Below, piece after piece: positions 1-64,000 of a stretch of 64,000 nucleotides of DNA (its first letter is position 1; each line of letters opens with the position of its first letter). A program made the position numbers and the translations under genes. The notes beneath the pieces were generated by a model. It saw only the letters and a program-made list of their open reading frames with translations, was not told the DNA's origin and searched no databases. Source of the stretch: an uncultured bacterium (GTDB lineage Bacteria; Cyanobacteriota; Vampirovibrionia; Gastranaerophilales; Gastranaerophilaceae); NCBI GenBank assembly GCA_902797985.1, contig CADBUZ010000003.1, positions 62,001-126,000 of the forward strand. Reading direction: 5' to 3'.

Positions 1-893
1 TCGCAACAAGCAATCGTTAATGGTAATGTTGCTGATGAACTTGCCGTACCAAAAGCAACCATCATTGCTTCTGCTATTGCTGCGTATAACATTAATACAG
101 GTACTTTTGAGAATATTTTTAAGAAAATAGGATATACAATGAATAATTGGATAGAAAATCCTATTAAAAGTACCATTAAATATTTAGAAATACTTACGAA
201 TATATCAGCACCGAATGAAGAAACAGAAAGTGCTGTTAATGCGAATACGCCGGGTGCGGCGAAATACATAATCCAATCTGTAACTTTCATTGTAGCTGCA
301 AAAACAGATTCAAAGAATGATACTAAAGATCTGTTTACATCACCAACTTTAGCTAATGCAATAGCAAACATTACTGTGAATACAATTATTTGAACCATAT
401 CACCGTGAGCAACTGCTTCAAGTGGATTTTTAGGTACGAAATTTAGGAATAATTCAATAATTTGACCTTGTTGGGAAGCAATTGTGGATGCTACCGTGTT
501 TTGAATATCGTGAGCAGTGCCTTGTGCTATGTAATGCGCAGCACCAAGTCCCGGTTGGAATAATAGCGCTAGCAAAGCACCAATAGTTACTGCAGCTGTT
601 GTGATAATACCGTAGTATATTATCATCTTTTTACCGAATTTTCCGAGTTGTTTGTTATCACCAACACTTGTAATACCAATTACTATCGCTGATATAACAA
701 GCGGGATAACAACCATTTGTATTAATCTGATAAATAACTGCCCAATGATGGTTAATAATCCCATAATTACAGGGTTTTGGTGTGTATGTAAAAAGATACC
801 CACAATAATACCCGCAATTAAACCAAAGAATATGTGCCAGTTACGTTTTAGCCCTAACCCGAGAGCAATAAGCACATGCATGTGTAATTTCAT
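1..893 (-). CDS. dicarboxylate/amino acid:cation symporter, C-terminus cut by window edge
   Basis: Reading the minus strand from ATG 893-891 gives an open frame of 297 codons that runs off the window start. It is a multi-pass inner-membrane protein. The part seen ends in AFGTASSSATLPLTI, the serine-rich re-entrant hairpin signature of the SDF/DAACS family (GltP, GltPh, DctA), which takes up glutamate, aspartate or C4-dicarboxylates with Na+ or H+. A Shine-Dalgarno GAGAGGA lies upstream of the ATG and supports this start. About 110-130 residues (transmembrane helices 7-8 with the substrate and cation sites) should lie outside the window. Substrate cannot be decided from the sequence. The gene diverges from rarA across 166 bp. 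Confidence 0.88.
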   Translation of the reverse strand, partial: MKLHMHVLIALGLGLKRNWHIFFGLIAGIIVGIFLHTHQNPVIMGLLTIIGQLFIRLIQMVVIPLVISAIVIGITSVGDNKQLGKFGKKMIIYYGIITTAAVTIGALLALLFQPGLGAAHYIAQGTAHDIQNTVASTIASQQGQIIELFLNFVPKNPLEAVAHGDMVQIIVFTVMFAIALAKVGDVNRSLVSFFESVFAATMKVTDWIMYFAAPGVFALTALSVSSFGADIFVSISKYLMVLLIGFSIQLFIVYPIFLKIFSKVPVLMLYAAIAEAMMVAFGTASSSATLPLTIACC

Positions 894-1047
894 ATTATAA
901 ATCCTCTCATTACTTAAACACTATCTAATGAATTTATTGTACTAAATTAGTTGGAATTTTTCAACACGTTTACATCGGAATTATGGAGGATTTTTATAAA
1001 ATTTTTTATTTTTAATAACGTCTAAAACAAGTAATAATTTTATGTGA

Positions 1048-1053
1048 TATTAT
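1048..1053 (+). promoter_or_regulatory. extended -10 element of rarA
   Basis: TATTAT preceded by TGa (extended -10) ends exactly 6 nt before the rarA ATG. No Shine-Dalgarno is visible, so transcription may begin at the A of the start codon (leaderless mRNA). The -35 region is weak. Confidence 0.5.
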
Positions 1054-1059
1054 GTTAGT

Positions 1060-2292
1060 ATGGCAAATCTCTTTACAGAACTTGAAAATATAAATAAACA
1101 AGTACCGTTGGCAGAAATAATGCGTCCAAAAACATTGGAAGAATTTTTAGGTCAATCGAATGTTATAGCACCTAATTCTCCTTTGATGAATTTGATAAAA
1201 TCACAAAGACTTTTTTCATTAATTTTATGGGGAACTCCGGGGTGTGGAAAAACAACATTGGCAAGGTTGATTGCAAATCAGGTTAATGCGAATTTTGTTG
1301 AGCTTTCTGCTGTATCTTCAGGAATTAAAGATATTAAAGAAACTGTTGAAAAAGCAAATGAAGCCCTTAGGTATGGTCAAAAAACTATTCTGTTTATTGA
1401 TGAAATTCACCGTTATTCAAAAACTCAACAGGATGTTTTGTTACCATATCTTGAGGATGGCACTTTGTATCTAATAGGTTCGACTACTGAAAATCCTTCT
1501 TTTCAGGTTGCACCTGCGTTGATTTCAAGAGTTCAGATAATTAGGCTTAATTCTATTGATGATGAAAGTATGGAAAAAATTGTTAATAACGGATTTAATT
1601 ATTTGGAAAAAAATCATCAACCAATAGAATATGATGAAGAAGTTACAAAATTCATAATAAATAATGCAAGAGGGGATGCCAGAACTGCTTTAAATATGGT
1701 TGAGAACTCTTATTTTGCAAGTAATTTTTCGAATAATTTCAGAAAGTTGTCTGTAGAAATATTGGAAAGTATTACTCAAAAAAGAAATACAAGATATTCA
1801 AGGCAGGAGCATTATGATTGTGCGTCAGCTTTTCAAAAAAGTTTAAGAGGGAGTGATCCTGATGCTGCAATATACTATCTTGCAAAAATGATAGAAGCAG
1901 GTGAAGATCCCAGATTTATTGCAAGGAGATTAATAGTATGTTCGGCAGAGGATGTCGGTAATGCAGATCCGAATGCATTAAATGTTTCGTTGAATGCATA
2001 CAAAGCTGTTGAAATTTTAGGATTGCCGGAAGGAAGAATACCATTAGCGCAGGCTGTTATTTACGTTGCAAAAGCTCCAAAATCTAATCAAACTATTATG
2101 GCAATTGATAAAGCGTTATCAGATATTCATAGCGGATTAGATTTTCCGCCTCCTATGCATCTTAGAGATGCTCATTATAAAGATGCTGAAAAATATGGAT
2201 TTGGGGTTGGTTATGTGTATAGTCACGATGCTCCGGAGATTGAACAACAGTTTTTGCCGGATGAGATAAAAGACAGAAAATACCTCGATTAA
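1060..2292 (+). CDS. rarA: replication-associated recombination protein A (AAA+ ATPase)
   Basis: RarA/MgsA is a clamp-loader-like AAA+ ATPase that acts at stalled replication forks. The 410-aa product has Walker A GTPGCGKTT (about residues 58-66), Walker B LFIDEIHR, sensor-1 GSTTENPSF and the C-terminal MgsA domain (SAEDVGNADP, then PPPMHLRDAHYK), in the order and length of the family. The ATG at 1060 has no visible Shine-Dalgarno but is preceded at 6 nt by an extended -10. The stop codon directly abuts the stop of the convergent lptF/G gene with no bases between. Identification is confident. Confidence 0.95.
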   Translation: MANLFTELENINKQVPLAEIMRPKTLEEFLGQSNVIAPNSPLMNLIKSQRLFSLILWGTPGCGKTTLARLIANQVNANFVELSAVSSGIKDIKETVEKANEALRYGQKTILFIDEIHRYSKTQQDVLLPYLEDGTLYLIGSTTENPSFQVAPALISRVQIIRLNSIDDESMEKIVNNGFNYLEKNHQPIEYDEEVTKFIINNARGDARTALNMVENSYFASNFSNNFRKLSVEILESITQKRNTRYSRQEHYDCASAFQKSLRGSDPDAAIYYLAKMIEAGEDPRFIARRLIVCSAEDVGNADPNALNVSLNAYKAVEILGLPEGRIPLAQAVIYVAKAPKSNQTIMAIDKALSDIHSGLDFPPPMHLRDAHYKDAEKYGFGVGYVYSHDAPEIEQQFLPDEIKDRKYLD

Positions 2293-3408
2293 TTATGTTA
2301 TAGTAAAGACTTTTCTGTAATATAGATATGTTCCTGCTATCGTTAGAATGATATTAGGCAAAAATGCTGCAAAGAATGGATTTAAACTGCCGGCTTCCCC
2401 GAATGACAAGGATAATGCCCGTATCAAATAATATGCAAAAATAATCAAAATACTAAATAAAAATCCTCGGTTATATCTGACTCTCGGTGGAGTTATTGCC
2501 AATGGAACTCCAATTAAGACTAATACAAGAGTCATTAATGGCAGGGCTAATTTGTCGAATAAATCTATAATTAGATATTGCCTGTCTTCCAGATTTTTAT
2601 TTTTAGCAAGATATATGCACAATTGTAGGAAATTATGTTCGTTTGCAACATTTCGATTTAATTCTTTTTTTAAGTTAACTCCAAATTGAGCAATTGTTTT
2701 TCCAAAATATGTAGCATTAAGTATTTTGCCTTTATCAGCAATTGTATAAATAATACCGTTATTAAAAATCCAACCTTTAGGAGAAGACCCTCCTGATTGT
2801 GCTTGAAGAATATGTATGGCATCCGGTTTAGACATATCAAGCACCGTTACATTATTGAATTGCTTATTTTCACAAGATTCAACATAAAATAATCGTTTAA
2901 GCATCCTATCTTCATTTAATTCTTGGAAAGTAAAATCGTGTTTCCCTTCAGGAATATTTTTTTGACAGAATGCCCATAATGCTAAATCTTTAGATTGTTT
3001 AGTCATTATAGGAACGATTGTTTCATTTATAAAAAAGCTAGCAAGACACATGACGACCGCAAAGGCAAATACCGGCTTTGCTATACGATTGAAACCGATG
3101 CCGCAAGCTCTCATAACTGTAAGTTCGGATGCTAAACTCAATTTGTTTAAGGTCATTACAGTAGAAAGCAAAACGCCCATAGGTATTGTCATTACAAAAA
3201 TTGATGGCAAGCTTAAAATTACTAATATAAATGCAACTTTAAACGGTATACCGTATTTTGCTATCTGTTTAATAAGTGTCATAAACGTATCTGATGCAAA
3301 TATAATAGATGTAAATACCAATACACCCATGATAAACATTTCTATAACTTGTCTAAGGATATATTTATCTAATAGTTTTAAATTTTCTCTTTTAAAATCT
3401 TTAAGCAT
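2293..3408 (-). CDS. LPS export permease, LptF/LptG (YjgP/YjgQ) family
   Basis: This 371-aa inner-membrane permease has the family arrangement: N-terminal transmembrane helices (starting DKYILRQVIEMF), a periplasmic jellyroll-type middle (about residues 140-270) and C-terminal helices with the PLMTLVLVLIGVPLAITPPR segment. LptF/G form the channel of the LptB2FG ABC transporter, which extracts lipopolysaccharide and passes it to LptC and LptA. Both lptA and lptC lie near 29-30 kb. Only one LptF/G gene is in the window, so the partner or a homodimer cannot be judged. TAAAAT ends 6 nt before the ATG and there is no Shine-Dalgarno, so the mRNA may be leaderless. Confidence 0.9.
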   Translation of the reverse strand: MLKDFKRENLKLLDKYILRQVIEMFIMGVLVFTSIIFASDTFMTLIKQIAKYGIPFKVAFILVILSLPSIFVMTIPMGVLLSTVMTLNKLSLASELTVMRACGIGFNRIAKPVFAFAVVMCLASFFINETIVPIMTKQSKDLALWAFCQKNIPEGKHDFTFQELNEDRMLKRLFYVESCENKQFNNVTVLDMSKPDAIHILQAQSGGSSPKGWIFNNGIIYTIADKGKILNATYFGKTIAQFGVNLKKELNRNVANEHNFLQLCIYLAKNKNLEDRQYLIIDLFDKLALPLMTLVLVLIGVPLAITPPRVRYNRGFLFSILIIFAYYLIRALSLSFGEAGSLNPFFAAFLPNIILTIAGTYLYYRKVFTIT

Positions 3409-3414
3409 ACATAT

Positions 3415-3420
3415 ATTTTA
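3415..3420 (-). promoter_or_regulatory. -10 element of lptF/G
   Basis: TAAAAT on the minus strand ends exactly 6 nt before the ATG. No ribosome binding site and no clear -35 box are visible. It belongs to the set of possible leaderless starts in this window. Confidence 0.4.
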
Positions 3421-3570
3421 ACCTAAAAAAGATGTTGATGGAAGAAAAAGTATATTTTATTAACTTAAAATATTTACACTTTCATCTATATTTTTATTGC
3501 CGGTTAGTCTAATGAAAAAAATAATAAGTAACTTAAGATAAAAATGTATATATAATCCTCATCGCTCATT

Positions 3571-3594
3571 CCTCTCGTCTGAGAGGCTTTTTTT
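3571..3594 (+). terminator. rho-independent terminator
   Basis: CCTCTC, a 4-nt loop GTCT, GAGAGG and then C plus seven T form a clear intrinsic terminator on the plus strand. No recognised gene lies just upstream on this strand. A TATAAT at 3551-3556 is too close to give a meaningful transcript. It may end a short unannotated RNA started in 3430-3550, or act as an attenuator for the small ORF at 3681. Confidence 0.65.
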
Positions 3595-3680
3595 GTAAAT
3601 AATTATTAAACTTAGGGCAATTTTTATGGAATAAAATACTTATTATATGTGTAAGTTAGTGTACAGGAGTTATTTATTAC

Positions 3681-3830
3681 ATGTTTAGTAAGGAATTTAT
3701 GCGTTATCTGATTAATTATCAACCTGATGGTTGTGAAGAAAAAAAAGTTGATACTGTAAAAGAGATTGAATTTAAAACCCCGACATCAGGAAAATATGCA
3801 AAAGTGTATTTGCCTATACATAACAGATAA
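3681..3830 (+). CDS. possible 49-aa small protein
   Basis: A 49-codon ORF (begins MFSKEFMRYL, ends YLPIHNR) has an AGGAGT Shine-Dalgarno 10 nt upstream of its ATG. Its stop abuts the stop of the convergent ricT gene. Charged and soluble in composition, with no signal peptide or known domain. A good ribosome site, a composition like its neighbours and the exact fit before ricT favour a real gene, but nothing about function can be said. Confidence 0.5.
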   Translation: MFSKEFMRYLINYQPDGCEEKKVDTVKEIEFKTPTSGKYAKVYLPIHNR

Positions 3831-4763
3831 TTAAACATTTCCTGTAGAAGAATTTCTATCGTCTTCAAGTTGTTTAAGTTGCTTCATATCTACTTTTTCA
3901 TCTTGAGTATAATTATTCATTGGTAAATCAATTTCAACGTTAACATCTGCATCGACCATTTCAACGTCATTTTTTGCGTATTCATGTGTCTTGCCATCTT
4001 CTAATTTTACTGAAACAGCGCCTTTTAAGAAATTGATTAAACAAACTCTGCCTAATCCGTCAGGAGTCATAACAGATGAACCTATTGGAGGCATTCCTTT
4101 TGCTGCGTTTATATAGTTTGAATATTCATAAGTAAGACAGCATAAAAGTCTTCCGCATGTGCCGGATATCTTTGTTGGAGAGATAGGCATGCCTTGATCT
4201 CTTGCTAATTTAACATTTATTGGTTCAAATTTTCTTTTGAATGTGTTACAGCAGAATGGTTGTCCGCATGGGCCGGCACCTTCCATAATAGAGGTTTCAT
4301 CCCTAACTCCTATGTGTCTAAGATCAATCCGTACTCGTTTAAATGTTTGGGTTAAATCTTTTAGCAGTTCTCTGAAATCAACTCTTTCAGGTGCGGTATA
4401 ATAAAAGGTTATTTTTCTTTTATCAAACGTAAGTCTGCATTGAGTTAAGTTCATGTTTAATTTATGTTTTTCTACTAACTCCTTACATTTGAAAAAAGAG
4501 GTTACTTCTTCTTTTTTGATGTTTTCTAATATTTCCAAATCGTGTTGTGACATTACACGGATAAAGTCAAAAGCTTGAGGTTTATTTTCTGCTTTTTCCC
4601 AAATTTTGGATATTTCTTGATTGACAAGAACAACCTTAAGCGCTTCTTCACCTTTTTCAGTGCGAGCCAAAATCATTTGTCCGTGCTCTAATTTTACGTG
4701 TTCAGGCACGTTCAACGGATTAAAACTATTCTTTAAATAATAAACTGCATACTTTATTGTCAT
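3831..4763 (-). CDS. ricT: PSP1-domain protein, RicT (YaaT) family
   Basis: The 310-aa product carries the PSP1 C-terminal domain with the family's cysteine-rich core: GPCGQPFCCNTF, then GTCGRLLCCLTYEY (about residues 175-230), preceded by LRHIGVRDE. In Bacillus RicT joins RicA and RicF in an Fe-S-containing Y-complex that affects RNase Y activity and sporulation; in other phyla its role is less defined. The C-terminus is an acidic linker. It lies 29 bp downstream of gpsA on the same strand, so it may be cotranscribed. A TATAAT also ends 8 nt before the ATG, and no Shine-Dalgarno is seen. Confidence 0.88.
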   Translation of the reverse strand: MTIKYAVYYLKNSFNPLNVPEHVKLEHGQMILARTEKGEEALKVVLVNQEISKIWEKAENKPQAFDFIRVMSQHDLEILENIKKEEVTSFFKCKELVEKHKLNMNLTQCRLTFDKRKITFYYTAPERVDFRELLKDLTQTFKRVRIDLRHIGVRDETSIMEGAGPCGQPFCCNTFKRKFEPINVKLARDQGMPISPTKISGTCGRLLCCLTYEYSNYINAAKGMPPIGSSVMTPDGLGRVCLINFLKGAVSVKLEDGKTHEYAKNDVEMVDADVNVEIDLPMNNYTQDEKVDMKQLKQLEDDRNSSTGNV

Positions 4764-4792
4764 ATAAACTCATTATATTATAATTTTTTAAT

Positions 4793-5791
4793 TTAATAAA
4801 CTTCTTCGCCTTTTAGTTTTCTGTTCATAAGTTTAGATAAAACTTCTTGAGGAGTAATATCTGTGTAAACAGCTTCATATATAGCAGAAGATACAGGAAC
4901 TTCTTCTCCTAATTTTTTTGCTAAATCGCAAACTGCTTTAGATGTTTTAACCCCTTCTGCAACTGAGCCAAGTTCTGATAAAATATCATCAATTTTTTTA
5001 CCTTTGCCCAGCATAGAACCAACTGTATAGTTTCTGGACATAGGGCTTGAGCAAGTTGCAATTAAATCACCCATGCCGGATAAACCGTATAGTGTGGAAG
5101 GTTTTGCACCTAATTTCACGCTCACACGAACGATTTCAGCCATACCTCTTGCAAGAAGTGTACCCATACAATTGTCACCTAAATCCATTGCGTGCGCAAA
5201 ACCTGAAGCAATTGCGATAACATTTTTCAGGCTTCCTCCGAGCTCTACACCTATTACATCTTTGTTTGTATATAATCTGAATTTGTTTGGAACATTCAAA
5301 GCTTGTTGTACATATTTTGCTATTTCTTCGTCTTCACATGCAACAGATGCGGCAGTCGGTTTTCCCATTAAAACTTCTTTTGCCAATGTCGGACCTGAAA
5401 GAATAGCTAATTTTTGGTTTGGTAATACATCTTTAATTACTTCTGACATTCTTTTTAATGTTCCCAATTCAATCCCTTTTGAGGCATTAACAATAATTTG
5501 ATTAGGTTCTATTCCTGCTTGTTTTAACTGTTCGCATACAGGACGAACACCGCCTGTTGCTACAACGGAAAGAATGATTTCAGCATCTTTTATTGCGTAT
5601 GATAAATCATCAGTTATTTCGACATCGCTTCTGAGTTGAACTTCTAATGGTTTAGAGCAATGTTTGTTTTTTAGTAAATCTTCGCTCAAGTCTTGTGTTC
5701 TGCCCCATACGCATACTTTATCAAAATTATCCGTTAATAACCATGCAAGAGTTAATCCCCAACATCCCGGACCTAATACAGTCAGCTTCAT
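4793..5791 (-). CDS. gpsA: glycerol-3-phosphate dehydrogenase [NAD(P)+]
   Basis: GpsA reduces dihydroxyacetone phosphate to sn-glycerol-3-phosphate, the backbone for phospholipid synthesis, in the cytosol. The 332-aa protein has the N-terminal dinucleotide fold (LGPGCWGLTLAW, a variant of GxGSWGTALA), LSGPTLAKEV, the catalytic-lysine region GVELGGSLKNVIAIASG and the C-terminal GMGDLIATC...SRN motif. Length is typical. The ATG is preceded by GAGAGG. The neighbouring 6010 gene diverges, so the roughly 218 bp between them should hold two promoters. Confidence 0.95.
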   Translation of the reverse strand: MKLTVLGPGCWGLTLAWLLTDNFDKVCVWGRTQDLSEDLLKNKHCSKPLEVQLRSDVEITDDLSYAIKDAEIILSVVATGGVRPVCEQLKQAGIEPNQIIVNASKGIELGTLKRMSEVIKDVLPNQKLAILSGPTLAKEVLMGKPTAASVACEDEEIAKYVQQALNVPNKFRLYTNKDVIGVELGGSLKNVIAIASGFAHAMDLGDNCMGTLLARGMAEIVRVSVKLGAKPSTLYGLSGMGDLIATCSSPMSRNYTVGSMLGKGKKIDDILSELGSVAEGVKTSKAVCDLAKKLGEEVPVSSAIYEAVYTDITPQEVLSKLMNRKLKGEEVY

Positions 5792-6009
5792 TTAAAACCT
5801 CTCTCTTAATTTTCCGTATTTAGATTATACAATAAAATGCAAAATTAGTTAAATATTATAACATTTATTTAAATATCACTTAAACTGTTCAAAAATCATC
5901 CATTTAGATTATGACGTAATCTGTGCAATATGAAATAATATTATTGAGATTTAGTAATTAATCATTATTAAACCTCAGGGGAAACAAATTAAGAGTTGCT
6001 AGGTTAAAA

Positions 6010-9000
6010 TTGAATAGAATGGCTGTGGGGAAAATTAATATAATTTTTCGTGCGCTGCTTATTATAGGTTTATTCTACTGTTTTTTAAGCAGCTCTTTTG
6101 CATATGCCAACGCAACCTTACCTGAATTAAATCAATCAACAGATTCTTCACGTTCATATACATTTACTGCAAATGAAAACGTAACTCTTAATGAAAATAT
6201 GGGAACAACTTCCAGCGGTCTGTTCTCTGTTATAGGTGTTTCAAAAGACAGTAACAGTATTATTTTTAATAGCTATTCAGGGTTTGTTGTTTCTGAAATC
6301 CAAACAACTTTAAATCTTTCTGATTTAACAATGAAAAATGCATTATCTGCTATCGGTTCTGTCATTTATAATACAGCACAAGACTCACAAATTACAATTA
6401 ATAATGTTAATTTTAACAGCAACTCAGTACTATCACAAACAAATGCTTACGGTGGTGCGGTATATACTATTGGTAAAATGACCTTTACAAATTCTTCATT
6501 TGAAGGTAATTATGCAGTTACTCAGGGAGATTCTTCTGTTGCTCAGGGTGGTGCTATATATGCACAAGACTCTATTCAATTAATTGCTGATAGTGATAAC
6601 GTGGTTATTGTCGATAACTATGTTATGGATAACAATGGTCAAGAGGACAATGCTATATACATGGCAAACAGTGATTCTACTCTGACACTAAGCGCCCAAA
6701 ATCAGGGTACGATTTATCTGTATGATAATATTGATGGTGCATCAGGGTATAACGTATCTCTAACAGGTGATGGAAGCGGGAAAATAGGTTTGTTCGGGGA
6801 TATTAATAACGCTAATATCTCAATTTCAAATGTAGATATTACTTTTGCAGATGGCGAAACTACCTCTCATACACTAAATAATTTGACAATTGGTAATAAT
6901 GTTAAATTTATTATGGATATTGATTTGGCTGAACAAAAAGCTGATACTATAACTTCTAATAATGCATCAGGAACTGTATATTTATCTGAATTAAATGTAC
7001 TATCAGCTCCTAGCGGTGATAGTACAACTGTTCAAATACTAAAAAATGCCGATAATTTAACTCTTAATATTGACCAACTATCAGAGAATCTGTATACAAG
7101 TGTTCAACCTACTATGTATAGTACATCATTGCTTGCTGACTCTGTTTCCCTTGGACGAACTGATACTGATAATGACAGTATTACAATTAATGGTTGGAAA
7201 GATGTTTTATATGAAATGGTTCATGATACTACCCCTACTCATATGATTAAAAGCTTTATTTTTAATTCTGAAAATGAGTATGTTCTAACCAAAGATTTAG
7301 GTGAAATTCCTCAAGAAATTATGTTAACAGTCATTAATGATTCAAATGCAGAATATGGAACATTAAATGCGAATAATCATTCAATGTTTCAGATAAAAAA
7401 TCCTATTACAAGTATTGAGTTGAACGATATATTAGTTAAAAATGCGAAATCATCAACAGATGGTTCTGTTGTTTATTTGGATAATGCAGCTTCAGATTTT
7501 ACCGCTAACAATTCAGTTATAACTTCTAACTCTTCAGATAGAAATGGTGGTGCTATATATGTTCAAAACGGAACATTGAATCTTCAAAATTCAACTCTTT
7601 CAAATAACTCTGCAGGGGAAAATGGTGGTGCTATATATATTACAGAAGATGCTCAAACAGAAATTATAAATACAGATTTTGTTAATAACACAGCAGGGCA
7701 AAAGGGTGGTGCTATATATACAAATTCAAGGGTTACTATATCAGCTGATAATGGAGAAAGTACCTTTGAAGGTAATACTGCCGGTGGAGAAAATAATGCG
7801 ATTTATGCTAATACTGATGCATCCGTTACTTTAAACGCTACAAATAACGGTGCTATTAATATGAATGATAAAATATCAGGTTCGCAAAATGGATATAGAT
7901 TAAATGTAACAGGTGATTCAACAGGTAATGTTAATATCAATAATACTGTTGAAAATGCAAATATAACTTTAAGCGGTTCTAATTTAAATCTTGGCAAAGA
8001 TAACTTATTAAAAGGCAATAATTTTAATGCTCAAGGCGGAAATTTAAATCTTGTAAATAATGAAATTGGAAATACTGATTTTAGTAGATTAACTACATCA
8101 GGAAGGACAAATGTTGCGGTTGATGTTGATTTAGCAAATCAAGCAATGGACAGGGTGACCGCAGATAATTATTCAAATATAAATGGAAAAATAAATGTAA
8201 ATAAAATGCACTTGCTATCAGATGCAACTTCCAAGACGACAAAAATTTTATTTGCAGATTCGCCGTTAAAACGGAGTGTAACTTCGTCAGTCAAAACAGT
8301 AACATATTCAAGAGTATATAAATATTTAGTTTCTTACAGCCCATCCAGCGGGTATTTTACGTTTAACAGAGGTAATGGTGGCGGGCCAGATGATTTTAAT
8401 CCGGCAATCCTCCCATCAGGTATTGCACAACAAGTTGCATATTTAAATCAGTTAAATAATTATCAAATGGCAATGTACCATTCATATACATATATGACTA
8501 TCCCTAAAATAGATAGAATAAAGGCTAAACGCAATGCATACGCACAAAATGTTTATGATAATGGATATAATCCTACGTATATTGGTGTGCCGGAGGAAGT
8601 AAAAAGCATATGGGTTAGTCCATATTCAACTTTCGAAAGTATTCCTTTAAAAAAGGGACCAAAAGTTTCATCTATCAGTTATGGAACATTATTTGGCGGA
8701 GATAGTGATTATATTGATATTGGACATGGATTCGGACTTGTTTATGGAGGATATGTAGGGTACAACGGAAATAATTTCCACTATAAAGGTATTGACTCCA
8801 ACCAACAAGGTGCAGTAATAGGTGCTACGGCAAATATATATAAAGGTAATTTTTATAATACAATTACGGCAAACGTAGGCTGGATGATTAATAATACTGA
8901 TACCCCTTACGGTTCTGACACAATGAATATTATAATGACAGGTTTTGCTGATAAAATCGGTTATAACTTTGAATTGATAGGTGGAAAATTAATTATTCAA

Positions 9001-10686
9001 CCATCTGTAATGATGGGATATACATTTGTATCCAGCACGGATTATACATCTTCAGACGGGGTGAGAATTAACACAGAACCTTTACACGTTGTGCATTTTA
9101 TTCCGGGAGTGAGGGTAATTGGTAATCTTGCAAACGGATGGCAGCCTTATGCATTAATTAATGTGGTTTGTAATTTCCTTGATAAAACAAATGTTACAGC
9201 TGATAATATAGCACTTCCAAGAATGTCTGTTGATCCATATGTGGAATATGGTATTGGTATTCAAAAACGTTGGGCAGACAAATATTCAGGATTTGCTCAA
9301 ACAACAATCAGAAGCGGTGGTAGAAGGGGTGCTTCTATATTGTTTGGGTTTAGATGTATGCTCGGTAAATTGGTTCAAAAAACTTCGAATATTGTACATA
9401 AAGATCCTGAAAAGAAAACTGTTAAATTTAAAGAGAAAAAAGAACCTAATATTCAAATTGTATCGAATAAACAATCTAAGCAACCTAGAAAGCCAAAAGA
9501 GAAAAAAGAACGTATTGCTAAAAGACCGTCCTTTAACCTTATTAGTATGTTAAAAGAGGTAAAGAGGAAAATATTCTATAGATATAATACAGATGTATCC
9601 GCAAAAGTTGTAACTGATGTTTATTCTGACGGAGTAATTATTTCTAATGTAGAAGGTCAAAAGGTAGATTCAAAACACAAGCAAGCTAATGCGATTGATT
9701 ATAAAGACCAAGACAGAATAAAAGATGTTGATAATATTAAGCCGACGGTTGAAACAGTAACTGAAAAGGTTAAAACAATAAAAGTTACACCAAAGAAAAC
9801 CGGCAGTTCTGATGTTGAGGTCAAACCTGCTGTCCAAACTAAGACAGAGAAAAAGCATGAGGTTAAATCTGTTGTCCAAACTAAGACAGAGAAAAAACCT
9901 GATGTTAAACCTGTTGTCCAAACTAAGACAGAGAAAAAGCCTGAGGTTAAATCTGTTGTCCAAACTAAGACAGAGAAAAAGCCTGAGGTTAAACATGTTG
10001 TCCAAACTAAGACAGAGAAAAAGCCTGAGGTTAAACCTGCTGTTAAAACTGAGACAGAGAAAAAACCTGAGGTTAAACCTGCTGTTAAAACTAAGACAGA
10101 GAAAAAACCTGAGGTTAAATCTGCTGTTAAAACAACAACTCAAGCAAAAACAAAACAAAATGTAACAACTGTTAAATATGGAAAACCTGAAGATAAAAAA
10201 GTTGAAAATATTCAAAACAAAATAAATTCTCTATCAGGACAAGATAAATTGATTATAGTTAAACCTGTTCCTGTCAAACCGGCATGGGTAAAACCTGAGG
10301 TAAAAGATACTATTGTTCTTCCAAAACAAGAAGTTCAAAACCTTGAAGTTAAATCAGTTGTTCAATCTAAAGGAGAAGAAAAAACAGAAGTTAACAATAT
10401 AAAAGTTCAGCCGGAAATTAAGCAAAGTGGTGAAAAAACTGTTTTAATGAATAAGGTAGAACAAGTCCCACAAAAACAAAAAATTGAAATAAAACCGGAA
10501 GTTAAAACTGTACAAGAAGTATCTCAAAAAACAGTTGAACAGTCTGTGAATAAAACAGATTGCATTAAACGTATAAACGCTAAGATAAATAAAAATCTGC
10601 ATATTAATCAAACCCAATATAAATTCAGAAAAGCGCCAAAAGGTTTTGGTGACTATAATTTAGATATAATTGATTTCAAATTTTAA
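6010..10686 (+). CDS. autotransporter-like outer-membrane protein with Lys/Pro repeat tail
   Basis: This 1558-aa exported protein probably starts at TTG 6010, with AGG six bases upstream; ATG 6019 is the alternative. A signal peptide (hydrophobic IIFRALLIIGLFYCFL, then AYA/ANA) is followed by a long Asn/Thr/Ser-rich passenger with GGA(I/V)Y motifs (GGAVY, GGAIY several times, about residues 155-590) typical of Pmp-like beta-helix proteins. An autotransporter-type beta-barrel follows at about residues 865-1120 (from WVSPYSTFES to FGFRCMLG). Unusually the protein does not end there. About 435 further residues follow, basic and Lys/Pro-rich, with eight 14-residue repeats (1271-1382). A tail after a barrel's last strand should lie in the periplasm. 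Likely a surface adhesin; ligand unknown. Confidence 0.8.
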   Translation: MNRMAVGKINIIFRALLIIGLFYCFLSSSFAYANATLPELNQSTDSSRSYTFTANENVTLNENMGTTSSGLFSVIGVSKDSNSIIFNSYSGFVVSEIQTTLNLSDLTMKNALSAIGSVIYNTAQDSQITINNVNFNSNSVLSQTNAYGGAVYTIGKMTFTNSSFEGNYAVTQGDSSVAQGGAIYAQDSIQLIADSDNVVIVDNYVMDNNGQEDNAIYMANSDSTLTLSAQNQGTIYLYDNIDGASGYNVSLTGDGSGKIGLFGDINNANISISNVDITFADGETTSHTLNNLTIGNNVKFIMDIDLAEQKADTITSNNASGTVYLSELNVLSAPSGDSTTVQILKNADNLTLNIDQLSENLYTSVQPTMYSTSLLADSVSLGRTDTDNDSITINGWKDVLYEMVHDTTPTHMIKSFIFNSENEYVLTKDLGEIPQEIMLTVINDSNAEYGTLNANNHSMFQIKNPITSIELNDILVKNAKSSTDGSVVYLDNAASDFTANNSVITSNSSDRNGGAIYVQNGTLNLQNSTLSNNSAGENGGAIYITEDAQTEIINTDFVNNTAGQKGGAIYTNSRVTISADNGESTFEGNTAGGENNAIYANTDASVTLNATNNGAINMNDKISGSQNGYRLNVTGDSTGNVNINNTVENANITLSGSNLNLGKDNLLKGNNFNAQGGNLNLVNNEIGNTDFSRLTTSGRTNVAVDVDLANQAMDRVTADNYSNINGKINVNKMHLLSDATSKTTKILFADSPLKRSVTSSVKTVTYSRVYKYLVSYSPSSGYFTFNRGNGGGPDDFNPAILPSGIAQQVAYLNQLNNYQMAMYHSYTYMTIPKIDRIKAKRNAYAQNVYDNGYNPTYIGVPEEVKSIWVSPYSTFESIPLKKGPKVSSISYGTLFGGDSDYIDIGHGFGLVYGGYVGYNGNNFHYKGIDSNQQGAVIGATANIYKGNFYNTITANVGWMINNTDTPYGSDTMNIIMTGFADKIGYNFELIGGKLIIQPSVMMGYTFVSSTDYTSSDGVRINTEPLHVVHFIPGVRVIGNLANGWQPYALINVVCNFLDKTNVTADNIALPRMSVDPYVEYGIGIQKRWADKYSGFAQTTIRSGGRRGASILFGFRCMLGKLVQKTSNIVHKDPEKKTVKFKEKKEPNIQIVSNKQSKQPRKPKEKKERIAKRPSFNLISMLKEVKRKIFYRYNTDVSAKVVTDVYSDGVIISNVEGQKVDSKHKQANAIDYKDQDRIKDVDNIKPTVETVTEKVKTIKVTPKKTGSSDVEVKPAVQTKTEKKHEVKSVVQTKTEKKPDVKPVVQTKTEKKPEVKSVVQTKTEKKPEVKHVVQTKTEKKPEVKPAVKTETEKKPEVKPAVKTKTEKKPEVKSAVKTTTQAKTKQNVTTVKYGKPEDKKVENIQNKINSLSGQDKLIIVKPVPVKPAWVKPEVKDTIVLPKQEVQNLEVKSVVQSKGEEKTEVNNIKVQPEIKQSGEKTVLMNKVEQVPQKQKIEIKPEVKTVQEVSQKTVEQSVNKTDCIKRINAKINKNLHINQTQYKFRKAPKGFGDYNLDIIDFKF
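9820..10155 (+). repeat. eight tandem 42-bp coding repeats
   Basis: Eight in-frame copies of a 42-bp unit encode VK-x-x-V-(Q/K)-TKTEKKPE; the last copy is degenerate. Copies differ by few bases, so the array is young or kept uniform by recombination and may vary in copy number. Open frames in other phases here are by-products of the repeat. Confidence 0.9.
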
Positions 10687-10691
10687 CCTTG

Positions 10692-10728
10692 CAAACTTTT
10701 GCGAAGTTTAATTCTTCGTAAAAGTTTG
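10692..10728 (+). other. 15-bp hairpin after the autotransporter gene
   Basis: CAAACTTTTGCGAAG pairs with CTTCGTAAAAGTTTG (one G-U) around a 7-nt loop. It lies 5 bp after the stop codon and is followed by a short T/C run. It may protect the mRNA 3' end or act with the terminator at 10741. Confidence 0.6.
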
Positions 10729-10740
10729 TTTCCCCTTTTA

Positions 10741-10768
10741 ATCCCGATAAAAATCGGGATTTTTTTTT
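10741..10768 (+). terminator. rho-independent terminator of the autotransporter gene
   Basis: ATCCCGA, a short A-rich loop, TCGGGAT and a run of nine T. Confidence 0.85.
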
Positions 10769-10813
10769 GTTACAATTTTCCCATATAAATATATGATTTT
10801 TTTATTTGTATTA

Positions 10814-10843
10814 TTGATGTTGTGTGTATTTTTACGATATAAT
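10814..10843 (+). promoter_or_regulatory. promoter of the 10863 gene
   Basis: TTGATG, an 18-nt spacer, TATAAT. The predicted transcription start (about 10850) falls inside the longest open frame (GTG 10824), which supports the later ATG at 10863 as the true start. Confidence 0.6.
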
Positions 10844-10862
10844 TAGAGCAGGTAGGAGATTT

Positions 10863-13349
10863 ATGTTAATGAAAAATAAGTTGAGAGCGATAATTGCTTT
10901 GGCATTATTGTGTGCATTTCAAAACTTTTCAAATGCTAATACGGCATATGTACATGACGATGCATATAATTATTTAGCCTATGATTGTTCAAGGATTATT
11001 GCTTTTAATAATAATTATTCAGATAATATTTTTACAACTCCTGATATAGGATTTACTTTTGTTGATGTTGATGGTGAGATGTCCATCTCAAAAGTAATTG
11101 ATGATGATTTTTCTTTAGAGATGGATTTGGACGTAAATTCTAAAAAACAAATTCGACCAAAAGCAAGAGTTATTGAAGGTCAGAAAATTGATACAAAAAC
11201 CCCAAAATTTGTTGAAAAAGTTATGATTCCACATTTGAAAAAACATAAAATAAAAGATGAAATTGTGGAAGATAAATATGATAATCTTGATATTGACCAA
11301 GTAGCAGATGTTGACGGGTTAGTAAAAAAGCAAAAACAAGATAAAAAAGAAAGATTGGCAAAAGCTAAAAGTCATAAAGAGCGTCTAGGTTGGTTTAATT
11401 TCTTTAGAAGGGGAAAAACAACAACTGTTGCTGCGGATAATAAATCCAAAAAAGCTAATGATAGCGGTTGGGTAGCATTAAATAATACAGAAAAATTAGC
11501 TGATAATTCCGAGTTTGATATTGATAGAGATAATTTGCAATCACCTGCTTTAATAAAGAAAGAAAAAGTGAAAAAAACAAAACCTCATACTGTTAAAACA
11601 GAAAAACCTGTGAAGGTAGCTAAAGTAGTTGAGCCAAAACCGGTAAAGGTAAAACCTCAAAAGGCCGAAAAGATTGCCAAGGTTAGTGAACCAAAAGTAG
11701 AAAAAGTTAAAACAGAAAAACCTATAAAGGTAGCTAAAGTAGTTGAGCCAAAACCAGTAAAAGTAAAACCTCAAAAGGCCGAAAAGATTGCCAAGGTTAG
11801 CGAACCAAAAGTAGAAAAAGTTAAAACCGAAAAATCTATAAAGGTAGCTAAAGTAGTTGAGCCAAAACCAGTAAAAGTGAAACCTCAAAAGGCTGAAAAG
11901 GTTGCCAAGGTTAGCGAACCAAAAGTAGAAAAAGTTAAAACTGAAAAACCTATAAAGATAGCTAAAGTGGTTGAGCCAAAACCAGTAAAGGTGAAACCTC
12001 AAAAGGCTGAAAAGGTTGCAAAGGTTAGCGAACCAAAAGTAGAAAAAGTTAAAACAGAAAAACCTATAAAGGTAGCTAAAGTAGTTGAGTCAAAACCAGT
12101 AAAGGTAAAACCTCAAAAGACCGAAAAGATTGCCAAGGTTAGTGAACCAAAAGTAGAAAAAGTTAAAACAGAAAAACCTATAAAGATAGCTAAAGTAATT
12201 GAACCAAAACCGGTAAAGGTAAAACCTCAAAAGGTTGAAAAGGTTGCAAATGTTAGCGAACCAAAGGTAGAAAAAGTTAAAACTGAAAAACCTATAAAGA
12301 TAGCTAAAGTAGTTGAACCAAAACCAGTAAAGGTGAAACCTCAGAAGGTTGAAAAGGTTGCAACACCGACAACAGCTATTACTACAAGTCGTGCGTATTC
12401 TAACAATATGATAAGTATTAGTAGCATTATGACAAGTTCCAAAAATCGGCCATTGTCAATAATGAATATAGATACATCACATTCTTTTGTGCATACTGAA
12501 AGAAAAGAACACTCAAAGGTAAAACCTCAAAAGGTTGAAAAAGTTGCAAAGGTTAGCGAACCAAAAGTAGAAAAGGTTAAAACCGAAAAACCTGTGAAGA
12601 TAGCTAAAGTGGTTGAACCAAAACCAATAAAAGTTAAACCTCAAAAAGTTGAAAAAGTTGCCAAGATTAGCGAACCAAAGGTAGAAAAGGTTAAAACCGA
12701 GAAACCTGTGAAGGTAGCAAAAGTGGTTGAACCAAAACCTGTAAAGGTGAAACCTCAGAAGGTTGAAAAGGTTGCCAAGGTTAGCGAACCAAAAGTAGAA
12801 AAAGTTAAAACCGAAAAACCTGTGAAGGTAGCAAAAGTGGTTGAGCCAAAACCTGTAAAGGTGAAACCTCAAAAAGTTGAAAAAGTTGCTGTAGTGAACG
12901 ACAGAAAAAATGAAATTGTTGCTAAATCAATTAATAATGCTTTAAAACCTACAAGGGTAGAAACACAAAAACCCGTATCTATTTTTACCCCTGTTAAAGT
13001 AGCACCAAAATCGCTTGGTTTTGTTAAAGTAGAGGATAAAGAATTAGCTTTAAAAACTAATGAAGTTAAATCAGGAGGCTTTACTCCGTTAAAAATAAAG
13101 CCAAAAGCACTGTCAGTTACTCCTGCAAAATTAGCTGAACAACAAACTAAACAGACTGTTCAATTTAAATCAGCAACTCCTTCTGAAATAGATGAAATTG
13201 CTAAAAATGAATATAAACCTGTCGGGAACATTGAGAGCGAAAATGTAACCTATAAAGCTTTTCTAAAGCAAGAAACACCTGTTTATACAGCATTTGAACA
13301 AGTACAAGAAAGACTTCCGATTACAAGAAAAGCTTTCGACAATGAATAA
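10863..13349 (+). CDS. exported protein made of 38-residue Lys/Pro repeats
   Basis: The frame is open from GTG 10824, but the promoter at 10814-10843 and the AGGAG at 10854-10858 indicate a start at ATG 10863 (or 10869), giving 828 aa. A signal peptide (LRAIIALALLCAF, cleavage near SNA) is followed by about 225 residues of mixed sequence. Then come about ten 38-residue repeats of the type VKTEKPIKVA-KVVEPKPVKV-KPQKxEK, extremely rich in Lys, Pro, Val and Glu, and a non-repeat C-terminal part of about 150 residues. A Ser/Thr-rich block of about 50 residues interrupts the repeats. No known domain is recognised. The composition resembles periplasm-spanning linkers or wall-binding tails and echoes the tail of the preceding protein. 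Function unknown. Confidence 0.75.
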   Translation: MLMKNKLRAIIALALLCAFQNFSNANTAYVHDDAYNYLAYDCSRIIAFNNNYSDNIFTTPDIGFTFVDVDGEMSISKVIDDDFSLEMDLDVNSKKQIRPKARVIEGQKIDTKTPKFVEKVMIPHLKKHKIKDEIVEDKYDNLDIDQVADVDGLVKKQKQDKKERLAKAKSHKERLGWFNFFRRGKTTTVAADNKSKKANDSGWVALNNTEKLADNSEFDIDRDNLQSPALIKKEKVKKTKPHTVKTEKPVKVAKVVEPKPVKVKPQKAEKIAKVSEPKVEKVKTEKPIKVAKVVEPKPVKVKPQKAEKIAKVSEPKVEKVKTEKSIKVAKVVEPKPVKVKPQKAEKVAKVSEPKVEKVKTEKPIKIAKVVEPKPVKVKPQKAEKVAKVSEPKVEKVKTEKPIKVAKVVESKPVKVKPQKTEKIAKVSEPKVEKVKTEKPIKIAKVIEPKPVKVKPQKVEKVANVSEPKVEKVKTEKPIKIAKVVEPKPVKVKPQKVEKVATPTTAITTSRAYSNNMISISSIMTSSKNRPLSIMNIDTSHSFVHTERKEHSKVKPQKVEKVAKVSEPKVEKVKTEKPVKIAKVVEPKPIKVKPQKVEKVAKISEPKVEKVKTEKPVKVAKVVEPKPVKVKPQKVEKVAKVSEPKVEKVKTEKPVKVAKVVEPKPVKVKPQKVEKVAVVNDRKNEIVAKSINNALKPTRVETQKPVSIFTPVKVAPKSLGFVKVEDKELALKTNEVKSGGFTPLKIKPKALSVTPAKLAEQQTKQTVQFKSATPSEIDEIAKNEYKPVGNIESENVTYKAFLKQETPVYTAFEQVQERLPITRKAFDNE
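11592..12890 (+). repeat. 114-bp coding repeat array, interrupted
   Basis: About ten copies (seven, then a break, then three and a partial) of a 114-bp unit encode 38-residue Lys/Pro repeats. The break at about 12363-12517 encodes Ser/Thr/Ile-rich sequence unlike the repeats, and afterwards the array resumes in frame in mid-unit. Copies are nearly identical at DNA level, so short reads may miscount them. Confidence 0.9.
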
Positions 13350-13353
13350 TATT

Positions 13354-14076
13354 CTATTTATTTTGTATTAAAACGTATATTGGATTGTACGTAAGTTGAT
13401 AAGTGTTATTTTCTTTAGGATAATTGTTCTCAAAATTTGTTAAATCAGATTTTGTCCAGCGTGTTTCATTTAATGCGTTTACACCTGTGTTTTGGATATG
13501 ATGTAAAATATCTCGCGGAGTTTTAAATTCAATTTTTATTGTTTCTTGTGTTATTTTTTCAATGTTATATTTTTTACAAATATCTTTAATTTTATCAATA
13601 GAATAATATGTTAAAGGTTTTGGAATGAATTGTTCCATCTCTTTATAATTGCCATCTCCAAATATTGTGAATGCGAAAATCCCGTTCGGTTTTAAATATT
13701 TCATTGTATTATCAATATATTTTTGTAGATTGTCTAACCATTGCATTGATGCATTTGATATTATCAAATCATATTTTTGTTGCGGGGTATAATTCTCTAT
13801 ATCAGCACAATAAAAATTTATTTTTGATGATATATCTGATAAAAATTTTTCGCATCCTTGTACTAAATCAACCGCATCATATTTTGATATTTCATAGTTG
13901 TTAAAAACCTCTTTTGTCACAAAACCGGTACCGCAGCCTATTTCTAATACAGATATCGGCTCTTTATGTTTTACCATGCTAACTAATTTTTTAGACATTT
14001 CTTTTTGTGCAAGGGCGTTTTCATCATATGTATAAAGACTTTTTGAAAATCTTTTTTTTATTAATTCTTTTGTCAT
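13354..14076 (-). CDS. bioC: malonyl-[ACP] O-methyltransferase
   Basis: BioC methylates malonyl-ACP with S-adenosylmethionine, disguising it as a fatty-acid primer for pimelate synthesis. The 240-aa protein has the BioC opening (IKKRFSKSLYTYDENA) and methyltransferase motif I VLEIGCGTGF, plus motif IV NASMQW. The open frame extends 7 codons upstream, but the ATG at 14076 overlaps the bioG stop in an ATGA arrangement, the usual sign of translational coupling. Last gene of bioF-bioG-bioC. Confidence 0.93.
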   Translation of the reverse strand: MTKELIKKRFSKSLYTYDENALAQKEMSKKLVSMVKHKEPISVLEIGCGTGFVTKEVFNNYEISKYDAVDLVQGCEKFLSDISSKINFYCADIENYTPQQKYDLIISNASMQWLDNLQKYIDNTMKYLKPNGIFAFTIFGDGNYKEMEQFIPKPLTYYSIDKIKDICKKYNIEKITQETIKIEFKTPRDILHHIQNTGVNALNETRWTKSDLTNFENNYPKENNTYQLTYNPIYVLIQNK

Positions 14077-14684
14077 AATTCTATTATTTCCGACCAACTT
14101 TTAAAAAGCATAAACGGACAGTGTCCTGAATGTATTATAATAGGCTCGTTCCAATAGTTCAACTGGTTTTTTGTCGGAATAATTAAATCGTTATCCCCAA
14201 CTATTGATTTTGTATATGTAAAATCCTTATTTTTATATTCTAATAATTTTATTAACTCAGTTTTTTGACTGTCAATGGTTCTGTTTGAAAACTTTGCAAT
14301 ATTCGGCTTTTCTATAAACATTCGTGACATAAATTTTTCAACGGATTTTTCACAAAAACCTTTTATTGTTAAATTATATATTCTCTCCGGTATTCCAAAT
14401 TTGTCACTAATAGGGATAGGTGTTCCGCAAATAGCTGTTGAGGATTGTATATCCCCGAAGTCAAACAATGTTCCTATCATTACTCCCATTGACCACGCAA
14501 CAATATGTTTTTCTTCGTATTCACCAAAATCTGTGTCTAATGTTAAATCCGAATAATCATACAAAACAACAACATCATATTCCCCACAATCCAGATGGGA
14601 TACGATATATTCATCCATTCCCCATCCGTTAAAAAATATGATTAATTTTTCCGAATTTGTTTTTTTTAACCAGCTATATTTCAT
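14073..14684 (-). CDS. bioG: pimeloyl-ACP methyl ester esterase, BioG type
   Basis: BioG (DUF452 family) removes the methyl group from pimeloyl-ACP methyl ester, ending the BioC-started chain; it replaces BioH in many bacteria. The 203-aa alpha/beta-hydrolase-like protein has FFNGWGMDE near the N-terminus, the nucleophile motif AWSMGV and the C-terminal SGHCPF segment holding the likely catalytic His. Its start overlaps the bioF end by 11 nt and its stop overlaps bioC by 4 nt, so the three genes form one operon. Confidence 0.9.
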   Translation of the reverse strand: MKYSWLKKTNSEKLIIFFNGWGMDEYIVSHLDCGEYDVVVLYDYSDLTLDTDFGEYEEKHIVAWSMGVMIGTLFDFGDIQSSTAICGTPIPISDKFGIPERIYNLTIKGFCEKSVEKFMSRMFIEKPNIAKFSNRTIDSQKTELIKLLEYKNKDFTYTKSIVGDNDLIIPTKNQLNYWNEPIIIHSGHCPFMLFKSWSEIIEL

Positions 14685-15822
14685 CTCTTATATAATCAAC
14701 TAATGTTTTTACGCTTTCAAAATCTATGTCCGCTGTTAATGATAATCTGAGCCTTGAAGTGTTTTTAGGAACAGTCGGCGGTCTTATCGGAAGCATAAAG
14801 AATCCTAATCTTTTTAACTGTTCTGCCATTTGAACTGTTTTTCCATCTTCACCTATAATTATTGGTATAATTTGTGATTCAGAAACGGTATCTATATCCG
14901 AGGATTTCATATATTTGTGTGCCCCGATAACAACTCTTGCGAGTTTATTCTTTTGTTTGATTATAAAATCTTTTTTTTCTGTTAATAACCACTTTGTCCA
15001 CGCAATATTTATTGGAGGTATAGATGTTGAAAATATAAATGACCTTGCCTTATTAATCAAATAATTGATTATTGTTTTGTTTGAAACAACAAAAGCCCCA
15101 AAAGAACCTAATGCTTTTCCAAATGTAGCTGTCACTATGTCTACATCCATTCCTTCAGACATCCCTGCACAATTGTCATCTATTGAGCAAAAAGCATGTG
15201 CCTCATCTATCATCAATAGGGCATTATACTTGTTTTTTAGTTCAACCAGTTTTCTTATGTTTGCAACATCACCATCCATGCTAAATACGGATTCTGAAAC
15301 AATTAATGCTTTATTATATTTATCTCTATTTGCTTTTAACAGTTCTTCTAAATGGTCATAATCTAAATGTCTGTACCTTTTGAATTCTGCATCTGAAAGT
15401 TTCATTCCATCAATTATGCTGGCATGGTTAAGCTTGTCTGAAAAGATTATATCACCACGTCTTGCAATCGTTGAAATCACTCCAAGATTACATTGATAAC
15501 CTGTGTTAAATATGAGCGCAGAATCTTTTCCGAAAAGTCCGGCAAGTACGTTTTCTAAATCTCTATATACTGATGTGGTTCCGCTTAGTAATCTTGCTGA
15601 TGCTGATGAAAATTGACATTGTGGATTGTTTTCAAATTTCTCCATAAACTCTTTTGCAAGTTCTTCGTTAGTGCTTAAATTTAAATAATCATTAGAGGAA
15701 AGATTTAATAGTTTTTTCCCGTCTACAATGACATATTCCCCATCTTTTTCTGTTATATCAGGAATCTGTCTGTATGTATGCGATTGTTTTAATTTGTCTA
15801 ATTCTTCATCAAAAAAATTCAT
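14674..15822 (-). CDS. bioF: 8-amino-7-oxononanoate synthase
   Basis: BioF is a PLP enzyme that condenses pimeloyl-ACP with alanine to make 8-amino-7-oxononanoate (KAPA). The 382-aa sequence has the alpha-oxoamine synthase features: LNLSSNDYLNL near the N-terminus, LIFNTGYQCN, DEAHAFC for the cofactor Asp/His and the PLP lysine in TFGKALGSFG. AAGGAAAGA lies upstream of the ATG. First gene of the bioFGC operon. bioA, bioD and bioB are not in the window, so the pathway must be completed elsewhere or by uptake. Confidence 0.95.
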   Translation of the reverse strand: MNFFDEELDKLKQSHTYRQIPDITEKDGEYVIVDGKKLLNLSSNDYLNLSTNEELAKEFMEKFENNPQCQFSSASARLLSGTTSVYRDLENVLAGLFGKDSALIFNTGYQCNLGVISTIARRGDIIFSDKLNHASIIDGMKLSDAEFKRYRHLDYDHLEELLKANRDKYNKALIVSESVFSMDGDVANIRKLVELKNKYNALLMIDEAHAFCSIDDNCAGMSEGMDVDIVTATFGKALGSFGAFVVSNKTIINYLINKARSFIFSTSIPPINIAWTKWLLTEKKDFIIKQKNKLARVVIGAHKYMKSSDIDTVSESQIIPIIIGEDGKTVQMAEQLKRLGFFMLPIRPPTVPKNTSRLRLSLTADIDFESVKTLVDYIRDEI

Positions 15823-15876
15823 ATAATCTTTCCTTTTTATAATTTATTATAATCAAAAAAGATATTAATATATAAT

Positions 15877-16413
15877 TTATGGAAACCAATCTATTAGTGA
15901 TCTGCTAGGCCCAAATTCTAATTTGTATTTTTTTGCAAGTTTTGAATTTGTTATTTCAAGTAAGTCCAAATTTTCTTTTACAGGTTCTGCTAAAAATTCT
16001 TTCCCGTTTATTACTTTACTATAACAAAGTCCCTCATGTGCGCATTCAGGAGTTTTTACCGTATTATCCTTGCAAACATACGCTAACCCGAACGTTCTGC
16101 AAGTTATTCCTCTGTATTTATATACACTGCATTTGTTATTAATCAAAAAAGGACATTTATAAAATAAATGGGTGGAAACACGATTGGATTTTATTTGCAT
16201 AAGATTGTTTCTTACCATATTTTGAACCATAACAGGTAAATTCTTGTAGCCTTGCATCAGATACATCATTTCAAGCTGTGTGAATGGATAATCTCCTATT
16301 TCACAACAGCCCGAACAACCTTCTTTACAACAGATATGTTCGGACTGTTCTTTGAAATATTCTGTAAGTTTTTTATCAAATTCTTTTAAGAATTTTTCAT
16401 ATAGATTCAGCAT
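15877..16413 (-). CDS. YkgJ-family cysteine cluster protein
   Basis: The 178-aa protein has the CxxxCxxCC pattern (CCKEGCSGCC, about residues 28-37), a second group CPFLINNKCSVYKYRGITCR and a later pair of Cys, as in the YkgJ/CxxCxxCC family, which is thought to bind zinc or an Fe-S cluster. Precise role is unknown. The gene lies 28 bp downstream of glutaredoxin on the same strand, yet has its own promoter with TATAAT ending 6 nt before the ATG, so its mRNA may be leaderless. Confidence 0.85.
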   Translation of the reverse strand: MLNLYEKFLKEFDKKLTEYFKEQSEHICCKEGCSGCCEIGDYPFTQLEMMYLMQGYKNLPVMVQNMVRNNLMQIKSNRVSTHLFYKCPFLINNKCSVYKYRGITCRTFGLAYVCKDNTVKTPECAHEGLCYSKVINGKEFLAEPVKENLDLLEITNSKLAKKYKLEFGPSRSLIDWFP

Positions 16414-16419
16414 ACAATC

Positions 16420-16448
16420 ATTATACGTAAAAATCTTATTTTTATAAA
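16420..16448 (-). promoter_or_regulatory. promoter of the YkgJ-family gene
   Basis: Minus-strand TTTATA, 17-nt spacer, TATAAT, then exactly 6 nt to the ATG at 16413. It overlaps the last codons of the glutaredoxin gene. No Shine-Dalgarno, so probably leaderless. Confidence 0.55.
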
Positions 16449-16669
16449 GTTCTTAAATAGTCGATAATGTCGTCTGATTCGTACATTTCTACTTTCTTTT
16501 CTCTATCGATTATGAACGGAACTTGTTTTTTACCGCCAATACGAATTAATTCTTCTTCGTTTGCCTTTTCTGAAATGTCTATTGTTTTATATGGTATATC
16601 GTGTTCATCCATGTATTTAATTACTTTTTTGCAATATCCGCAAAATTCTTTCATAAATATTTCTATCAT
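16442..16669 (-). CDS. glutaredoxin
   Basis: A 75-aa dithiol glutaredoxin with active site CGYC (residues 10-13), the cis-proline motif QVPF and the C-terminal ESDDIIDYL glutathione-binding end. It reduces disulfides or glutathionylated proteins in the cytosol with glutathione or another low-molecular-weight thiol. The length is that of the short GrxC/NrdH group. A strong AAGGAGG precedes the ATG. Confidence 0.9.
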   Translation of the reverse strand: MIEIFMKEFCGYCKKVIKYMDEHDIPYKTIDISEKANEEELIRIGGKKQVPFIIDREKKVEMYESDDIIDYLRTL

Positions 16670-16818
16670 ATATGCCTCCTTGTTGTTTAATTATATGTTT
16701 TCTTACTTTATTTTTCAGATACTTTTAGCTATTGCTTAATGGTAGTCTAATTGGTTTTAAAAGATTAAAATTTATGATAATCTATTATTAGAAGCGAAAA
16801 TATTATATGGAGGTATAT

Positions 16819-17565
16819 ATGAAGAAGGGTTTTATTTCACTGTTGTTGATATTTGCAATGTTTGTTTTTGGAATTTGTAATAGCGCATATTCTGCTGAAC
16901 AAGAAAAAGGATATGTTTCTGTGAATACTTCTTCTGAGTTAGAGCTCGTGCCTGATGTTGTTGATTTTAGTGTGGAAATAGTAACAACTTCAAAAGAATC
17001 TATGGCTAAAGCCGTTGCCGATAATAAAAAAATATCAGGAAAAGTATATGAAGATTTGAAAAAATCAATAGATACAACAAAAGGTGATAGTATAAAAACT
17101 TCAAATTATAATACAACTCCTGTTTACAGATACAATAACAACAAACGTGTATTAGATTATTATCAAGTTACTAATAATGTAAATATACATACAAAAAAAA
17201 TATCAGAAGTTGGAAAAATGTTGGATACAGCAACTCAAGATGGCGCTACTTCAGTTAATAATGTTTCTTATTCTGTTTCTAAATATGATTCAGAATGCAA
17301 TAAGTTGTTGGCAGAAACTGCTAAAAAAGCAAAACAACAAGCTGAAACAATTGCAGCTTCAGTAGGTTCCGAAATACTCGGAGTAAAATCTATCGACGGT
17401 TCTTGTTCCTTATCTTCCAGAAATGTCATGCCAAGAATGATGTTGATGTCAAAATCAGCTGCTTTAGGTGCTGTAAATGAAATGACTGCTGATTCAGGTG
17501 TTAATATAGAAGTCGGCACTATGAAGTTATATGCACGTGTAAATGCATTTTTCTATCTTAAGTAA
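16819..17565 (+). CDS. SIMPL-domain (DUF541) exported protein
   Basis: The open frame begins at ATG 16807, but GGAGG at 16809-16813 sits 5 nt before ATG 16819, which is the likely start (248 aa). A signal peptide (FISLLLIFAMFVFGI, cleavage near AYSA) is followed by the SIMPL/DUF541 fold: VSVNTSSELELVPDVVDFSVEIVT, the internal S(V)S(K)Y segment and an Ala/Lys-rich helix AETAKKAKQQAETIA. Such proteins are periplasmic or outer-membrane associated and of uncertain function. Single gene with a terminator after it. Confidence 0.88.
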   Translation: MKKGFISLLLIFAMFVFGICNSAYSAEQEKGYVSVNTSSELELVPDVVDFSVEIVTTSKESMAKAVADNKKISGKVYEDLKKSIDTTKGDSIKTSNYNTTPVYRYNNNKRVLDYYQVTNNVNIHTKKISEVGKMLDTATQDGATSVNNVSYSVSKYDSECNKLLAETAKKAKQQAETIAASVGSEILGVKSIDGSCSLSSRNVMPRMMLMSKSAALGAVNEMTADSGVNIEVGTMKLYARVNAFFYLK

Positions 17566-17587
17566 TTTCCTATATTTAAGCAAAAAA

Positions 17588-17619
17588 AAACCACTCTGAA
17601 GAGCGGTTTGGAATTTTTT
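17588..17619 (+). terminator. rho-independent terminator
   Basis: AAACCACTC, loop TGAA, GAGCGGTTT (one mismatch), followed by GGAATTTTTT. It ends the SIMPL-domain gene. Confidence 0.75.
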
Positions 17620-17926
17620 GTGTAATTCCTCGTGTGTAGAAGGTTAGTGTGTGTAGGTTGTGTGTATGAAAGGTTTTTAATAAACTTGTTTATGTCTTAC
17701 TCTTATATAAAGTATTTTTGTATATACAAATTGCATAACTAATATATATTTGTTACAAAAATTAATAATTCGGATGAATATTAATATATATAAATTCGCT
17801 TTTATTCAGTAATAACAGCATAGTTGTTTAATTAAATATTTCTTCATAAATCTTTATAGAAAATGAACAATTATATGATTTTATCGTTAAATAGATGTAA
17901 GAATATATTTTTATAAGGAAAGCCTC
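17620..17926. other. intergenic region, nothing further recognised
   Basis: AT-rich, with a GT-rich stretch (17640-17670). It must contain the promoter of the 17927 gene, but no convincing pair of boxes was singled out. A minus-strand open frame of 67 codons overlaps it and has no ribosome site. Confidence 0.4.
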
Positions 17927-18577
17927 ATGAAAAAATTTGTTATTGTTTTGTGTTTGTTTATGATTAGTATGCCTGTTATGGCAAAGGAATTTTTGTATAA
18001 AAATCAACCTATAAATGGTATAAATGCACAAGTCAGACGAGATAATTATAATGATTATGTATCAATTCCATCGAAACAAAAATTTGATATAACAAGAGCT
18101 TTTTTGGGGTTAACAACAGCTAGTGCTATTGCACTTCCTGCATTGTTGTTTGATCCGTATGTCGTTAAAATTGATAATGTTAGTTATGTATTAGTGAAAG
18201 ATAGAGCGGATAAAAATTGGAGTCAGCAGGATTTGTTAGGAATAGATGATCCTAAAGCTAACAGATTTGAATCATTGATAGCTTTAAATTCAGATGGTGA
18301 TTATTCAAAAGTGACTTCTGATGAATTAAGAAAAGCCGGTATAAGATTTGTTAGAGTCGATTCAAAAGGGGCTTTATTAGTGAATGACCGTACAAAAGAC
18401 TTTAGCTTGAACAAAATAGATTATATTGATATAATTAATCTTAAAAGAACCGCAAATAGCGAGTCTACAGGTATTTTTGGACACTTTAATGTATATCTCA
18501 AAAATTCTAAAAATAGAATGGTCGTTGGTAATGTAACTTACGATACTAACGAAAAAATACAGGTTTTATTTAAATAA
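17927..18577 (+). CDS. exported protein of unknown family
   Basis: 216 aa with a signal peptide (FVIVLCLFMISMPVMA, cleavage after MAK or VMA) and a second hydrophobic stretch (LTTASAIALPALLFD, about residues 64-80) that may anchor it. AAGGAAAG lies upstream of the ATG. The rest is mixed alpha/beta with no motif I recognise. It is followed after 14 bp by the 18592 gene and then the vWA gene, so the three probably form one unit devoted to an envelope task. Confidence 0.7.
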   Translation: MKKFVIVLCLFMISMPVMAKEFLYKNQPINGINAQVRRDNYNDYVSIPSKQKFDITRAFLGLTTASAIALPALLFDPYVVKIDNVSYVLVKDRADKNWSQQDLLGIDDPKANRFESLIALNSDGDYSKVTSDELRKAGIRFVRVDSKGALLVNDRTKDFSLNKIDYIDIINLKRTANSESTGIFGHFNVYLKNSKNRMVVGNVTYDTNEKIQVLFK

Positions 18578-18591
18578 AACGGAGAGAATCT

Positions 18592-19407
18592 TTGAAAAAA
18601 TTTTTATGTATTATATTAGCCTCATTTTTAATTATTTCGCAAGCTACTCCTGTATTTGCCGAATACTATGATTTTAGTGACGAAGCGCAAGAAAAATTTG
18701 ACAGACAGGAAGCTTTGAAAAATTCAAGAAACAATAAACAACAAGGCGTTATTGAAATAAAAGCTAATCCGCAACTTGAAAAGGTGAAACGAAAAGAACA
18801 AAAATTTCAAACCTATGAACAAAAAGATATATATGAACTTGATAAAAGAACTATGACAGGTTCTGTAATGACTGTTCCAAAAGGCGAATCTTTCGATGCT
18901 ATTTTGCAGTCCTCAATCAGTTCAGACAGTCTTGCTGAAAATGATACTATTGCAGCTACACTTTGCACGGACTGGTATTATGATGGAATATTAATTGCTC
19001 CGCAGGGCAGTGTTCTCTACGGACACGCAACAGATATAAAAAAAGCAGGGTATGCTTATTCTAATGGTAAGCTTGCGATGACTTTTGATGAGATATTAAC
19101 TCCTGCAGGTGATAGAATAAAGCTATCTTCTAATAAAGTTTATATTGATATTAAAGAAAGTAAACGAGGTTTAAAAATAGCAGGAAATGTTGTAATAGGT
19201 GCTGTTGGCGGTTTAGTAACAGGTGTGCTTTATTCTTTAATTTCACGTGGTGACGTTGCAGGCGGACTTGCAATCGGTTCTGCTATAGGGGCTGCCGGTG
19301 GGGTTGTTTCTGCTGTCGCTCATAAGGGCGAAGCTGTCGAAGTGCCTGCAGGAACTGTTATTACTGTTAGGTTGGTTCAACCTGTTGAGGTTGTACCATA
19401 TAATTAA
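18592..19407 (+). CDS. exported glycine-zipper protein, unknown function
   Basis: Starts at TTG 18592 with GGAGAG 5 nt upstream; the 271-aa product opens with a clear signal peptide (FLCIILASFLIISQATPVFA). After a charged linker rich in Gln/Lys comes a beta-rich region (residues about 95-190) with PQGSVLYGHAT, and a glycine-zipper-like hydrophobic segment (GAVGGLVTGVLYSLI and GGLAIGSAIGAAGGV). The end PAGTVITVRLVQPVEV resembles the last strands of VirB10/TrbI-like barrels. That resemblance is by eye only and there is no secretion system nearby. Confidence 0.7.
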   Translation: MKKFLCIILASFLIISQATPVFAEYYDFSDEAQEKFDRQEALKNSRNNKQQGVIEIKANPQLEKVKRKEQKFQTYEQKDIYELDKRTMTGSVMTVPKGESFDAILQSSISSDSLAENDTIAATLCTDWYYDGILIAPQGSVLYGHATDIKKAGYAYSNGKLAMTFDEILTPAGDRIKLSSNKVYIDIKESKRGLKIAGNVVIGAVGGLVTGVLYSLISRGDVAGGLAIGSAIGAAGGVVSAVAHKGEAVEVPAGTVITVRLVQPVEVVPYN

Positions 19408-19451
19408 AAGTATGGTATTATTAAATAAGAATAGATATAATTGAGGATATT

Positions 19452-20120
19452 ATGAATAAAAGATTGATAACATTAGGAATAGTAATATTACTTGCATGTA
19501 TAGTTGTTAAACTTATTTGGGCAGGTCTTAAAAATATAAAAGTTGATGATTTTCATCCTGCAGCAGTTATGTTTGTTGTAGATTCTTCTGCTTCTAACCA
19601 AGCAAGTTTACAAAGTCAAAAAAAATTCCTTAAACAAATGTGTGCGCAACTTGATCCTGAAGATCAAATAAAGATTATCAAAGTTTCTCAGGATGCATAT
19701 ATTATATATGAAGGTTCTCCTCAAAATTCCGGCGGAATAACAAAATCTATGGAGGCGTTTACACAATATGCGCCTGAAGATAAGGGTACTGCATATGGTG
19801 ATGGTGTTAAAAAGGCGCTTTCTTATGCTCTATCTATGAAAAAAGATGGTTATGTCCCTGCTGTTGTTATTATGGGTGATTTGGAAAATGAAGGCGCTTC
19901 TGATAAACAAATAGATTGGAATACTTTACCTGAAAATATTAAAAATGTGAAAAAATATGCACCTGATATTGCATTTATGTTCTTATATGCACATCCGCAA
20001 AAATTGGATATGGTTAAAGAAAAATTGGGTGGGATTTTAGGGGAAAGTAAACTTGTCCTTGCCCCTGAACAAAACGTTGACAAAGCTTTAAGAAAATTTA
20101 TTAATGCAATTGGCAGATAA
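19452..20120 (+). CDS. membrane-anchored von Willebrand factor A domain protein
   Basis: 222 aa: an N-terminal membrane segment (LITLGIVILLACIVVKLIW) and then a vWA domain with the metal-ion-dependent adhesion site DSSAS (about residues 44-48), followed by a Thr in the KGTAYGDG region and the acidic DLENEG site. Such domains bind protein partners through a divalent ion. TTGAGGA precedes the ATG. It ends 2 bp before the stop of the convergent 20123 gene. Confidence 0.78.
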   Translation: MNKRLITLGIVILLACIVVKLIWAGLKNIKVDDFHPAAVMFVVDSSASNQASLQSQKKFLKQMCAQLDPEDQIKIIKVSQDAYIIYEGSPQNSGGITKSMEAFTQYAPEDKGTAYGDGVKKALSYALSMKKDGYVPAVVIMGDLENEGASDKQIDWNTLPENIKNVKKYAPDIAFMFLYAHPQKLDMVKEKLGGILGESKLVLAPEQNVDKALRKFINAIGR

Positions 20121-20122
20121 AA

Positions 20123-20980
20123 TTATAATCCTAATGCAGATTTCCATTTTTGCATTTGTTCCGGTGTTAGAATTTCCCAAAAAGGTCTATCTGTTTTTTC
20201 ATTGTTTTTAAATGCATAAGATTGGACATTCCATTCAGGGCTTTCGTTAGGTTTAAGACTTGCTTTTCTGAATGTTCTTACTGTATCATCACCTAATTTC
20301 ATTGTGCGGATTAAAACAGTTTCTTCATCTGCTGCCCCATTATCGTTTTTAATATACTTGTGCTTTCTAAATTCTGTTAATCCATTTTTTTCTTCTTTTG
20401 AAATGGTTGTTTCTTCAATAGGGCTCTTTGTTCCGATGGTTGGTTGTTCTTTCCCATATTTTTCTATAATTAAATCACCTGTTTTTATGTCATGTCTTTT
20501 TACTTTATGAATTTCCCAAGCTCCGTTTTCTGCTGGAACATTAACCGTATATCCTTTGTTAACAAAATTGATTTGTTTTTCCGGATTTGCATTTTTATCA
20601 TAAATATAAACTGTTCTGTTTGAACCTTCGCCTAATGTAATAGTAGTTTTACCGTTTTTTAATTTGTTTATTTTTTTAGGAGCATCTTTATAGATACCTT
20701 CATTAAAGCTTTCTATAATTTTTTCCATTTTTTGTTGTACGTTTTCAGTAGCTTCTTTTCCTTTTTTAGCAATATCAGGCTTTACAATTTGTTTCCCGCT
20801 CTTACCTTTTGTTGCTATATATATGCCGATTGATGCCAATGCTGCAAGTCCAACAAGTCCGACTCCTATGGCAGTTTTTGATATGTTTTTCTTGGTTGTT
20901 TGTTGTGTTTGTTTGTTCTTATCAACATTATTATTGGTATTTACGTTATTTGTTGAAAGATTAATCGCACTAACCGTCAT
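20123..20980 (-). CDS. single-pass membrane protein of unknown family
   Basis: 285 aa. An Asn/Gln/Thr/Lys-rich N-terminus of about 32 residues leads into one hydrophobic segment (AIGVGLVGLAALASIGIYIAT), then a soluble part of about 225 residues rich in Lys and Thr with regular short beta stretches (e.g. KTTITLGEGSNRTVYIYD). No enzyme motif seen. The low-complexity N-terminus before the membrane span recalls the other unknown proteins at 47399 and 58323. Confidence 0.65.
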   Translation of the reverse strand: MTVSAINLSTNNVNTNNNVDKNKQTQQTTKKNISKTAIGVGLVGLAALASIGIYIATKGKSGKQIVKPDIAKKGKEATENVQQKMEKIIESFNEGIYKDAPKKINKLKNGKTTITLGEGSNRTVYIYDKNANPEKQINFVNKGYTVNVPAENGAWEIHKVKRHDIKTGDLIIEKYGKEQPTIGTKSPIEETTISKEEKNGLTEFRKHKYIKNDNGAADEETVLIRTMKLGDDTVRTFRKASLKPNESPEWNVQSYAFKNNEKTDRPFWEILTPEQMQKWKSALGL

Positions 20981-21093
20981 AAATTAACTCCATATTACCA
21001 CTTATATATAATAAAACTGAAAATAGCTTAAATTTGTCAGTTTTGAGTATATTATTAAGATATTTTAATATCTTTTTTATGTAAAATTAAATT

Positions 21094-21123
21094 TTGACAA
21101 GTTGGCAAAAAATATCATAAAAT
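21094..21123 (+). promoter_or_regulatory. promoter of the FHA-like membrane protein gene
   Basis: Consensus TTGACA, 18-nt spacer, TAAAAT; an alternative -10 TATAAT lies at 21123-21128. Transcription from here would start near 21130, after the TTG at 21102, supporting the ATG at 21162. Confidence 0.65.
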
Positions 21124-21161
21124 ATAATCATAAGTTTATTAAGTTTGAGAAGGGTAAAAAT

Positions 21162-22679
21162 ATGATAATTACATTAATATCTAAAAATAATGAAAAAACT
21201 TTTACTGATAAAGAAATTATAAATATCGGTTCAAATCCTGATTGTGATTTTGTAGTTGATATTGGTTCAAAACTTGTTTTGACACTTCAATGTGATAATC
21301 AAAATAATAAATGTTCTTTATTGAATACTTTTAATAACCAAAATATTTTGTTTAAGGGTAAACCATTAGCTCAAAGAACAGAAATAGATAAGGTTTGTAA
21401 GCTTATGTCCGGATTGAACGATGAGTTTATTTCTATAAAAATTACAGAACAACAAACATACTCTGCTAGTCCTATTGAGGAGAAAAAAGCTGAAATAGAA
21501 AAATCAAGAGTTGCTGTTATTAAGAAAACAGGTTATGTGATAAATGACTTAAAAACTAAACTTACTTTAAATTATAGAGCATCAATATTTTTACATATCG
21601 CTATGTTCTTAACATCATTGGTTAGTGGATTTGGTGTTGCTAATTACTTAACTGGATTAGAAATTGAAGAAACTAAAAACTTTATTCATCTTCCTACCAA
21701 TATAAAAATTTTGGTAGCATTTACTCTTGTTGTTTATGGTTTATGTTTAATTCTTAAACAAGGTGTTTATCTTTATTTCCAAAATAAAGAAAAAACTACT
21801 CCTGTATCAGCAACCGCTCAAGGATTTATGCTTGTTTCATCAAGTTTGTTTTTTATTGCAATCTATATGATTAATTTACTTTATTATATCAATATAAATA
21901 TTATATTTGCACTGCTAGTTTCAATATTCTTCATAGGTTTAACCGTTATTGTTGCTATGGCTTGCGGATATTTTAAATATACTGGTCATAAAATGGCATA
22001 TTCTCTTGATCAAAATGAATATAGAGAAGATTTTGAAGCTGTTTTAAATGATTACAGACAATGGATTGAAAAATATATTAACTCAATGAGTAATACAAAA
22101 CTTTCTAATATTAAAGACAGATTATTTAACTTGCAGTTAAAATCAGTCGGTGAAACAATATTAGGATTTATTACAGCACCATTTTTGGCATATGGTGTAT
22201 CAAATACTTTAGCAACATGTTTCCCTGAAGCTGCAGGATGGATTAGAGTTTCCGGATTGAGATTCAGCCCTGTATTTTTGGTACTTGCTACGTTTATGAT
22301 TATTTTTGCATTCTTTGCTTTTGTAAATGCATTTTTCACCGTTAGAAAAATTCAAGGCTCGAATGTTATTAAACAAGACGGGTTTAGTAATTATTTAACG
22401 CATGGTGTTGATATCTACGGTATTCAAGGTGTCAGAAAATTAGAAAGCGAAAAAACTCGCTCTCTTGTTATTGGTTGTGCAATTATATTGATTGAATTTA
22501 CAATGAATACTTCTTATTTCTTTGGTGAAATAGGTGGTGATCTTCAAGGTATTTTCTTGAGTGTGGTGGCGGCTCTTGTTCCTACAGCTTTACTAATCGC
22601 TGAAACTTATATGTTAAGTCAGACTAAATTTGATATTTATGCGTCTGAAGAATTAGTTGCAAAAATTGACAAAGATTAG
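21162..22679 (+). CDS. FHA-like domain plus multi-pass membrane protein
   Basis: The frame is open from TTG 21102, but the promoter and GAGAAGGG 7 nt before ATG 21162 indicate a 505-aa product. The first roughly 95 residues (IINIGSNPDCDFVVD...) look like a Forkhead-associated phosphothreonine-binding fold. Then follow at least eight hydrophobic segments, e.g. SIFLHIAMFLTSLVSG, ILVAFTLVVYGLCLI, IIFALLVSIFFIGLTV and FLVLATFMIIFAFFAF. A cytosolic FHA sensor on a membrane body suggests control by Ser/Thr phosphorylation. No transporter family recognised. Confidence 0.65.
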   Translation: MIITLISKNNEKTFTDKEIINIGSNPDCDFVVDIGSKLVLTLQCDNQNNKCSLLNTFNNQNILFKGKPLAQRTEIDKVCKLMSGLNDEFISIKITEQQTYSASPIEEKKAEIEKSRVAVIKKTGYVINDLKTKLTLNYRASIFLHIAMFLTSLVSGFGVANYLTGLEIEETKNFIHLPTNIKILVAFTLVVYGLCLILKQGVYLYFQNKEKTTPVSATAQGFMLVSSSLFFIAIYMINLLYYININIIFALLVSIFFIGLTVIVAMACGYFKYTGHKMAYSLDQNEYREDFEAVLNDYRQWIEKYINSMSNTKLSNIKDRLFNLQLKSVGETILGFITAPFLAYGVSNTLATCFPEAAGWIRVSGLRFSPVFLVLATFMIIFAFFAFVNAFFTVRKIQGSNVIKQDGFSNYLTHGVDIYGIQGVRKLESEKTRSLVIGCAIILIEFTMNTSYFFGEIGGDLQGIFLSVVAALVPTALLIAETYMLSQTKFDIYASEELVAKIDKD

Positions 22680-22744
22680 AACTTAAGTGTATCGGGATAA
22701 TTTATTGTTTCTAACATTAAGAAAGAAAGTAGTATTTATTTGTA

Positions 22745-23557
22745 ATGCAAAATATTAAATTCATAACATTATTAATATTTGTTTTATTGACAACATTATA
22801 TATAATTGCGGTAAAACCGGAAATGCATAAACAGGCCATTATTACCGATTCAAATTATGAATTTGTTGAAATAGGTACTCCTAATTCCGAACTTCCTTTG
22901 TCAAATCAAAATATAGCGGTGTCACCTGTTTCTAATGAAACTGCAAAAATTGATGTTAAAAATGTTTCTGATAAAAATATCTCTCAGCAAACTGTTAAAT
23001 CTAATGTAACTTATGAAAAACCACAAAAACAAATAAAACAAGCTGAGCCTAAAAAGGTTGCAAAAACAATAGAACAAAAGCCGAAAGAGCAAAAACGAAA
23101 TGTTACGCCAAAACATGAGAAACCTGTTAAAATTGAAGCTCCAAGAACTGTTGAAATAGAGCAAAAGCAAAATATTTCTCAACCAATAAAGCCGATTTTA
23201 ACTGAGCAGGAAGAAATTATTGCGTGGAACAGATGGAGAAGCAGACTCCAAAATCAAGTAATGATGGATTCAAAAATATATGCTCCATTAGGTACTGTTT
23301 TTAAATTTTCTTTCACTGCGGATAAATATGGGAATATGTCAAATGTAAAAGTTTGGTCAACAAATCCTTCTTATTCAAATTATGCCGTTAAAGTTATCAA
23401 GCCTGTTCTTATGAGTTATAGAAATAAACCAATACTTAATTTTCCGGAGGGGACAAAAAGAATTATTGTAAATGTAGATGGTGGTTTTACAATCTCAACA
23501 ACTTCAAGATATAGCAGTCCTTCTGATTATCATGATTATGAAAAAGTTAAAAGATAA
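22745..23557 (+). CDS. TonB/TolA-like periplasm-spanning protein
   Basis: The 270-aa protein has the three-part build of TonB/TolA: an N-terminal membrane anchor (ITLLIFVLLTTLYIIAV), a Lys/Pro/Gln-rich linker (about residues 85-150), and a C-terminal domain of about 110 residues beginning WNRWRSRLQNQV with the spaced pattern FSFTADKYGNMSNVKVW...VKVIKPVL seen in TonB C-terminal folds. TonB carries proton-motive energy to outer-membrane receptors; TolA supports envelope constriction. No ExbB/D or TolQ/R pair is nearby, so the choice is open. The ribosome site is weak. Confidence 0.6.
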   Translation: MQNIKFITLLIFVLLTTLYIIAVKPEMHKQAIITDSNYEFVEIGTPNSELPLSNQNIAVSPVSNETAKIDVKNVSDKNISQQTVKSNVTYEKPQKQIKQAEPKKVAKTIEQKPKEQKRNVTPKHEKPVKIEAPRTVEIEQKQNISQPIKPILTEQEEIIAWNRWRSRLQNQVMMDSKIYAPLGTVFKFSFTADKYGNMSNVKVWSTNPSYSNYAVKVIKPVLMSYRNKPILNFPEGTKRIIVNVDGGFTISTTSRYSSPSDYHDYEKVKR

Positions 23558-23569
23558 AATTTTTCTAAT

Positions 23570-23600
23570 AAAAAAGAGCCGGCTGTTTGCCGACTCTCTT
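23570..23600 (-). terminator. terminator of the 23620 gene, perhaps bidirectional
   Basis: On the minus strand GAGTCGGC, a short loop, GCCGGCTC (one mismatch), then TTTTTT. It lies between convergent genes and could also end the TonB-like gene, although the T-run on the plus strand is poor. Confidence 0.75.
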
Positions 23601-23619
23601 ATATTATCTAGTTGAATGA

Positions 23620-24444
23620 TTAGAATTTTACTCTAACACCGCCGCCTGCATTAGCACCGAAGATTGGGTCGATACCACCGTTTGCGAATGCTGTAACGTT
23701 TTCTCCACCGCCTTCAATTTCTCCGTTGCATACAAATTTGAATTGTTTGCCAGGTTCTACGTTTTTAACATCATCTTTAAAGTATGTTTTGTATGCTGCA
23801 CCTGCTTCAGCTTTTGCACCAATTCTTCCGCCGTTTGCGAATTTATGGTGGAATCTAACACCTGCTGTAGCTTGTGGTGTTAAAATACCATAGTGGTCAG
23901 TACCTACAAGTCTTTTTACTGTACAATCTGCACCACCTTTTAATGCTAAATCAACATCTTTTGATACAGGGAATAATTTTGAATAGAAAGCACCTGTTGA
24001 CATGAATGATTCTTTACCTTTTGATGAGTACATTGCACGTGCTTCATATAAGTTGTTGCTTTTTTCTACAGCACCGTCAAGTCTGTAACCGATAGATGGA
24101 CCATATTGGCTGCCAAATACACCACCGCCTATAGAAATGTCTGCACCTTTTTTCTTAACAGGTAATGGCATTGTTTTTCCTGCTTCGGCATATTCTAAAG
24201 TTCCGTCAGCGATTTTTCCGCCTTTTACGTTACCTTTGAAATGACCGTTATATTTTTTGAATACATATGTTTTTGCATCTGATGCCATTGTGTCTAATGT
24301 GCTTTTTGCAGCTTTTGCTGTATCCCCAACAACAATCTTTTCTGCTGATTTTACAATATTACTTGCTTGCGCAGATGCTTTTCCTGCCATCATTGATAAT
24401 GGTAAAGCTACTGCCAATGTTTTCAAACCTCTTACTACGTTCAT
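23620..24444 (-). CDS. small outer-membrane beta-barrel-like protein
   Basis: The frame extends upstream, but GGAGG lies 10 nt before ATG 24444, giving a 274-aa product with a signal peptide (LAVALPLSMMAGKASAQA). An Ala/Lys-rich helical segment follows, then alternating Gly-rich beta-strand sequence (about residues 105-274). The last residue is Phe (GGGVRVKF), the usual end of Gram-negative outer-membrane barrels. No specific family recognised. Confidence 0.65.
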   Translation of the reverse strand: MNVVRGLKTLAVALPLSMMAGKASAQASNIVKSAEKIVVGDTAKAAKSTLDTMASDAKTYVFKKYNGHFKGNVKGGKIADGTLEYAEAGKTMPLPVKKKGADISIGGGVFGSQYGPSIGYRLDGAVEKSNNLYEARAMYSSKGKESFMSTGAFYSKLFPVSKDVDLALKGGADCTVKRLVGTDHYGILTPQATAGVRFHHKFANGGRIGAKAEAGAAYKTYFKDDVKNVEPGKQFKFVCNGEIEGGGENVTAFANGGIDPIFGANAGGGVRVKF

Positions 24445-24586
24445 TATTTCTTTTCCTCCATTTTCTTTTTCTCTTTGCTGGTATGAACTTATGTTTGCTA
24501 TAACATGTGTAAAAATATTTTTTGTCACTTTGTTAAACATGTATTTACAAAACTTTACCATGCGAGAAAAAATCCCATATTGACTG

Positions 24587-24592
24587 TATCAT
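24587..24592 (+). promoter_or_regulatory. -10 element of rnhA
   Basis: TATCAT ends 6 nt before the ATG at 24599. There is no clear -35 box and no Shine-Dalgarno ahead of this ATG. Confidence 0.35.
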
Positions 24593-24598
24593 GTAATT

Positions 24599-25090
24599 AT
24601 GGGAGAGATGAATAAGCCTTTAGTTGATATATATACAGACGGTGCATGTAGTGGTAATCCCGGTAAAGGTGGTTATGGTGTTGTCCTAAGGTTTAAAAAA
24701 TCTAATGGGGAATATGTTTCAAAGGAATTATCTGAAGGGTTTGAAACGACTACAAATAACAGAATGGAGCTTTTAGCTGCAATCGTTGGTTTAGAATCTC
24801 TAAAAAAACCATGCAAAATCACATTAACTTCTGATAGTAAATATTTGATAGATGCTATAGAAAAAAAATGGCTTGATAGTTGGATTTCTAAAGGTTGGAA
24901 AACTGCATCAAAACAGCCTGTTAAAAATGTGGATTTGTGGAAAAGGCTTATTGATGCCATGAAACCTCATGAGATTGATTTTGTGTGGGTAAAAGGGCAT
25001 GCAGGGCATGAGTTTAATGAAATATGCGACAGATTGGCAGTTAATGCATATAACGGTGATTCGTTAAAACAGGATATTGGATTTGAATAA
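24599..25090 (+). CDS. rnhA: ribonuclease HI
   Basis: RNase HI cuts the RNA strand of RNA-DNA hybrids (R-loops, primers). The 163-aa protein has all catalytic carboxylates: Asp in YTDGACSGNPG, Glu in RMELLA, Asp in LTSDSKYLIDA and the C-terminal Asp in CDRLA, plus the catalytic-loop His in VKGHAGH. Full length for the family. A second in-frame ATG at 24608 is possible, but the purine run is too close to it. The mutL ATG follows directly on the stop codon. Confidence 0.95.
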   Translation: MGEMNKPLVDIYTDGACSGNPGKGGYGVVLRFKKSNGEYVSKELSEGFETTTNNRMELLAAIVGLESLKKPCKITLTSDSKYLIDAIEKKWLDSWISKGWKTASKQPVKNVDLWKRLIDAMKPHEIDFVWVKGHAGHEFNEICDRLAVNAYNGDSLKQDIGFE

Positions 25091-26878
25091 ATGGATAGAA
25101 TACAGCAACTTTCAAAAAATGTTATAAATCAAATTGCAGCGGGTGAAGTTATTGAAAGACCGGCTTCTGTTGTGAAAGAGCTTGTCGAAAACTCTATTGA
25201 TGCCTGTGCTACTAAGATTAGTATTGAAATAAGTAATGAATGCAGAAATATTCGTGTTGCTGATAATGGGAGCGGTATTCATCCTGACGATATTGTTCTC
25301 GCCTTTTCTAAGCATGCCACAAGTAAAATTCAATCGGGTGAAGATTTATATAATATTCATACATTGGGATTTAGGGGAGAAGCTCTTGCAAGTATTATTT
25401 CTATTGCAAAAGTCACTTGTATCACCAGAACAAAAGATTATGATTATGGGACAAAAGTTGTTTGTGAAAATTCAGAAGTTAATTCTGCTAAAACAGGCTG
25501 CGCAATTGGAACAATTATGGAAATAAGTGATTTGTTTTATAATTTGCCTGTTAGACTAAAATTTTTAAAATCTGAAAAAACAGAATTTGCTTATATTTCC
25601 GAATTGGTTACTTCAATTGCGCTTTCTAATCCAAGTGTAGCTATCGAGTTAAAAAATAATGGAAAAACAACTATAAAAACTGATGGAATAAATGGTTTAG
25701 AAGGGGTTATAAAAAATCTGTTTTCAAAAGATTTATTTTCTAATTTAAAAGAGGTTGAGAACACTGATAGAATTTCTCAAATCAGCATATCCGGATATGT
25801 GAGTACTCCTGATTATACTCGTTCTAGTAAAAAAGATTATCACATATTTGTGAATGGAAGGACTGTTAAATGTCCTGTATTTATTAAAGCAATTGATATG
25901 GCGTATAAAAATACTCTTCCTAATGGTAAATATCCGTTTGTTGTTTTAATGCTTAATATGCCAAGTGAGGATATAGATGTAAATGTTCATCCGACTAAAA
26001 GAGAAGTAAAATATAAAAATCCTAATCAAATTTTTAACTTTATAAGAACATCAACTGAGCAAGGATTTTCAAATTATAAAAATGTTTTGAATAATAAAGA
26101 ACCTGAAAAAATAGTAAATATTTCTCAGTTCAACGCTCAAAAATTAAATGATACTGACAATGAAGAATTTGTTCCTGAACATAGTATAAATTCTGAAGTT
26201 ATATTTAAAATAAATAATTCGGAAGAACCTGTAATTAATACTGAAAAGCATTATTCAAAGTCGTTTGATACACAAAAAATATTCCAGCAACAATTTATAC
26301 CTGAAAAAGAAATTAAGTCTAAAGAAAAAGTTATAGGTCAATATAAAGATACATATATTCTTGTAGAAACAGAGGAAGGTTTAGAGATAATTGATCAGCA
26401 TATTGCTGATGAAAGATATATATATGAAACTCTAAAAGCTCAGCATAATCCTTCTTCTCAATTGTTATTTGTGTCTGATGTTATTCCTGTTGATGTAAAA
26501 GACAGCGAAATTATTAAAAACAATATGGAAAAGTTTGAAAAGTTTGGTTATGGTATTGAATTTCTAAATGATAATGAAATTATTTTTAGAAAAATTCCTC
26601 AGCTTTTAGCTAAATATAATCCAAAAGATATTTTAAAAGATATTTTAGATAATATTGAAGGTGATATTGATAATTTAGAAGAAAATATTTTAATAACAAC
26701 CTCTTGTAAAGCTGCCGTAAAGGCTAATACTCCACTTAATTTATTTCAAATGGAAGAAATTGTAACAAGATGGAGGGGTACGAAAAATAATTATACTTGT
26801 CCTCACGGACGTCCTATTTCAAAAGTTTTGAAACATAGTGAAGTAGCAGCTTTCTTTATGCGTCCAACTAATGTTTAA
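25091..26878 (+). CDS. mutL: DNA mismatch repair protein MutL
   Basis: The 595-aa GHKL ATPase links MutS mismatch recognition to strand incision. N-terminal motifs: IAAGEVIERPASVVKELVENS(I)DA, DNGSGI and LGFRGEALAS. The C-terminal domain keeps the endonuclease metal site DQHxxxERYIYE (residues 435-446; Ala replaced by Ile) and CPHGRP (570-575). This MutL is therefore expected to nick DNA itself, as in species without MutH and Dam. It starts immediately after the rnhA stop, indicating cotranscription and coupled translation. The linker (about 330-410) is variable. Confidence 0.96.
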   Translation: MDRIQQLSKNVINQIAAGEVIERPASVVKELVENSIDACATKISIEISNECRNIRVADNGSGIHPDDIVLAFSKHATSKIQSGEDLYNIHTLGFRGEALASIISIAKVTCITRTKDYDYGTKVVCENSEVNSAKTGCAIGTIMEISDLFYNLPVRLKFLKSEKTEFAYISELVTSIALSNPSVAIELKNNGKTTIKTDGINGLEGVIKNLFSKDLFSNLKEVENTDRISQISISGYVSTPDYTRSSKKDYHIFVNGRTVKCPVFIKAIDMAYKNTLPNGKYPFVVLMLNMPSEDIDVNVHPTKREVKYKNPNQIFNFIRTSTEQGFSNYKNVLNNKEPEKIVNISQFNAQKLNDTDNEEFVPEHSINSEVIFKINNSEEPVINTEKHYSKSFDTQKIFQQQFIPEKEIKSKEKVIGQYKDTYILVETEEGLEIIDQHIADERYIYETLKAQHNPSSQLLFVSDVIPVDVKDSEIIKNNMEKFEKFGYGIEFLNDNEIIFRKIPQLLAKYNPKDILKDILDNIEGDIDNLEENILITTSCKAAVKANTPLNLFQMEEIVTRWRGTKNNYTCPHGRPISKVLKHSEVAAFFMRPTNV

Positions 26879-26884
26879 TCTAAA

Positions 26885-28000
26885 TTAGATAGTTGTTTTT
26901 TTATATCTATCTCCTGCGGTTTGTTCTACAAATCCCAATAATTCTAAATTTGTTAAATTCATAAGTAAATTATCTATATTTATATTTGTTATTTTTTGGA
27001 TTTCATCGAAGCTTTTTGGCTCTATTTCTACGGCCGAGAGGATTTTTGCTTCGTCTTCGGAAATATTTGATTTATCAGAATTATTTTCATCAAAAAGAGG
27101 CATTTGTTTGTTTATTGTCCATTTTAGGGCATCTAATATATCGTCTGAATCTGTGACCATATGGGCACCGGTTTTTAGTAGTTTATAAATGCCCGCAGTG
27201 TTAGGATTGGTAATTAGTCCGGGGATACACATTAATTCTCTGCCTTGTTCGAGAGTTAAATTTGCTGTAATTAAAGCACCGCTTTTTAAGGCTGCTTCTA
27301 CCACTAATGTACCGTATGATAACCCTGATACAATTCTGTTTCTTTGAGGAAATCTGAAAGGTAACGGCTCAAAAGAGTGATAATATTCTGTCATCACCGC
27401 TCCTCTGCCATTTATAATTTCTTCAAACATTGTTTTGTTTGATGTCGGGTAAAGATTGTCTAATCCGCCGCCAATTATACCAATTGTTTTTAAACCGTTA
27501 TCAAGTGCAAATCTATGCGCCGCTGTGTCAGCACCTGTTGCTAATCCTGATACAATGCACAAATCTGTTCCTGCCAATCCTGACATTACTTTTTTGAGTG
27601 AATCTTGTGCGTTTCTGCTCATTCTTCTTGAACCTACTATTGCAAGTGTTCTGTCTAAGTTGCAATCGAAAGGATTTCCTTTGTAGTACAATACTGCCGG
27701 CGGATCAGATATGTTTTTTAGCATATAAGGATATTTTTTATCTTCATACGTTAAAATCTTTATATCTCGTTTTAAAACTTCTTCATAGGTTTTGTCTAAA
27801 TCGAGAGTTTTTCTATGATTTAAAAATTTGTCCAATCTTTTTTTGTAAAAACCACTACTTTGGGCACTAAAGTTTATGAGTTCATCCATATCTGCATTAT
27901 AGGCTCGTTCTATATCGCCAAAATATTCAAATAATGCAATTATGAATGAAGAATCAATTTCTTCTATTGATGAAAATCCTACCCAATATTTTTCGTTCAT
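26885..28000 (-). CDS. dprA: DNA-processing protein DprA
   Basis: DprA binds incoming single-stranded DNA during natural transformation and loads RecA. The 371-aa product has the Rossmann-like DprA core: VGSRRMS, VSGLATGADTAAHRFAL, GGGLDNLYP, the MTEYYH...FRFPQRNRIVSGLS motif and EQGRELMCIPG. A C-terminal winged-helix part is predicted (about 305-371). Its ATG overlaps the TPR gene stop by one base (TAATG). Last gene of the lptC-lptA-TPR-dprA run. Confidence 0.95.
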   Translation of the reverse strand: MNEKYWVGFSSIEEIDSSFIIALFEYFGDIERAYNADMDELINFSAQSSGFYKKRLDKFLNHRKTLDLDKTYEEVLKRDIKILTYEDKKYPYMLKNISDPPAVLYYKGNPFDCNLDRTLAIVGSRRMSRNAQDSLKKVMSGLAGTDLCIVSGLATGADTAAHRFALDNGLKTIGIIGGGLDNLYPTSNKTMFEEIINGRGAVMTEYYHSFEPLPFRFPQRNRIVSGLSYGTLVVEAALKSGALITANLTLEQGRELMCIPGLITNPNTAGIYKLLKTGAHMVTDSDDILDALKWTINKQMPLFDENNSDKSNISEDEAKILSAVEIEPKSFDEIQKITNINIDNLLMNLTNLELLGFVEQTAGDRYKKTTI

Positions 28001-28767
28001 TATACTTTTGCCTTAATTCGTTCTACGAGTTTTTGAACGTTAGTTTTTTCATCATCAGGGACATCTAATTTTGTGTAATCTTCGAAAAACTCAATCGCAT
28101 CTTCGTAATCTTCTCTTGCTAAAAATAAAACCCCTAATTTTTTATATGGAAGTGCAAATTTTGTGTTTATTGCAGTTGCCTTCAAATAGTTTGAAATGGC
28201 TTTATCTACTTCATTATTAGCTTCGTAAGCTTGTCCCAGATAATAATATAAAAACTCATTGTTTTCTTTATATTCTATTACATTTTCAAAATTAGAAATA
28301 GCATCTTCATAATTTCCCATCTCAAACATTACTCTGCCCATATCATAATATGCATCGTAATTTTCAGGCTGAGCATCTAAAATTTTTTCCAGCTCTGTGA
28401 TTGCCATATCATATCTGGAATCTTCAATATAAACTCTGGCAAGTAAATGTGCAATTACATAATTATCTTCGATTTCATAGCTTCCTCTTTCCAATACCCC
28501 TATAGCACCTGATAAGTCACCTGCTTTGTAATATAAATCAGATAGGTTTATATATGTTTGCGGGATAAGAGGATTGAGTTTAATAGATTTTGTATAGGAT
28601 TTTTCTGCTTGTTCAAAATTCCCAAGTTTTGAATACGCAAGTCCCATATTATTATATATTTCAGCATTATCTTCTTCGTGTTCTAATATATTACTGAATA
28701 TATCAATAGCTTCTTGAAACTCGCCTTTTTTGTAACACTCTATAGCTTTATCTAAATTATTTTCCAT
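28000..28767 (-). CDS. tetratricopeptide-repeat protein
   Basis: A soluble 255-aa protein made almost wholly of TPR units of 34 residues (e.g. AEIYNNMGLAYSKLGNFEQA, then NYDAYYDMGRVMFEMGNYEDA), about six to seven repeats and no other domain. It is a protein-interaction scaffold of unknown partner. The frame is open from 28815 inside lptA, but ATG 28767 lies just after the lptA stop and directly before the first repeat, so it is preferred. It sits between lptA and dprA in one operon. Confidence 0.82.
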   Translation of the reverse strand: MENNLDKAIECYKKGEFQEAIDIFSNILEHEEDNAEIYNNMGLAYSKLGNFEQAEKSYTKSIKLNPLIPQTYINLSDLYYKAGDLSGAIGVLERGSYEIEDNYVIAHLLARVYIEDSRYDMAITELEKILDAQPENYDAYYDMGRVMFEMGNYEDAISNFENVIEYKENNEFLYYYLGQAYEANNEVDKAISNYLKATAINTKFALPYKKLGVLFLAREDYEDAIEFFEDYTKLDVPDDEKTNVQKLVERIKAKV

Positions 28768-28789
28768 TTTGAGTTCTCGTTTCTGTTTG

Positions 28790-29761
28790 TTAGAATGCTT
28801 TTTGATTTGAAACACCTGCTTGGTGAATAACGGTTCTTACGTTACCTTCTGCCGTAAAGTTTTTAGGTTCAAGAATAACTTTAATCTTGTCGGCTGTAAT
28901 ATCTTTTTCGTTTTCTTTTATTGTTGAACGACCAATCATATATACTTCTTTCGGTTTGTTGGTGATTTTGTCAGGATATGATACTACCTTTGGTCCTTTT
29001 GCATAATATGTGTCATACCACGCTCTTACATTCCCGTTTCCTACAAAAATCCCTTCTTTTCGATTATATTGTTGGTAGTTTGCTTTTAATACAAATTCTT
29101 TACCATTATCCAATACAGTAGTAGTAACAGCATCACCCATTGCAGTCATTTCTTCTGCTCCAACATCATATATGAAATGATTCGCTGTTAAGTGGTGTTT
29201 AGATTGATCAATTCGGGCTCTTCCTATTAAATCAATTCGTTTTAAATCTCCGTGAGAGTCTGTGCGGATAATTGTTTTATCTGCAAATGCATTGATATCT
29301 TTATATTTTATTGCAACTGAACCTTTTGCTGTCATTACGTTCGTTTTTACATCGTATTCTTGTTCGTCTGCATTTATTACGGCAACAGGTGTTTTTCCCT
29401 CTGTTATGATTGTTTGGGTATCGCCTTCCGCTTTAATAACTTTATTGAGCAAAGAAAATTTAAGTATATTGGCTTTTACTTCTCTTTTTTTGTTGTTTTT
29501 AATTTCGAACGCATAAGGTTTATCATAGAATGTTGCTGTGTGCAATTTGCTGTTTTTAACTGATACATCAGCTTTATCTCCCAGAAGATTGATTTCTCCG
29601 TATTTAACTCTAACATCTCCATCAAATTTTATTTTACTTTCTGATTCAGAGAAGGTTTGTGTCTTAGATTCTATTACCAAATCCTCTGCTATTACGCCGA
29701 TTACCCCTAAGCAAATTACTAATAGTGATAAAATTATTAAAAATTTTCTTTTGTTCATCAT
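28790..29761 (-). CDS. lptA: LptA/OstA-domain LPS transport protein
   Basis: The 323-aa exported protein has a signal peptide (FLIILSLLVICLGVIGVIA) and OstA-type beta-jellyroll repeats: SKIKFDGDVRVKYGEINLLGDKA near the N-terminus, then KGSVAIKYKDINAFADKTI and similar units. LptA forms the periplasmic bridge that hands LPS from LptC to LptD. It is longer than E. coli LptA (185 aa), suggesting two fused OstA domains, which could span a greater gap. Located 11 bp after lptC. AGGA precedes the ATG. Confidence 0.85.
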   Translation of the reverse strand: MMNKRKFLIILSLLVICLGVIGVIAEDLVIESKTQTFSESESKIKFDGDVRVKYGEINLLGDKADVSVKNSKLHTATFYDKPYAFEIKNNKKREVKANILKFSLLNKVIKAEGDTQTIITEGKTPVAVINADEQEYDVKTNVMTAKGSVAIKYKDINAFADKTIIRTDSHGDLKRIDLIGRARIDQSKHHLTANHFIYDVGAEEMTAMGDAVTTTVLDNGKEFVLKANYQQYNRKEGIFVGNGNVRAWYDTYYAKGPKVVSYPDKITNKPKEVYMIGRSTIKENEKDITADKIKVILEPKNFTAEGNVRTVIHQAGVSNQKAF

Positions 29762-29772
29762 ATTTCCTTTTC

Positions 29773-30393
29773 TTAATTATAAATTTTTGAGCTTGTTTTT
29801 CCTTGTATTCTGAATCTTGAATAGTCAGAATCAATAAATGCTTTTTCTGCGGTTGCTTTAAAGGAATTTTTCTTGTTTATTCTGACATTACCTTCTACAT
29901 CTAAAGTTTTTGCTCTGATGTTGAAAATTAATTTGTCAGCTTTAAGAGATGTTTCGTCTTTTAAAACAACAAAAACATTTTCATATAATACTATTTCTTG
30001 AGTTTCTTCATTGTATAATCCTTTTGTAGATTCAAAACTCATTTCTACTTTGTTGTCTTTATAGAAATTCCCGACAACATTGTTTAAGTTCGCAATTTTA
30101 TGTTCGCTGTTATATTTTCCTGTTTCGCCAAAAATTTCCCAAAATTTTTGACCATCTTTTGTTTCAGTCAAAATCATACTGGAAACTTGGAGTTCTTGTT
30201 TGTCTGTCCCTGAATGGAGTGAGCTTCTGTTGAAATTCGTTGTAATAATTCCTGCGGTAATAAATGCCCACATAAGGATAAATGCAGTTACCATTGCAAG
30301 TGAAAAATAAGTACGTTGGCGTTTTGTCATTTTTGACCAACGTTCTTTCCCTTTCTTCAATAAATCTATAAAAAATTCTATATTGATTTTCAT
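29773..30393 (-). CDS. lptC: LPS export protein LptC (YrbK family)
   Basis: 206 aa with a single N-terminal membrane helix (YFSLAMVTAFILMWAFITAG) and a periplasmic LptC fold (VSSMILTETKDGQKFWEIFGETG...). LptC takes LPS from the LptB2FG transporter and passes it to LptA, whose gene follows. First gene of the operon. A promoter with extended -10 TGcTAGAAT ends 6 nt before the ATG and no Shine-Dalgarno is seen, so the message may be leaderless. Confidence 0.85.
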   Translation of the reverse strand: MKINIEFFIDLLKKGKERWSKMTKRQRTYFSLAMVTAFILMWAFITAGIITTNFNRSSLHSGTDKQELQVSSMILTETKDGQKFWEIFGETGKYNSEHKIANLNNVVGNFYKDNKVEMSFESTKGLYNEETQEIVLYENVFVVLKDETSLKADKLIFNIRAKTLDVEGNVRINKKNSFKATAEKAFIDSDYSRFRIQGKTSSKIYN

Positions 30394-30399
30394 ACGTAT

Positions 30400-30429
30400 A
30401 TTCTAGCACAGATGGTTAATTTTGGACAA
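30400..30429 (-). promoter_or_regulatory. promoter of lptC
   Basis: Minus strand TTGTCC, 18-nt spacer ending in TGc, TAGAAT (extended -10), then exactly 6 nt to the lptC ATG. Confidence 0.5.
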
Positions 30430-30432
30430 TAT

Positions 30433-30579
30433 TAAATTATAGTTTAGCAAACGAAGTTTGCTAAACAGTGAATAGGTGAATAGTGAATAAGTGACTAAGT
30501 ATAAATCTTATTCACATAGTCACTCAGTCACTTAATCACTTTATAGTTTATTAGCCGAAGGCTGATAAACTATAATTTA
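30433..30579. repeat. palindromic element with 14-bp terminal inverted repeats
   Basis: TAAATTATAGTTTA (30433-30446) is perfectly inverted at 30566-30579. Inside each end is a strong hairpin: GTTTAGCAAAC/GTTTGCTAAAC (30442-30466) and ATAGTTTATTAGCC/GGCTGATAAACTAT with GAA-type loops. The centre carries degenerate GTGAATA and GTGACTAAG copies, again inverted. No reading frame. It resembles a MITE or palindromic intergenic repeat. Its right end overlaps the -35 box of proB. Confidence 0.75.
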
Positions 30580-30604
30580 CATTTATAATTTTCCACACTA
30601 TAAT
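30576..30604 (+). promoter_or_regulatory. promoter of proB
   Basis: TTTACA, 17-nt spacer, TATAAT, then 6 nt to the ATG at 30611. It is the best promoter match in this set, and its -35 lies in the right end of the palindromic element. Confidence 0.7.
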
Positions 30605-30610
30605 AGTTTT

Positions 30611-31753
30611 ATGGATAGAAAAGAATTTTTAAATGTAAAAAGAATAGTTGTAAAACTCGGGACAAATGTTTTAAGAAACGAAAACGGTGATGTTGCCTTA
30701 TCTCGTATTTATTCATATATTGAAAGTATTTGTAAGCTTGTAAAATCAGGCAAAGAAGTTGTTCTTGTAACATCAGGTGCGGTTGGACTTGGTAAAAAGA
30801 AATTAAGTCTAAAAAATACTGACGGAATTGCCGTAAAGCAGGCATGTGCTGCTATTGGTCAGGGCAATTTGATGTCACTTTATGAGGAAGGCTTTGACAC
30901 TTATGGTGTTGTGACAGGTCAGATTTTGCTTACTCAAGACGATTTCTCACAAAGAAAAAAATATTTAAGTCTTAGAACTATACTAAACAGATTATTAGAA
31001 ATGGGAACTGTCCCTATTATCAATCAAAATGATACCGTAACTGTTATTGAAGGTCTAGATGACACATTAGAACAGGTTCAAATGTGCTTTACTGATAACG
31101 ATAAACTCTCGGCACTTGTGTCGAGCGCACTCGATGCAGATTTATTATTAATATTGTCTGATGTTGACGGACTATATGATTCTAACCCAAAAGAAAATCC
31201 CGATGCAAAACTTTTGAGTGAATTATGCGGAGTTTCAAAAGAAGTTATGGCAATGGGAACAGATGCATCAGAAGGCGGCAGAGGCGGAATGAGAACAAAG
31301 CTTGAAGCTGCAAGAATTGTTACTCGTGGCGGCGGCAGAGTGCTTATTGCTAACGGCAAAATTCCTTATATCATAGATAAGTTATTTAATTTTGAAGAAT
31401 ATGGAACAACATTTACTCCTAACGAAGATTTGGCAGAAAAGAAACGCTGGATTGGTTATTCAACCAATATTGTCGGACACGTCATTGTTAATGACGGTGC
31501 CAAAAAAGCTATGCTTGAAAAAGATTCAAGTCTTTTGCCAATCGGTGTAATCGGGATAGAAAACGACTTCAAAAAAGGCGAAGTTGTTTCAATAAGAGAT
31601 GAAAACAATGTTGAGTTTGCAAGAGGAATTGTCAATTATAACGCAGAAGACTGCAATCGTATCATCGGAAACCATTCAAAAGAGATTTTAAATGTTTTAG
31701 GTTTTAAAAATTATAATGCCATCATTACAAGAGATTATATTACTATTTTGTAG
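30611..31753 (+). CDS. proB: glutamate 5-kinase
   Basis: ProB phosphorylates glutamate in the first step of proline synthesis. The 380-aa protein has the amino-acid kinase domain (VVKLGTNVL, VTSGAVGLG, INQNDTV, FTDNDKLSALVSS, SDVDGLYDSNP, GGRGGMRTKLEAA) and a C-terminal PUA domain (about residues 280-370), as in the long E. coli-type enzyme, which is feedback-inhibited by proline. No Shine-Dalgarno: the promoter places the transcription start at the ATG. The partner gene proA, two genes downstream, is broken. Confidence 0.95.
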   Translation: MDRKEFLNVKRIVVKLGTNVLRNENGDVALSRIYSYIESICKLVKSGKEVVLVTSGAVGLGKKKLSLKNTDGIAVKQACAAIGQGNLMSLYEEGFDTYGVVTGQILLTQDDFSQRKKYLSLRTILNRLLEMGTVPIINQNDTVTVIEGLDDTLEQVQMCFTDNDKLSALVSSALDADLLLILSDVDGLYDSNPKENPDAKLLSELCGVSKEVMAMGTDASEGGRGGMRTKLEAARIVTRGGGRVLIANGKIPYIIDKLFNFEEYGTTFTPNEDLAEKKRWIGYSTNIVGHVIVNDGAKKAMLEKDSSLLPIGVIGIENDFKKGEVVSIRDENNVEFARGIVNYNAEDCNRIIGNHSKEILNVLGFKNYNAIITRDYITIL

Positions 31754-31806
31754 GGTAAATATAAAGGTAAATTTAGTGGTAAATTTATTATCGTTTTTAA
31801 AATTTG

Positions 31807-31815
31807 TGGTATTAT
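31807..31815 (+). promoter_or_regulatory. extended -10 element of the pheC-like gene
   Basis: TGgTATTAT ends 6 nt before the ATG at 31822. The -35 is weak, as is usual for extended -10 promoters. Confidence 0.5.
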
Positions 31816-31821
31816 AGAGCG

Positions 31822-32610
31822 ATGAAAAAAATTTGTTATAGTTTATTAATATTAGGTTTAATTCTTTCTGTTGTTTTGTTTTTTAGCGGTGTTGGCGGTG
31901 ATGAGGTAAATGAAATCAAAACAAGAGGTTTTTTGTTGGTCGGAACAACGGGTGATTATTGTCCTATGTCGTATTTTGACAGTAAAACAAAATCTTATGT
32001 AGGATTTGATATAGAACTTGCACAAGATTTAGCAAAGGCTTTGGGGGTAAAAGTCAGATTTGTTCAGACCTCTTGGAAAACCTTGATGAAAGATACCGTT
32101 GATAACAAATTTGATGTTGCGTTAAGCGGAATAACTGTAACAGATGAGAGAAAACAACAGGCGCTAATGAGTAGAGGTTATTTAAATAACGGAAAAACTG
32201 TGCTCTGCCGTAAGGCTGATATTGGGAAATACAGAGATTTAGAGAGTATAAACAGTCCCGATGTTCGTGTTATGGAAAACCCCGGAGGTCTAAACGAAAA
32301 ATTCGCAAGAGAACATTTGCCAAAAGCGAATTTGATTATACATAGCGTGAACTATGAAATCCCAAAACTTATTGATACAGGTGTGGCAGATGTGATGATA
32401 ACAGAGGTTGTAGAGGCAAAATATTATTCAGGTATTAATAAAAACCTCTCTGCACCGCTGACGGACACCCCGTTCACCAAAGGGCAGATAGGAATGTTGC
32501 TCCCTAAAAAGAACAAAAATCTGTTGAAATTTACTAACAAATTTATCAATGAGGAAATCAAATCAGGACGGATAGAAGAACTGAAAAGAAAGTATATTTA
32601 TTATGAATAA
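31822..32610 (+). CDS. pheC: PheC-type cyclohexadienyl dehydratase (periplasmic-binding-protein fold)
   Basis: The frame is open from TTG 31804, but ATG 31822 fits the promoter, giving 262 aa with an N-terminal signal or anchor (LLILGLILSVVLFF). The sequence follows Pseudomonas PheC closely: VGTTGDYCPMSYFD, VGFDIELAQDLAKALG, VQTSWKTL, SGITVTDERKQQA, MENPGGLNEKFAREHL and DVMITEVVEA. PheC removes water and CO2 from prephenate (or arogenate) to give phenylpyruvate (or phenylalanine), often in the periplasm. A solute-binding protein of an amino-acid ABC transporter is the alternative, but no permease is adjacent, and NPGGxNE favours PheC. tyrA and pheA lie downstream. Confidence 0.75.
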   Translation: MKKICYSLLILGLILSVVLFFSGVGGDEVNEIKTRGFLLVGTTGDYCPMSYFDSKTKSYVGFDIELAQDLAKALGVKVRFVQTSWKTLMKDTVDNKFDVALSGITVTDERKQQALMSRGYLNNGKTVLCRKADIGKYRDLESINSPDVRVMENPGGLNEKFAREHLPKANLIIHSVNYEIPKLIDTGVADVMITEVVEAKYYSGINKNLSAPLTDTPFTKGQIGMLLPKKNKNLLKFTNKFINEEIKSGRIEELKRKYIYYE

Positions 32611-32671
32611 ATATATGTAAAATGTATGAGTTTATCATTTATGATATGATAGAAATACTGAGGGATTTATT

Positions 32672-33899
32672 ATGGAAAATTTTATTGATATTGCGAAAAG
32701 AGCGAAAAGGGCATCTATTAAAGCACAGGGGTTGTCGTCTGAGGTCAAAAATCAGGGGCTTGTTGCCGTTGCTGAAGCACTAAACTCTAACAAAGAAAAA
32801 ATCTTTGAGGCTAACAAGGTTGATTTGGAGTTTGCAAAAGAATTAGTCAAAAAAGGCGAACTTACTCAGGCAACATTTAATCGTTTAAAACTTGACGAAA
32901 ACAAAATGAGAGATATGATTCAGGGTATCTATGATATCTCAAAATTAGACGATCCTGTGAATAAAGTCTTGCTCAAACGTGAACTTGATGACGGACTTGT
33001 TTTACAAAAAGTTTCTTGCCCAATAGGTGTTTTAGGAATAATCTTTGAAGCAAGACCTGATGTAATTTCCCAAATATCCGCTCTTGCCATAAAATCGTCA
33101 AACGCTGTTATTCTCAAAGGCGGGAAAGAATCTAAAAATACGAACAAAACAATTTTAGAGATAATAAATTCCGCTCTTTCGGGGGTAAACGGTTTCCCTG
33201 ACGGCTTGTTAAATCAGGTTTATTCAAGGGAAGATGTAGCAGAAATGCTCAAGGCAGACAAATACATTGACCTTATTATCCCTCGTGGCGGAAATAAACT
33301 CGTTAAATTTATCAAAGAAAATACAAATATAGCAGTCCTCGGTCACGCAGACGGGGTTTGCCATATCTTTGTTGACGAAACTGCCGATTTAGAACTTGCA
33401 AAAAGAGTTATAATCGATGCCAAAACACAGTATCCGAGTGCCTGCAACACAGTTGAAACCTTACTTATTCATAAAGGGGTAAGTGAAGCAAATGTAAATG
33501 CGTTATTAGATGCAATAAAAAATGCAGGAGTTGAACTCATCTTTAACCCTGAAAGTTGGCATAAAGAGTATTCTGACCTTAAACTTGCAGTCAAGTATGT
33601 CGACGGAGTGGATGAGGCTATTGAACATATTAATGAATACGGAAAACGAAGAAAATGCTCAAAAGTTTATGAACTTGGTTGATTCTGCGGGAGTTTATCA
33701 CAATGTATCAACACGTTTTGCTGACGGTTTCCGTTACGGTTTTGGTGCAGAAGTCGGAATTTCGACTAACAAAACTCACGCAAGAGGCCCTGTCGGGATA
33801 GATGGACTTGTTATTTACAAATACAAACTAACCGGCAAAGGACAAATAGTTAACGATTATGCAAAAGGGATAAAACAGTTTCATCACCGTGATATATAA
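32672..33899 (+). pseudogene. proA: glutamate-5-semialdehyde dehydrogenase, frameshifted by an internal deletion
   Basis: The reading frame from ATG 32672 (GAGGG upstream) encodes a normal ProA through HINEYG at about 33643, then goes out of phase and stops at 33682. The remaining C-terminus ([44 protein letters not shown]) continues in the +1 frame to 33899. Compared with typical ProA, the conserved stretch between YG and EN (S-x-H-S/T-x-A-I-V-T) is missing, which matches loss of about 29 bp. The catalytic-Cys region (YPSACN) is intact upstream. ProA makes glutamate-5-semialdehyde for proline synthesis. Either a true null allele or an assembly error. Confidence 0.88.
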
Positions 33900-33918
33900 T
33901 TAGAATAACCCTCACCCG

Positions 33919-33978
33919 AAACACTAATATTTTGCAAGCAAAACATAAGTGTTTCTACCCTCTCCCAAAGGTAGAGGG
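33919..33978. repeat. two adjacent intergenic hairpins
   Basis: AAACACTAATATTTTGC pairs imperfectly with GCAAAACATAAGTGTTT (33919-33954); then CCCTCT pairs with AGAGGG (33958-33978). With the nearby CCCTCACCC, the block resembles small intergenic palindromic repeats. It lies between broken proA and tyrA. Confidence 0.55.
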
Positions 33979-33998
33979 GAAAAATAAGGGGTAAATGT

Positions 33999-34778
33999 AT
34001 GGCTAAAATCGGAATAGTAGGTTTAGGTTTAATAGGCGGGTCAATTTTTAAAGACCTGACAAAATTAGGGTATGACGTTATCGGAGTTTCACAATCGCAG
34101 GCAAAAAAAGGGGAAGAAAATATTTATTCCGATTATGAAAAGTTATCAGACAGGGAATTCGTTTTTGTCTGTAAAGAAATGAGCAAAACCTTATCTGTGC
34201 TCGACGAACTTGAAAACTATTTACCCCCTGAAACAGTAGTTTGTGACGTATGTTCGCTAAAAGAATTTGTTTCAAAAAAAGAGTATAAATATAATTTTAT
34301 TCCGACTCATCCTATGGCAGGGACAGAATTTAGCGGATGGGCTGCATCTCAAGAAGGTTTGTTCAAAGGTGCAAAATGGGTTATAACATCTGATAAAAAA
34401 TCAGAATTATTAGAGAAACTGATTAAAGAAATGGGTGCTGAAATCGTCAAAACCAACCCGAAAGAACACGATGAAGCAGTTGCTATGATTTCACACATGC
34501 CAATGGTTGTCGCTCAAGCATTATTTAAGTCGGTTGAGGGAAATGATTTGGCTAAAAAACTTGCATCAAGCGGTTTTAGAGATATGACAAGACTTGCCCT
34601 TTCAAGTATTGATATGGCTTGCGATATGGTTAATATGAATGCCGAAAATATTGAAAAAGCCGTTCTAAAATTATATTCTTCCGTTGGAGAGCTTACTCAT
34701 GGCGAATACAGAAAAGAAATTGAAGAAATAAAATCTCAGCGTGATAAGATGTACTTAAACGGTAAAAATGTATTGTAG
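33999..34778 (+). CDS. tyrA: prephenate dehydrogenase
   Basis: TyrA oxidatively decarboxylates prephenate (or arogenate) toward tyrosine. The 259-aa enzyme has the NAD(P) fingerprint GLGLIGGS, the substrate motif HPMAGTEFSG and the SHMPMVVAQAL segment. It is short, with no chorismate mutase or ACT domain, so feedback control must be absent or elsewhere. AGGGG precedes the ATG. It shares prephenate as substrate with the pheC-like gene upstream and pheA, which converges on it across 18 bp. Confidence 0.93.
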   Translation: MAKIGIVGLGLIGGSIFKDLTKLGYDVIGVSQSQAKKGEENIYSDYEKLSDREFVFVCKEMSKTLSVLDELENYLPPETVVCDVCSLKEFVSKKEYKYNFIPTHPMAGTEFSGWAASQEGLFKGAKWVITSDKKSELLEKLIKEMGAEIVKTNPKEHDEAVAMISHMPMVVAQALFKSVEGNDLAKKLASSGFRDMTRLALSSIDMACDMVNMNAENIEKAVLKLYSSVGELTHGEYRKEIEEIKSQRDKMYLNGKNVL

Positions 34779-34796
34779 TTTATAAGTGGTGTTGTA

Positions 34797-35648
34797 TTAT
34801 TGCCATTTCGGATACGTGCCTAAATGTTTGAACATTGTTGTGTGTTGTAATATTTCAAACATCGCTTTTGATACATCCAAATCAGTTATTTTACCGTCAA
34901 AATCTATATAAAAAGAATATTCGCCCAATACTTTTTTTGATGGTCTTGAGGAGATGTATGACATATTAATATTATATTTTTGGAGTATTTGTAATATTTC
35001 ACACAATGCTCCTGATTTGTTTTCTGTAGAAAAAGTTATACTTGTTTTGTATTCACAATCTTGTTTTGGTAACTGTATTTTACCGACTAATAGAAAACGT
35101 GTTTGATTAAATTTTTCATCATTAATGTTTTCATCAATAATCGGCTTGTTATAAAATTCTGCAGAATACTTGCTCCCAATTGCACCTACATTTTCATCTT
35201 TATTTGATAGGTTTCTTATTGCATTTGCTGTGGAAGATTCTGATTTGTATCTTACTTTATCTCCAAATGTTTTATATATATAGTCAAAACATTGGGAAAT
35301 AGCTTGCGGGTGAGAAATAATTGTATCTATTTTATCTAAACTTTTTGTATATGATACTAAACAATGATTTATTGGAATAACGCATTCTGCAAGTATTTTT
35401 ACATCTTTATCCTTAATTCTTGAAATATTGTCAATGGACTCTTTTACAATCCCTTCAATAGAATTTTCAATAGGTAATACAGCCAGTGAGTCAGAATTTT
35501 CTAAATTTGATAATTCTGCTGTGATTGATGTTATTGTCGGTTTTTCGATATCAGTATATCCTTCAAGATTAAAATGAGTTTTTAATTCTTCTTTTGCGAC
35601 ATCTGTATATGATGTTTTAGGCCCTAAGTAGAAAAGTTTCTTTTCCAT
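34797..35648 (-). CDS. pheA: prephenate dehydratase with ACT domain
   Basis: The 283-aa protein has the prephenate dehydratase fold (LGPKTSYTDVA, LPIENSIEG, SHPQAISQC, SSTANAI, NQTRFLLVG) followed by an ACT domain (about residues 200-280; GALCEILQILQKYNINM, then SSRP in place of ESRP) that usually senses phenylalanine. The product is phenylpyruvate. AGGAG lies 10 nt before the ATG. A second, unrelated prephenate dehydratase (pheC type) is 2.2 kb away, so the window encodes two isofunctional candidates. Confidence 0.93.
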   Translation of the reverse strand: MEKKLFYLGPKTSYTDVAKEELKTHFNLEGYTDIEKPTITSITAELSNLENSDSLAVLPIENSIEGIVKESIDNISRIKDKDVKILAECVIPINHCLVSYTKSLDKIDTIISHPQAISQCFDYIYKTFGDKVRYKSESSTANAIRNLSNKDENVGAIGSKYSAEFYNKPIIDENINDEKFNQTRFLLVGKIQLPKQDCEYKTSITFSTENKSGALCEILQILQKYNINMSYISSRPSKKVLGEYSFYIDFDGKITDLDVSKAMFEILQHTTMFKHLGTYPKWQ

Positions 35649-35733
35649 TGTTTGTTATCTCCTGCTTTTAATTTTACAATAAAATTATTATATTTTTCAA
35701 TTTATAATTAAGTTATAATCTTTATTTTTATAG

Positions 35734-35739
35734 TAAAAT
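35734..35739 (+). promoter_or_regulatory. -10 element of holA
   Basis: TAAAAT ends 6 nt before the ATG at 35746; no Shine-Dalgarno and only a weak -35. Confidence 0.4.
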
Positions 35740-35745
35740 ACTTTT

Positions 35746-36735
35746 ATGGGTGTATATTTTTTCCTAGGTGACGAAGACTATCTTATCGATAAAGAATTAT
35801 TAAAATATAGAGAAAAATTAGATAAAAATTTTTCTGAAATGAATTATGTCGTCCATAATAAATTGGATTATACTGAACTAATCTCTGTTTTAAGAACTCA
35901 GCCTATGATGTTTGGAAAAATGATGATTGTTTTGAATTGTTCAGAATTGTTAAAAGAAGGTTCAAGACGAGTTGATTTATTATCTGCAACTTTTGATGAT
36001 AAACAAATTGATGAAATATCATCGGCACTTGAAAATAATTCAGAAATGTTAGATATATTCTTTGTCGAAAAGTATCCTAAAGATGATAAAAAGAAAAAAC
36101 CGGATTCCAGAAGAAAAATTTTTAAAGCTTTATCTAAATATAATAAACAAGAGTTTTTATCTATTCCTACATATAAAACTGCTGAATTGTCAGCTATTAT
36201 TAACAAAATGGCAAAATCAAAAAAGGTTAAAATAAATAATGATGCTATTGAAGCATTGATTGCATCAAAAGGAAATGATTTACGTGCTTTTGACACAGAA
36301 TTGGATAAGCTGCAATTGTTAGCTTATCCCGAAACTACCATAACAGCCGATATGGTTAATCAAATTTGTACCTCTAATCAAGATTTATTTAATCTTACGG
36401 ATTATATTATGTTAGGAAATAAAAGTCTTGCACTTATTGAATTGCGTAAATTATTAAGTAAAAAGCATCCTATGGAAATTTTATCACCAATTCAAACTAT
36501 GTTGAAAAAATGGATATATATAAAGTTGCATGCTAAAACAATGACCAAAGGTGAGATAGGTCAAAAAGTCGGAATGCACGAATTTGTTGTTCAGAAAACT
36601 TTAGATAAATTAAAAAATACTAAGACTAAAGATTTGGTTGATTTGAAATGTAATTTAACGGAGGCAGAATATCGTATAAAATCCGGTCAAGCTTTTAGTC
36701 CGGAGGAGGAGTTAGAAAATGCTATTATCAGATAA
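35746..36735 (+). CDS. holA: DNA polymerase III subunit delta
   Basis: HolA is the delta subunit (wrench) of the clamp loader that opens the beta clamp. The 329-aa sequence begins VYFFLGDEDYLIDKEL and has the LRTQPMMFGKMMIVLN segment and the family's C-terminal helical collar (FNLTDYIMLGNKSLALIELRKLL). Typical length. It overlaps holB by 17 bp, so the two clamp-loader subunits are made from one message. Confidence 0.93.
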   Translation: MGVYFFLGDEDYLIDKELLKYREKLDKNFSEMNYVVHNKLDYTELISVLRTQPMMFGKMMIVLNCSELLKEGSRRVDLLSATFDDKQIDEISSALENNSEMLDIFFVEKYPKDDKKKKPDSRRKIFKALSKYNKQEFLSIPTYKTAELSAIINKMAKSKKVKINNDAIEALIASKGNDLRAFDTELDKLQLLAYPETTITADMVNQICTSNQDLFNLTDYIMLGNKSLALIELRKLLSKKHPMEILSPIQTMLKKWIYIKLHAKTMTKGEIGQKVGMHEFVVQKTLDKLKNTKTKDLVDLKCNLTEAEYRIKSGQAFSPEEELENAIIR

Positions 36736-37564
36736 ATATCCTTTTTTGACTGAGTTCTTTCAAACTGCTATAGAATCTGAAAATCATCCGCCTGCTCACA
36801 GTATACTTTTTTATGGTAATGATCTTCAATCACAATATACTTTGGCTTTAGAAATTGCAAGATTATTAAATTGTACCGGTGATAAAACTGACAATTGCCA
36901 ATGTTTGAATTGCAAATGGATAAACGAGGGTAAACATCCTGCCGTTTTGACTATTTCAAGAATTGATAGTAAACCTGATGATGATGATTCAAAAACAGTT
37001 ATTTCTGTTAAACAGTCTGAAATGATTAGAAATATGCTTATTACTTCATCACAGTTCCACAGGGTTTTTATTTTCTGTGATAAAGATGACGAGGGTAATA
37101 TTCAAGGCTTGAATAAAATGAATTTTCAAGAAGCTACTGCAAATTCTTTGCTCAAATCTATTGAAGAACCTTCTGAAAGAGTTACATTTATATTTTTAAC
37201 CAGAGATAAAAATGACCTTATCTCAACAATTATTTCCCGCTCTCAATGCTTCTTTGTCCCTACAAAAAAGCGTCAAGATTATAATTTTGAAGTTATTGAA
37301 TCTGTATTATCAAATTATTGGGAGATAAAAAGAGGTGAGGCGTTTAATGTTTCAGAAAAATTAAACGCTTTGACCAAAGATACATCTCCTATAGAAATTT
37401 TAGAACAATTTCAAAATTATATGTTATTAGCTTTAAAAAATAATAACTCTGCAAAATTTTTAATAGATGATATTCATTCTGTAGAATTGGCTAAAAAACA
37501 AATTAATCAAGGAATGAAATCTGATATAGTTTTTGATGAATTATGTTTAAAAATAATCAGATAA
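36719..37564 (+). CDS. holB: DNA polymerase III subunit delta prime
   Basis: HolB (delta prime) is the stator of the clamp loader. The 281-aa protein has the AAA+ fold with a degenerate Walker A (FYGNDLQSQYTLAL), a zinc module CQCLNC, the FQEATANSLLKSIEEPSERVTFIFLT segment and sensor-1 SRSQ. Loss of a functional P-loop is normal for delta prime. The start lies inside the end of holA, and EEE-coding GAGGAGGAG just before it serves as ribosome site. Confidence 0.92.
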   Translation: MLLSDKYPFLTEFFQTAIESENHPPAHSILFYGNDLQSQYTLALEIARLLNCTGDKTDNCQCLNCKWINEGKHPAVLTISRIDSKPDDDDSKTVISVKQSEMIRNMLITSSQFHRVFIFCDKDDEGNIQGLNKMNFQEATANSLLKSIEEPSERVTFIFLTRDKNDLISTIISRSQCFFVPTKKRQDYNFEVIESVLSNYWEIKRGEAFNVSEKLNALTKDTSPIEILEQFQNYMLLALKNNNSAKFLIDDIHSVELAKKQINQGMKSDIVFDELCLKIIR

Positions 37565-37566
37565 AA

Positions 37567-38241
37567 CTATTGCATTTCTTTAAACCCAGGAGAAGTTATA
37601 GGAAGTCCTTGATATCCTTTGTTTTGGTAAACAGATTTTTTTATGTATTTAGGAGTGTGTCCACCTTTTTCAAATAATTTTTTTAGTGTATTTTCTCTCT
37701 TTACTAAAGCATCACTTTCTACGTTGCATTCCGGATAAATTTCTACTAAATCTGTCCATACAACAGCTTCCATTGTCCACGCATATGTTTCTTCGCTCAG
37801 TGAATTGTATTCATCCTGATGTAGTGCTTCGTGTGATAATAGTGCAGCTAATGCCGCAGGTGGTGCTGCTTGGTGTTTTGGATTTATGTAGATGAATAAT
37901 TTCTTTTTCTTCTTCCAGCCGACTGCATCAAAATTTGCATATGCTTTGTTTACACTTGCTAAATCTTTAAATTCTATTTTTATCGGATATCCGCTTAAGT
38001 TATATCCTAAGATTGCCTTTCTGGAAAAATCACCATCTGTGCCTTTTAGCATGTCCAAAGCAACCATTATTAATTGTTCTTTTGTTACTTTTTTGTATTC
38101 TTCATTAAGATTGTTTATATAGCTATCTGTGTATTTCGCAGGTAGTTTAACCCCGGGAGGCACTGGTATTGGACCTCTTGCCATTGCAGGTAAATTCATA
38201 AATATTATACAGCACAACAATAGTAATACTTTTTTCATCAT
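37567..38241 (-). CDS. exported protein with HExxH metalloprotease-like motif
   Basis: 224 aa with a signal peptide (VLLLLCCIIFMNLPAMA). The central segment LLSHEALHQDEYNSLSEETYAW contains HEALH, the zincin HExxH motif, followed at a short distance by Glu residues that could be the third zinc ligand. No known peptidase family is recognised; a non-enzymatic metal site is possible. GGAGT precedes the ATG. It lies 53 bp downstream of miaA on the same strand and ends 2 bp from the convergent holB stop. Confidence 0.7.
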   Translation of the reverse strand: MMKKVLLLLCCIIFMNLPAMARGPIPVPPGVKLPAKYTDSYINNLNEEYKKVTKEQLIMVALDMLKGTDGDFSRKAILGYNLSGYPIKIEFKDLASVNKAYANFDAVGWKKKKKLFIYINPKHQAAPPAALAALLSHEALHQDEYNSLSEETYAWTMEAVVWTDLVEIYPECNVESDALVKRENTLKKLFEKGGHTPKYIKKSVYQNKGYQGLPITSPGFKEMQ

Positions 38242-38294
38242 TTACTCCATTTATTCTTTATAAATATTATAACAATATTTTTATTAAAGACAAA

Positions 38295-39146
38295 TTATAT
38301 ATTTACCCTAAGTTCCGGAGTCCTTCTAAACCAAGTTAGTTGGCGTTTTGCATATCTTCTGGTGTTCATTTTTAGTTTTTCGACAGCTTCCTCAAAGGAG
38401 GACTTTCCGTCTATATATTCTATCATCTCTTGATAACCGATTGTTCCGATTAAATTTTTAATTCGTCCATGTTTGTTCAGTAAGAACTTAGTTTCATCAA
38501 GAATACCTGCTTCAACCATTTCGTCTACTCTATGATTTATTCGTTCGTATAATTCTTCTCTTGAAGTAATTTGCGGAAACACCCATTCTACATCATAATC
38601 AGGTTCTTTTAGTCCGCAAGCTTCTGAAAAAGGTTTGTTTAATGTTCGTATAACTTCTAAAACTCTTACAAGTCTGACTTTATTGTTCGGGTGTACCTTT
38701 TTTGCGTATTCAGGATCTTTTATTTTTATTTCTTCATATAAATCTTCATTTGTTTCTTTTTCTAATTCTGCTCTTAATTCAGGTTTGCACTCTATTTTTG
38801 GTAATGCATAATTCTCAAGAAGTATTCTAAAATATAAACCTGTCCCACCTGCAATAATTGGGACAGCACCTCTTGATATTATTTCGTCAATTTTTAATGA
38901 AGCATCTTTCTTAAATTCTGCTACAGAATAATCGTATTCCGGCTCTATAATGTCGATTAAATGGTGTGGTACTCCATCCATCTCTTCTATTGTCGGTTTT
39001 GCTGTCGCTATATTAAAACCTTTATATACCAGTCTTGAATCTGCTGAGATAATTTCTCCATTATGTTTTTTTGCTAATTCAATTGCCAGTTTTGTTTTCC
39101 CGCTTGCTGTCGGACCTGCTATTGCTATTACTTTTTTCTTTTGCAT
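38295..39146 (-). CDS. miaA: tRNA dimethylallyltransferase
   Basis: MiaA adds a dimethylallyl group to A37 of tRNAs reading UNN codons. The 283-aa protein has the P-loop GPTASGKTKLA, the SADSRLVYKG motif (usually SxDSRQVY), GVPHHLID, GGTGLYFR and the C-terminal RRYAKRQLTWFR. Slightly short at the C-terminus but complete. AAGG lies 9 nt before the ATG. Confidence 0.95.
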   Translation of the reverse strand: MQKKKVIAIAGPTASGKTKLAIELAKKHNGEIISADSRLVYKGFNIATAKPTIEEMDGVPHHLIDIIEPEYDYSVAEFKKDASLKIDEIISRGAVPIIAGGTGLYFRILLENYALPKIECKPELRAELEKETNEDLYEEIKIKDPEYAKKVHPNNKVRLVRVLEVIRTLNKPFSEACGLKEPDYDVEWVFPQITSREELYERINHRVDEMVEAGILDETKFLLNKHGRIKNLIGTIGYQEMIEYIDGKSSFEEAVEKLKMNTRRYAKRQLTWFRRTPELRVNI

Positions 39147-39297
39147 AGTTATTACCTTATAGACAATATTACCATAATAAAAATCTGCATATTAGTTGTT
39201 TTTGTTTTTGTAAATTTTTGTATACATAATAAAAATAATAATTAAATTTTGATGTTGAGCTACTTTAAATGTACATACTAAGTATAAGGAGTGTGTT

Positions 39298-39750
39298 ATG
39301 AAAGCAATATTATTGTCAGAACGAGTTGGTGCAGGTGCAGGTGCATTTAAAGATGGTTATAAATCTATTATCGGGGAAGGAAAAGTTTTAAAAGATTTTT
39401 CAAAAAAAGATAAAAAAGAATTAGGAAAAGAAATAGTTGATTTCATAAAATCATTACCAAAAGGTGATAAATTAAAACCGTTAGATAAAGATACGGTATA
39501 TTTTAGTACCTTTGTTCGTCCGGCAATAAAAAATCCTGCAGGAGAAGTTGTTCTTCCTGAAGAAAGAGTTCTTTATATGGATAAAGTTTTGGATAAAGGT
39601 GTGGGATGCGGCGTTACCGCTTCAACTCAGCCGTTAGTTTTAGGTGATGGACACGTTTGTTCTTATCCTTTAACTATAAAAGGCGTTAAAGATGCAATTA
39701 AAAGACTTGAAAACTCTGCAAAGTTAATTACTAAAGAAAATTTGAAATAA
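39298..39750 (+). CDS. 150-aa protein of unknown family
   Basis: AAGGAG before ATG 39298 and a terminator right after the stop mark a single-gene unit. The protein is basic, soluble in appearance, without signal peptide. It starts MKAILLSERVGAGAGAFKDG, has a Lys-rich first half and a Gly/Val/Cys segment (DKGVGCGVTAS) in the second. No domain recognised. Confidence 0.7.
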   Translation: MKAILLSERVGAGAGAFKDGYKSIIGEGKVLKDFSKKDKKELGKEIVDFIKSLPKGDKLKPLDKDTVYFSTFVRPAIKNPAGEVVLPEERVLYMDKVLDKGVGCGVTASTQPLVLGDGHVCSYPLTIKGVKDAIKRLENSAKLITKENLK

Positions 39751-39765
39751 ATAGGTTTGTCTTAT

Positions 39766-39797
39766 AAAAAACAGGTTAATGAGTTTAACCTGTTTTT
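39766..39797 (+). terminator. rho-independent terminator, probably bidirectional
   Basis: AAAACAGGTTAA, loop TGAG, TTTAACCTGTTTTTT. A-run upstream and T-run downstream allow use by both the 39298 gene and the convergent 39818 gene. Confidence 0.85.
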
Positions 39798-39817
39798 TGT
39801 TGCTTTTATAAATTCTA

Positions 39818-40720
39818 TTATGCTATCCATTCTCGTTCATTAGTATCTACATATTTGGATTTGTAATATAAAAATACGGTATAAATATTATAAATCATCC
39901 AATATATAAAGATTAAACTTCCAACATAGAGCATTATACTTGTTTGAGGGAATAATGCACAAATCAATGCTACTATAAAATGTCCTAACATAATTATTAT
40001 ATATATGCATAATGCATTCCAAAAATCAGAGAAAAGTTTCTTTATAGATGTGAATAATGCTACAAAAACATTTTTCCCGCTATACATAAATTCAGGTACC
40101 CACAGCATTAACATAAATGCAACAATCCCTGGAGTGATAATATTAGTTATATAAAATAATTCCAATAAATGGAATATCTGTGATTTTGTCATTTGTGATG
40201 CAAATGTATTTAATGCGTCTTGATTTGATAACACCAGTTGTAATGTATCTATATCCAGTCCCATTGAAGATAACGGACAGATAAATTTGTTCGCAAAAAG
40301 TAAGGCTAACATCATGCTAACGATTAATATTATAAAAAATAATACAAATCCGCCAAGAAATGATAAATAATGTTTTCCTACCCCTGTATAAAATATATCA
40401 AAGGTGGTTCTAATATTGAATTTATTGAAATCTTTGTCTGAATCTTTTTGCTCAATGGATGTCTTTACTATATAACAAAATCCTGAGGCAATTGCAGATG
40501 ATAAGAGTGCTAATACTAATGTTATTATAAGTATATTAACTCCATACTGCATTGAAACACCAAAGTATAAGGTGTTAAAGGTTGCCATAAAAAGACCTAA
40601 TGTAATTAGCAATAAATTATTTGCAAAAGGGAAACCTTTTATAAAATATGACATAAAACATCTGTCTGATTTAAACCAGTCTAAAAAATTCTTACAAAAA
40701 TTTGCAACTTTCTCTATCAT
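39818..40720 (-). CDS. multi-pass inner-membrane protein of unknown family
   Basis: 300 aa with about six hydrophobic segments (NNLLLITLGLFMATFNTLYF, ILIITLVLALLSSAIASG, FLGGFVLFFIILIVSMML, TPGIVAFMLMLWV, ALCIYIIIMLGHFIVALI, VGSLIFIYWMIYNIYTVFL). No transporter signature. AAAGG precedes the ATG. It is the last gene of the sigma-gcvPB-CoA activase operon, 38 bp after the activase gene. Confidence 0.7.
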   Translation of the reverse strand: MIEKVANFCKNFLDWFKSDRCFMSYFIKGFPFANNLLLITLGLFMATFNTLYFGVSMQYGVNILIITLVLALLSSAIASGFCYIVKTSIEQKDSDKDFNKFNIRTTFDIFYTGVGKHYLSFLGGFVLFFIILIVSMMLALLFANKFICPLSSMGLDIDTLQLVLSNQDALNTFASQMTKSQIFHLLELFYITNIITPGIVAFMLMLWVPEFMYSGKNVFVALFTSIKKLFSDFWNALCIYIIIMLGHFIVALICALFPQTSIMLYVGSLIFIYWMIYNIYTVFLYYKSKYVDTNEREWIA

Positions 40721-40758
40721 TTATTATTACCTTTAAATAAAATTCTACTATTAATCTA

Positions 40759-41889
40759 TTAGTTTTTTGCAACTGCTTCCATTTTAGCTTTTCTTTTCTT
40801 TCTTTTCATTAAGTCAACAAAAGCTTCTAATCTGGTTATATAACCGGCTCTTCCGGTTTGTTCATCCATGATTAATGCTAAAATAGGAACTTCGCAATCT
40901 TCTCGCATTGCAGGGAATATGTTTTGTGACATTATCTCAGGCATACAAGTGAAAGGACTAACATGAATTATGCCATCTATTTTCCTTTCATCAGCATATG
41001 CCACATCTGATACACATTCAAGAGCATCTCCGCCTATATCACGCATAAGATACGGTTTTGCTAATCTTTCTGCTCGTTGAAGGTGAGTTTCACCTTTTCT
41101 AAATGCCTTTGGGATAATTGCATCCTTCAAGAAACTGCTTACAGTTAAGCTTCTTCTCGTTTCTACTCCCATTCTTCCTAATTCTTTTTCAAGATTTTGG
41201 TTTGAAAATTCGTCATTTACTAAGAATATTTCACCGGTTATATCTACATGCAGAACTTCTCTGTTTTCGTCTATTTTTGTAGAGCGAATGAGTTCAAGTC
41301 CTTTTTTGTATGCTTTTTTTAAGTCAGATGTTTTATCTGCTGTTTTTACAAGATTAAGAGCTTTTTTGTAATTCTTTTCTGCTTCGTCTTGTTTAATTTC
41401 TCTTGCTCTGTAATATGATAATTCTTTATCTAAATCATCAATAACGAATATTTTTCTAATACAGATATTAAGAGTTCTTATAATTTGTATAGGATTATTT
41501 TTCCCCGTCAATTCTACTAAAAATCTGTATAATCCTTTGAAACCGTCGTAAAGCGAAAGTTCAATATAATTAGCTTTATATCCTAAGTCAGTTAAAGTTT
41601 CTTTTATGTTGTTACCATATTCACCAAGTCTGCATATCCCGGGTGATGTTATCATAGCAACATAATCAGCTCCATTTTCTATTGCTTCAATGAAATTCCC
41701 CAAAATTAGTTTATATGGTAAGCAGATAGCTTCAGGAGAATGCTTCGTCCCTAATGATAAAGTTCTTTTGCTGGTATAAGGCGGAACTAAAGGTTCTACA
41801 CCGATTTTTCTCAGAGCAGATGCCCATGCTATTGATATTGTTCCCATATGTGGGAATGCTACTTTTATTTTTTTCTTTGTTTTTGCCAT
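40759..41889 (-). CDS. CoA-dehydratase-activase-related protein (2-hydroxyacyl-CoA dehydratase type)
   Basis: The 376-aa protein matches the DUF2229 / CoA-protein-activase-related group seen with 2-hydroxyglutaryl-CoA dehydratase components: VAFPHMGTISIAWASALRKIG, HSPEAICLPYKLILGNFIEAIENG, SPGICRLGEYGNN and HVSPFTCMPEIMSQNI, with conserved Cys that could hold a 4Fe-4S cluster. Usually such domains are joined to or neighbour an ASKHA-type activase; none is here. The substrate is unknown. It follows gcvPB by 19 bp in the same operon. Confidence 0.7.
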   Translation of the reverse strand: MAKTKKKIKVAFPHMGTISIAWASALRKIGVEPLVPPYTSKRTLSLGTKHSPEAICLPYKLILGNFIEAIENGADYVAMITSPGICRLGEYGNNIKETLTDLGYKANYIELSLYDGFKGLYRFLVELTGKNNPIQIIRTLNICIRKIFVIDDLDKELSYYRAREIKQDEAEKNYKKALNLVKTADKTSDLKKAYKKGLELIRSTKIDENREVLHVDITGEIFLVNDEFSNQNLEKELGRMGVETRRSLTVSSFLKDAIIPKAFRKGETHLQRAERLAKPYLMRDIGGDALECVSDVAYADERKIDGIIHVSPFTCMPEIMSQNIFPAMREDCEVPILALIMDEQTGRAGYITRLEAFVDLMKRKKRKAKMEAVAKN

Positions 41890-41908
41890 TTTTATTTCTT
41901 TCTGTGTT

Positions 41909-43327
41909 TTATATTTTGTATCTTAAATTTGGTTGTCTTGCTGCAAGTGTTTCATCTACTTTTTTGATTGGTGCATTGTGTGGTGCTGAATTAACAATTT
42001 CAGGATTTTGTTTTATTTCTTCTGCAATTTTAACCATTACATTAACAAATTTATCCAATCTTTCTTTTGTTTCTGATTCTGTCGGTTCTATCATAATTGC
42101 CTCATGTACAATCAATGGGAAATACACCGTTGGCGGATGAATTTCATAATCCATAAGTCGTTTTGCAATGTGTAATGTTGAAGAACCTTGTTCTTTTTGT
42201 TTTTCTCCACTTATTACAAATTCGTGCATACATTTTTCATCGTATGCTAAATCATAGACATCTTTTAATTTTTCTTTTAAGTAATTTGCATTTAAAACTG
42301 CATCTTCTGTTGCGTGTTTCAAGTCTTTACCCATCATAAGAATATAGGTGTATGCTCTTACAAAAATTCCAAAATTGCCGTAGAAAGAACGAACCTTTCC
42401 TATGCTGTCAGGCATGTTGTAATTTCTGTAATATTTACCATTGTTATATTCAATAATAGGAGTTGGTAAGAACGGTTTTAATTTTTCAACAACTCCGATA
42501 GGTCCTGCTCCGGGACCGCCTCCGCCATGTGGTGTTGAGAAAGTTTTGTGTAAGTTGATATGACACACATCAAATCCCATTATTGCAGGGTTTGAATAGC
42601 CCATTACTGCATTAAGATTTGCCCCGTCATAGTACAATAATGAGCCGTTTTTATGCATTAATTCAGATATCTCTAATACTTGTTCTTCAAAAATTCCAAC
42701 GGTATTAGGGTTTGTCATCATAATTGCGGCAATATCATCATTTAGTAACGTCTTTAAATCTTCTATATCAACTTGACCGCGCTCATTTGATTTTACTTGC
42801 ACAATTTCAAAACCTGCCATAGAAGCACTTGCAGGATTTGTCCCATGCGCAGAATCAGGAACAATTACTTTCGTTCTTTTTTGACCTAGCTTTTCAAAAT
42901 ATTTTTTTATTACTAACATTCCTGAAAATTCACCATGTGCACCTGCTGCAGGCTGTAAACTAATTGCACTCATTCCTGTTAGTACTTTTAATGCTTCTTG
43001 AAGTTTGTACATTAGCTCAAGTGCGCCTTGTGAATCTTCATCTGATTGTAAAGGATGTAAATTGGCAAATCCTTCTAAACTTGCCATAAGTTCATTTACT
43101 TTTGGGTTATATTTCATTGTGCAAGAGCCTAGAGGGTACATTCCTGTTTCCACGCAAAAATTCTTGTCGCTGAGTTCCTTGTAGTGTCTAAGAACTTCTA
43201 CCTCGCTTACATTAGGTAAACCTATTGAAGATTCTCTTATATAGTTTTTATTTATCCCTATGTTTTTGATGTCTTTTTCCCACTTGTTATTTTTTGTGGA
43301 ACTCCCCTTTTCAAATATTGTTCCCAT
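41909..43327 (-). CDS. gcvPB: glycine dehydrogenase (decarboxylating), P-protein subunit 2
   Basis: GcvPB is the PLP-binding half of the split P-protein, which decarboxylates glycine and loads the aminomethyl group on GcvH. The 472-aa protein has [30 protein letters not shown] and the PLP lysine in [16 protein letters not shown]. gcvPA, gcvH and gcvT are not in the window. Its ATG follows immediately on the stop of the sigma factor gene, whose last codons (CAGGGG) supply its ribosome site, so translation is coupled. Confidence 0.93.
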
Positions 43328-43930
43328 TTATAACCCCTGTTTCATTAATTCTTTTCTTACTTTTGATAGTGCGTTTTGTATTATTCTCGATATTCTGGAT
43401 TGTGATATGTTAAATTCATCAGATATTTCTTTTAATTTTTTATCTTGGAAAAATTTGGCTTCTACTAACGCCCTTTCTCTTTCCGGAAGGTGCGTTATTG
43501 CAACTTTTATCCTTGATTTGAGTTCATCAAATTCTGCGTTTTCAGACGGAGTCATTGATGTATCTTTTACAATTACAGGGTTTTCTGCTTCCGCCATTGC
43601 TTCAACAGATACTATAGTTTTGTATACAACTTCTCTTACCTCAGATGAGCTTGTAGGTTGAGTGTTTTTCATTGTGTACCAGCGATATCGTCTGCGAATT
43701 TCGTTTCGTATTTCCCATTTTATTGCTTTTGTAAGATATGCATTGTTATATAAATCCGCTGAACCATTTTTTAATACAAGGTAAATAGTATGTGTTGCTA
43801 AATTGACAATTTCAGGATACTCAATAAGTCCGTATGATGAAACTTTTGAGTATTCAACTTTTGATACTGTTTCTATTAAATCAGAATATTCTTTTAGATT
43901 AATACTCTCGTCTTTTGCAAGCTTGGTCAT
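43328..43930 (-). CDS. RNA polymerase sigma-70 family factor, FliA/SigF-like
   Basis: 200 aa. Region 2-like sequence (YGLIEYPEIVNLATHTIYLV, then KAIKWEIRNEIRRRYRW) is shorter than in housekeeping sigmas. Region 4 is clear (LPERERALVEAKFFQDKKLKEISDEFNISQSRISRI). The order recalls the sigma-28/SigF group. A fliK-like gene with a sigma-28-like promoter diverges from it, suggesting a flagellar sigma. Its own promoter (TTGTAA-17-TGaTATGAT) is 6 nt before the ATG. It heads an operon with gcvPB, the CoA-activase-like gene and a membrane protein. Confidence 0.85.
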   Translation of the reverse strand: MTKLAKDESINLKEYSDLIETVSKVEYSKVSSYGLIEYPEIVNLATHTIYLVLKNGSADLYNNAYLTKAIKWEIRNEIRRRYRWYTMKNTQPTSSSEVREVVYKTIVSVEAMAEAENPVIVKDTSMTPSENAEFDELKSRIKVAITHLPERERALVEAKFFQDKKLKEISDEFNISQSRISRIIQNALSKVRKELMKQGL

Positions 43931-43936
43931 ACTAAA

Positions 43937-43965
43937 ATCATATCAGAAAAGTGTGTGTATTACAA
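43937..43965 (-). promoter_or_regulatory. promoter of the sigma factor gene
   Basis: Minus-strand TTGTAA, 17-nt spacer ending TGa, TATGAT (extended -10), 6 nt to the ATG. Leaderless initiation is likely. Confidence 0.6.
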
Positions 43966-44164
43966 CAGAAAAACATATTTCATTATAAATATTGTTGAGA
44001 GTATTTTATTTAATTTTATTTTTTTATTTTGAAGAATATTTTAGATTTTTTTATGAAAATCATTAAATATTTTACAGTAAAGATTTGATAGTAAATTTAA
44101 AAAATTTGGTGTTAGATTCTTTATGTTTTACTACTCCAAAAATATGAAAAATATTATTATTCGG

Positions 44165-44191
44165 TAAAGAATATTAAAATTTTGTCGAATA
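44165..44191 (+). promoter_or_regulatory. sigma-28-like promoter of the fliK-like gene
   Basis: TAAA, 15-nt spacer, GTCGAATA, compared with the FliA consensus TAAA-N15-GCCGATAA. Predicted start near 44198, ahead of AGGAG (44207) and TTG 44220. Confidence 0.5.
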
Positions 44192-44219
44192 ATCAATGAA
44201 AAATACAGGAGATACCCCC

Positions 44220-45383
44220 TTGTACACGAATGGAGTTAACACTTATAACAAGGTACACGATGAGAAACCTCAAATGACCAGCCAAAATTTTAATTTTGAC
44301 GGTGAAGCTTTTTCTGACCTTATGGAAAAAGAAGAAGCTGCCGGCGGTGGTCTTCGTGAAACAGCTCAAGAATTGGCTGAAGATGAGTCTATTTTGTCTA
44401 CCGATGAAGAAAACAGAGCCATGATAAAAAGAGGCCAAGCTCAGAGTGAGGAAGCTCCTAAACCTCATTTTCCTGAGGATAAAGCAAGGTTATTAAAGTT
44501 AATGGACATGAATAATAAAATAAATATGTCCTCAATCAATATAACAAAAAGTAAAAAAGAATTAGAAAATACTGTTGGTTCAGGTAATGATGAACAAGAT
44601 GAGCCTGAAGATATTACATCAGTTGTCGCTAAAATGATTGCTCAAAAAGAAAATGAGGGTGAGTCTAAAAACGCAGATGTAGAAACATCGGTTTCTATGG
44701 ATAAATCCAAAGAAGATTTAGAAGATAAGAGAAAAAATAATTCTCAAGTTTTGCATGAAACAGAAGAAGAATTGCTTGAAGATTTGTCTATTTTATCTAC
44801 AGAAGAAGAAAACTTGGAAATGGCAAGAAGAAATGCTGCCATGAACAGGCTTAGCGATGATGATTACAAAACAAATGAAGAAGATATGATGTTCTTGAAT
44901 GATATTGTTGCTTTAAATAATCAAATTCATGTAGAACAGTCTGATATAGTTAACAATACCCAAAATGTTTTGAGTGCTTTAATGAGTCAAACTAAAGCTA
45001 TGGATAATTCAAATAGAATTGACCTTTCTGATTTATCCTCTGAAGATGTTGATTATATTATCGGATTGTTAAAGATGGGTACGGCAGATTCTTCAAATTT
45101 AATGAATAATAATGATGAAATGCATATCCTATCTGAAAAATTCTTTGCCCTTTTAAAGGATTCAATAATAAATAAAAAAGTTTTCAGAATAGATTTTGAC
45201 AATCAAATTTCTGTCATTATAAGAATAGATAAAGAGGGAAAAATAAGCGCAGAGTTCTTAACAAATGATGATGCGTTAGAAACCTTTTTGAAAAATAATC
45301 TTCATGTTTTAAAAGAGAGATTTGAAGAATTAAATGTGAGTTACGGAGATATAACTTACAAAAAAACAGACGAAGCGAATTAG
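44220..45383 (+). CDS. flagellar hook-length control (FliK)-like protein
   Basis: The frame is open from ATG 44196, but AGGAGA (44207-44212) lies 7 nt before TTG 44220 and the promoter would start transcription after 44196, so TTG is preferred (387 aa). The N-terminal part is acidic and contains an internal duplication: ELAEDESILSTDEEN and ELLEDLSILSTEEEN, each followed by a similar helical stretch. The last roughly 70 residues (FRIDFDNQISVIIRIDKEGK, then LHVLKERFEELNVSYGDITY) follow the pattern of the FliK C-terminal domain, which triggers the export switch from hook to filament. A flagellar rod/hook gene follows after 21 bp. Confidence 0.65.
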   Translation: MYTNGVNTYNKVHDEKPQMTSQNFNFDGEAFSDLMEKEEAAGGGLRETAQELAEDESILSTDEENRAMIKRGQAQSEEAPKPHFPEDKARLLKLMDMNNKINMSSINITKSKKELENTVGSGNDEQDEPEDITSVVAKMIAQKENEGESKNADVETSVSMDKSKEDLEDKRKNNSQVLHETEEELLEDLSILSTEEENLEMARRNAAMNRLSDDDYKTNEEDMMFLNDIVALNNQIHVEQSDIVNNTQNVLSALMSQTKAMDNSNRIDLSDLSSEDVDYIIGLLKMGTADSSNLMNNNDEMHILSEKFFALLKDSIINKKVFRIDFDNQISVIIRIDKEGKISAEFLTNDDALETFLKNNLHVLKERFEELNVSYGDITYKKTDEAN

Positions 45384-45404
45384 TAAAATAAAGGAGAGAA
45401 TCAG

Positions 45405-46241
45405 ATGTATGATTCGTATACAACCGCGATAAATGCGAGAGTTGCAACTACACACTGGATGAATGTTTTAACGGACAACATGACAAATATGTACACACCG
45501 GGGTTCCGTGAAAACAAGGTTAATTTTGATACTTTTTTAGGCGGAGCAGTTGTTGATAACCCTATTAAAAATCAAGGACAAGGTAAATCAACTCCGGGTA
45601 CTTCTAATGAAAATGTGTTTTATGAAGGAAACGGATTTTTCATAACAAGAAATGATCAGGGTAAAATTATATATACTCGTCACGGTGAGTTTACTTTCGA
45701 TGCAGAAGGCGTTTATAGAGCTAAAAATGGTGATGCCGTTCAAGGTTATATTTTGAATGATAATGGCGAAATCATGGCGGGTACTAAACGAATAAGCCAA
45801 GATTTATATGAAGAAACTGCTATGAAAGGTGGCGCTCTAAGTATTCCAACTACTAATATTAAACTTTGGATTGATCCTAATAATGGTAAATTCATGGGAA
45901 AATATGACGAATATGAAATTAAAGAAGACGGTACTATATATGGTAAAGCTGATAGCGGGAAGCGTTCTGTTCCATTATATAAAATAGCTACGGCTAATTT
46001 CCATAATAATAGCGGATTGTTTGAAATTAGTGATGGTAAATTCGTTGAAACAGAAGAATCCGGTAAGCCTGTCATAGGTAAAGGACAAATTAGAGCAGGG
46101 TTACTTGAACAATCAAATACTGACTTCAAAACAAATATGAGTAATTATCAACAGGCTAAAATGCAAATGGAATTAGTTAATGCCTTGATAAAATCAAATA
46201 AAGAATTGCTGGAAGAAGCAATGAGACTTGTTTCTTCATAA
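45405..46241 (+). CDS. flagellar hook-basal body protein (FlgE/FlgF/FlgG family)
   Basis: 278 aa. The N-terminus (ARVATTHWMNVLTDNMTNMYTPGFRENKVNF) carries the rod/hook signature N-x-x-N-x-x-TPGF(K/R), followed by the D1-like GNGFF and TRHGEFTFDAEG...NGDAVQGYIL pattern of FlgF/FlgG. The C-terminus (LLEQSNTDFKTNMSNYQQAKMQMELVNALIKSNKE) is the coiled-coil end. The length suits a distal rod protein rather than a hook. AAGGAGA precedes the ATG. Terminator 110 bp after the stop. Confidence 0.85.
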   Translation: MYDSYTTAINARVATTHWMNVLTDNMTNMYTPGFRENKVNFDTFLGGAVVDNPIKNQGQGKSTPGTSNENVFYEGNGFFITRNDQGKIIYTRHGEFTFDAEGVYRAKNGDAVQGYILNDNGEIMAGTKRISQDLYEETAMKGGALSIPTTNIKLWIDPNNGKFMGKYDEYEIKEDGTIYGKADSGKRSVPLYKIATANFHNNSGLFEISDGKFVETEESGKPVIGKGQIRAGLLEQSNTDFKTNMSNYQQAKMQMELVNALIKSNKELLEEAMRLVSS

Positions 46242-46350
46242 GGATAGCGGATTGCGATAGCTTCTTGAATAGATTATGTGTGTCTATTCACTATTTGCAA
46301 TTCACTATTTATTCAAAAATTAAGTTAGTGTTAGTTAAACTCCATTTATT

Positions 46351-46379
46351 GGGAACAGAAATGTTCCCTTTATTTTTTA
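46351..46379 (+). terminator. terminator of the fliK-flgG-like operon
   Basis: GGGAAC, loop AGAAAT, GTTCCC, then TTTATTTTTT. Confidence 0.8.
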
Positions 46380-46442
46380 TGTTGAAATAAATATTATATT
46401 TCGAAAACTATTACTTCTTTTTACTAAAGGGTAGGAGAGGAA

Positions 46443-46481
46443 ATGAATTATTCAGACTTGTCTATTCATTTAGTTTTTTAG
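46443..46481 (+). CDS. possible 12-aa leader peptide
   Basis: MNYSDLSIHLVF followed by TAG, with a strong AGGAGAGG directly upstream. It lies between the terminator at 46351 and the riboswitch-like leader. It may be a leader peptide or chance; too short to judge. Confidence 0.2.
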   Translation: MNYSDLSIHLVF

Positions 46482-46585
46482 TTATTATCTATAATTTATT
46501 TAAAAAGTGCAGTAATTAGAAAAATAAACGGTCTTTGCTGTAAAACTCTCGTTACAAAAGATTGACCGAAAACTTTTATTTAATA

Positions 46586-46684
46586 AAATTAAAAAAGAGG
46601 AAATGGAGTGAATATCTCCAGCTGTGTCGCAGCCGTAAAAGCCGGAATGCTCTAATTTAACAATGTTTCGACACAAAACATTGT
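46586..46684 (+). promoter_or_regulatory. cobalamin riboswitch-like leader (class II, env8-like)
   Basis: Elements in order: P2 AAATT/AATTT (46586-46590/46654-46658); A-rich joiner; P3 AGAG/CTCT (46596-46599/46650-46653); GGAAA joiner; P4 GGAG-TGAATAT-CTCC (46605-46619); P5 GCTG-TGTCG-CAGC (46621-46633); CGTAA; CCGGAATGC before P3 closes. Then a 9-bp hairpin ACAATGTTT/AAACATTGT (46660-46684) with loop CGACACA. Loop L5 TGTCG is fully complementary to CGACA of that loop, the L5-L13 kissing pair that defines cobalamin riboswitches. E. coli btuB has AGCTG...CAGC...GTAA in the same place. The Shine-Dalgarno (46697) follows 12 nt later, so ligand binding probably blocks translation. Confidence 0.8.
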
Positions 46685-46710
46685 CCAAAATATCACAGGA
46701 AGGTAAAAGA

Positions 46711-47412
46711 ATGAGTGTTGGTGTATCATCATCAATGAATTCCGTTCGTACGGGAACATGTCCGCACGGACTATCACCGGGGGCTTGCCCTATATGCTCC
46801 AATATGGGCGGCGGCTCTAAAGTTCAAACTGCCGATTTTTCCGCAAAACCCGGAGAAATGAGCTGGAATGAATGCGCGGCAATTGGTGCATTTCTAAAAT
46901 CCTTACAACAAGCAAAACAAGCTCGTGAATCCGATTTTCAAAAACATCTACAAAACATAGCTCAATTTGAAGCCAATATGACAAAAGCATCAGAAAGACT
47001 TAACCAATTTATTCAAACAATGAGTCAAAATATACTTACAAAACCTGTTGCTTTTATTGCTCAAAAACTTGTACTTCCTGTTGTTAACGCATTAAAGAAC
47101 ATGCCTGCTAATGTGCTTAATACACTTGCGCAAATAACCGGAAAACTGGCCGATATCTCTGATAAACTGGCGGCTGTCTTTGGTGAATTAAAAGCTGCCA
47201 TTAATAAAAAAGTTTCTGATTTAGCTAAAAAAATCACAAAAAAATTAAAATCTATATTTGAAATATTCTCAACAGATAACGAAGAAGACGACAATGAAGT
47301 AATGGTTGCTTTTGAAAAACAACTCAATAAATTAAAAGGATTACTTGAAAAAATATCGGACAAACTCAAAGATGAAAATATCCGAAAGGAAATAGAAAAT
47401 GTTAATAAATAA
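46711..47412 (+). CDS. unknown protein with CPHG...CPIC motif, riboswitch-controlled
   Basis: The frame opens at 46663, but AGGAAGG (46697-46703) 7 nt before ATG 46711 fixes the start (233 aa). Near the N-terminus is CPHGLSPGACPICSNMGGG, a CxH..CxxC arrangement able to bind a metal ion. The rest is a long amphipathic helical region (about residues 50-230) with an Ala/Leu-rich stretch (LPVVNALKNMPANVLNTL) and a Lys-rich coiled coil. No signal peptide, no known family. It overlaps the next gene by 14 bp. The leader upstream looks like a cobalamin riboswitch. Confidence 0.7.
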   Translation: MSVGVSSSMNSVRTGTCPHGLSPGACPICSNMGGGSKVQTADFSAKPGEMSWNECAAIGAFLKSLQQAKQARESDFQKHLQNIAQFEANMTKASERLNQFIQTMSQNILTKPVAFIAQKLVLPVVNALKNMPANVLNTLAQITGKLADISDKLAAVFGELKAAINKKVSDLAKKITKKLKSIFEIFSTDNEEDDNEVMVAFEKQLNKLKGLLEKISDKLKDENIRKEIENVNK

Positions 47413-48970
47413 TGATTTAGAAAGTCAAAGGATAAAAAGGAATTTGACTCAAACACAAAAAAAAGTCGCAGATTCCGTAAAGGAAGGTGTTTTAATAAAT
47501 TCAAATTTACCATTAAATGAATCGTATAATTCTCTAATGATAGCAGATACTGTAGAGTTACCTGAAAAATTATATGAAAAAAACACAAAAAAAGAAAAAG
47601 GTTTACTGCCAATAGCCGCTGCAACCGTTGGGTTTATGGGAGTTTTAACAGGTATAACCGCTCTTATTGCAAAGTCTGCTAAAGATGCTATTGATGTTGA
47701 TTTAGCAAAAAAACTACCTTCTTTAACAAGAAATGTTTGTATAAACAAAGAAATGGACCAAGCTATATATAGATTAGTAGCGAATCCTAATAAAAAAACA
47801 GTTATGGCAGCATCGGGACTTGCTGTATTAAGCTCTATGGCCTTTATGGGAAAAACGTTCTGTGAAGGATTTAGAGATGTTTGGATTAAGAAAAAAGAAG
47901 CTGACATCCATAAAGATTTACAAGAAAATTTGATTAGTGTAGAAACACAATCTTTCTCCGGCAAAATGCAGATTATACGAAATATGCTATCCGAAAAAGC
48001 AAAAGAATTTAACGGGGCATTAATGCCTGAAACCCCAGAAGCTTCTAAAAACAATTTTAGCAGCCATCAGATAAGCTTCAAAAATAAAGGGGTAAATAAA
48101 GGGGTAAACGAAGGGGTAAATGTAGAGGTAAATAATGTAAAAAAATATCCTCCGACAGATTCTCCTAAAAAAGGTCACGAATTTTTGAAAAATTTAGGAT
48201 ATTTGGCTCTTGGGGCAATTTCTACTCTTGCCATAACAGGTTTAGGGTATAAATCTATGAAAAATTTGAGAGCAGGAAACAATGAAATGAAACGAGGTCT
48301 TAATAGAGTTAAAGAAGTTATAACCGAGATTGCAGAAAATACTCAAAAGAGATCAGTGGAAGAAATGGGAGAAGAAAGCTTTAATAATGCAAACAACTTA
48401 GATAGAGAAAAAATCAAAAATTTATTTGTTGATATATCTGCAGATGAAGATTTTGTAAAATCAATTGCGGAAAAAATGAAATGGAATTCTCAAGAAGAAA
48501 AGGAAAAATTTGTAGAAGAAAATCTGTTTAATATTAACAAATCAACCGAAAAAGCAGATAGAGCGCTTGGCGGCTCAGGTCAAGACAGAAATACTTTTTA
48601 TTCTCACGTGTCAGATTATAAAGCATTTTTCTATAATTGGCTAATTGATTCTGATAATAAGCAGTTCAAAAATTTATTTTTAGGAATAACAGGGGCAACA
48701 GCATTCGGGTACATTGGACAATTAGCAGTAGATGCAATTAAGGATGTTCAAGTAAAAAAATATAATGCACAAACAGAATTGAATTTACAAAAAAGATTAG
48801 TTGCGACAGAATTAAGAAATTTCAAATCTAAAAAAGATTCTTCAATTCAACCGTTGTGTGATGAATTTTATCGTCAGAAAAAAGACGGAAAACCTAAAGA
48901 AGAATTAAAAATTGTTGCGGACAATATTTTAAATGAAATTAAAAATGGTGCGCCGTACGTATATTCATAA
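47399..48970 (+). CDS. membrane protein of unknown family, second gene of the riboswitch operon
   Basis: 523 aa. Four hydrophobic segments in pairs: LLPIAAATVGFMGVLTGITALIA and MAASGLAVLSSMAFMG in the first third, LGYLALGAISTLAITGLGY in the middle, FLGITGATAFGYIGQLAV near the end, separated by charged helical parts. The two halves look like a duplicated unit, each with a membrane pair then V(Q/W)xKK(K/Y)xAxxxxxLQ. The centre has a KGVN-type tandem repeat. No enzyme motif. Start overlaps the previous gene, so translation is coupled. Confidence 0.7.
   Translation: MLINNDLESQRIKRNLTQTQKKVADSVKEGVLINSNLPLNESYNSLMIADTVELPEKLYEKNTKKEKGLLPIAAATVGFMGVLTGITALIAKSAKDAIDVDLAKKLPSLTRNVCINKEMDQAIYRLVANPNKKTVMAASGLAVLSSMAFMGKTFCEGFRDVWIKKKEADIHKDLQENLISVETQSFSGKMQIIRNMLSEKAKEFNGALMPETPEASKNNFSSHQISFKNKGVNKGVNEGVNVEVNNVKKYPPTDSPKKGHEFLKNLGYLALGAISTLAITGLGYKSMKNLRAGNNEMKRGLNRVKEVITEIAENTQKRSVEEMGEESFNNANNLDREKIKNLFVDISADEDFVKSIAEKMKWNSQEEKEKFVEENLFNINKSTEKADRALGGSGQDRNTFYSHVSDYKAFFYNWLIDSDNKQFKNLFLGITGATAFGYIGQLAVDAIKDVQVKKYNAQTELNLQKRLVATELRNFKSKKDSSIQPLCDEFYRQKKDGKPKEELKIVADNILNEIKNGAPYVYS
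48086..48133 (+). repeat. four tandem 12-bp repeats
   Basis: AAAGGGGTAAAT repeated four times with small changes, encoding KGVN-KGVN-EGVN-VEVN inside the 47399 gene. Likely to vary by slippage in multiples of four codons. Confidence 0.85.
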
Positions 48971-48987
48971 TTAAAAGAAAGGTTAAG

Positions 48988-49413
48988 ATGGATAATTTAA
49001 GCGTAAATGTTCAAATGCCGAATAACAGTACTAACCATTGTCGTTTTGATGGGGTAAAAGTACTGTATTATTTGAGCAAGAAAGAGGAAGCACTTCCTAT
49101 TCTATACGATACACTTAAAAAATCCAACGATGAAGCAGAAATATGCGAAGCATTATACATCTCAGATAGAATGATAGAAAATGGCGTTCAAGGTGTAGAT
49201 AAAATGTATCCGGCATTTTCAAGGTTCAATGATACCCGCTCTCCAAATATTCAAACTTTTCTTGCGGGAGTATACAGAAAAACAAAAGTTCCTGATGCAT
49301 TCGGGCCATTAGTTTCTATGCTAATAAAAAACACCATCAACCCAATAGACCCCAAACCGCCTTTTGATCCGAATGAAGAAATAGGTGGAGCTATATTAGA
49401 TTATTTAGCATAA
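48988..49413 (+). CDS. 141-aa protein of unknown family, third gene of the riboswitch operon
   Basis: AAAGAAAGG precedes ATG 48988, 17 bp after the previous gene. A soluble, helical, HEAT-like composition (VKVLYYLSKKEEALPILYDTL, EICEALYISDRMIE, LAGVYRKTKVPDAFGPLVSML) with a Pro-rich segment near the end (INPIDPKPPFDPNEE). No catalytic motif or signal peptide. A terminator follows at once, so it closes the operon. Confidence 0.7.
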   Translation: MDNLSVNVQMPNNSTNHCRFDGVKVLYYLSKKEEALPILYDTLKKSNDEAEICEALYISDRMIENGVQGVDKMYPAFSRFNDTRSPNIQTFLAGVYRKTKVPDAFGPLVSMLIKNTINPIDPKPPFDPNEEIGGAILDYLA

Positions 49414-49423
49414 TAAACATAAA

Positions 49424-49451
49424 AAAGCGGTACAATGTTGTACCGCTTTTT
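49424..49451 (+). terminator. bidirectional terminator
   Basis: AAAGCGGTACAA, TG, TTGTACCGCTTTTT. Lies between convergent genes; the flanking A and T runs allow use on both strands (48988 gene and clpC). Confidence 0.88.
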
Positions 49452-49467
49452 ATTATGTTCTTATAAT

Positions 49468-51996
49468 TTATTCTGCGTCTGCAGATTTTTCTTCTTTTTC
49501 TTCAGCTTTTTTATCTGCTTCAACTTTTCCTGCTCCGGATTTCTTTTCAAAGACAATCTTTTCATCTTTAAGCTTAAGCATAATAACATCACCCGGTTCA
49601 TACGCATTAGTCAAGATTTCTTCTGCAAGTTGATCTTCAATCTTACGTTGAATTAATCTTCTCAAAGGTCTTGCACCATATGCTTCTGAATAACCGTCTT
49701 TTGCCAAGAAATCTTTAACTTCATCAGTAACTTCGATAGAAAGTTCTCTTTCAGACAATCTCTTGAACAAGTCTTTCATCATCAAGTCAACGATTTGACG
49801 GATTTCTTCTTTTTGTAAGTGGTTAAATACAATGATGTCGTCGATACGGTTAAGGAATTCCGGTCTGAATGCCTTTTTCAATTCCTCATTAACTGTATCC
49901 TTAAGCTTTTCATATTTATCCTTGCTTGCATTTTCAGCAGTCGTAAATCCAAGCTTACCTTGAGTAGTTATCATGCTGGCACCAACATTAGATGTCATAA
50001 TAATAACAGTATTCTTAAAGTTAACGTGTCTGCCTTTAGCATCAGTTAAACGACCGTCATCAAGAATTTGCAACATGATATTGAAAATATCAGGGTGTGC
50101 TTTTTCAATTTCGTCAAACAGAATAACTGAATAAGGTTTCTTTCTAATGATTTCAGATAAGTGACCGCCGTCATCATATCCGACATATCCCGGAGGAGAA
50201 CCAATCAATTTGGCAGTTGAATGTTTTTCCATAAATTCGGACATATCGACACGAACCATATTATCTTCAGAACCAAACATTGCTTCAGCCAAAGCTTTTG
50301 CTAACTCAGTTTTACCAACACCTGTAGGACCTGAGAAAATAAAACTACCTATAGGTCTGTTTGGTGCTTTTAAACCAACTCTTGCACGTCTGATTGCTTT
50401 TGAAATAGCAGTAACCGCATCAGATTGACCAATTACACGAGCGTGAAGGGTGTCTTCTAAATGTAGAAGTCTTTCACTTTCACCTTCAGTCAACTTAGTA
50501 ACAGGAACACCTGTCATAACGGAGATAACTTCTGCAACATCTTCTTCTGTGACAACAGGCTTATTTGCTTCGTTATCTTTCTTCCATTGTTCGGTTACTT
50601 CTCTGATTTTCTCTTTCATATTTGCTTCGTCATCACGAAGTGAAGATGCTTTTTCAAAATCTTGATTTCTAATCGCTTCTTCTTTTTCTTTAATAATCTC
50701 TCTTAATTGTTTATCAAGTTTCCTACCTTCAGGGCAAAGCGAACTAACTTTCAATCTAACTTTTGAACTTGCTTCATCAAGAACATCAATCGCTTTATCA
50801 GGTAAGAATCTGTCTGTTACATACTTTGATGATAATTTTGTTGCAGCAACTACAGCTTCATCAGAGATAATTAATTCGTGGTGTTCTTCATATTTGAACT
50901 TCAAACCTCTAATGATTTCAATAGTTTCATCGATTGTAGGTTCATCAATAATAACAGATTGGAAACGTCTTTCGAGTGCAGAATCTTTTTCAATATATTT
51001 TCTATATTCATCTAAAGTTGTTGCACCAATAACTTGAATTTCTCCTCTGGAAAGTGCAGGTTTAAGAATATTTGCCGCATCAATAGCGCCTTCTGCCGCA
51101 CCAGCCCCGATAAGGGTATGCATTTCATCGATTACAAGAATAACATTTCCTGATTGTCTGATTTCGTCCATAATTTTCTTTAGACGTTCTTCAAACTCAC
51201 CTCTGTATTTAGTACCTGCAATCAAAAGTCCCATATCTAATTGAATAACTTTTTTACCGTCTAAAATGTCTGGAACTTCACCATTAACAATTCTTGTAGC
51301 AAGACCTTCCGCAACAGCGGTTTTACCAACCCCCGGTTCACCTAAAAGAACAGGATTGTTCTTAGTTCTTCTTGCCAAGATTTGAATAACTCTTTCGATT
51401 TCCTTGTCACGACCAACAACAGGGTCTAATCTTTGTTCAGAAGCGGCAAGTGTTAAATCAGTACCATATTCATCAAGACTAGGTGTTTTAACCTTTGAAG
51501 AACTTGATGAAGATGATGAAGAACCGCTTGAGCTGCTGCTTCCTGCGCTTGCTGTAGATTTAGATTCTCCAAGCATCTTAACGACATTAGTTCTGATCTT
51601 ATTCAAATCAACTCCAAGATTTTCTAAAACTCTTGCAGCTACACCTTCACCTTCTCTAATAAGTCCTAATAACAAGTGTTCGGTACCTATATAGTTATGA
51701 CCTAACTGTCTTGCTTCATCCCAAGACAATTCCAAAACTCTTTTTGCTCTAGGGGTGAACGGAATTTCTACGGCAACAAAACCTGAGCCTCTACCAATAA
51801 TTTTTTCAACTTCCACACGAGCATCTTTTAAGTTAACACCCATAGATTTTAGAGTCTTAGCGGCTACACCTGTTCCCTCACCGATTAAACCTAAAAGAAC
51901 CTGCTCTGTGCCTACAAAGTTATGACCAAGTCTGCGAGCTTCTTCCTGAGCAAGCATTATGACTTTTATAGCTTTTTCTGTAAAACGTTCGAACAT
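49468..51996 (-). CDS. clpC: ATP-dependent Clp protease ATP-binding subunit ClpC
   Basis: ClpC unfolds substrates and feeds them to ClpP. The 842-aa protein has a double Clp-N domain (residues 1-145), a Ser-rich linker (about 150-172), AAA-1 with Walker A GEPGVGKT (219-226), a UVR domain (about 420-455; [16 protein letters not shown]), AAA-2 with GPTGVGKT (556-563), and an acidic Lys/Glu tail replacing the usual C-terminus. This is the Firmicutes/cyanobacterial ClpC form. AGGAGA before the ATG. The leader contains the palindrome TATATGCATATA (52011-52022), a possible operator. No CtsR/McsAB neighbours. Confidence 0.96.
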
Positions 51997-52027
51997 TACT
52001 CTCTCCTATTTATATGCATATAGGTTT

Positions 52028-52057
52028 ATAATAACACAAATACTACAAAAGTATCAA
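52028..52057 (-). promoter_or_regulatory. promoter of clpC
   Basis: Minus-strand TTGATA, 18-nt spacer, TATTAT, about 31 nt before the ATG. Confidence 0.55.
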
Positions 52058-52104
52058 TAGTCATTACAAAAAAATAGTGATATTAAACTATTTTTTTATT
52101 TACA

Positions 52105-53436
52105 TTATTTCTTTATTTTATTTATTTCTAAAAGTGCTGTATATGTCGGTAAAATTGTTATATCTCCATCAGCTTCACGAGTTATTGTATGAATGGCTGT
52201 GTGAATATTAGGGATAACTTTTACATCTTCTACCCCTGCATATTTTAGTCTTGTTGCCATATCATATGCCCTTGAACCGGAGGTTATTATTCTTTTTTTA
52301 CTGTCTTTTAACAGTTCGAAATCTGCATCCCATAGCCATGATACATCTCGTCCATCCGCATAATTATCATTTATAACAATTAAAATGTCATTTTCTAAAT
52401 CAACTGTTTTTAGAACTTCACTTGCTCCTGTCGGATTTTTTATTAATTGTATTAAGGTTTTATGACCTTTTAACATTTTTGTTTCGCTTCTGCCAAAAAC
52501 AGATTTATAGTTGTATAGCGCATCTTGAATATCTTCATATCCTAATTCTAAAACTGTTGTTACAGCAGCCAAAACGTTGTATGCGTTGTATACACCCGCT
52601 AAATATGTCTTAAATTCATACTCTTTTTCCCCGTGAGTGATGTTGATTATTGAGTAATTTTTGTATATTTTTGCATTGGCTGTATAATCGCAAACAGGTC
52701 TTTTGTACCCACAATCACAATAATAATGACCTTGTTGTGCATAAAATCTTTTTGAATATTTTAAAACCTCTCCGCAATTAGAACAATTAAATAATTCCAT
52801 AGGTGCTTTTGAATCAATATTTTTATCCATAAACTCTATGTTTTCAAATCCAAAATATATCGGCTTTGTGTCTGATTTTGTTCTAAAATTAACAACAATC
52901 GGATCATCAGCATTCAAAACCAGTTTTAAATTAGGATTTTTGTCAATTGCTTCTTGTATTTTTTTAGCAGTAGTATTTAATTCACCGTATCTGTCTAATT
53001 GATCTCTAAATAAATTAGTGACTATTAGATATTCTGTTTCAATATAATCGTAAAGTTTAGATAAATAAGCTTCATCAGATTCTAAAACCGCATAGTCAAA
53101 ACGTTTAAAAGGATAAATAGATAATGCCATAGTATTTGCAATACCGGATAGCATGTTTGCACCTTTTTCGTTGTGAATTACAGAGTTTTTTTGCTCCTCT
53201 AAAATATGAGATAATATTCCCGCAGTTGTGGTTTTTCCATTAGTTCCGGTTACAGCAATTTTTTCTTTTTTAAAATAATTAGAGGTATATCTTAGGAAAT
53301 TAGGGGAGATTTTTAACATAATCATGCCAATAAAAGAAGTTCCGGATGATTGTCCTCTCATATTTATAGCTATTTTTATCAATCTCGCTATTAACAATAA
53401 AATATAAAATCTAACTAATTTGATTATTAAATTCAT
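52105..53436 (-). CDS. murT: lipid II amidation enzyme subunit MurT (Mur ligase family)
   Basis: The frame is open from 53565, but GGGAG about 11 nt before ATG 53436 gives 443 aa, the usual MurT length. An N-terminal hydrophobic segment (LVRFYILLLIARLIKI), the Mur ligase P-loop TGTNGKTTTAG, NLNADDP-type motif (LVLNADDPIV), a zinc ribbon (CSNCGEVL...CDCGYKRPVC) and a C-terminal DUF1727 domain (KGHKTLIQLIKNPTGASEVL) define MurT. With the glutaminase GatD it amidates D-Glu of lipid II. gatD usually adjoins murT but is not seen here. Confidence 0.88.
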   Translation of the reverse strand: MNLIIKLVRFYILLLIARLIKIAINMRGQSSGTSFIGMIMLKISPNFLRYTSNYFKKEKIAVTGTNGKTTTAGILSHILEEQKNSVIHNEKGANMLSGIANTMALSIYPFKRFDYAVLESDEAYLSKLYDYIETEYLIVTNLFRDQLDRYGELNTTAKKIQEAIDKNPNLKLVLNADDPIVVNFRTKSDTKPIYFGFENIEFMDKNIDSKAPMELFNCSNCGEVLKYSKRFYAQQGHYYCDCGYKRPVCDYTANAKIYKNYSIINITHGEKEYEFKTYLAGVYNAYNVLAAVTTVLELGYEDIQDALYNYKSVFGRSETKMLKGHKTLIQLIKNPTGASEVLKTVDLENDILIVINDNYADGRDVSWLWDADFELLKDSKKRIITSGSRAYDMATRLKYAGVEDVKVIPNIHTAIHTITREADGDITILPTYTALLEINKIKK

Positions 53437-53514
53437 AAAAAATAATACTCCCTGCGTATTTTCTTTATTAAAAAAATACAATATACTATTTATAATAGTA
53501 CAAAAAACAAATAT

Positions 53515-53520
53515 TAAAAT
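53515..53520 (+). promoter_or_regulatory. -10 element of the 53527 gene
   Basis: TAAAAT ends 6 nt before the ATG; no Shine-Dalgarno or good -35. Confidence 0.35.
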
Positions 53521-53526
53521 AACAAC

Positions 53527-53883
53527 ATGATGATTTTTTTCACTACAATAGTATTTATTGCACAAATAGTAATACTCGTTAATATAGTCACTTTTTTACT
53601 TAAAGCTGATAAAAAAGTTTGTGTATTGACAGAGCAAATTAACAAAAGGCATGTCAAGTTAAAATGGCGCATGGGTGCAATTGTAGAAATAACTCAAGGA
53701 ATAAATGACATTTTCCCAATCATTTTGAGAAAAATCGAAAAAACTAAACTTAATTTTCTTCTAAGAATTTTGAACGAAATGTTACAAGGTACAATTCTTT
53801 TATTTTTTAAACCAAAGTACAAAAAGATATTGCTGGGCTTAAAAACAGGAATTGGGGTAACAAAAAAGTTGTTAAAAATATAA
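53527..53883 (+). CDS. 118-aa membrane-anchored protein of unknown family
   Basis: An N-terminal membrane helix (IFFTTIVFIAQIVILVNIVTFLL), then a basic helical part rich in Lys, Ile and Leu (about 85 residues). It lies 40 bp before the YtxH gene and heads that operon. The start overlaps the extended murT frame on the other strand, not murT itself. No function recognised. Confidence 0.6.
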   Translation: MMIFFTTIVFIAQIVILVNIVTFLLKADKKVCVLTEQINKRHVKLKWRMGAIVEITQGINDIFPIILRKIEKTKLNFLLRILNEMLQGTILLFFKPKYKKILLGLKTGIGVTKKLLKI

Positions 53884-53923
53884 AATATGTTATAATAAAC
53901 GAACTTATAAAGAGGTAAAAATT

Positions 53924-54232
53924 ATGTGCAAAGAAAAAACATCAATCGGTTTTGGCGTAGGATTAATCGCAGGTGTAGTCGGCGGTATAATCGCAGGTGT
54001 ATTATTAGCACCTAAATCAGGTGAAGAATCAAGAGAAAAATTGAAAAATGCTGTGTGTGAATTGGCAGAAAAACATTCACCATCTATTCAAGATGCAAAG
54101 AAAAAAGCATTTGAATCTATTGATCTTCTCAGATATAAACTGGAAAGGCAATATAAAAAATTTAATAACATGTTAAAATCTAAAAAAATGCAAAGGGCAA
54201 AAGAGCTTGAAGGTCAAGCATATCACGTATAG
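53924..54232 (+). CDS. YtxH-domain protein
   Basis: 102 aa. A glycine-rich membrane segment with the YtxH signature (GLIAGVVGGIIAGVLLAPKSGEE), then a charged helix. YtxH proteins are small membrane proteins linked with general stress in Bacillus; mechanism unclear. AAGAGG precedes the ATG. A second copy of the family lies two genes on (54707). Confidence 0.85.
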   Translation: MCKEKTSIGFGVGLIAGVVGGIIAGVLLAPKSGEESREKLKNAVCELAEKHSPSIQDAKKKAFESIDLLRYKLERQYKKFNNMLKSKKMQRAKELEGQAYHV

Positions 54233-54253
54233 TAAAAATAGAAGGATTAAATA

Positions 54254-54628
54254 ATGGAAACAGAATTATCTCAAAGTTTAACTTTTTTAGCTTGGACTTC
54301 AGCAGGATTTTTAATTGTTGTTGGTATATTTATTGTTAAACTGTTATTTGATTTATCGAGATTAACAATGTCATTGAATAAATCTGCGGATATAGTTAAA
54401 ACAGAATTAGAGCCTATTATGAAAAATGTGTCTGAAACAGTTGTTACAGTGAATAAATTGGTACAAACAACTGATGAAAAAGTTAGTAAGGCTAAAGAAA
54501 TTTATGATAGAGTTTCGAAAGTGGTTATTAATACCGCCGCAAAAGCTTCTGAAATTTCAGGATACGTTTTAAAAGAAGTTTTTAAAGGTCTGTGTGCCGG
54601 TTTTAAATCTATAATTATAAAAAAATAA
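54254..54628 (+). CDS. DUF948-like membrane protein
   Basis: 124 aa with one N-terminal membrane helix (AGFLIVVGIFIVKLLFDL) and a long coiled coil with regular Val/Leu/Thr heptads (KTELEPIMKNVSETVVTVNK) as in DUF948 proteins, which often accompany YtxH proteins. AGAAGGA before the ATG. Part of the 53527-54976 operon. Confidence 0.75.
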   Translation: METELSQSLTFLAWTSAGFLIVVGIFIVKLLFDLSRLTMSLNKSADIVKTELEPIMKNVSETVVTVNKLVQTTDEKVSKAKEIYDRVSKVVINTAAKASEISGYVLKEVFKGLCAGFKSIIIKK

Positions 54629-54706
54629 CCATTACATATCTGATTGGCTAATGAAAAAAAGAAAAAATCTTAATAAAATAAAATGTAAAGTAAAGGAGAA
54701 TTTAAT

Positions 54707-54976
54707 ATGTCAGTAGGAAAATTTTTTACAGGTGTTGCAATTGGTGCAGCAATTGGTGCTATAGCAGGGGTTTTATTGGCTCCTCAATCAGGCGAAGAAA
54801 CAAGAGAAAAAATTGGTGATATGGCTAAAGATGTAGCAGGAAAAACTGAAAAAACCGTTCGTGATATTCAGGAAAAAGCAGATTCTATTGTTTCTGATAT
54901 GCAAGAAAAAGGTGATGAAATTATTGGTAAAATTCAAGACCTAATCAATCGCCAAAAAGAAGGTGCTGAAGCGTAG
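54707..54976 (+). CDS. YtxH-domain protein, second copy
   Basis: 89 aa. Membrane segment (GVAIGAAIGAIAGVLLAPQSGEE) followed by a helical tail with repeated (I/M)QEKADxI. Much like the 53924 product, so probably a duplication. AAAGGAG before the ATG. Terminator 23 bp downstream. Confidence 0.88.
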   Translation: MSVGKFFTGVAIGAAIGAIAGVLLAPQSGEETREKIGDMAKDVAGKTEKTVRDIQEKADSIVSDMQEKGDEIIGKIQDLINRQKEGAEA

Positions 54977-54999
54977 TTTCTAAATAAATTATTACAAAA

Positions 55000-55029
55000 A
55001 AATAAGGTGCATTTGTACCTTATTTTTTT
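55000..55029 (+). terminator. bidirectional terminator
   Basis: AAATAAGGT, loop GCATTTGT, ACCTTATTT and more T, with A-run upstream. Serves the YtxH operon and, on the minus strand, overlaps the stop of the 55028 gene. Confidence 0.85.
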
Positions 55030-56224
55030 ATGCGTGAGATAAATTCATTTCTCGTATTACACTATTCTTTTCAGCTAATTCATTATATGTTTCCAGTATA
55101 TCATCAGGAACATGTTTAAATGCTTCTTCTTTAGTTTTTTTGTAGTTCTCTAAATTCAAATCAATCATACCATCTGATTCATTATACAAACGTTCTTTGA
55201 TAACGTAAGGGTACCAGTCACAATCTTCCAATAATCCTTTATGGATAGCTTTTATAATATCGTTTATATACCTTTGAGTATATTTAGGGACATTAGGATG
55301 TTCTTTGATGAATTGTGGCAGTGGAGTGTTGCCCCTTCCGGAGTTCCAATCTCTTGAGGCAAGCATAAAATTGGATAAATCATTAGCACCGGCTTCTATT
55401 TTTGAAGAATTAGGATTTGCAGGTCTAATGTGCTCAATAGATGCAACTGATGGTCTTAATAATCTTGCAGCAATTTCTTGCGGAGTACGATTTGCATACT
55501 TAACTACAAACGCATTAAAATCATTCGTTGATTTCGGTAAATTATCAGCTGTCGCCCACATTTCTGCAACAACATCTTGCCGCGGGTGGTCTTTTGTTAT
55601 GTCGTGAATATTTGCCAATAAGTCTTTACGTTTAAATATTTGATCTTGTTTATCTTCTATAATTTTTGTTCTGGCATCTGTTGTTGCTTTTCTTATTTTA
55701 TAAGCAGTTTTTGAATCAAGTTTATTAGATATTTTATCAACATCATCTAAAACTTTGAATTGATCTAATCTTAATTCTGTTAAACATTCCGGTTTTAATA
55801 CTTGCAAACATTCATTTATCGAACCGTTAGGATTGTTTATTTCATATCCTTTTAATACTTGAAAAACTTCTTTCTCCAAGTTTTGCATACAAGGTCTATA
55901 TACTTCTAATACGTTCATTCTTTCGTGGATATTAGCGCATTTAGCTAAGCGGGCTTCAATTCTATCCATATTTTTAGACGGTATCATTTTAATTCCACTG
56001 TACGGACATGTTATATTATCCAACTCTTTTAGAACGTCACCTTTTTTAGTAGAGCCGTTTCCTCGTCTTCCCGTAAAACATATTTCAGATGGTGCTTTTG
56101 TTTTTTGAAAAGTATCTTTATCCGGTCCCTGCAATGCTGTAGAGTAGGAATAACTACTTTTCGACAACATCGGAAGCGGTGTCACGGGTATGTTTGATAA
56201 AAGCTTGTTAATAAATAAGTTCAT
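55028..56224 (-). CDS. HNH-endonuclease-like protein of unknown role
   Basis: 398 aa. The N-terminal roughly 60 residues are low-complexity (Ser, Pro, Thr) and end in SEICFTGRRG. A CPYSGIKMI segment (about residue 73) resembles half a CxxC knuckle. Near residues 260-310 lies SIEHIRPANPNSSK...NDLSNFMLASRDWNSGRGN, which follows the HNH order: (E)H-I-x-P, N-D-x-S-N, then N before RG. The other regions are helical and charged. Nuclease activity is inferred from this motif only. No restriction or toxin partner nearby. Confidence 0.6.
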   Translation of the reverse strand: MNLFINKLLSNIPVTPLPMLSKSSYSYSTALQGPDKDTFQKTKAPSEICFTGRRGNGSTKKGDVLKELDNITCPYSGIKMIPSKNMDRIEARLAKCANIHERMNVLEVYRPCMQNLEKEVFQVLKGYEINNPNGSINECLQVLKPECLTELRLDQFKVLDDVDKISNKLDSKTAYKIRKATTDARTKIIEDKQDQIFKRKDLLANIHDITKDHPRQDVVAEMWATADNLPKSTNDFNAFVVKYANRTPQEIAARLLRPSVASIEHIRPANPNSSKIEAGANDLSNFMLASRDWNSGRGNTPLPQFIKEHPNVPKYTQRYINDIIKAIHKGLLEDCDWYPYVIKERLYNESDGMIDLNLENYKKTKEEAFKHVPDDILETYNELAEKNSVIREMNLSHA

Positions 56225-56363
56225 TTCTGGTACCTATTTATTAAAAAACATGTTTTTTAATTTTTTTGCTTTGTAATCAAACATTTGTTGCGAATTGTAA
56301 ACATCTGTTTTGGTACATTATTATTGATTATTAAAGAAATTAAAATTAAAATAAATATTATTT

Positions 56364-57401
56364 TTATTTTCTTATTTCTGATAATTTTTTGTATAGTTCA
56401 ATTTCTTTATCTGTTAAATTTTTTGGAATAATTATTTTCATTTTGACTTTTAAATCACCATATTTTCCATTTTTGTCAGGTAACCCCAGTTCTTTTAATC
56501 TGAGTGCTTGTCCTGTAGAAACCATTTTAGGAACTTTTATATTAATTTTCCCATGCAATGTTTGAAGCTCTTTGTTTGTGCCTAATACTGCTTCGTATGG
56601 TGTAATTTCAAGTTCTTTTGTTAATGTTGTGCCATCAATTTCATATTCTTTATCTTGAATATGAATAACAAGGTATAAATCTCCTTTTCTGCCATAAGCA
56701 TCAGATTTGCCTTTACCTTTTAATTTTATTTTTTGTCCTTCTACAGCATTTTTAGGTAATTTTATTTTTGCAGAGGATGAATTATTAACAAATCCTGTTC
56801 CGCCGCAATGTGAACAAAATCCTCCCGGAGGACATTGAGTACATTTTTCCATATTAGAGAATTTAACTGTTACAGGTTTATTTTCAAAGAGTTCTTTTGC
56901 GGAAATATTAAGAGTTTTTGTTATATCTAAATTTTCTGCTTTATTGGAACGTTGGTGTGCATTAGAAGTTTTTGTTTGTCCAAAATCAAAATTATTAAAT
57001 CCGCCTTGAGTACCACCTCTTGAGAAGGATTGTCCGCCTGTCATAAAGTCGCCAAATAACGAGCTGAAAAAGTCAGAAAAACCTCCTGCTCCTTGATTAA
57101 AATTGAAACTTTGACCACCTGCTTGATTGAAATTAAAACTAAAGTTTTCAAATCCTGGAGGAGGTGTATATTCAGCACCACCTTGCCAATTTGAACCTAA
57201 GCTGTCATATCTTTTACGTTTTGCATCATCACCTAATACTTCATAGGCTTCATTTATATCTTTAAATTTTGTTTCTGCTTCTGCTGTTTTATTAACATCC
57301 GGATGATATTTTCGTGCAAGTTTTCTGTATGCAGATTTTATTTCATTTGCACTTGCATCTCGTTTTACACCTAATATTTCATAATAATCTTTGTATTGCA
57401 T
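56364..57401 (-). CDS. DnaJ/CbpA-type co-chaperone
   Basis: 345 aa. J-domain at residues 1-70 with HPD at 33-35, a Gly/Phe/Gln-rich linker (80-145; [15 protein letters not shown]) and the substrate-binding C-terminal domains (160-345). Only one zinc knuckle remains: CTQC...CSHC (C187, C190, C196, C199) with GGTG, where DnaJ has four CxxCxGxG. It stimulates DnaK ATPase and delivers clients. AGGAGA before the ATG. An extra DnaJ-like protein rather than the main DnaJ is likely. Confidence 0.9.
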
Positions 57402-57505
57402 AGTATTCTCCTAATAATACTATAATATAAAATTTCACTATATTCTTAAAAATTAACTATTTTTTAATTATGTAGACAGATTGTTTGTAATAAAATATAT
57501 GTATT

Positions 57506-58336
57506 ATGGTAGCTGATTTACATATACATAGTGATTATTCAGATGGAAGTGATAGCATTCAAATTTTGGCAGATAAAATAATATCTTCAGGTTTAAATGC
57601 TGTTGCATTAACAGATCACGATACAACTCGCGGAATATATGAAATAGCAAAATTGCTGCCAAAGGATATTGATTTTATTAAAGGGATAGAGTTAACTTGT
57701 CTTGCGGAAAATATAAAATGTCATATTTTAGGATATTATATTAATCCTGATAGCGAAGCTCTGATAAATTTGATATCAAAAGGTAAAGTTCTAAGAAAAA
57801 TAAAATTGGAAACAAGAATAAAATATTTAAAAGAAGTTTGGAATATTGAACTTACTCCAAAAGAAAAAGAGTGGTTATATTCCAGAGAAAGTGTTGTCAA
57901 AACTCATCTTGCAAATATTCTTGTGAACAGAGGGTTATCTGATAATAATCTATCCGCAATGAAAAAATATCTCGATGGTTGTAAAGCAGGTGACACAAGA
58001 TTTGACGGAAAAGAAGCAATTGACGCAATAAAATGTGCAGGAGGGGTTCCTGTTTGGGCACATCCCCTAGGCGGAGAAGGAGAAAAACATATATCCCAAT
58101 CTGATTTTTTACAAAAATTGAGTACGATGATAAATCTTGGCATACAAGGGTTAGAGTGTTATTATTCCAGATATACTCATGAAGAAATAGAGTTTTTGGT
58201 AAAAACCGCTAAAGAAAATAATCTATACATAACCGGAGGAAGTGATTATCACGGTAAAAACAAAGATATTCCGCTGGGAAAATTAAACTCCGATAATACT
58301 CCGATTGATCAGAAATTTCTATCTATTCTGCGTTAA
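57506..58336 (+). CDS. PHP-domain phosphoesterase
   Basis: 276 aa with the PHP metal-binding motifs in order: DLHIHSDYSDG, LTDHDTTRG, GIELTC, HILGYYI, VWAHPLGG and GGSDYHG. It resembles YciV/RNase AM and the nucleoside 3',5'-bisphosphate phosphatases. Substrate cannot be told from sequence. TAAAAT lies 9 nt before the ATG and no Shine-Dalgarno is seen. The last 14 bp overlap the end of the convergent RelA/SpoT-domain gene. Confidence 0.9.
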   Translation: MVADLHIHSDYSDGSDSIQILADKIISSGLNAVALTDHDTTRGIYEIAKLLPKDIDFIKGIELTCLAENIKCHILGYYINPDSEALINLISKGKVLRKIKLETRIKYLKEVWNIELTPKEKEWLYSRESVVKTHLANILVNRGLSDNNLSAMKKYLDGCKAGDTRFDGKEAIDAIKCAGGVPVWAHPLGGEGEKHISQSDFLQKLSTMINLGIQGLECYYSRYTHEEIEFLVKTAKENNLYITGGSDYHGKNKDIPLGKLNSDNTPIDQKFLSILR

Positions 58337-59384
58337 GTTTCGCAATTAAATCGCAATTTTGTATTTCTTTTGCAATATTATTGAAATCTAATTTTTGCGG
58401 GATATAGTCCAGATCTTCAGGAATATGAAGAAACTCAGGAGTCTTTTTGCCACGATGCTTAACGACTTCTATATCGCGCTGAGCCATATATGCTCTTCTT
58501 GTGTATTCTTGATATCCGCTTTGTAAAATCTCATCATCATCGTTAGTTAAAGGTTTTAACATTTTTTCTAACGGTGCATATTTTTTATCAACGTGTTTGC
58601 CGTTTTTAATTTTGAAACAAATATCTTCTACATCTTTAAATCTTTCAACATCAACGCCCATTAATTGGATTTCACCTGTAAATCCGTTAGGTAATTGTAC
58701 TAACATGTGAATTGCCATATAACCTGATGGCATATCTTCATCCGTTTTCTTTATAACTTTGCCTTGGTTGTCACATGCTTGTTTTAAGTCTTTTAAAGCT
58801 TTTGTCGATGAATAATCATATTTTTTGATTATATTGTCGAATTTATCAACTTCAGGTTCAGGTCTATAGTTTTCTATTTCTAAAATTCTTAATTGATTAT
58901 TTTTAACTGCTTCGGTTAAACGTTCAAGAACACTGTCAACAGCTTCCACAGAAGTGTCTGCCATAACAATTCTTGCTCCTGCAATATCTGTCATTTTTTG
59001 TTTAACTTCATCTGCGCTATACCATTTACGAGTTGCTGATTTTTCAACAACAGATTTTGGATCTTTTAAACGGCATCTTATTGCTTCAATTGGTTTAGAA
59101 AATGAGCCTTGTCCGGATTCCGGTCTAACCATATCGCCTAAAATTTTGTTCAATTGCCAGTTTAGATATTTATTTGAATCTTTTGCTTCTTCACATAGTT
59201 TTTTTGCTGTAATTAAATTTATTCCATGTGCATTCGGTTGTTTCTTTTTAACCGTAGCACCAAAGGAAACGGTATCTTGTTTCAAAGGTGCTAAATTTGA
59301 ATAATTACGCACAGGCAAAGATTGATTTTGTCTGGTATTTATAGCCGTATTATTTAATTGTGGAATAAATGATGATATTAACAT
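58323..59384 (-). CDS. RelA/SpoT synthetase-domain protein with unusual N-terminus
   Basis: GAAGG 7 nt before ATG 59384 gives 353 aa. The N-terminal 45 residues are low-complexity and end in LKQDTVSFGA. The middle has the RelA/SpoT nucleotidyltransferase pattern: RLKDPKSVVEKSATRKW, DIAGARIVM, then SGYMAIHMLVQLPNGFTGEIQLMG (compare GYRSxH and EIQIRT). No HD hydrolase, TGS or ACT domain, so it resembles a small alarmone synthetase or a toxic SAS. Arg/Tyr in GYRSIH are replaced (GYMAIH), so activity is uncertain. Overlaps the PHP gene by 14 bp, end to end. Confidence 0.7.
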   Translation of the reverse strand: MLISSFIPQLNNTAINTRQNQSLPVRNYSNLAPLKQDTVSFGATVKKKQPNAHGINLITAKKLCEEAKDSNKYLNWQLNKILGDMVRPESGQGSFSKPIEAIRCRLKDPKSVVEKSATRKWYSADEVKQKMTDIAGARIVMADTSVEAVDSVLERLTEAVKNNQLRILEIENYRPEPEVDKFDNIIKKYDYSSTKALKDLKQACDNQGKVIKKTDEDMPSGYMAIHMLVQLPNGFTGEIQLMGVDVERFKDVEDICFKIKNGKHVDKKYAPLEKMLKPLTNDDDEILQSGYQEYTRRAYMAQRDIEVVKHRGKKTPEFLHIPEDLDYIPQKLDFNNIAKEIQNCDLIAKLNAE

Positions 59385-59551
59385 TACACTACCTTCTATC
59401 ATGTAAAAGGTATATAAAATGAAAAATTGCCTAATCTTACAATAAATATTCACAAAAATTAACGTATAAATAATATTATAAGTAGTAAATGCTTACTCAG
59501 TGACAATGTGAATGAAAAATCGGTGGACAGTTCATCCTATTTCATCAAATA

Positions 59552-59582
59552 TTCTCCTCTACTATAGGATGGTAGAGGAGAA
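59552..59582. other. 11-bp perfect hairpin downstream of alaS
   Basis: TTCTCCTCTAC, 9-nt loop, GTAGAGGAGAA, 20 bp beyond the alaS stop. No T-run follows on either strand, so it is not a classical terminator; perhaps an mRNA 3'-end stabiliser or a relic of an intergenic repeat. Confidence 0.5.
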
Positions 59583-59602
59583 TTAATTATTTAAAACCGA
59601 TA

Positions 59603-62221
59603 TTATCCTTTTATATCAGCTTCTATTTTAAGCAAAATTTCATCAACTTTAGAAATATCTTTAATACCGCCTTGAGCAAAATTAGGACGGCCGCCGCCGT
59701 TTGCACCTGATGCTTTAGCTATTTCTCCGACAAATTTGCCTGCATTCACACCTGCTTTTACAAATTCATCAGATACTTTTACAAGCACCATTCTTGGAGA
59801 TACAAGGATAATAATGCTTTCGCCTAATTTACTTGATAAAAATTCAACTCCTGCTTTAATACTGTCATTATCCATCTGCTCAATCTTAGAAATAAATAAC
59901 TTACCATTTACTCCGTTTACCTCTACCCCTTGAGCTTTTGATAAGAAAGTATCAAACTTGGCACGGGCATTTGCACTTTTTAATTCAACTATTTGCTTTT
60001 GTAAATCTCTGTTTTCATCAGATAATTTTTCAACTCTTTCAGAAACTTCATCAAAATGTACTTTGAAACGAGCTGCCAATTTGTCTATTTCTTCAGCTTT
60101 TGAATTCAAATAGTCAAGAGCCGCATCACCGATAACAACTTCAATTCTTCTTGTTCCTGCAGCAATTGCACCTTCAGAAACTATCTTGAACAATCGCAAA
60201 TCAGCAGTATTTCGTGCGTGAGTACCTGCACAAAATTCTTTAGAGATACATTTATCGCCTTGTCCGATTGAAACAACCCTTACAGTATCGCCATATTTTT
60301 CACCAAATAATGCAGTTGCACCTGTCTGATTTGCTTCTTCAATAGACATAACATCTGTATGCACTTCAATACCTTGTTTTATCCAACCGTTGATAAGTTT
60401 TTCTGTCTTTTTAATTTCGTCAGGAGTCATAGCTCTTGAGAAAGTAAAGTCAAATCTCATACGGTTTTCTTCAACCTGAGAACCTGCCTGTTTAACTTCA
60501 TTACCGACAACTTTAATCAAACCTGCTTGTAACAAGTGAGCTGATGTGTGGTGTAATCTGATTTCTTCACGTCTTTCTTTATTAATTTTTGCTATTACTT
60601 CTGTACCATTTACCCCTTCTATATCACCATTTAATAATGTACAACGGTGAACATAGAGTTCATTTACTTTAAATGTAGTCAATACTTCAAGTTTAAGACT
60701 ATCATTTTCTATAATACCGCTATCGCCAACTTGCCCACCACATTCGGCATAAAATGGAGTTTTGTTTAATACAACATCGACAAATCCTTCGCCTTCTATT
60801 GTGCCTAATATTTTTGCTGAACATTCGGTTTCAGTATATCCTACAAACTCGGTTGAACCAACTTGTTCTTCCATTTTTGCATATTTCATGTCGCCTGTTA
60901 CAGAGATTTTAGCAGTCGCTGCTTTGGCACGCTCTTTCTGCTCTTGCATAGCGGCACGATAACCTTCTTCATTTATCCCCAGTCCATTTTCTTCTGCAAT
61001 TTCTTTTGTAAGTTCAAATGGGAAACCGTATGTGTCGTATAGTTTAAATGCACTTTCGCCATCAATATCTTTTTTGTTATTGATGAATTCTTCGAGCATT
61101 TTATAACCTCTGTCAAGAGTTTTATTAAATCTTTCTTCTTCTTTCTTTATTGTATCTATTATTTTACCCCTGTTTTCAACAAGTTCAGGATAAGCTTTGC
61201 CATAGTTTTCTACAACAACATCAACCAATTTGTGTAAGAAAGGAAGTTCCATACCCAAGATTTTTCCATGTCTTAAAGCACGTCTTAAAATCATCCTTAA
61301 TACATAACTTCTACCTTCATTCCCCGGAATAACACCGTCTGAGATTAAGAAAGATACGCATCTTGCATGATCAGTTATGATTCGAAGAGAAACATCTGTT
61401 TTTTCTGATTGTTTATAAGGAACTCCGCTCATTTCAGATACTTTATCTAAAATAGGTCGTAAAAGGTCAGTTTCAAATGTTGAAGCAACACCTTGGCAAA
61501 CCATGGTGATACGTTCTAGCCCCATGCCTGTATCAACATTTTTCTTTTCAAGTGGAGATTGGTTTCCTTCTTCGTCTTGATACAACTCTGTAAATACAAG
61601 ATTCCAAATTTCAACCCAACGGTCACATTCACAAGTATCAATCCCACAATTTGGATGATTACATTTGTATTCTTCACCTAAATCATAATGGATTTCGGAA
61701 CAAGGCCCGCATGAGCCTGATGCTCCCGGAGGTCCCCAAAAATTATCTTTTTTACCTTTTCTTTTAATACGTTCTGCTGGAACACCTATACTTCTCCAGA
61801 TGTCGTATGCTTCGTCGTCGGTTTCAAAAATTGTTATCCAAAGTCTATCTTTATCTAGCTTTAAAACTTCTGTTACAAATTCCCAAGCCCAAGGAATAAT
61901 TTCTTTTTTATAATAATCGCCAAAAGAAAAATTACCTAACATTTCAAAGAAAGTATGGTGGCGAGGGGTTCTTCCAACATTTTCAATATCAGAATCTTTT
62001 CCGCCCGCTCTTGCACATTTTTGACAAGAAGTGGCACGAGCCGGTTCATATGGGCATGGCTGAATACCTAAAAATATTGGTAAAAATTGAAGCATGCCTG
62101 CAGTTGTCAACAAAACTGTAGGATTATCCGGAACTAAACTTGAACTTTCTACCACAGTATGCTGACGTTTATCTTTAAAATAATTCAAATATAAATCTCT
62201 AATCTCATTTCCTTTTAGCAT
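59603..62221 (-). CDS. alaS: alanine--tRNA ligase
   Basis: AlaS charges tRNA-Ala. The 872-aa protein is full length: class II core (ARATSCQKCARAGGKDSDIENVG, RHHTFFEMLGNFSFGDYYK), editing domain with HHTSAH and CAGTH zinc/editing residues, and the C-terminal DHHA1 domain (GGRPNFAQGG). AAGGAATTT precedes the ATG. Confidence 0.97.
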   Translation of the reverse strand: MLKGNEIRDLYLNYFKDKRQHTVVESSSLVPDNPTVLLTTAGMLQFLPIFLGIQPCPYEPARATSCQKCARAGGKDSDIENVGRTPRHHTFFEMLGNFSFGDYYKKEIIPWAWEFVTEVLKLDKDRLWITIFETDDEAYDIWRSIGVPAERIKRKGKKDNFWGPPGASGSCGPCSEIHYDLGEEYKCNHPNCGIDTCECDRWVEIWNLVFTELYQDEEGNQSPLEKKNVDTGMGLERITMVCQGVASTFETDLLRPILDKVSEMSGVPYKQSEKTDVSLRIITDHARCVSFLISDGVIPGNEGRSYVLRMILRRALRHGKILGMELPFLHKLVDVVVENYGKAYPELVENRGKIIDTIKKEEERFNKTLDRGYKMLEEFINNKKDIDGESAFKLYDTYGFPFELTKEIAEENGLGINEEGYRAAMQEQKERAKAATAKISVTGDMKYAKMEEQVGSTEFVGYTETECSAKILGTIEGEGFVDVVLNKTPFYAECGGQVGDSGIIENDSLKLEVLTTFKVNELYVHRCTLLNGDIEGVNGTEVIAKINKERREEIRLHHTSAHLLQAGLIKVVGNEVKQAGSQVEENRMRFDFTFSRAMTPDEIKKTEKLINGWIKQGIEVHTDVMSIEEANQTGATALFGEKYGDTVRVVSIGQGDKCISKEFCAGTHARNTADLRLFKIVSEGAIAAGTRRIEVVIGDAALDYLNSKAEEIDKLAARFKVHFDEVSERVEKLSDENRDLQKQIVELKSANARAKFDTFLSKAQGVEVNGVNGKLFISKIEQMDNDSIKAGVEFLSSKLGESIIILVSPRMVLVKVSDEFVKAGVNAGKFVGEIAKASGANGGGRPNFAQGGIKDISKVDEILLKIEADIKG

Positions 62222-62285
62222 AATAAATTCCTTATATATGTAATTATAAAACTATTTTACATCAACCAAAACGAATAGTACACAA

Positions 62286-62317
62286 CAAAAAAGAGTCGGA
62301 CGAAATGTCCGACTCTT
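62286..62317 (-). terminator. terminator of the lytic transglycosylase gene
   Basis: On the minus strand AAGAGTCGGAC, loop ATTTC, GTCCGACTCTT and a T-run. Confidence 0.88.
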
Positions 62318-62330
62318 AAAAACATGTAGT

Positions 62331-62966
62331 TTAAACCGATTTATCGGGTGCAACAGTCATAGCAGAATGCTCAATACGATCATCGTGTTGTGCTTGTTGC
62401 TGTGCTTGTTGCTGTGCCTTAGCTTTAGCTTCTGCAGCAGCTTTAGCTTTTGCTTTTGCCTCAGCCTGTTTTTGAGCTTTTATTTTAGCATTATGTCTAA
62501 TTACTGATGGATCAGTATGTGCCTTTAATTTGTAATATTCTGACATAATCGCTGCAACATATCTTTTTGAGCAAGGAGCCGGCTGTTTATGTTTAATAAC
62601 ATAGGCAGGTCCTGTATGATATGCTGCAAGGGCAAGCTCTGTAGAGCCAAACATTTTGTATAACATCTTGTAGTACATTAAACCACCTTTGATGTTTCCA
62701 TCAAGATGATAAGGGTTTACACCCATTTTTTTTGCCGTTGACGGCATAAGTTGAAATACACCAACTGCACCATATGGACTCTTTGTTGCGTGACTATAAC
62801 CTGATTCGGCTTTTGCAAGAGAAAGAGCAAGCGCAGGATCTACACCCATTTCAACTGAGTGTTTCACAATTGTGTCTTTTACGTGATTTACGGGTATTTC
62901 TGATGCTTCGACTCTCATAGCCAATAGTATCACTAATACAGTGAACATCGCTAGTTTTCTAATCAT
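62331..62966 (-). CDS. lytic transglycosylase (SLT domain)
   Basis: 211 aa with a signal peptide (LAMFTVLVILLAMRVEA) and an SLT domain: the catalytic Glu in LSLAKAESGYSHAT, then GAVGVFQLMPSTAKKMGV and ALAAYHTGPAYV. It cleaves peptidoglycan glycan strands with 1,6-anhydro-MurNAc formation. The C-terminal 60 residues are Ala/Lys/Gln-rich (AKAKAAAEAKAKAQQQAQQQ) and probably helical. GAGGA precedes the ATG. A structured leader resembling a c-di-AMP riboswitch lies upstream. Confidence 0.92.
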   Translation of the reverse strand: MIRKLAMFTVLVILLAMRVEASEIPVNHVKDTIVKHSVEMGVDPALALSLAKAESGYSHATKSPYGAVGVFQLMPSTAKKMGVNPYHLDGNIKGGLMYYKMLYKMFGSTELALAAYHTGPAYVIKHKQPAPCSKRYVAAIMSEYYKLKAHTDPSVIRHNAKIKAQKQAEAKAKAKAAAEAKAKAQQQAQQQAQHDDRIEHSAMTVAPDKSV

Positions 62967-63008
62967 CTAAATCCTCTTAGTTTGTACATTGCACTCCGCA
63001 AAAAATTC

Positions 63009-63135
63009 GCTTCTTTCAGTTAACTACTCTGTCCGATTTGAATTCAACGGAAAATTTATATCTTTATGTTAACTCAAAAAGATTTAAAATCAACCCCTAA
63101 TGCATATTTTTAAACTCGGTGACCTCTTGAAAGCC
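63009..63135 (-). promoter_or_regulatory. possible c-di-AMP (ydaO-type) riboswitch
   Basis: On the minus strand, 43 nt before the lytic transglycosylase ATG, ydaO-like elements occur in order: outer stem CTTTC/GAAAG; GGTCACCGAG; GGGGTTGATT (ydaO GGGGTTAATC); hairpin ATCTTT/AAAGAT; hairpin AATT/AATT in the position of GGGA/UCCC with the same spacing; CGGACAG and GTTAACT (ydaO CCGACAGCUAACU, here with a short insert). The GGAACC segment is not conserved. Wall hydrolases are typical targets of this class. Only manual comparison was possible. Confidence 0.4.
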
Positions 63136-63515
63136 TGTCATAGTAACACTATTAAGAAATGTTAAGATAAGTAAAAGATACACACCTTGTATCAAAAAAG
63201 GTGTATATATTAAATTTATTTGTAGTACAATTGGATGATTTTTTAAAATAAATGTTATAAATTTTTAACAAATTAATAATACATAAAAATAATACTTGAT
63301 TTTTTTAAAAGACAATGATATATTTTAAATGTAAATATGTTAAAAAGGATATAAAAACCCTATTGATTATTTTTTAATATAATTAAGTATAACATGGAAA
63401 GATTTAATTGTACATACCTATATAAGTTTTGTAAATAAAGTAATACATAAAATATGATTTTTTATACAGTTAATTATTATATGAACATATCAATACATAT
63501 ACCCCAATACTTTTT
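63136..63515. other. long AT-rich intergenic region
   Basis: No reading frame with a ribosome site. Holds a weak hairpin ACACCTT/AAGGTGT (63183-63205) and probably the promoter for the transglycosylase leader (TTGATA on the minus strand near 63191). Otherwise nothing recognised. Confidence 0.5.
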
Positions 63516-64000
63516 TTAAACTTTATCCCAATCCTGCAAAGCTCTCATGACATCATCAACAGTCGGGAATTTACGACAAGGTGCTTCATCAGCCAGACAA
63601 ATGTCTGAATCACATGGTTGGCACTCAATTTTGCCATATAATGCTTTATATTTGTCTTTGTTTTCATCATCAAAAGGACTATATTTTTCAGGACTTGTAC
63701 AAGTAAATATCGTAATAATTTTTGGATTTTGAACAGCCCAAGCAAGAGCAGATGCTTCTGTATCACTCGTTATTACTATATCTGCGCGTTTTAAAACATC
63801 AATAAAACTTTCTATTCTCGTATCACCACATAGATTAATATATGCTTCTCCACCAATTTCTTTTATGAAAGGTTTGTCTAAAATGCTTCCGGTAAATATT
63901 AAATTATATTTACTATTTATTTTATCTATTAATGATTTCCAATTTGATACAGACCATCTTTTATTTTCATTTCTTGAACCCGCACAAATAACAAGATTTT
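63516..64000 (-). CDS. GT9 family glycosyltransferase (heptosyltransferase-like), N-terminus cut by window edge
   Basis: The last roughly 160 residues are seen, up to the stop codon at 63516-63518. The C-terminal domain follows the ADP-heptose:LPS heptosyltransferase pattern: VICAGSRNENKRWSVSNWKSL, the beta-strand NLIFTG, and TSDTEASALAWAVQNP (compare DTGPxHLAxA) for the nucleotide-sugar site. The end has CQPC...CLADEAPCRKF, a four-Cys group seen in some GT9 proteins. Probably adds a sugar to LPS core or a surface glycan. Confidence 0.82.
   Translation of the reverse strand, partial: NLVICAGSRNENKRWSVSNWKSLIDKINSKYNLIFTGSILDKPFIKEIGGEAYINLCGDTRIESFIDVLKRADIVITSDTEASALAWAVQNPKIITIFTCTSPEKYSPFDDENKDKYKALYGKIECQPCDSDICLADEAPCRKFPTVDDVMRALQDWDKV

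Follow-up and report, generated by a model that had tools for sequence, protein, structure and literature searches.

The A-B-C locus

The window examined here, a 64,000 nt stretch from the genome of an uncultured member of the Gastranaerophilales, contains three consecutive genes on the + strand, designated A (46711–47412; 233 aa), B (47399–48970; 523 aa) and C (48988–49413; 141 aa). The product of A includes an invariant CPHG-x5-CPIC motif and one more Cys followed by predicted helices, that of B has approximately three hydrophobic segments and long helices, and that of C is strongly conserved and includes no hydrophobic segment. It is plausible that the motif in A and the further invariant Cys make up a metal site. 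None of the three has a Pfam or NCBIfam match above the cut-off, the weak Pfam matches of A and B lying below it, and no curated Pfam/NCBIfam match places any of them with the TonB receptors, BtuCDF or ECF members. The remark in the initial annotation that the controlled genes are not known B12 genes thus stands as far as these two collections are concerned. PDB sequence searches with A, B and C returned nothing credible, a fold search with B found no match to a solved fold, and the AlphaFold models have a mean pLDDT of 62 for A, which makes it a poor model, and a pLDDT of 66 for B. A phage origin of A was considered and rejected, as a weak tape-measure match (E 1.5e-4) appears to reflect helical, low-information similarity and the phage records gave no match.

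Immediately upstream, and likewise on the + strand, are a FliK-like and a FlgE/F/G-like gene (44196–46241). A flagellar link was rejected, as FlgF-/FliK-like neighbours were not matched beside A-B-C in the 80 related loci described below and a terminator-like hairpin (46351–46368) separates the flagellar genes from the A-B-C leader.

A class-II cobalamin riboswitch precedes gene A

When the window was searched with cmscan, its one Rfam match was RF01689 (AdoCbl-II) at 46586–46658 on the + strand, with a score of 47.4 bits (E 2.4e-8; gathering cut-off 36.5 bits), and the covariance model was covered over its full length. At the same site RF00174, the class-I model, reached only 15.1 bits, below its gathering cut-off of 31.5, and a class-I reading was rejected on this score. 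The initial annotation had called a class-II cobalamin riboswitch from the letters of this leader, and the two covariance models bear this out. No second cobalamin riboswitch was found in the rest of the genome from which the window comes.

The elements named in that annotation are all in place on the + strand, namely P3 (AGAG 46596–46599/CTCT 46650–46653), P4 (GGAG 46605–46608/CTCC 46616–46619, extendable to TGGAG/CTCCA, 46604–46608/46616–46620), P5 (GCTG 46621–46624/CAGC 46630–46633) with its loop L5 (TGTCG, 46625–46629), the CGTAA sequence (46634–46638) and CCGGAATGC (46642–46650). P6 (46633–46635/46643–46645), also part of the RF01689 aptamer, is small, in keeping with the env8-type lack of a bulky P6 that had been pointed out. 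The thermodynamic fold of the leader alone gave no significant signal (z = -0.66), and the evidence for the RNA is therefore comparative. In 35 aligned leaders the core of the P3–P6 junction is conserved and compensatory changes occur at four pairs of P4, while P6 is almost invariant with one compensated pair. In P5, three leaders have CTC/GAG in place of CTG/CAG. Judged on this comparison of sequences, the assignment of the window RNA to the known class-II cobalamin riboswitches, as a genuine member, is well supported.

Covariation of the L5–L13 kissing pair

The aptamer is followed by the P13 hairpin (46660–46684, + strand), evident in the sequence and in the predicted fold, with a 9 bp stem formed by ACAATGTTT (46660–46668) and AAACATTGT (46676–46684). 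Within its loop, CGACACA (46669–46675), the CGACA at 46669–46673 is exactly complementary to L5. Both this perfect complementarity and the position of the hairpin, which ends 12 nt before the Shine-Dalgarno sequence, had been reported previously and were confirmed in the sequence and by coordinates, respectively. Shuffling of the 63 nt downstream stretch with its dinucleotide composition retained gave a CGACA-containing loop on a stem of 8 bp or longer in 0.03 % of cases.

To survey the kissing pair, L5 was extracted from 79 related leaders and the downstream hairpin loops were searched for a partner. Matches with five or more pairs were present in 86 % of the leaders, and full-length matches in 61 % versus 6.6 % with shuffled downstream sequence; as bulges of up to 2 nt were tolerated, an individual match carries little weight and the matrix of swaps is the better guide. 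L5 sequences of TGCCG are partnered by loops of the CGnGCA or CGnnGCA type, CTGCCG by CG(T or A)GCAG (12/12), CTGGCG by CGCnCAG-type loops (4/4) and TAGCCG mostly by CGTGCT. With the TGTCG/CGACA pair of the window added to the swaps TGCCG/CGnGCA, CTGCCG/CGTGCAG and CTGGCG/CGCnCAG, the covariation that had been suggested from the window sequence is borne out across these related leaders, and we conclude that, at the level of sequence, L5 and L13 covary. The kissing helix of the window consists of five contiguous pairs, whereas nearly all of its relatives have a bulge of 1–2 nt. Among the closest relatives of the window, P13 is 9 bp in most leaders with differing sequences and a CGnnnCA loop, and this upkeep of the hairpin while its sequence changes points to continued selection.

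Conservation across the Gastranaerophilales

Homologous leaders are present throughout the order: of its 383 genomes searched, 353 contain RF01689 and 346 contain gene A. Both were present in 335 genomes, the riboswitch only in 18, A only in 11 and neither in 19 (odds ratio 32, not corrected for relatedness). At least one genome counted among the 11 (G061) does carry the aptamer, seen in locus L077 with an insertion in P6. The two features were also close together: of the 76 genomes with both that were listed by coordinates, 75 have the riboswitch 51–175 nt upstream of A. All seven sampled members of one genus (g22) lack both the riboswitch and A.

A scan of the sequence collection with gene A identified 304 relatives, and the best 80 of these 304 loci, titled Candidatus Gastranaerophilales, Candidatus Scatousia, cyanobacterium or uncultured bacterium, were examined. 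The aptamer was upstream of A in 80/80 (in L067 and L102 by eye), A and B were adjacent in 80/80, and C followed B in 74/80. Insertions in the P6 region were seen in the aptamers of L067 and L077 (approximately 50 nt in each), L093, L108 and L120, which probably fall below the covariance-model threshold. A literature search returned no paper joining Gastranaerophil*, cobalamin and riboswitch.

Promoter and expression platform

A sigma-70-type promoter is predicted on the + strand at 46562–46589 (-35 TTGACC, 46562–46567; 16 nt spacer; -10 TAAAAT, 46584–46589). The consensus scan of the window is by itself not above chance; in 78 related leaders with a sigma-70-like promoter the median distance from the end of the -10-like box to the aptamer GGAAA is 10 nt. 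Transcription probably begins at the P3 5′ strand. The sequences corresponding to the P1 of Rfam, AAATTA (5′) and TAATTT (3′), are able to pair, a pairing that the alignment fold does not predict, and because AAATTA overlaps the predicted -10 box, P1 probably lies outside the transcript.

The Shine-Dalgarno sequence of gene A, AGGAAGG, is at 46697–46703 (+ strand). A TCCTCT...AGAGGA hairpin followed by T5/6 was recognised by pattern in 53 of 79 leaders and by eye in a few more. As its 3′ arm ends approximately 7 nt before the start codon and is itself the Shine-Dalgarno sequence, this one element can, to judge from its sequence and position, act both as a terminator and as a sequestor of the ribosome-binding site. 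The AGAGGA hexamer is found again within the 5′ strand of P3; pairing of TCCTCT with that strand instead could be a candidate switch. Neither the window nor the 15 leaders closest to it have the hairpin, and in its absence P13 and the kiss are left at a distance of 12 nt from the Shine-Dalgarno sequence, which in the predicted folds of the window is only partly paired and not clearly sequestered.

Other genes under the same RNA and the B12 economy of the order

Within the order, RF01689 leaders also precede genes for NrdD, the anaerobic ribonucleotide reductase (L018, L022, L030, L031, L032, L126, L127, L137, L140, L146 and L150), and for TonB-B12-like (BtuB-like) receptors (L124, L125, L130 and L152). 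In three genomes (G007, G013 and G033) the receptor gene adjoins a BtuC-type FecCD gene. Both kinds of co-regulated target, NrdD on the one hand and the BtuB-like receptor together with BtuC on the other, fit a response to B12 scarcity. A further leader (L133, in G198) precedes a different short hypothetical frame of 94 aa that is not A, NrdD or BtuB.

Two B12-dependent enzymes are encoded in the genome of the window: the ribonucleotide reductase NrdJ, and a MetH in which the S-methyl_trans, Pterin_bind and both B12-binding domains are present. In a sample of 45 genomes, chosen to take in 14 that lack gene A, NrdJ was over the cut-off in 26 of the 31 A-bearing genomes versus 1 of the 14 A-lacking genomes (Fisher p 1.4e-6), a statistic that overstates independence since the A-lacking genomes were selected and seven are from one genus. 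Five genomes thus have A and no NrdJ over the cut-off, and one (G102) has NrdJ without A; in genus g17, A and NrdJ are both present in G111 and both absent from G087. MetH and QueG were rejected as explanations of the distribution of A, as the Met_synt_B12 activation domain and QueG were each found in 0/45 genomes, and a B12-binding match of the size of MetH was found only in the genome of the window. In L123, from the genome of the window, the B12-dependent MetH is on the - strand, lacks the usual activation domain and adjoins a homocysteine methyltransferase–MTHFR fusion (3818–6490 and 1993–3825).

Neither CbiC nor CbiQ/EcfT was found in any of the 45 genomes. A TonB plug was present in five and TonB receptors were absent from the other 40; these five also gave strong FecCD matches, and one more (G015) gave a marginal one. 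The use of B12 without the corrin-synthesis marker, and mostly without the canonical import markers tested, suggests that A-B-C most likely serves the acquisition, handling or replacement of cobalamin. A-B-C coexists with BtuB and BtuC in five genomes and hence is not a simple substitute for them.

Regulation of A-B-C and its possible roles

The best explanation, to which we assign a probability of roughly 0.8, is that the leader switches A-B-C off when cobalamin is sufficient and that the operon most likely has a role in acquiring, handling or replacing cobalamin; of these two parts, regulation is much firmer than the function of A-B-C. Cobalamin would bind at the P3–P6 junction and stabilize the L5–L13 kiss, which would hold P13 against the aptamer and so keep the ribosome off the Shine-Dalgarno sequence 12 nt downstream. 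In most relatives the kiss is followed by the TCCTCT...AGAGGA-U6 hairpin, and repression there would be by sequestration and/or termination. A-B-C would then be made under cobalamin scarcity. Riboswitches of this class have been established to repress via a kissing loop (PMC10907184, PMC10653944), and repression by cobalamin is the sign to be expected by analogy with the class and with the other targets, NrdD and the BtuB-like receptor.

Chance resemblance within AT-rich intergenic DNA, with which a fold energy that is ordinary for the composition would agree, is contradicted by the covariance-model score, the order-wide conservation at one locus and the compensatory changes, and we regard it as extremely improbable. 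More serious, and still improbable, is the idea that the leader has decayed or become uncoupled from its ligand in the lineage of the window, such that the aptamer folds and A is poorly controlled. The bulgeless kiss, the absence of the sequestering hairpin from the window and its 15 closest leaders and the only partly paired Shine-Dalgarno sequence are in its favour. In env8 it is the bulge in the kiss that gives ligand dependence (PMC10907184), and by analogy the window switch, its kiss being bulgeless, could be partly locked. However, the aptamer core scores well above the RF01689 cut-off, the P13 of the window clade is mostly still 9 bp despite its varied sequences and retains the CGnnnCA loop, and the P. 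megaterium metE switch functions with five contiguous L5–L13 pairs (PMC10653944).

What A-B-C does under B12 scarcity is less clear, and we propose it as a candidate operon for coping with B12 shortage. One reading, quite possible and short of even odds, is that A-B-C replaces or buffers a B12-dependent function at low cobalamin, or has a general role timed by B12, with no part in uptake. Riboswitches of the same class in the order control NrdD, a B12-independent enzyme that can stand in for NrdJ in the same way; moreover, five genomes have A-B-C as well as BtuB and BtuC, and none of A, B and C resembles an outer-membrane receptor, a binding protein or an ABC permease. Against this, none of the three is like an enzyme of known fold, and the entry of B12 into NrdJ-bearing genomes without the tested import markers would be left unexplained. 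The reading that we prefer, held tentatively and as a rather doubtful proposition, is that A-B-C is possibly an unrecognised cobalamin-acquisition or trafficking system of B12-auxotrophic Gastranaerophilales that have NrdJ and mostly lack the known import routes that were tested (TonB-dependent receptor, BtuC, ECF). The tested markers do not explain the B12 supply of these mostly uncultured gut relatives of cyanobacteria, and a conserved B12 riboswitch on a conserved uncharacterised operon identifies three specific genes to test.

Comparison with known cobalamin riboswitches

The RNA is of a known class, and what is new is the regulon, with its uncharacterised A-B-C operon. The window shares with RF01689, formerly AdoCbl-variant, a match over the full length of the model, the P3–P6 junction and a small P6, and differs in that P1 is probably outside the transcript. 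RF01689 was first described from marine sequences (PMC2864571), whereas here it occurs across a whole order of gut bacteria and heads an uncharacterised operon. In the env8 hydroxocobalamin riboswitch (4FRG and 4FRN, cited in PMC10907184), as in the window, the junction is followed by a short P13 whose loop kisses L5 and which lies close to the ribosome-binding site. However, in env8 this site is inside P13 rather than 12 nt after it, and the env8 kiss is bulged, like those of nearly all relatives of the window and unlike the five contiguous pairs of the window itself. Class-I riboswitches (RF00174; E. coli btuB and P. megaterium metE) share with the window the kissing-loop logic and five contiguous L5–L13 pairs (PMC10653944), and have the bulky P6 and peripheral helices that the window lacks. 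The L5–L13 family described above provides a set of natural kissing-loop variants in which the strength of the loop–loop interaction can be studied in relation to ligand dependence.
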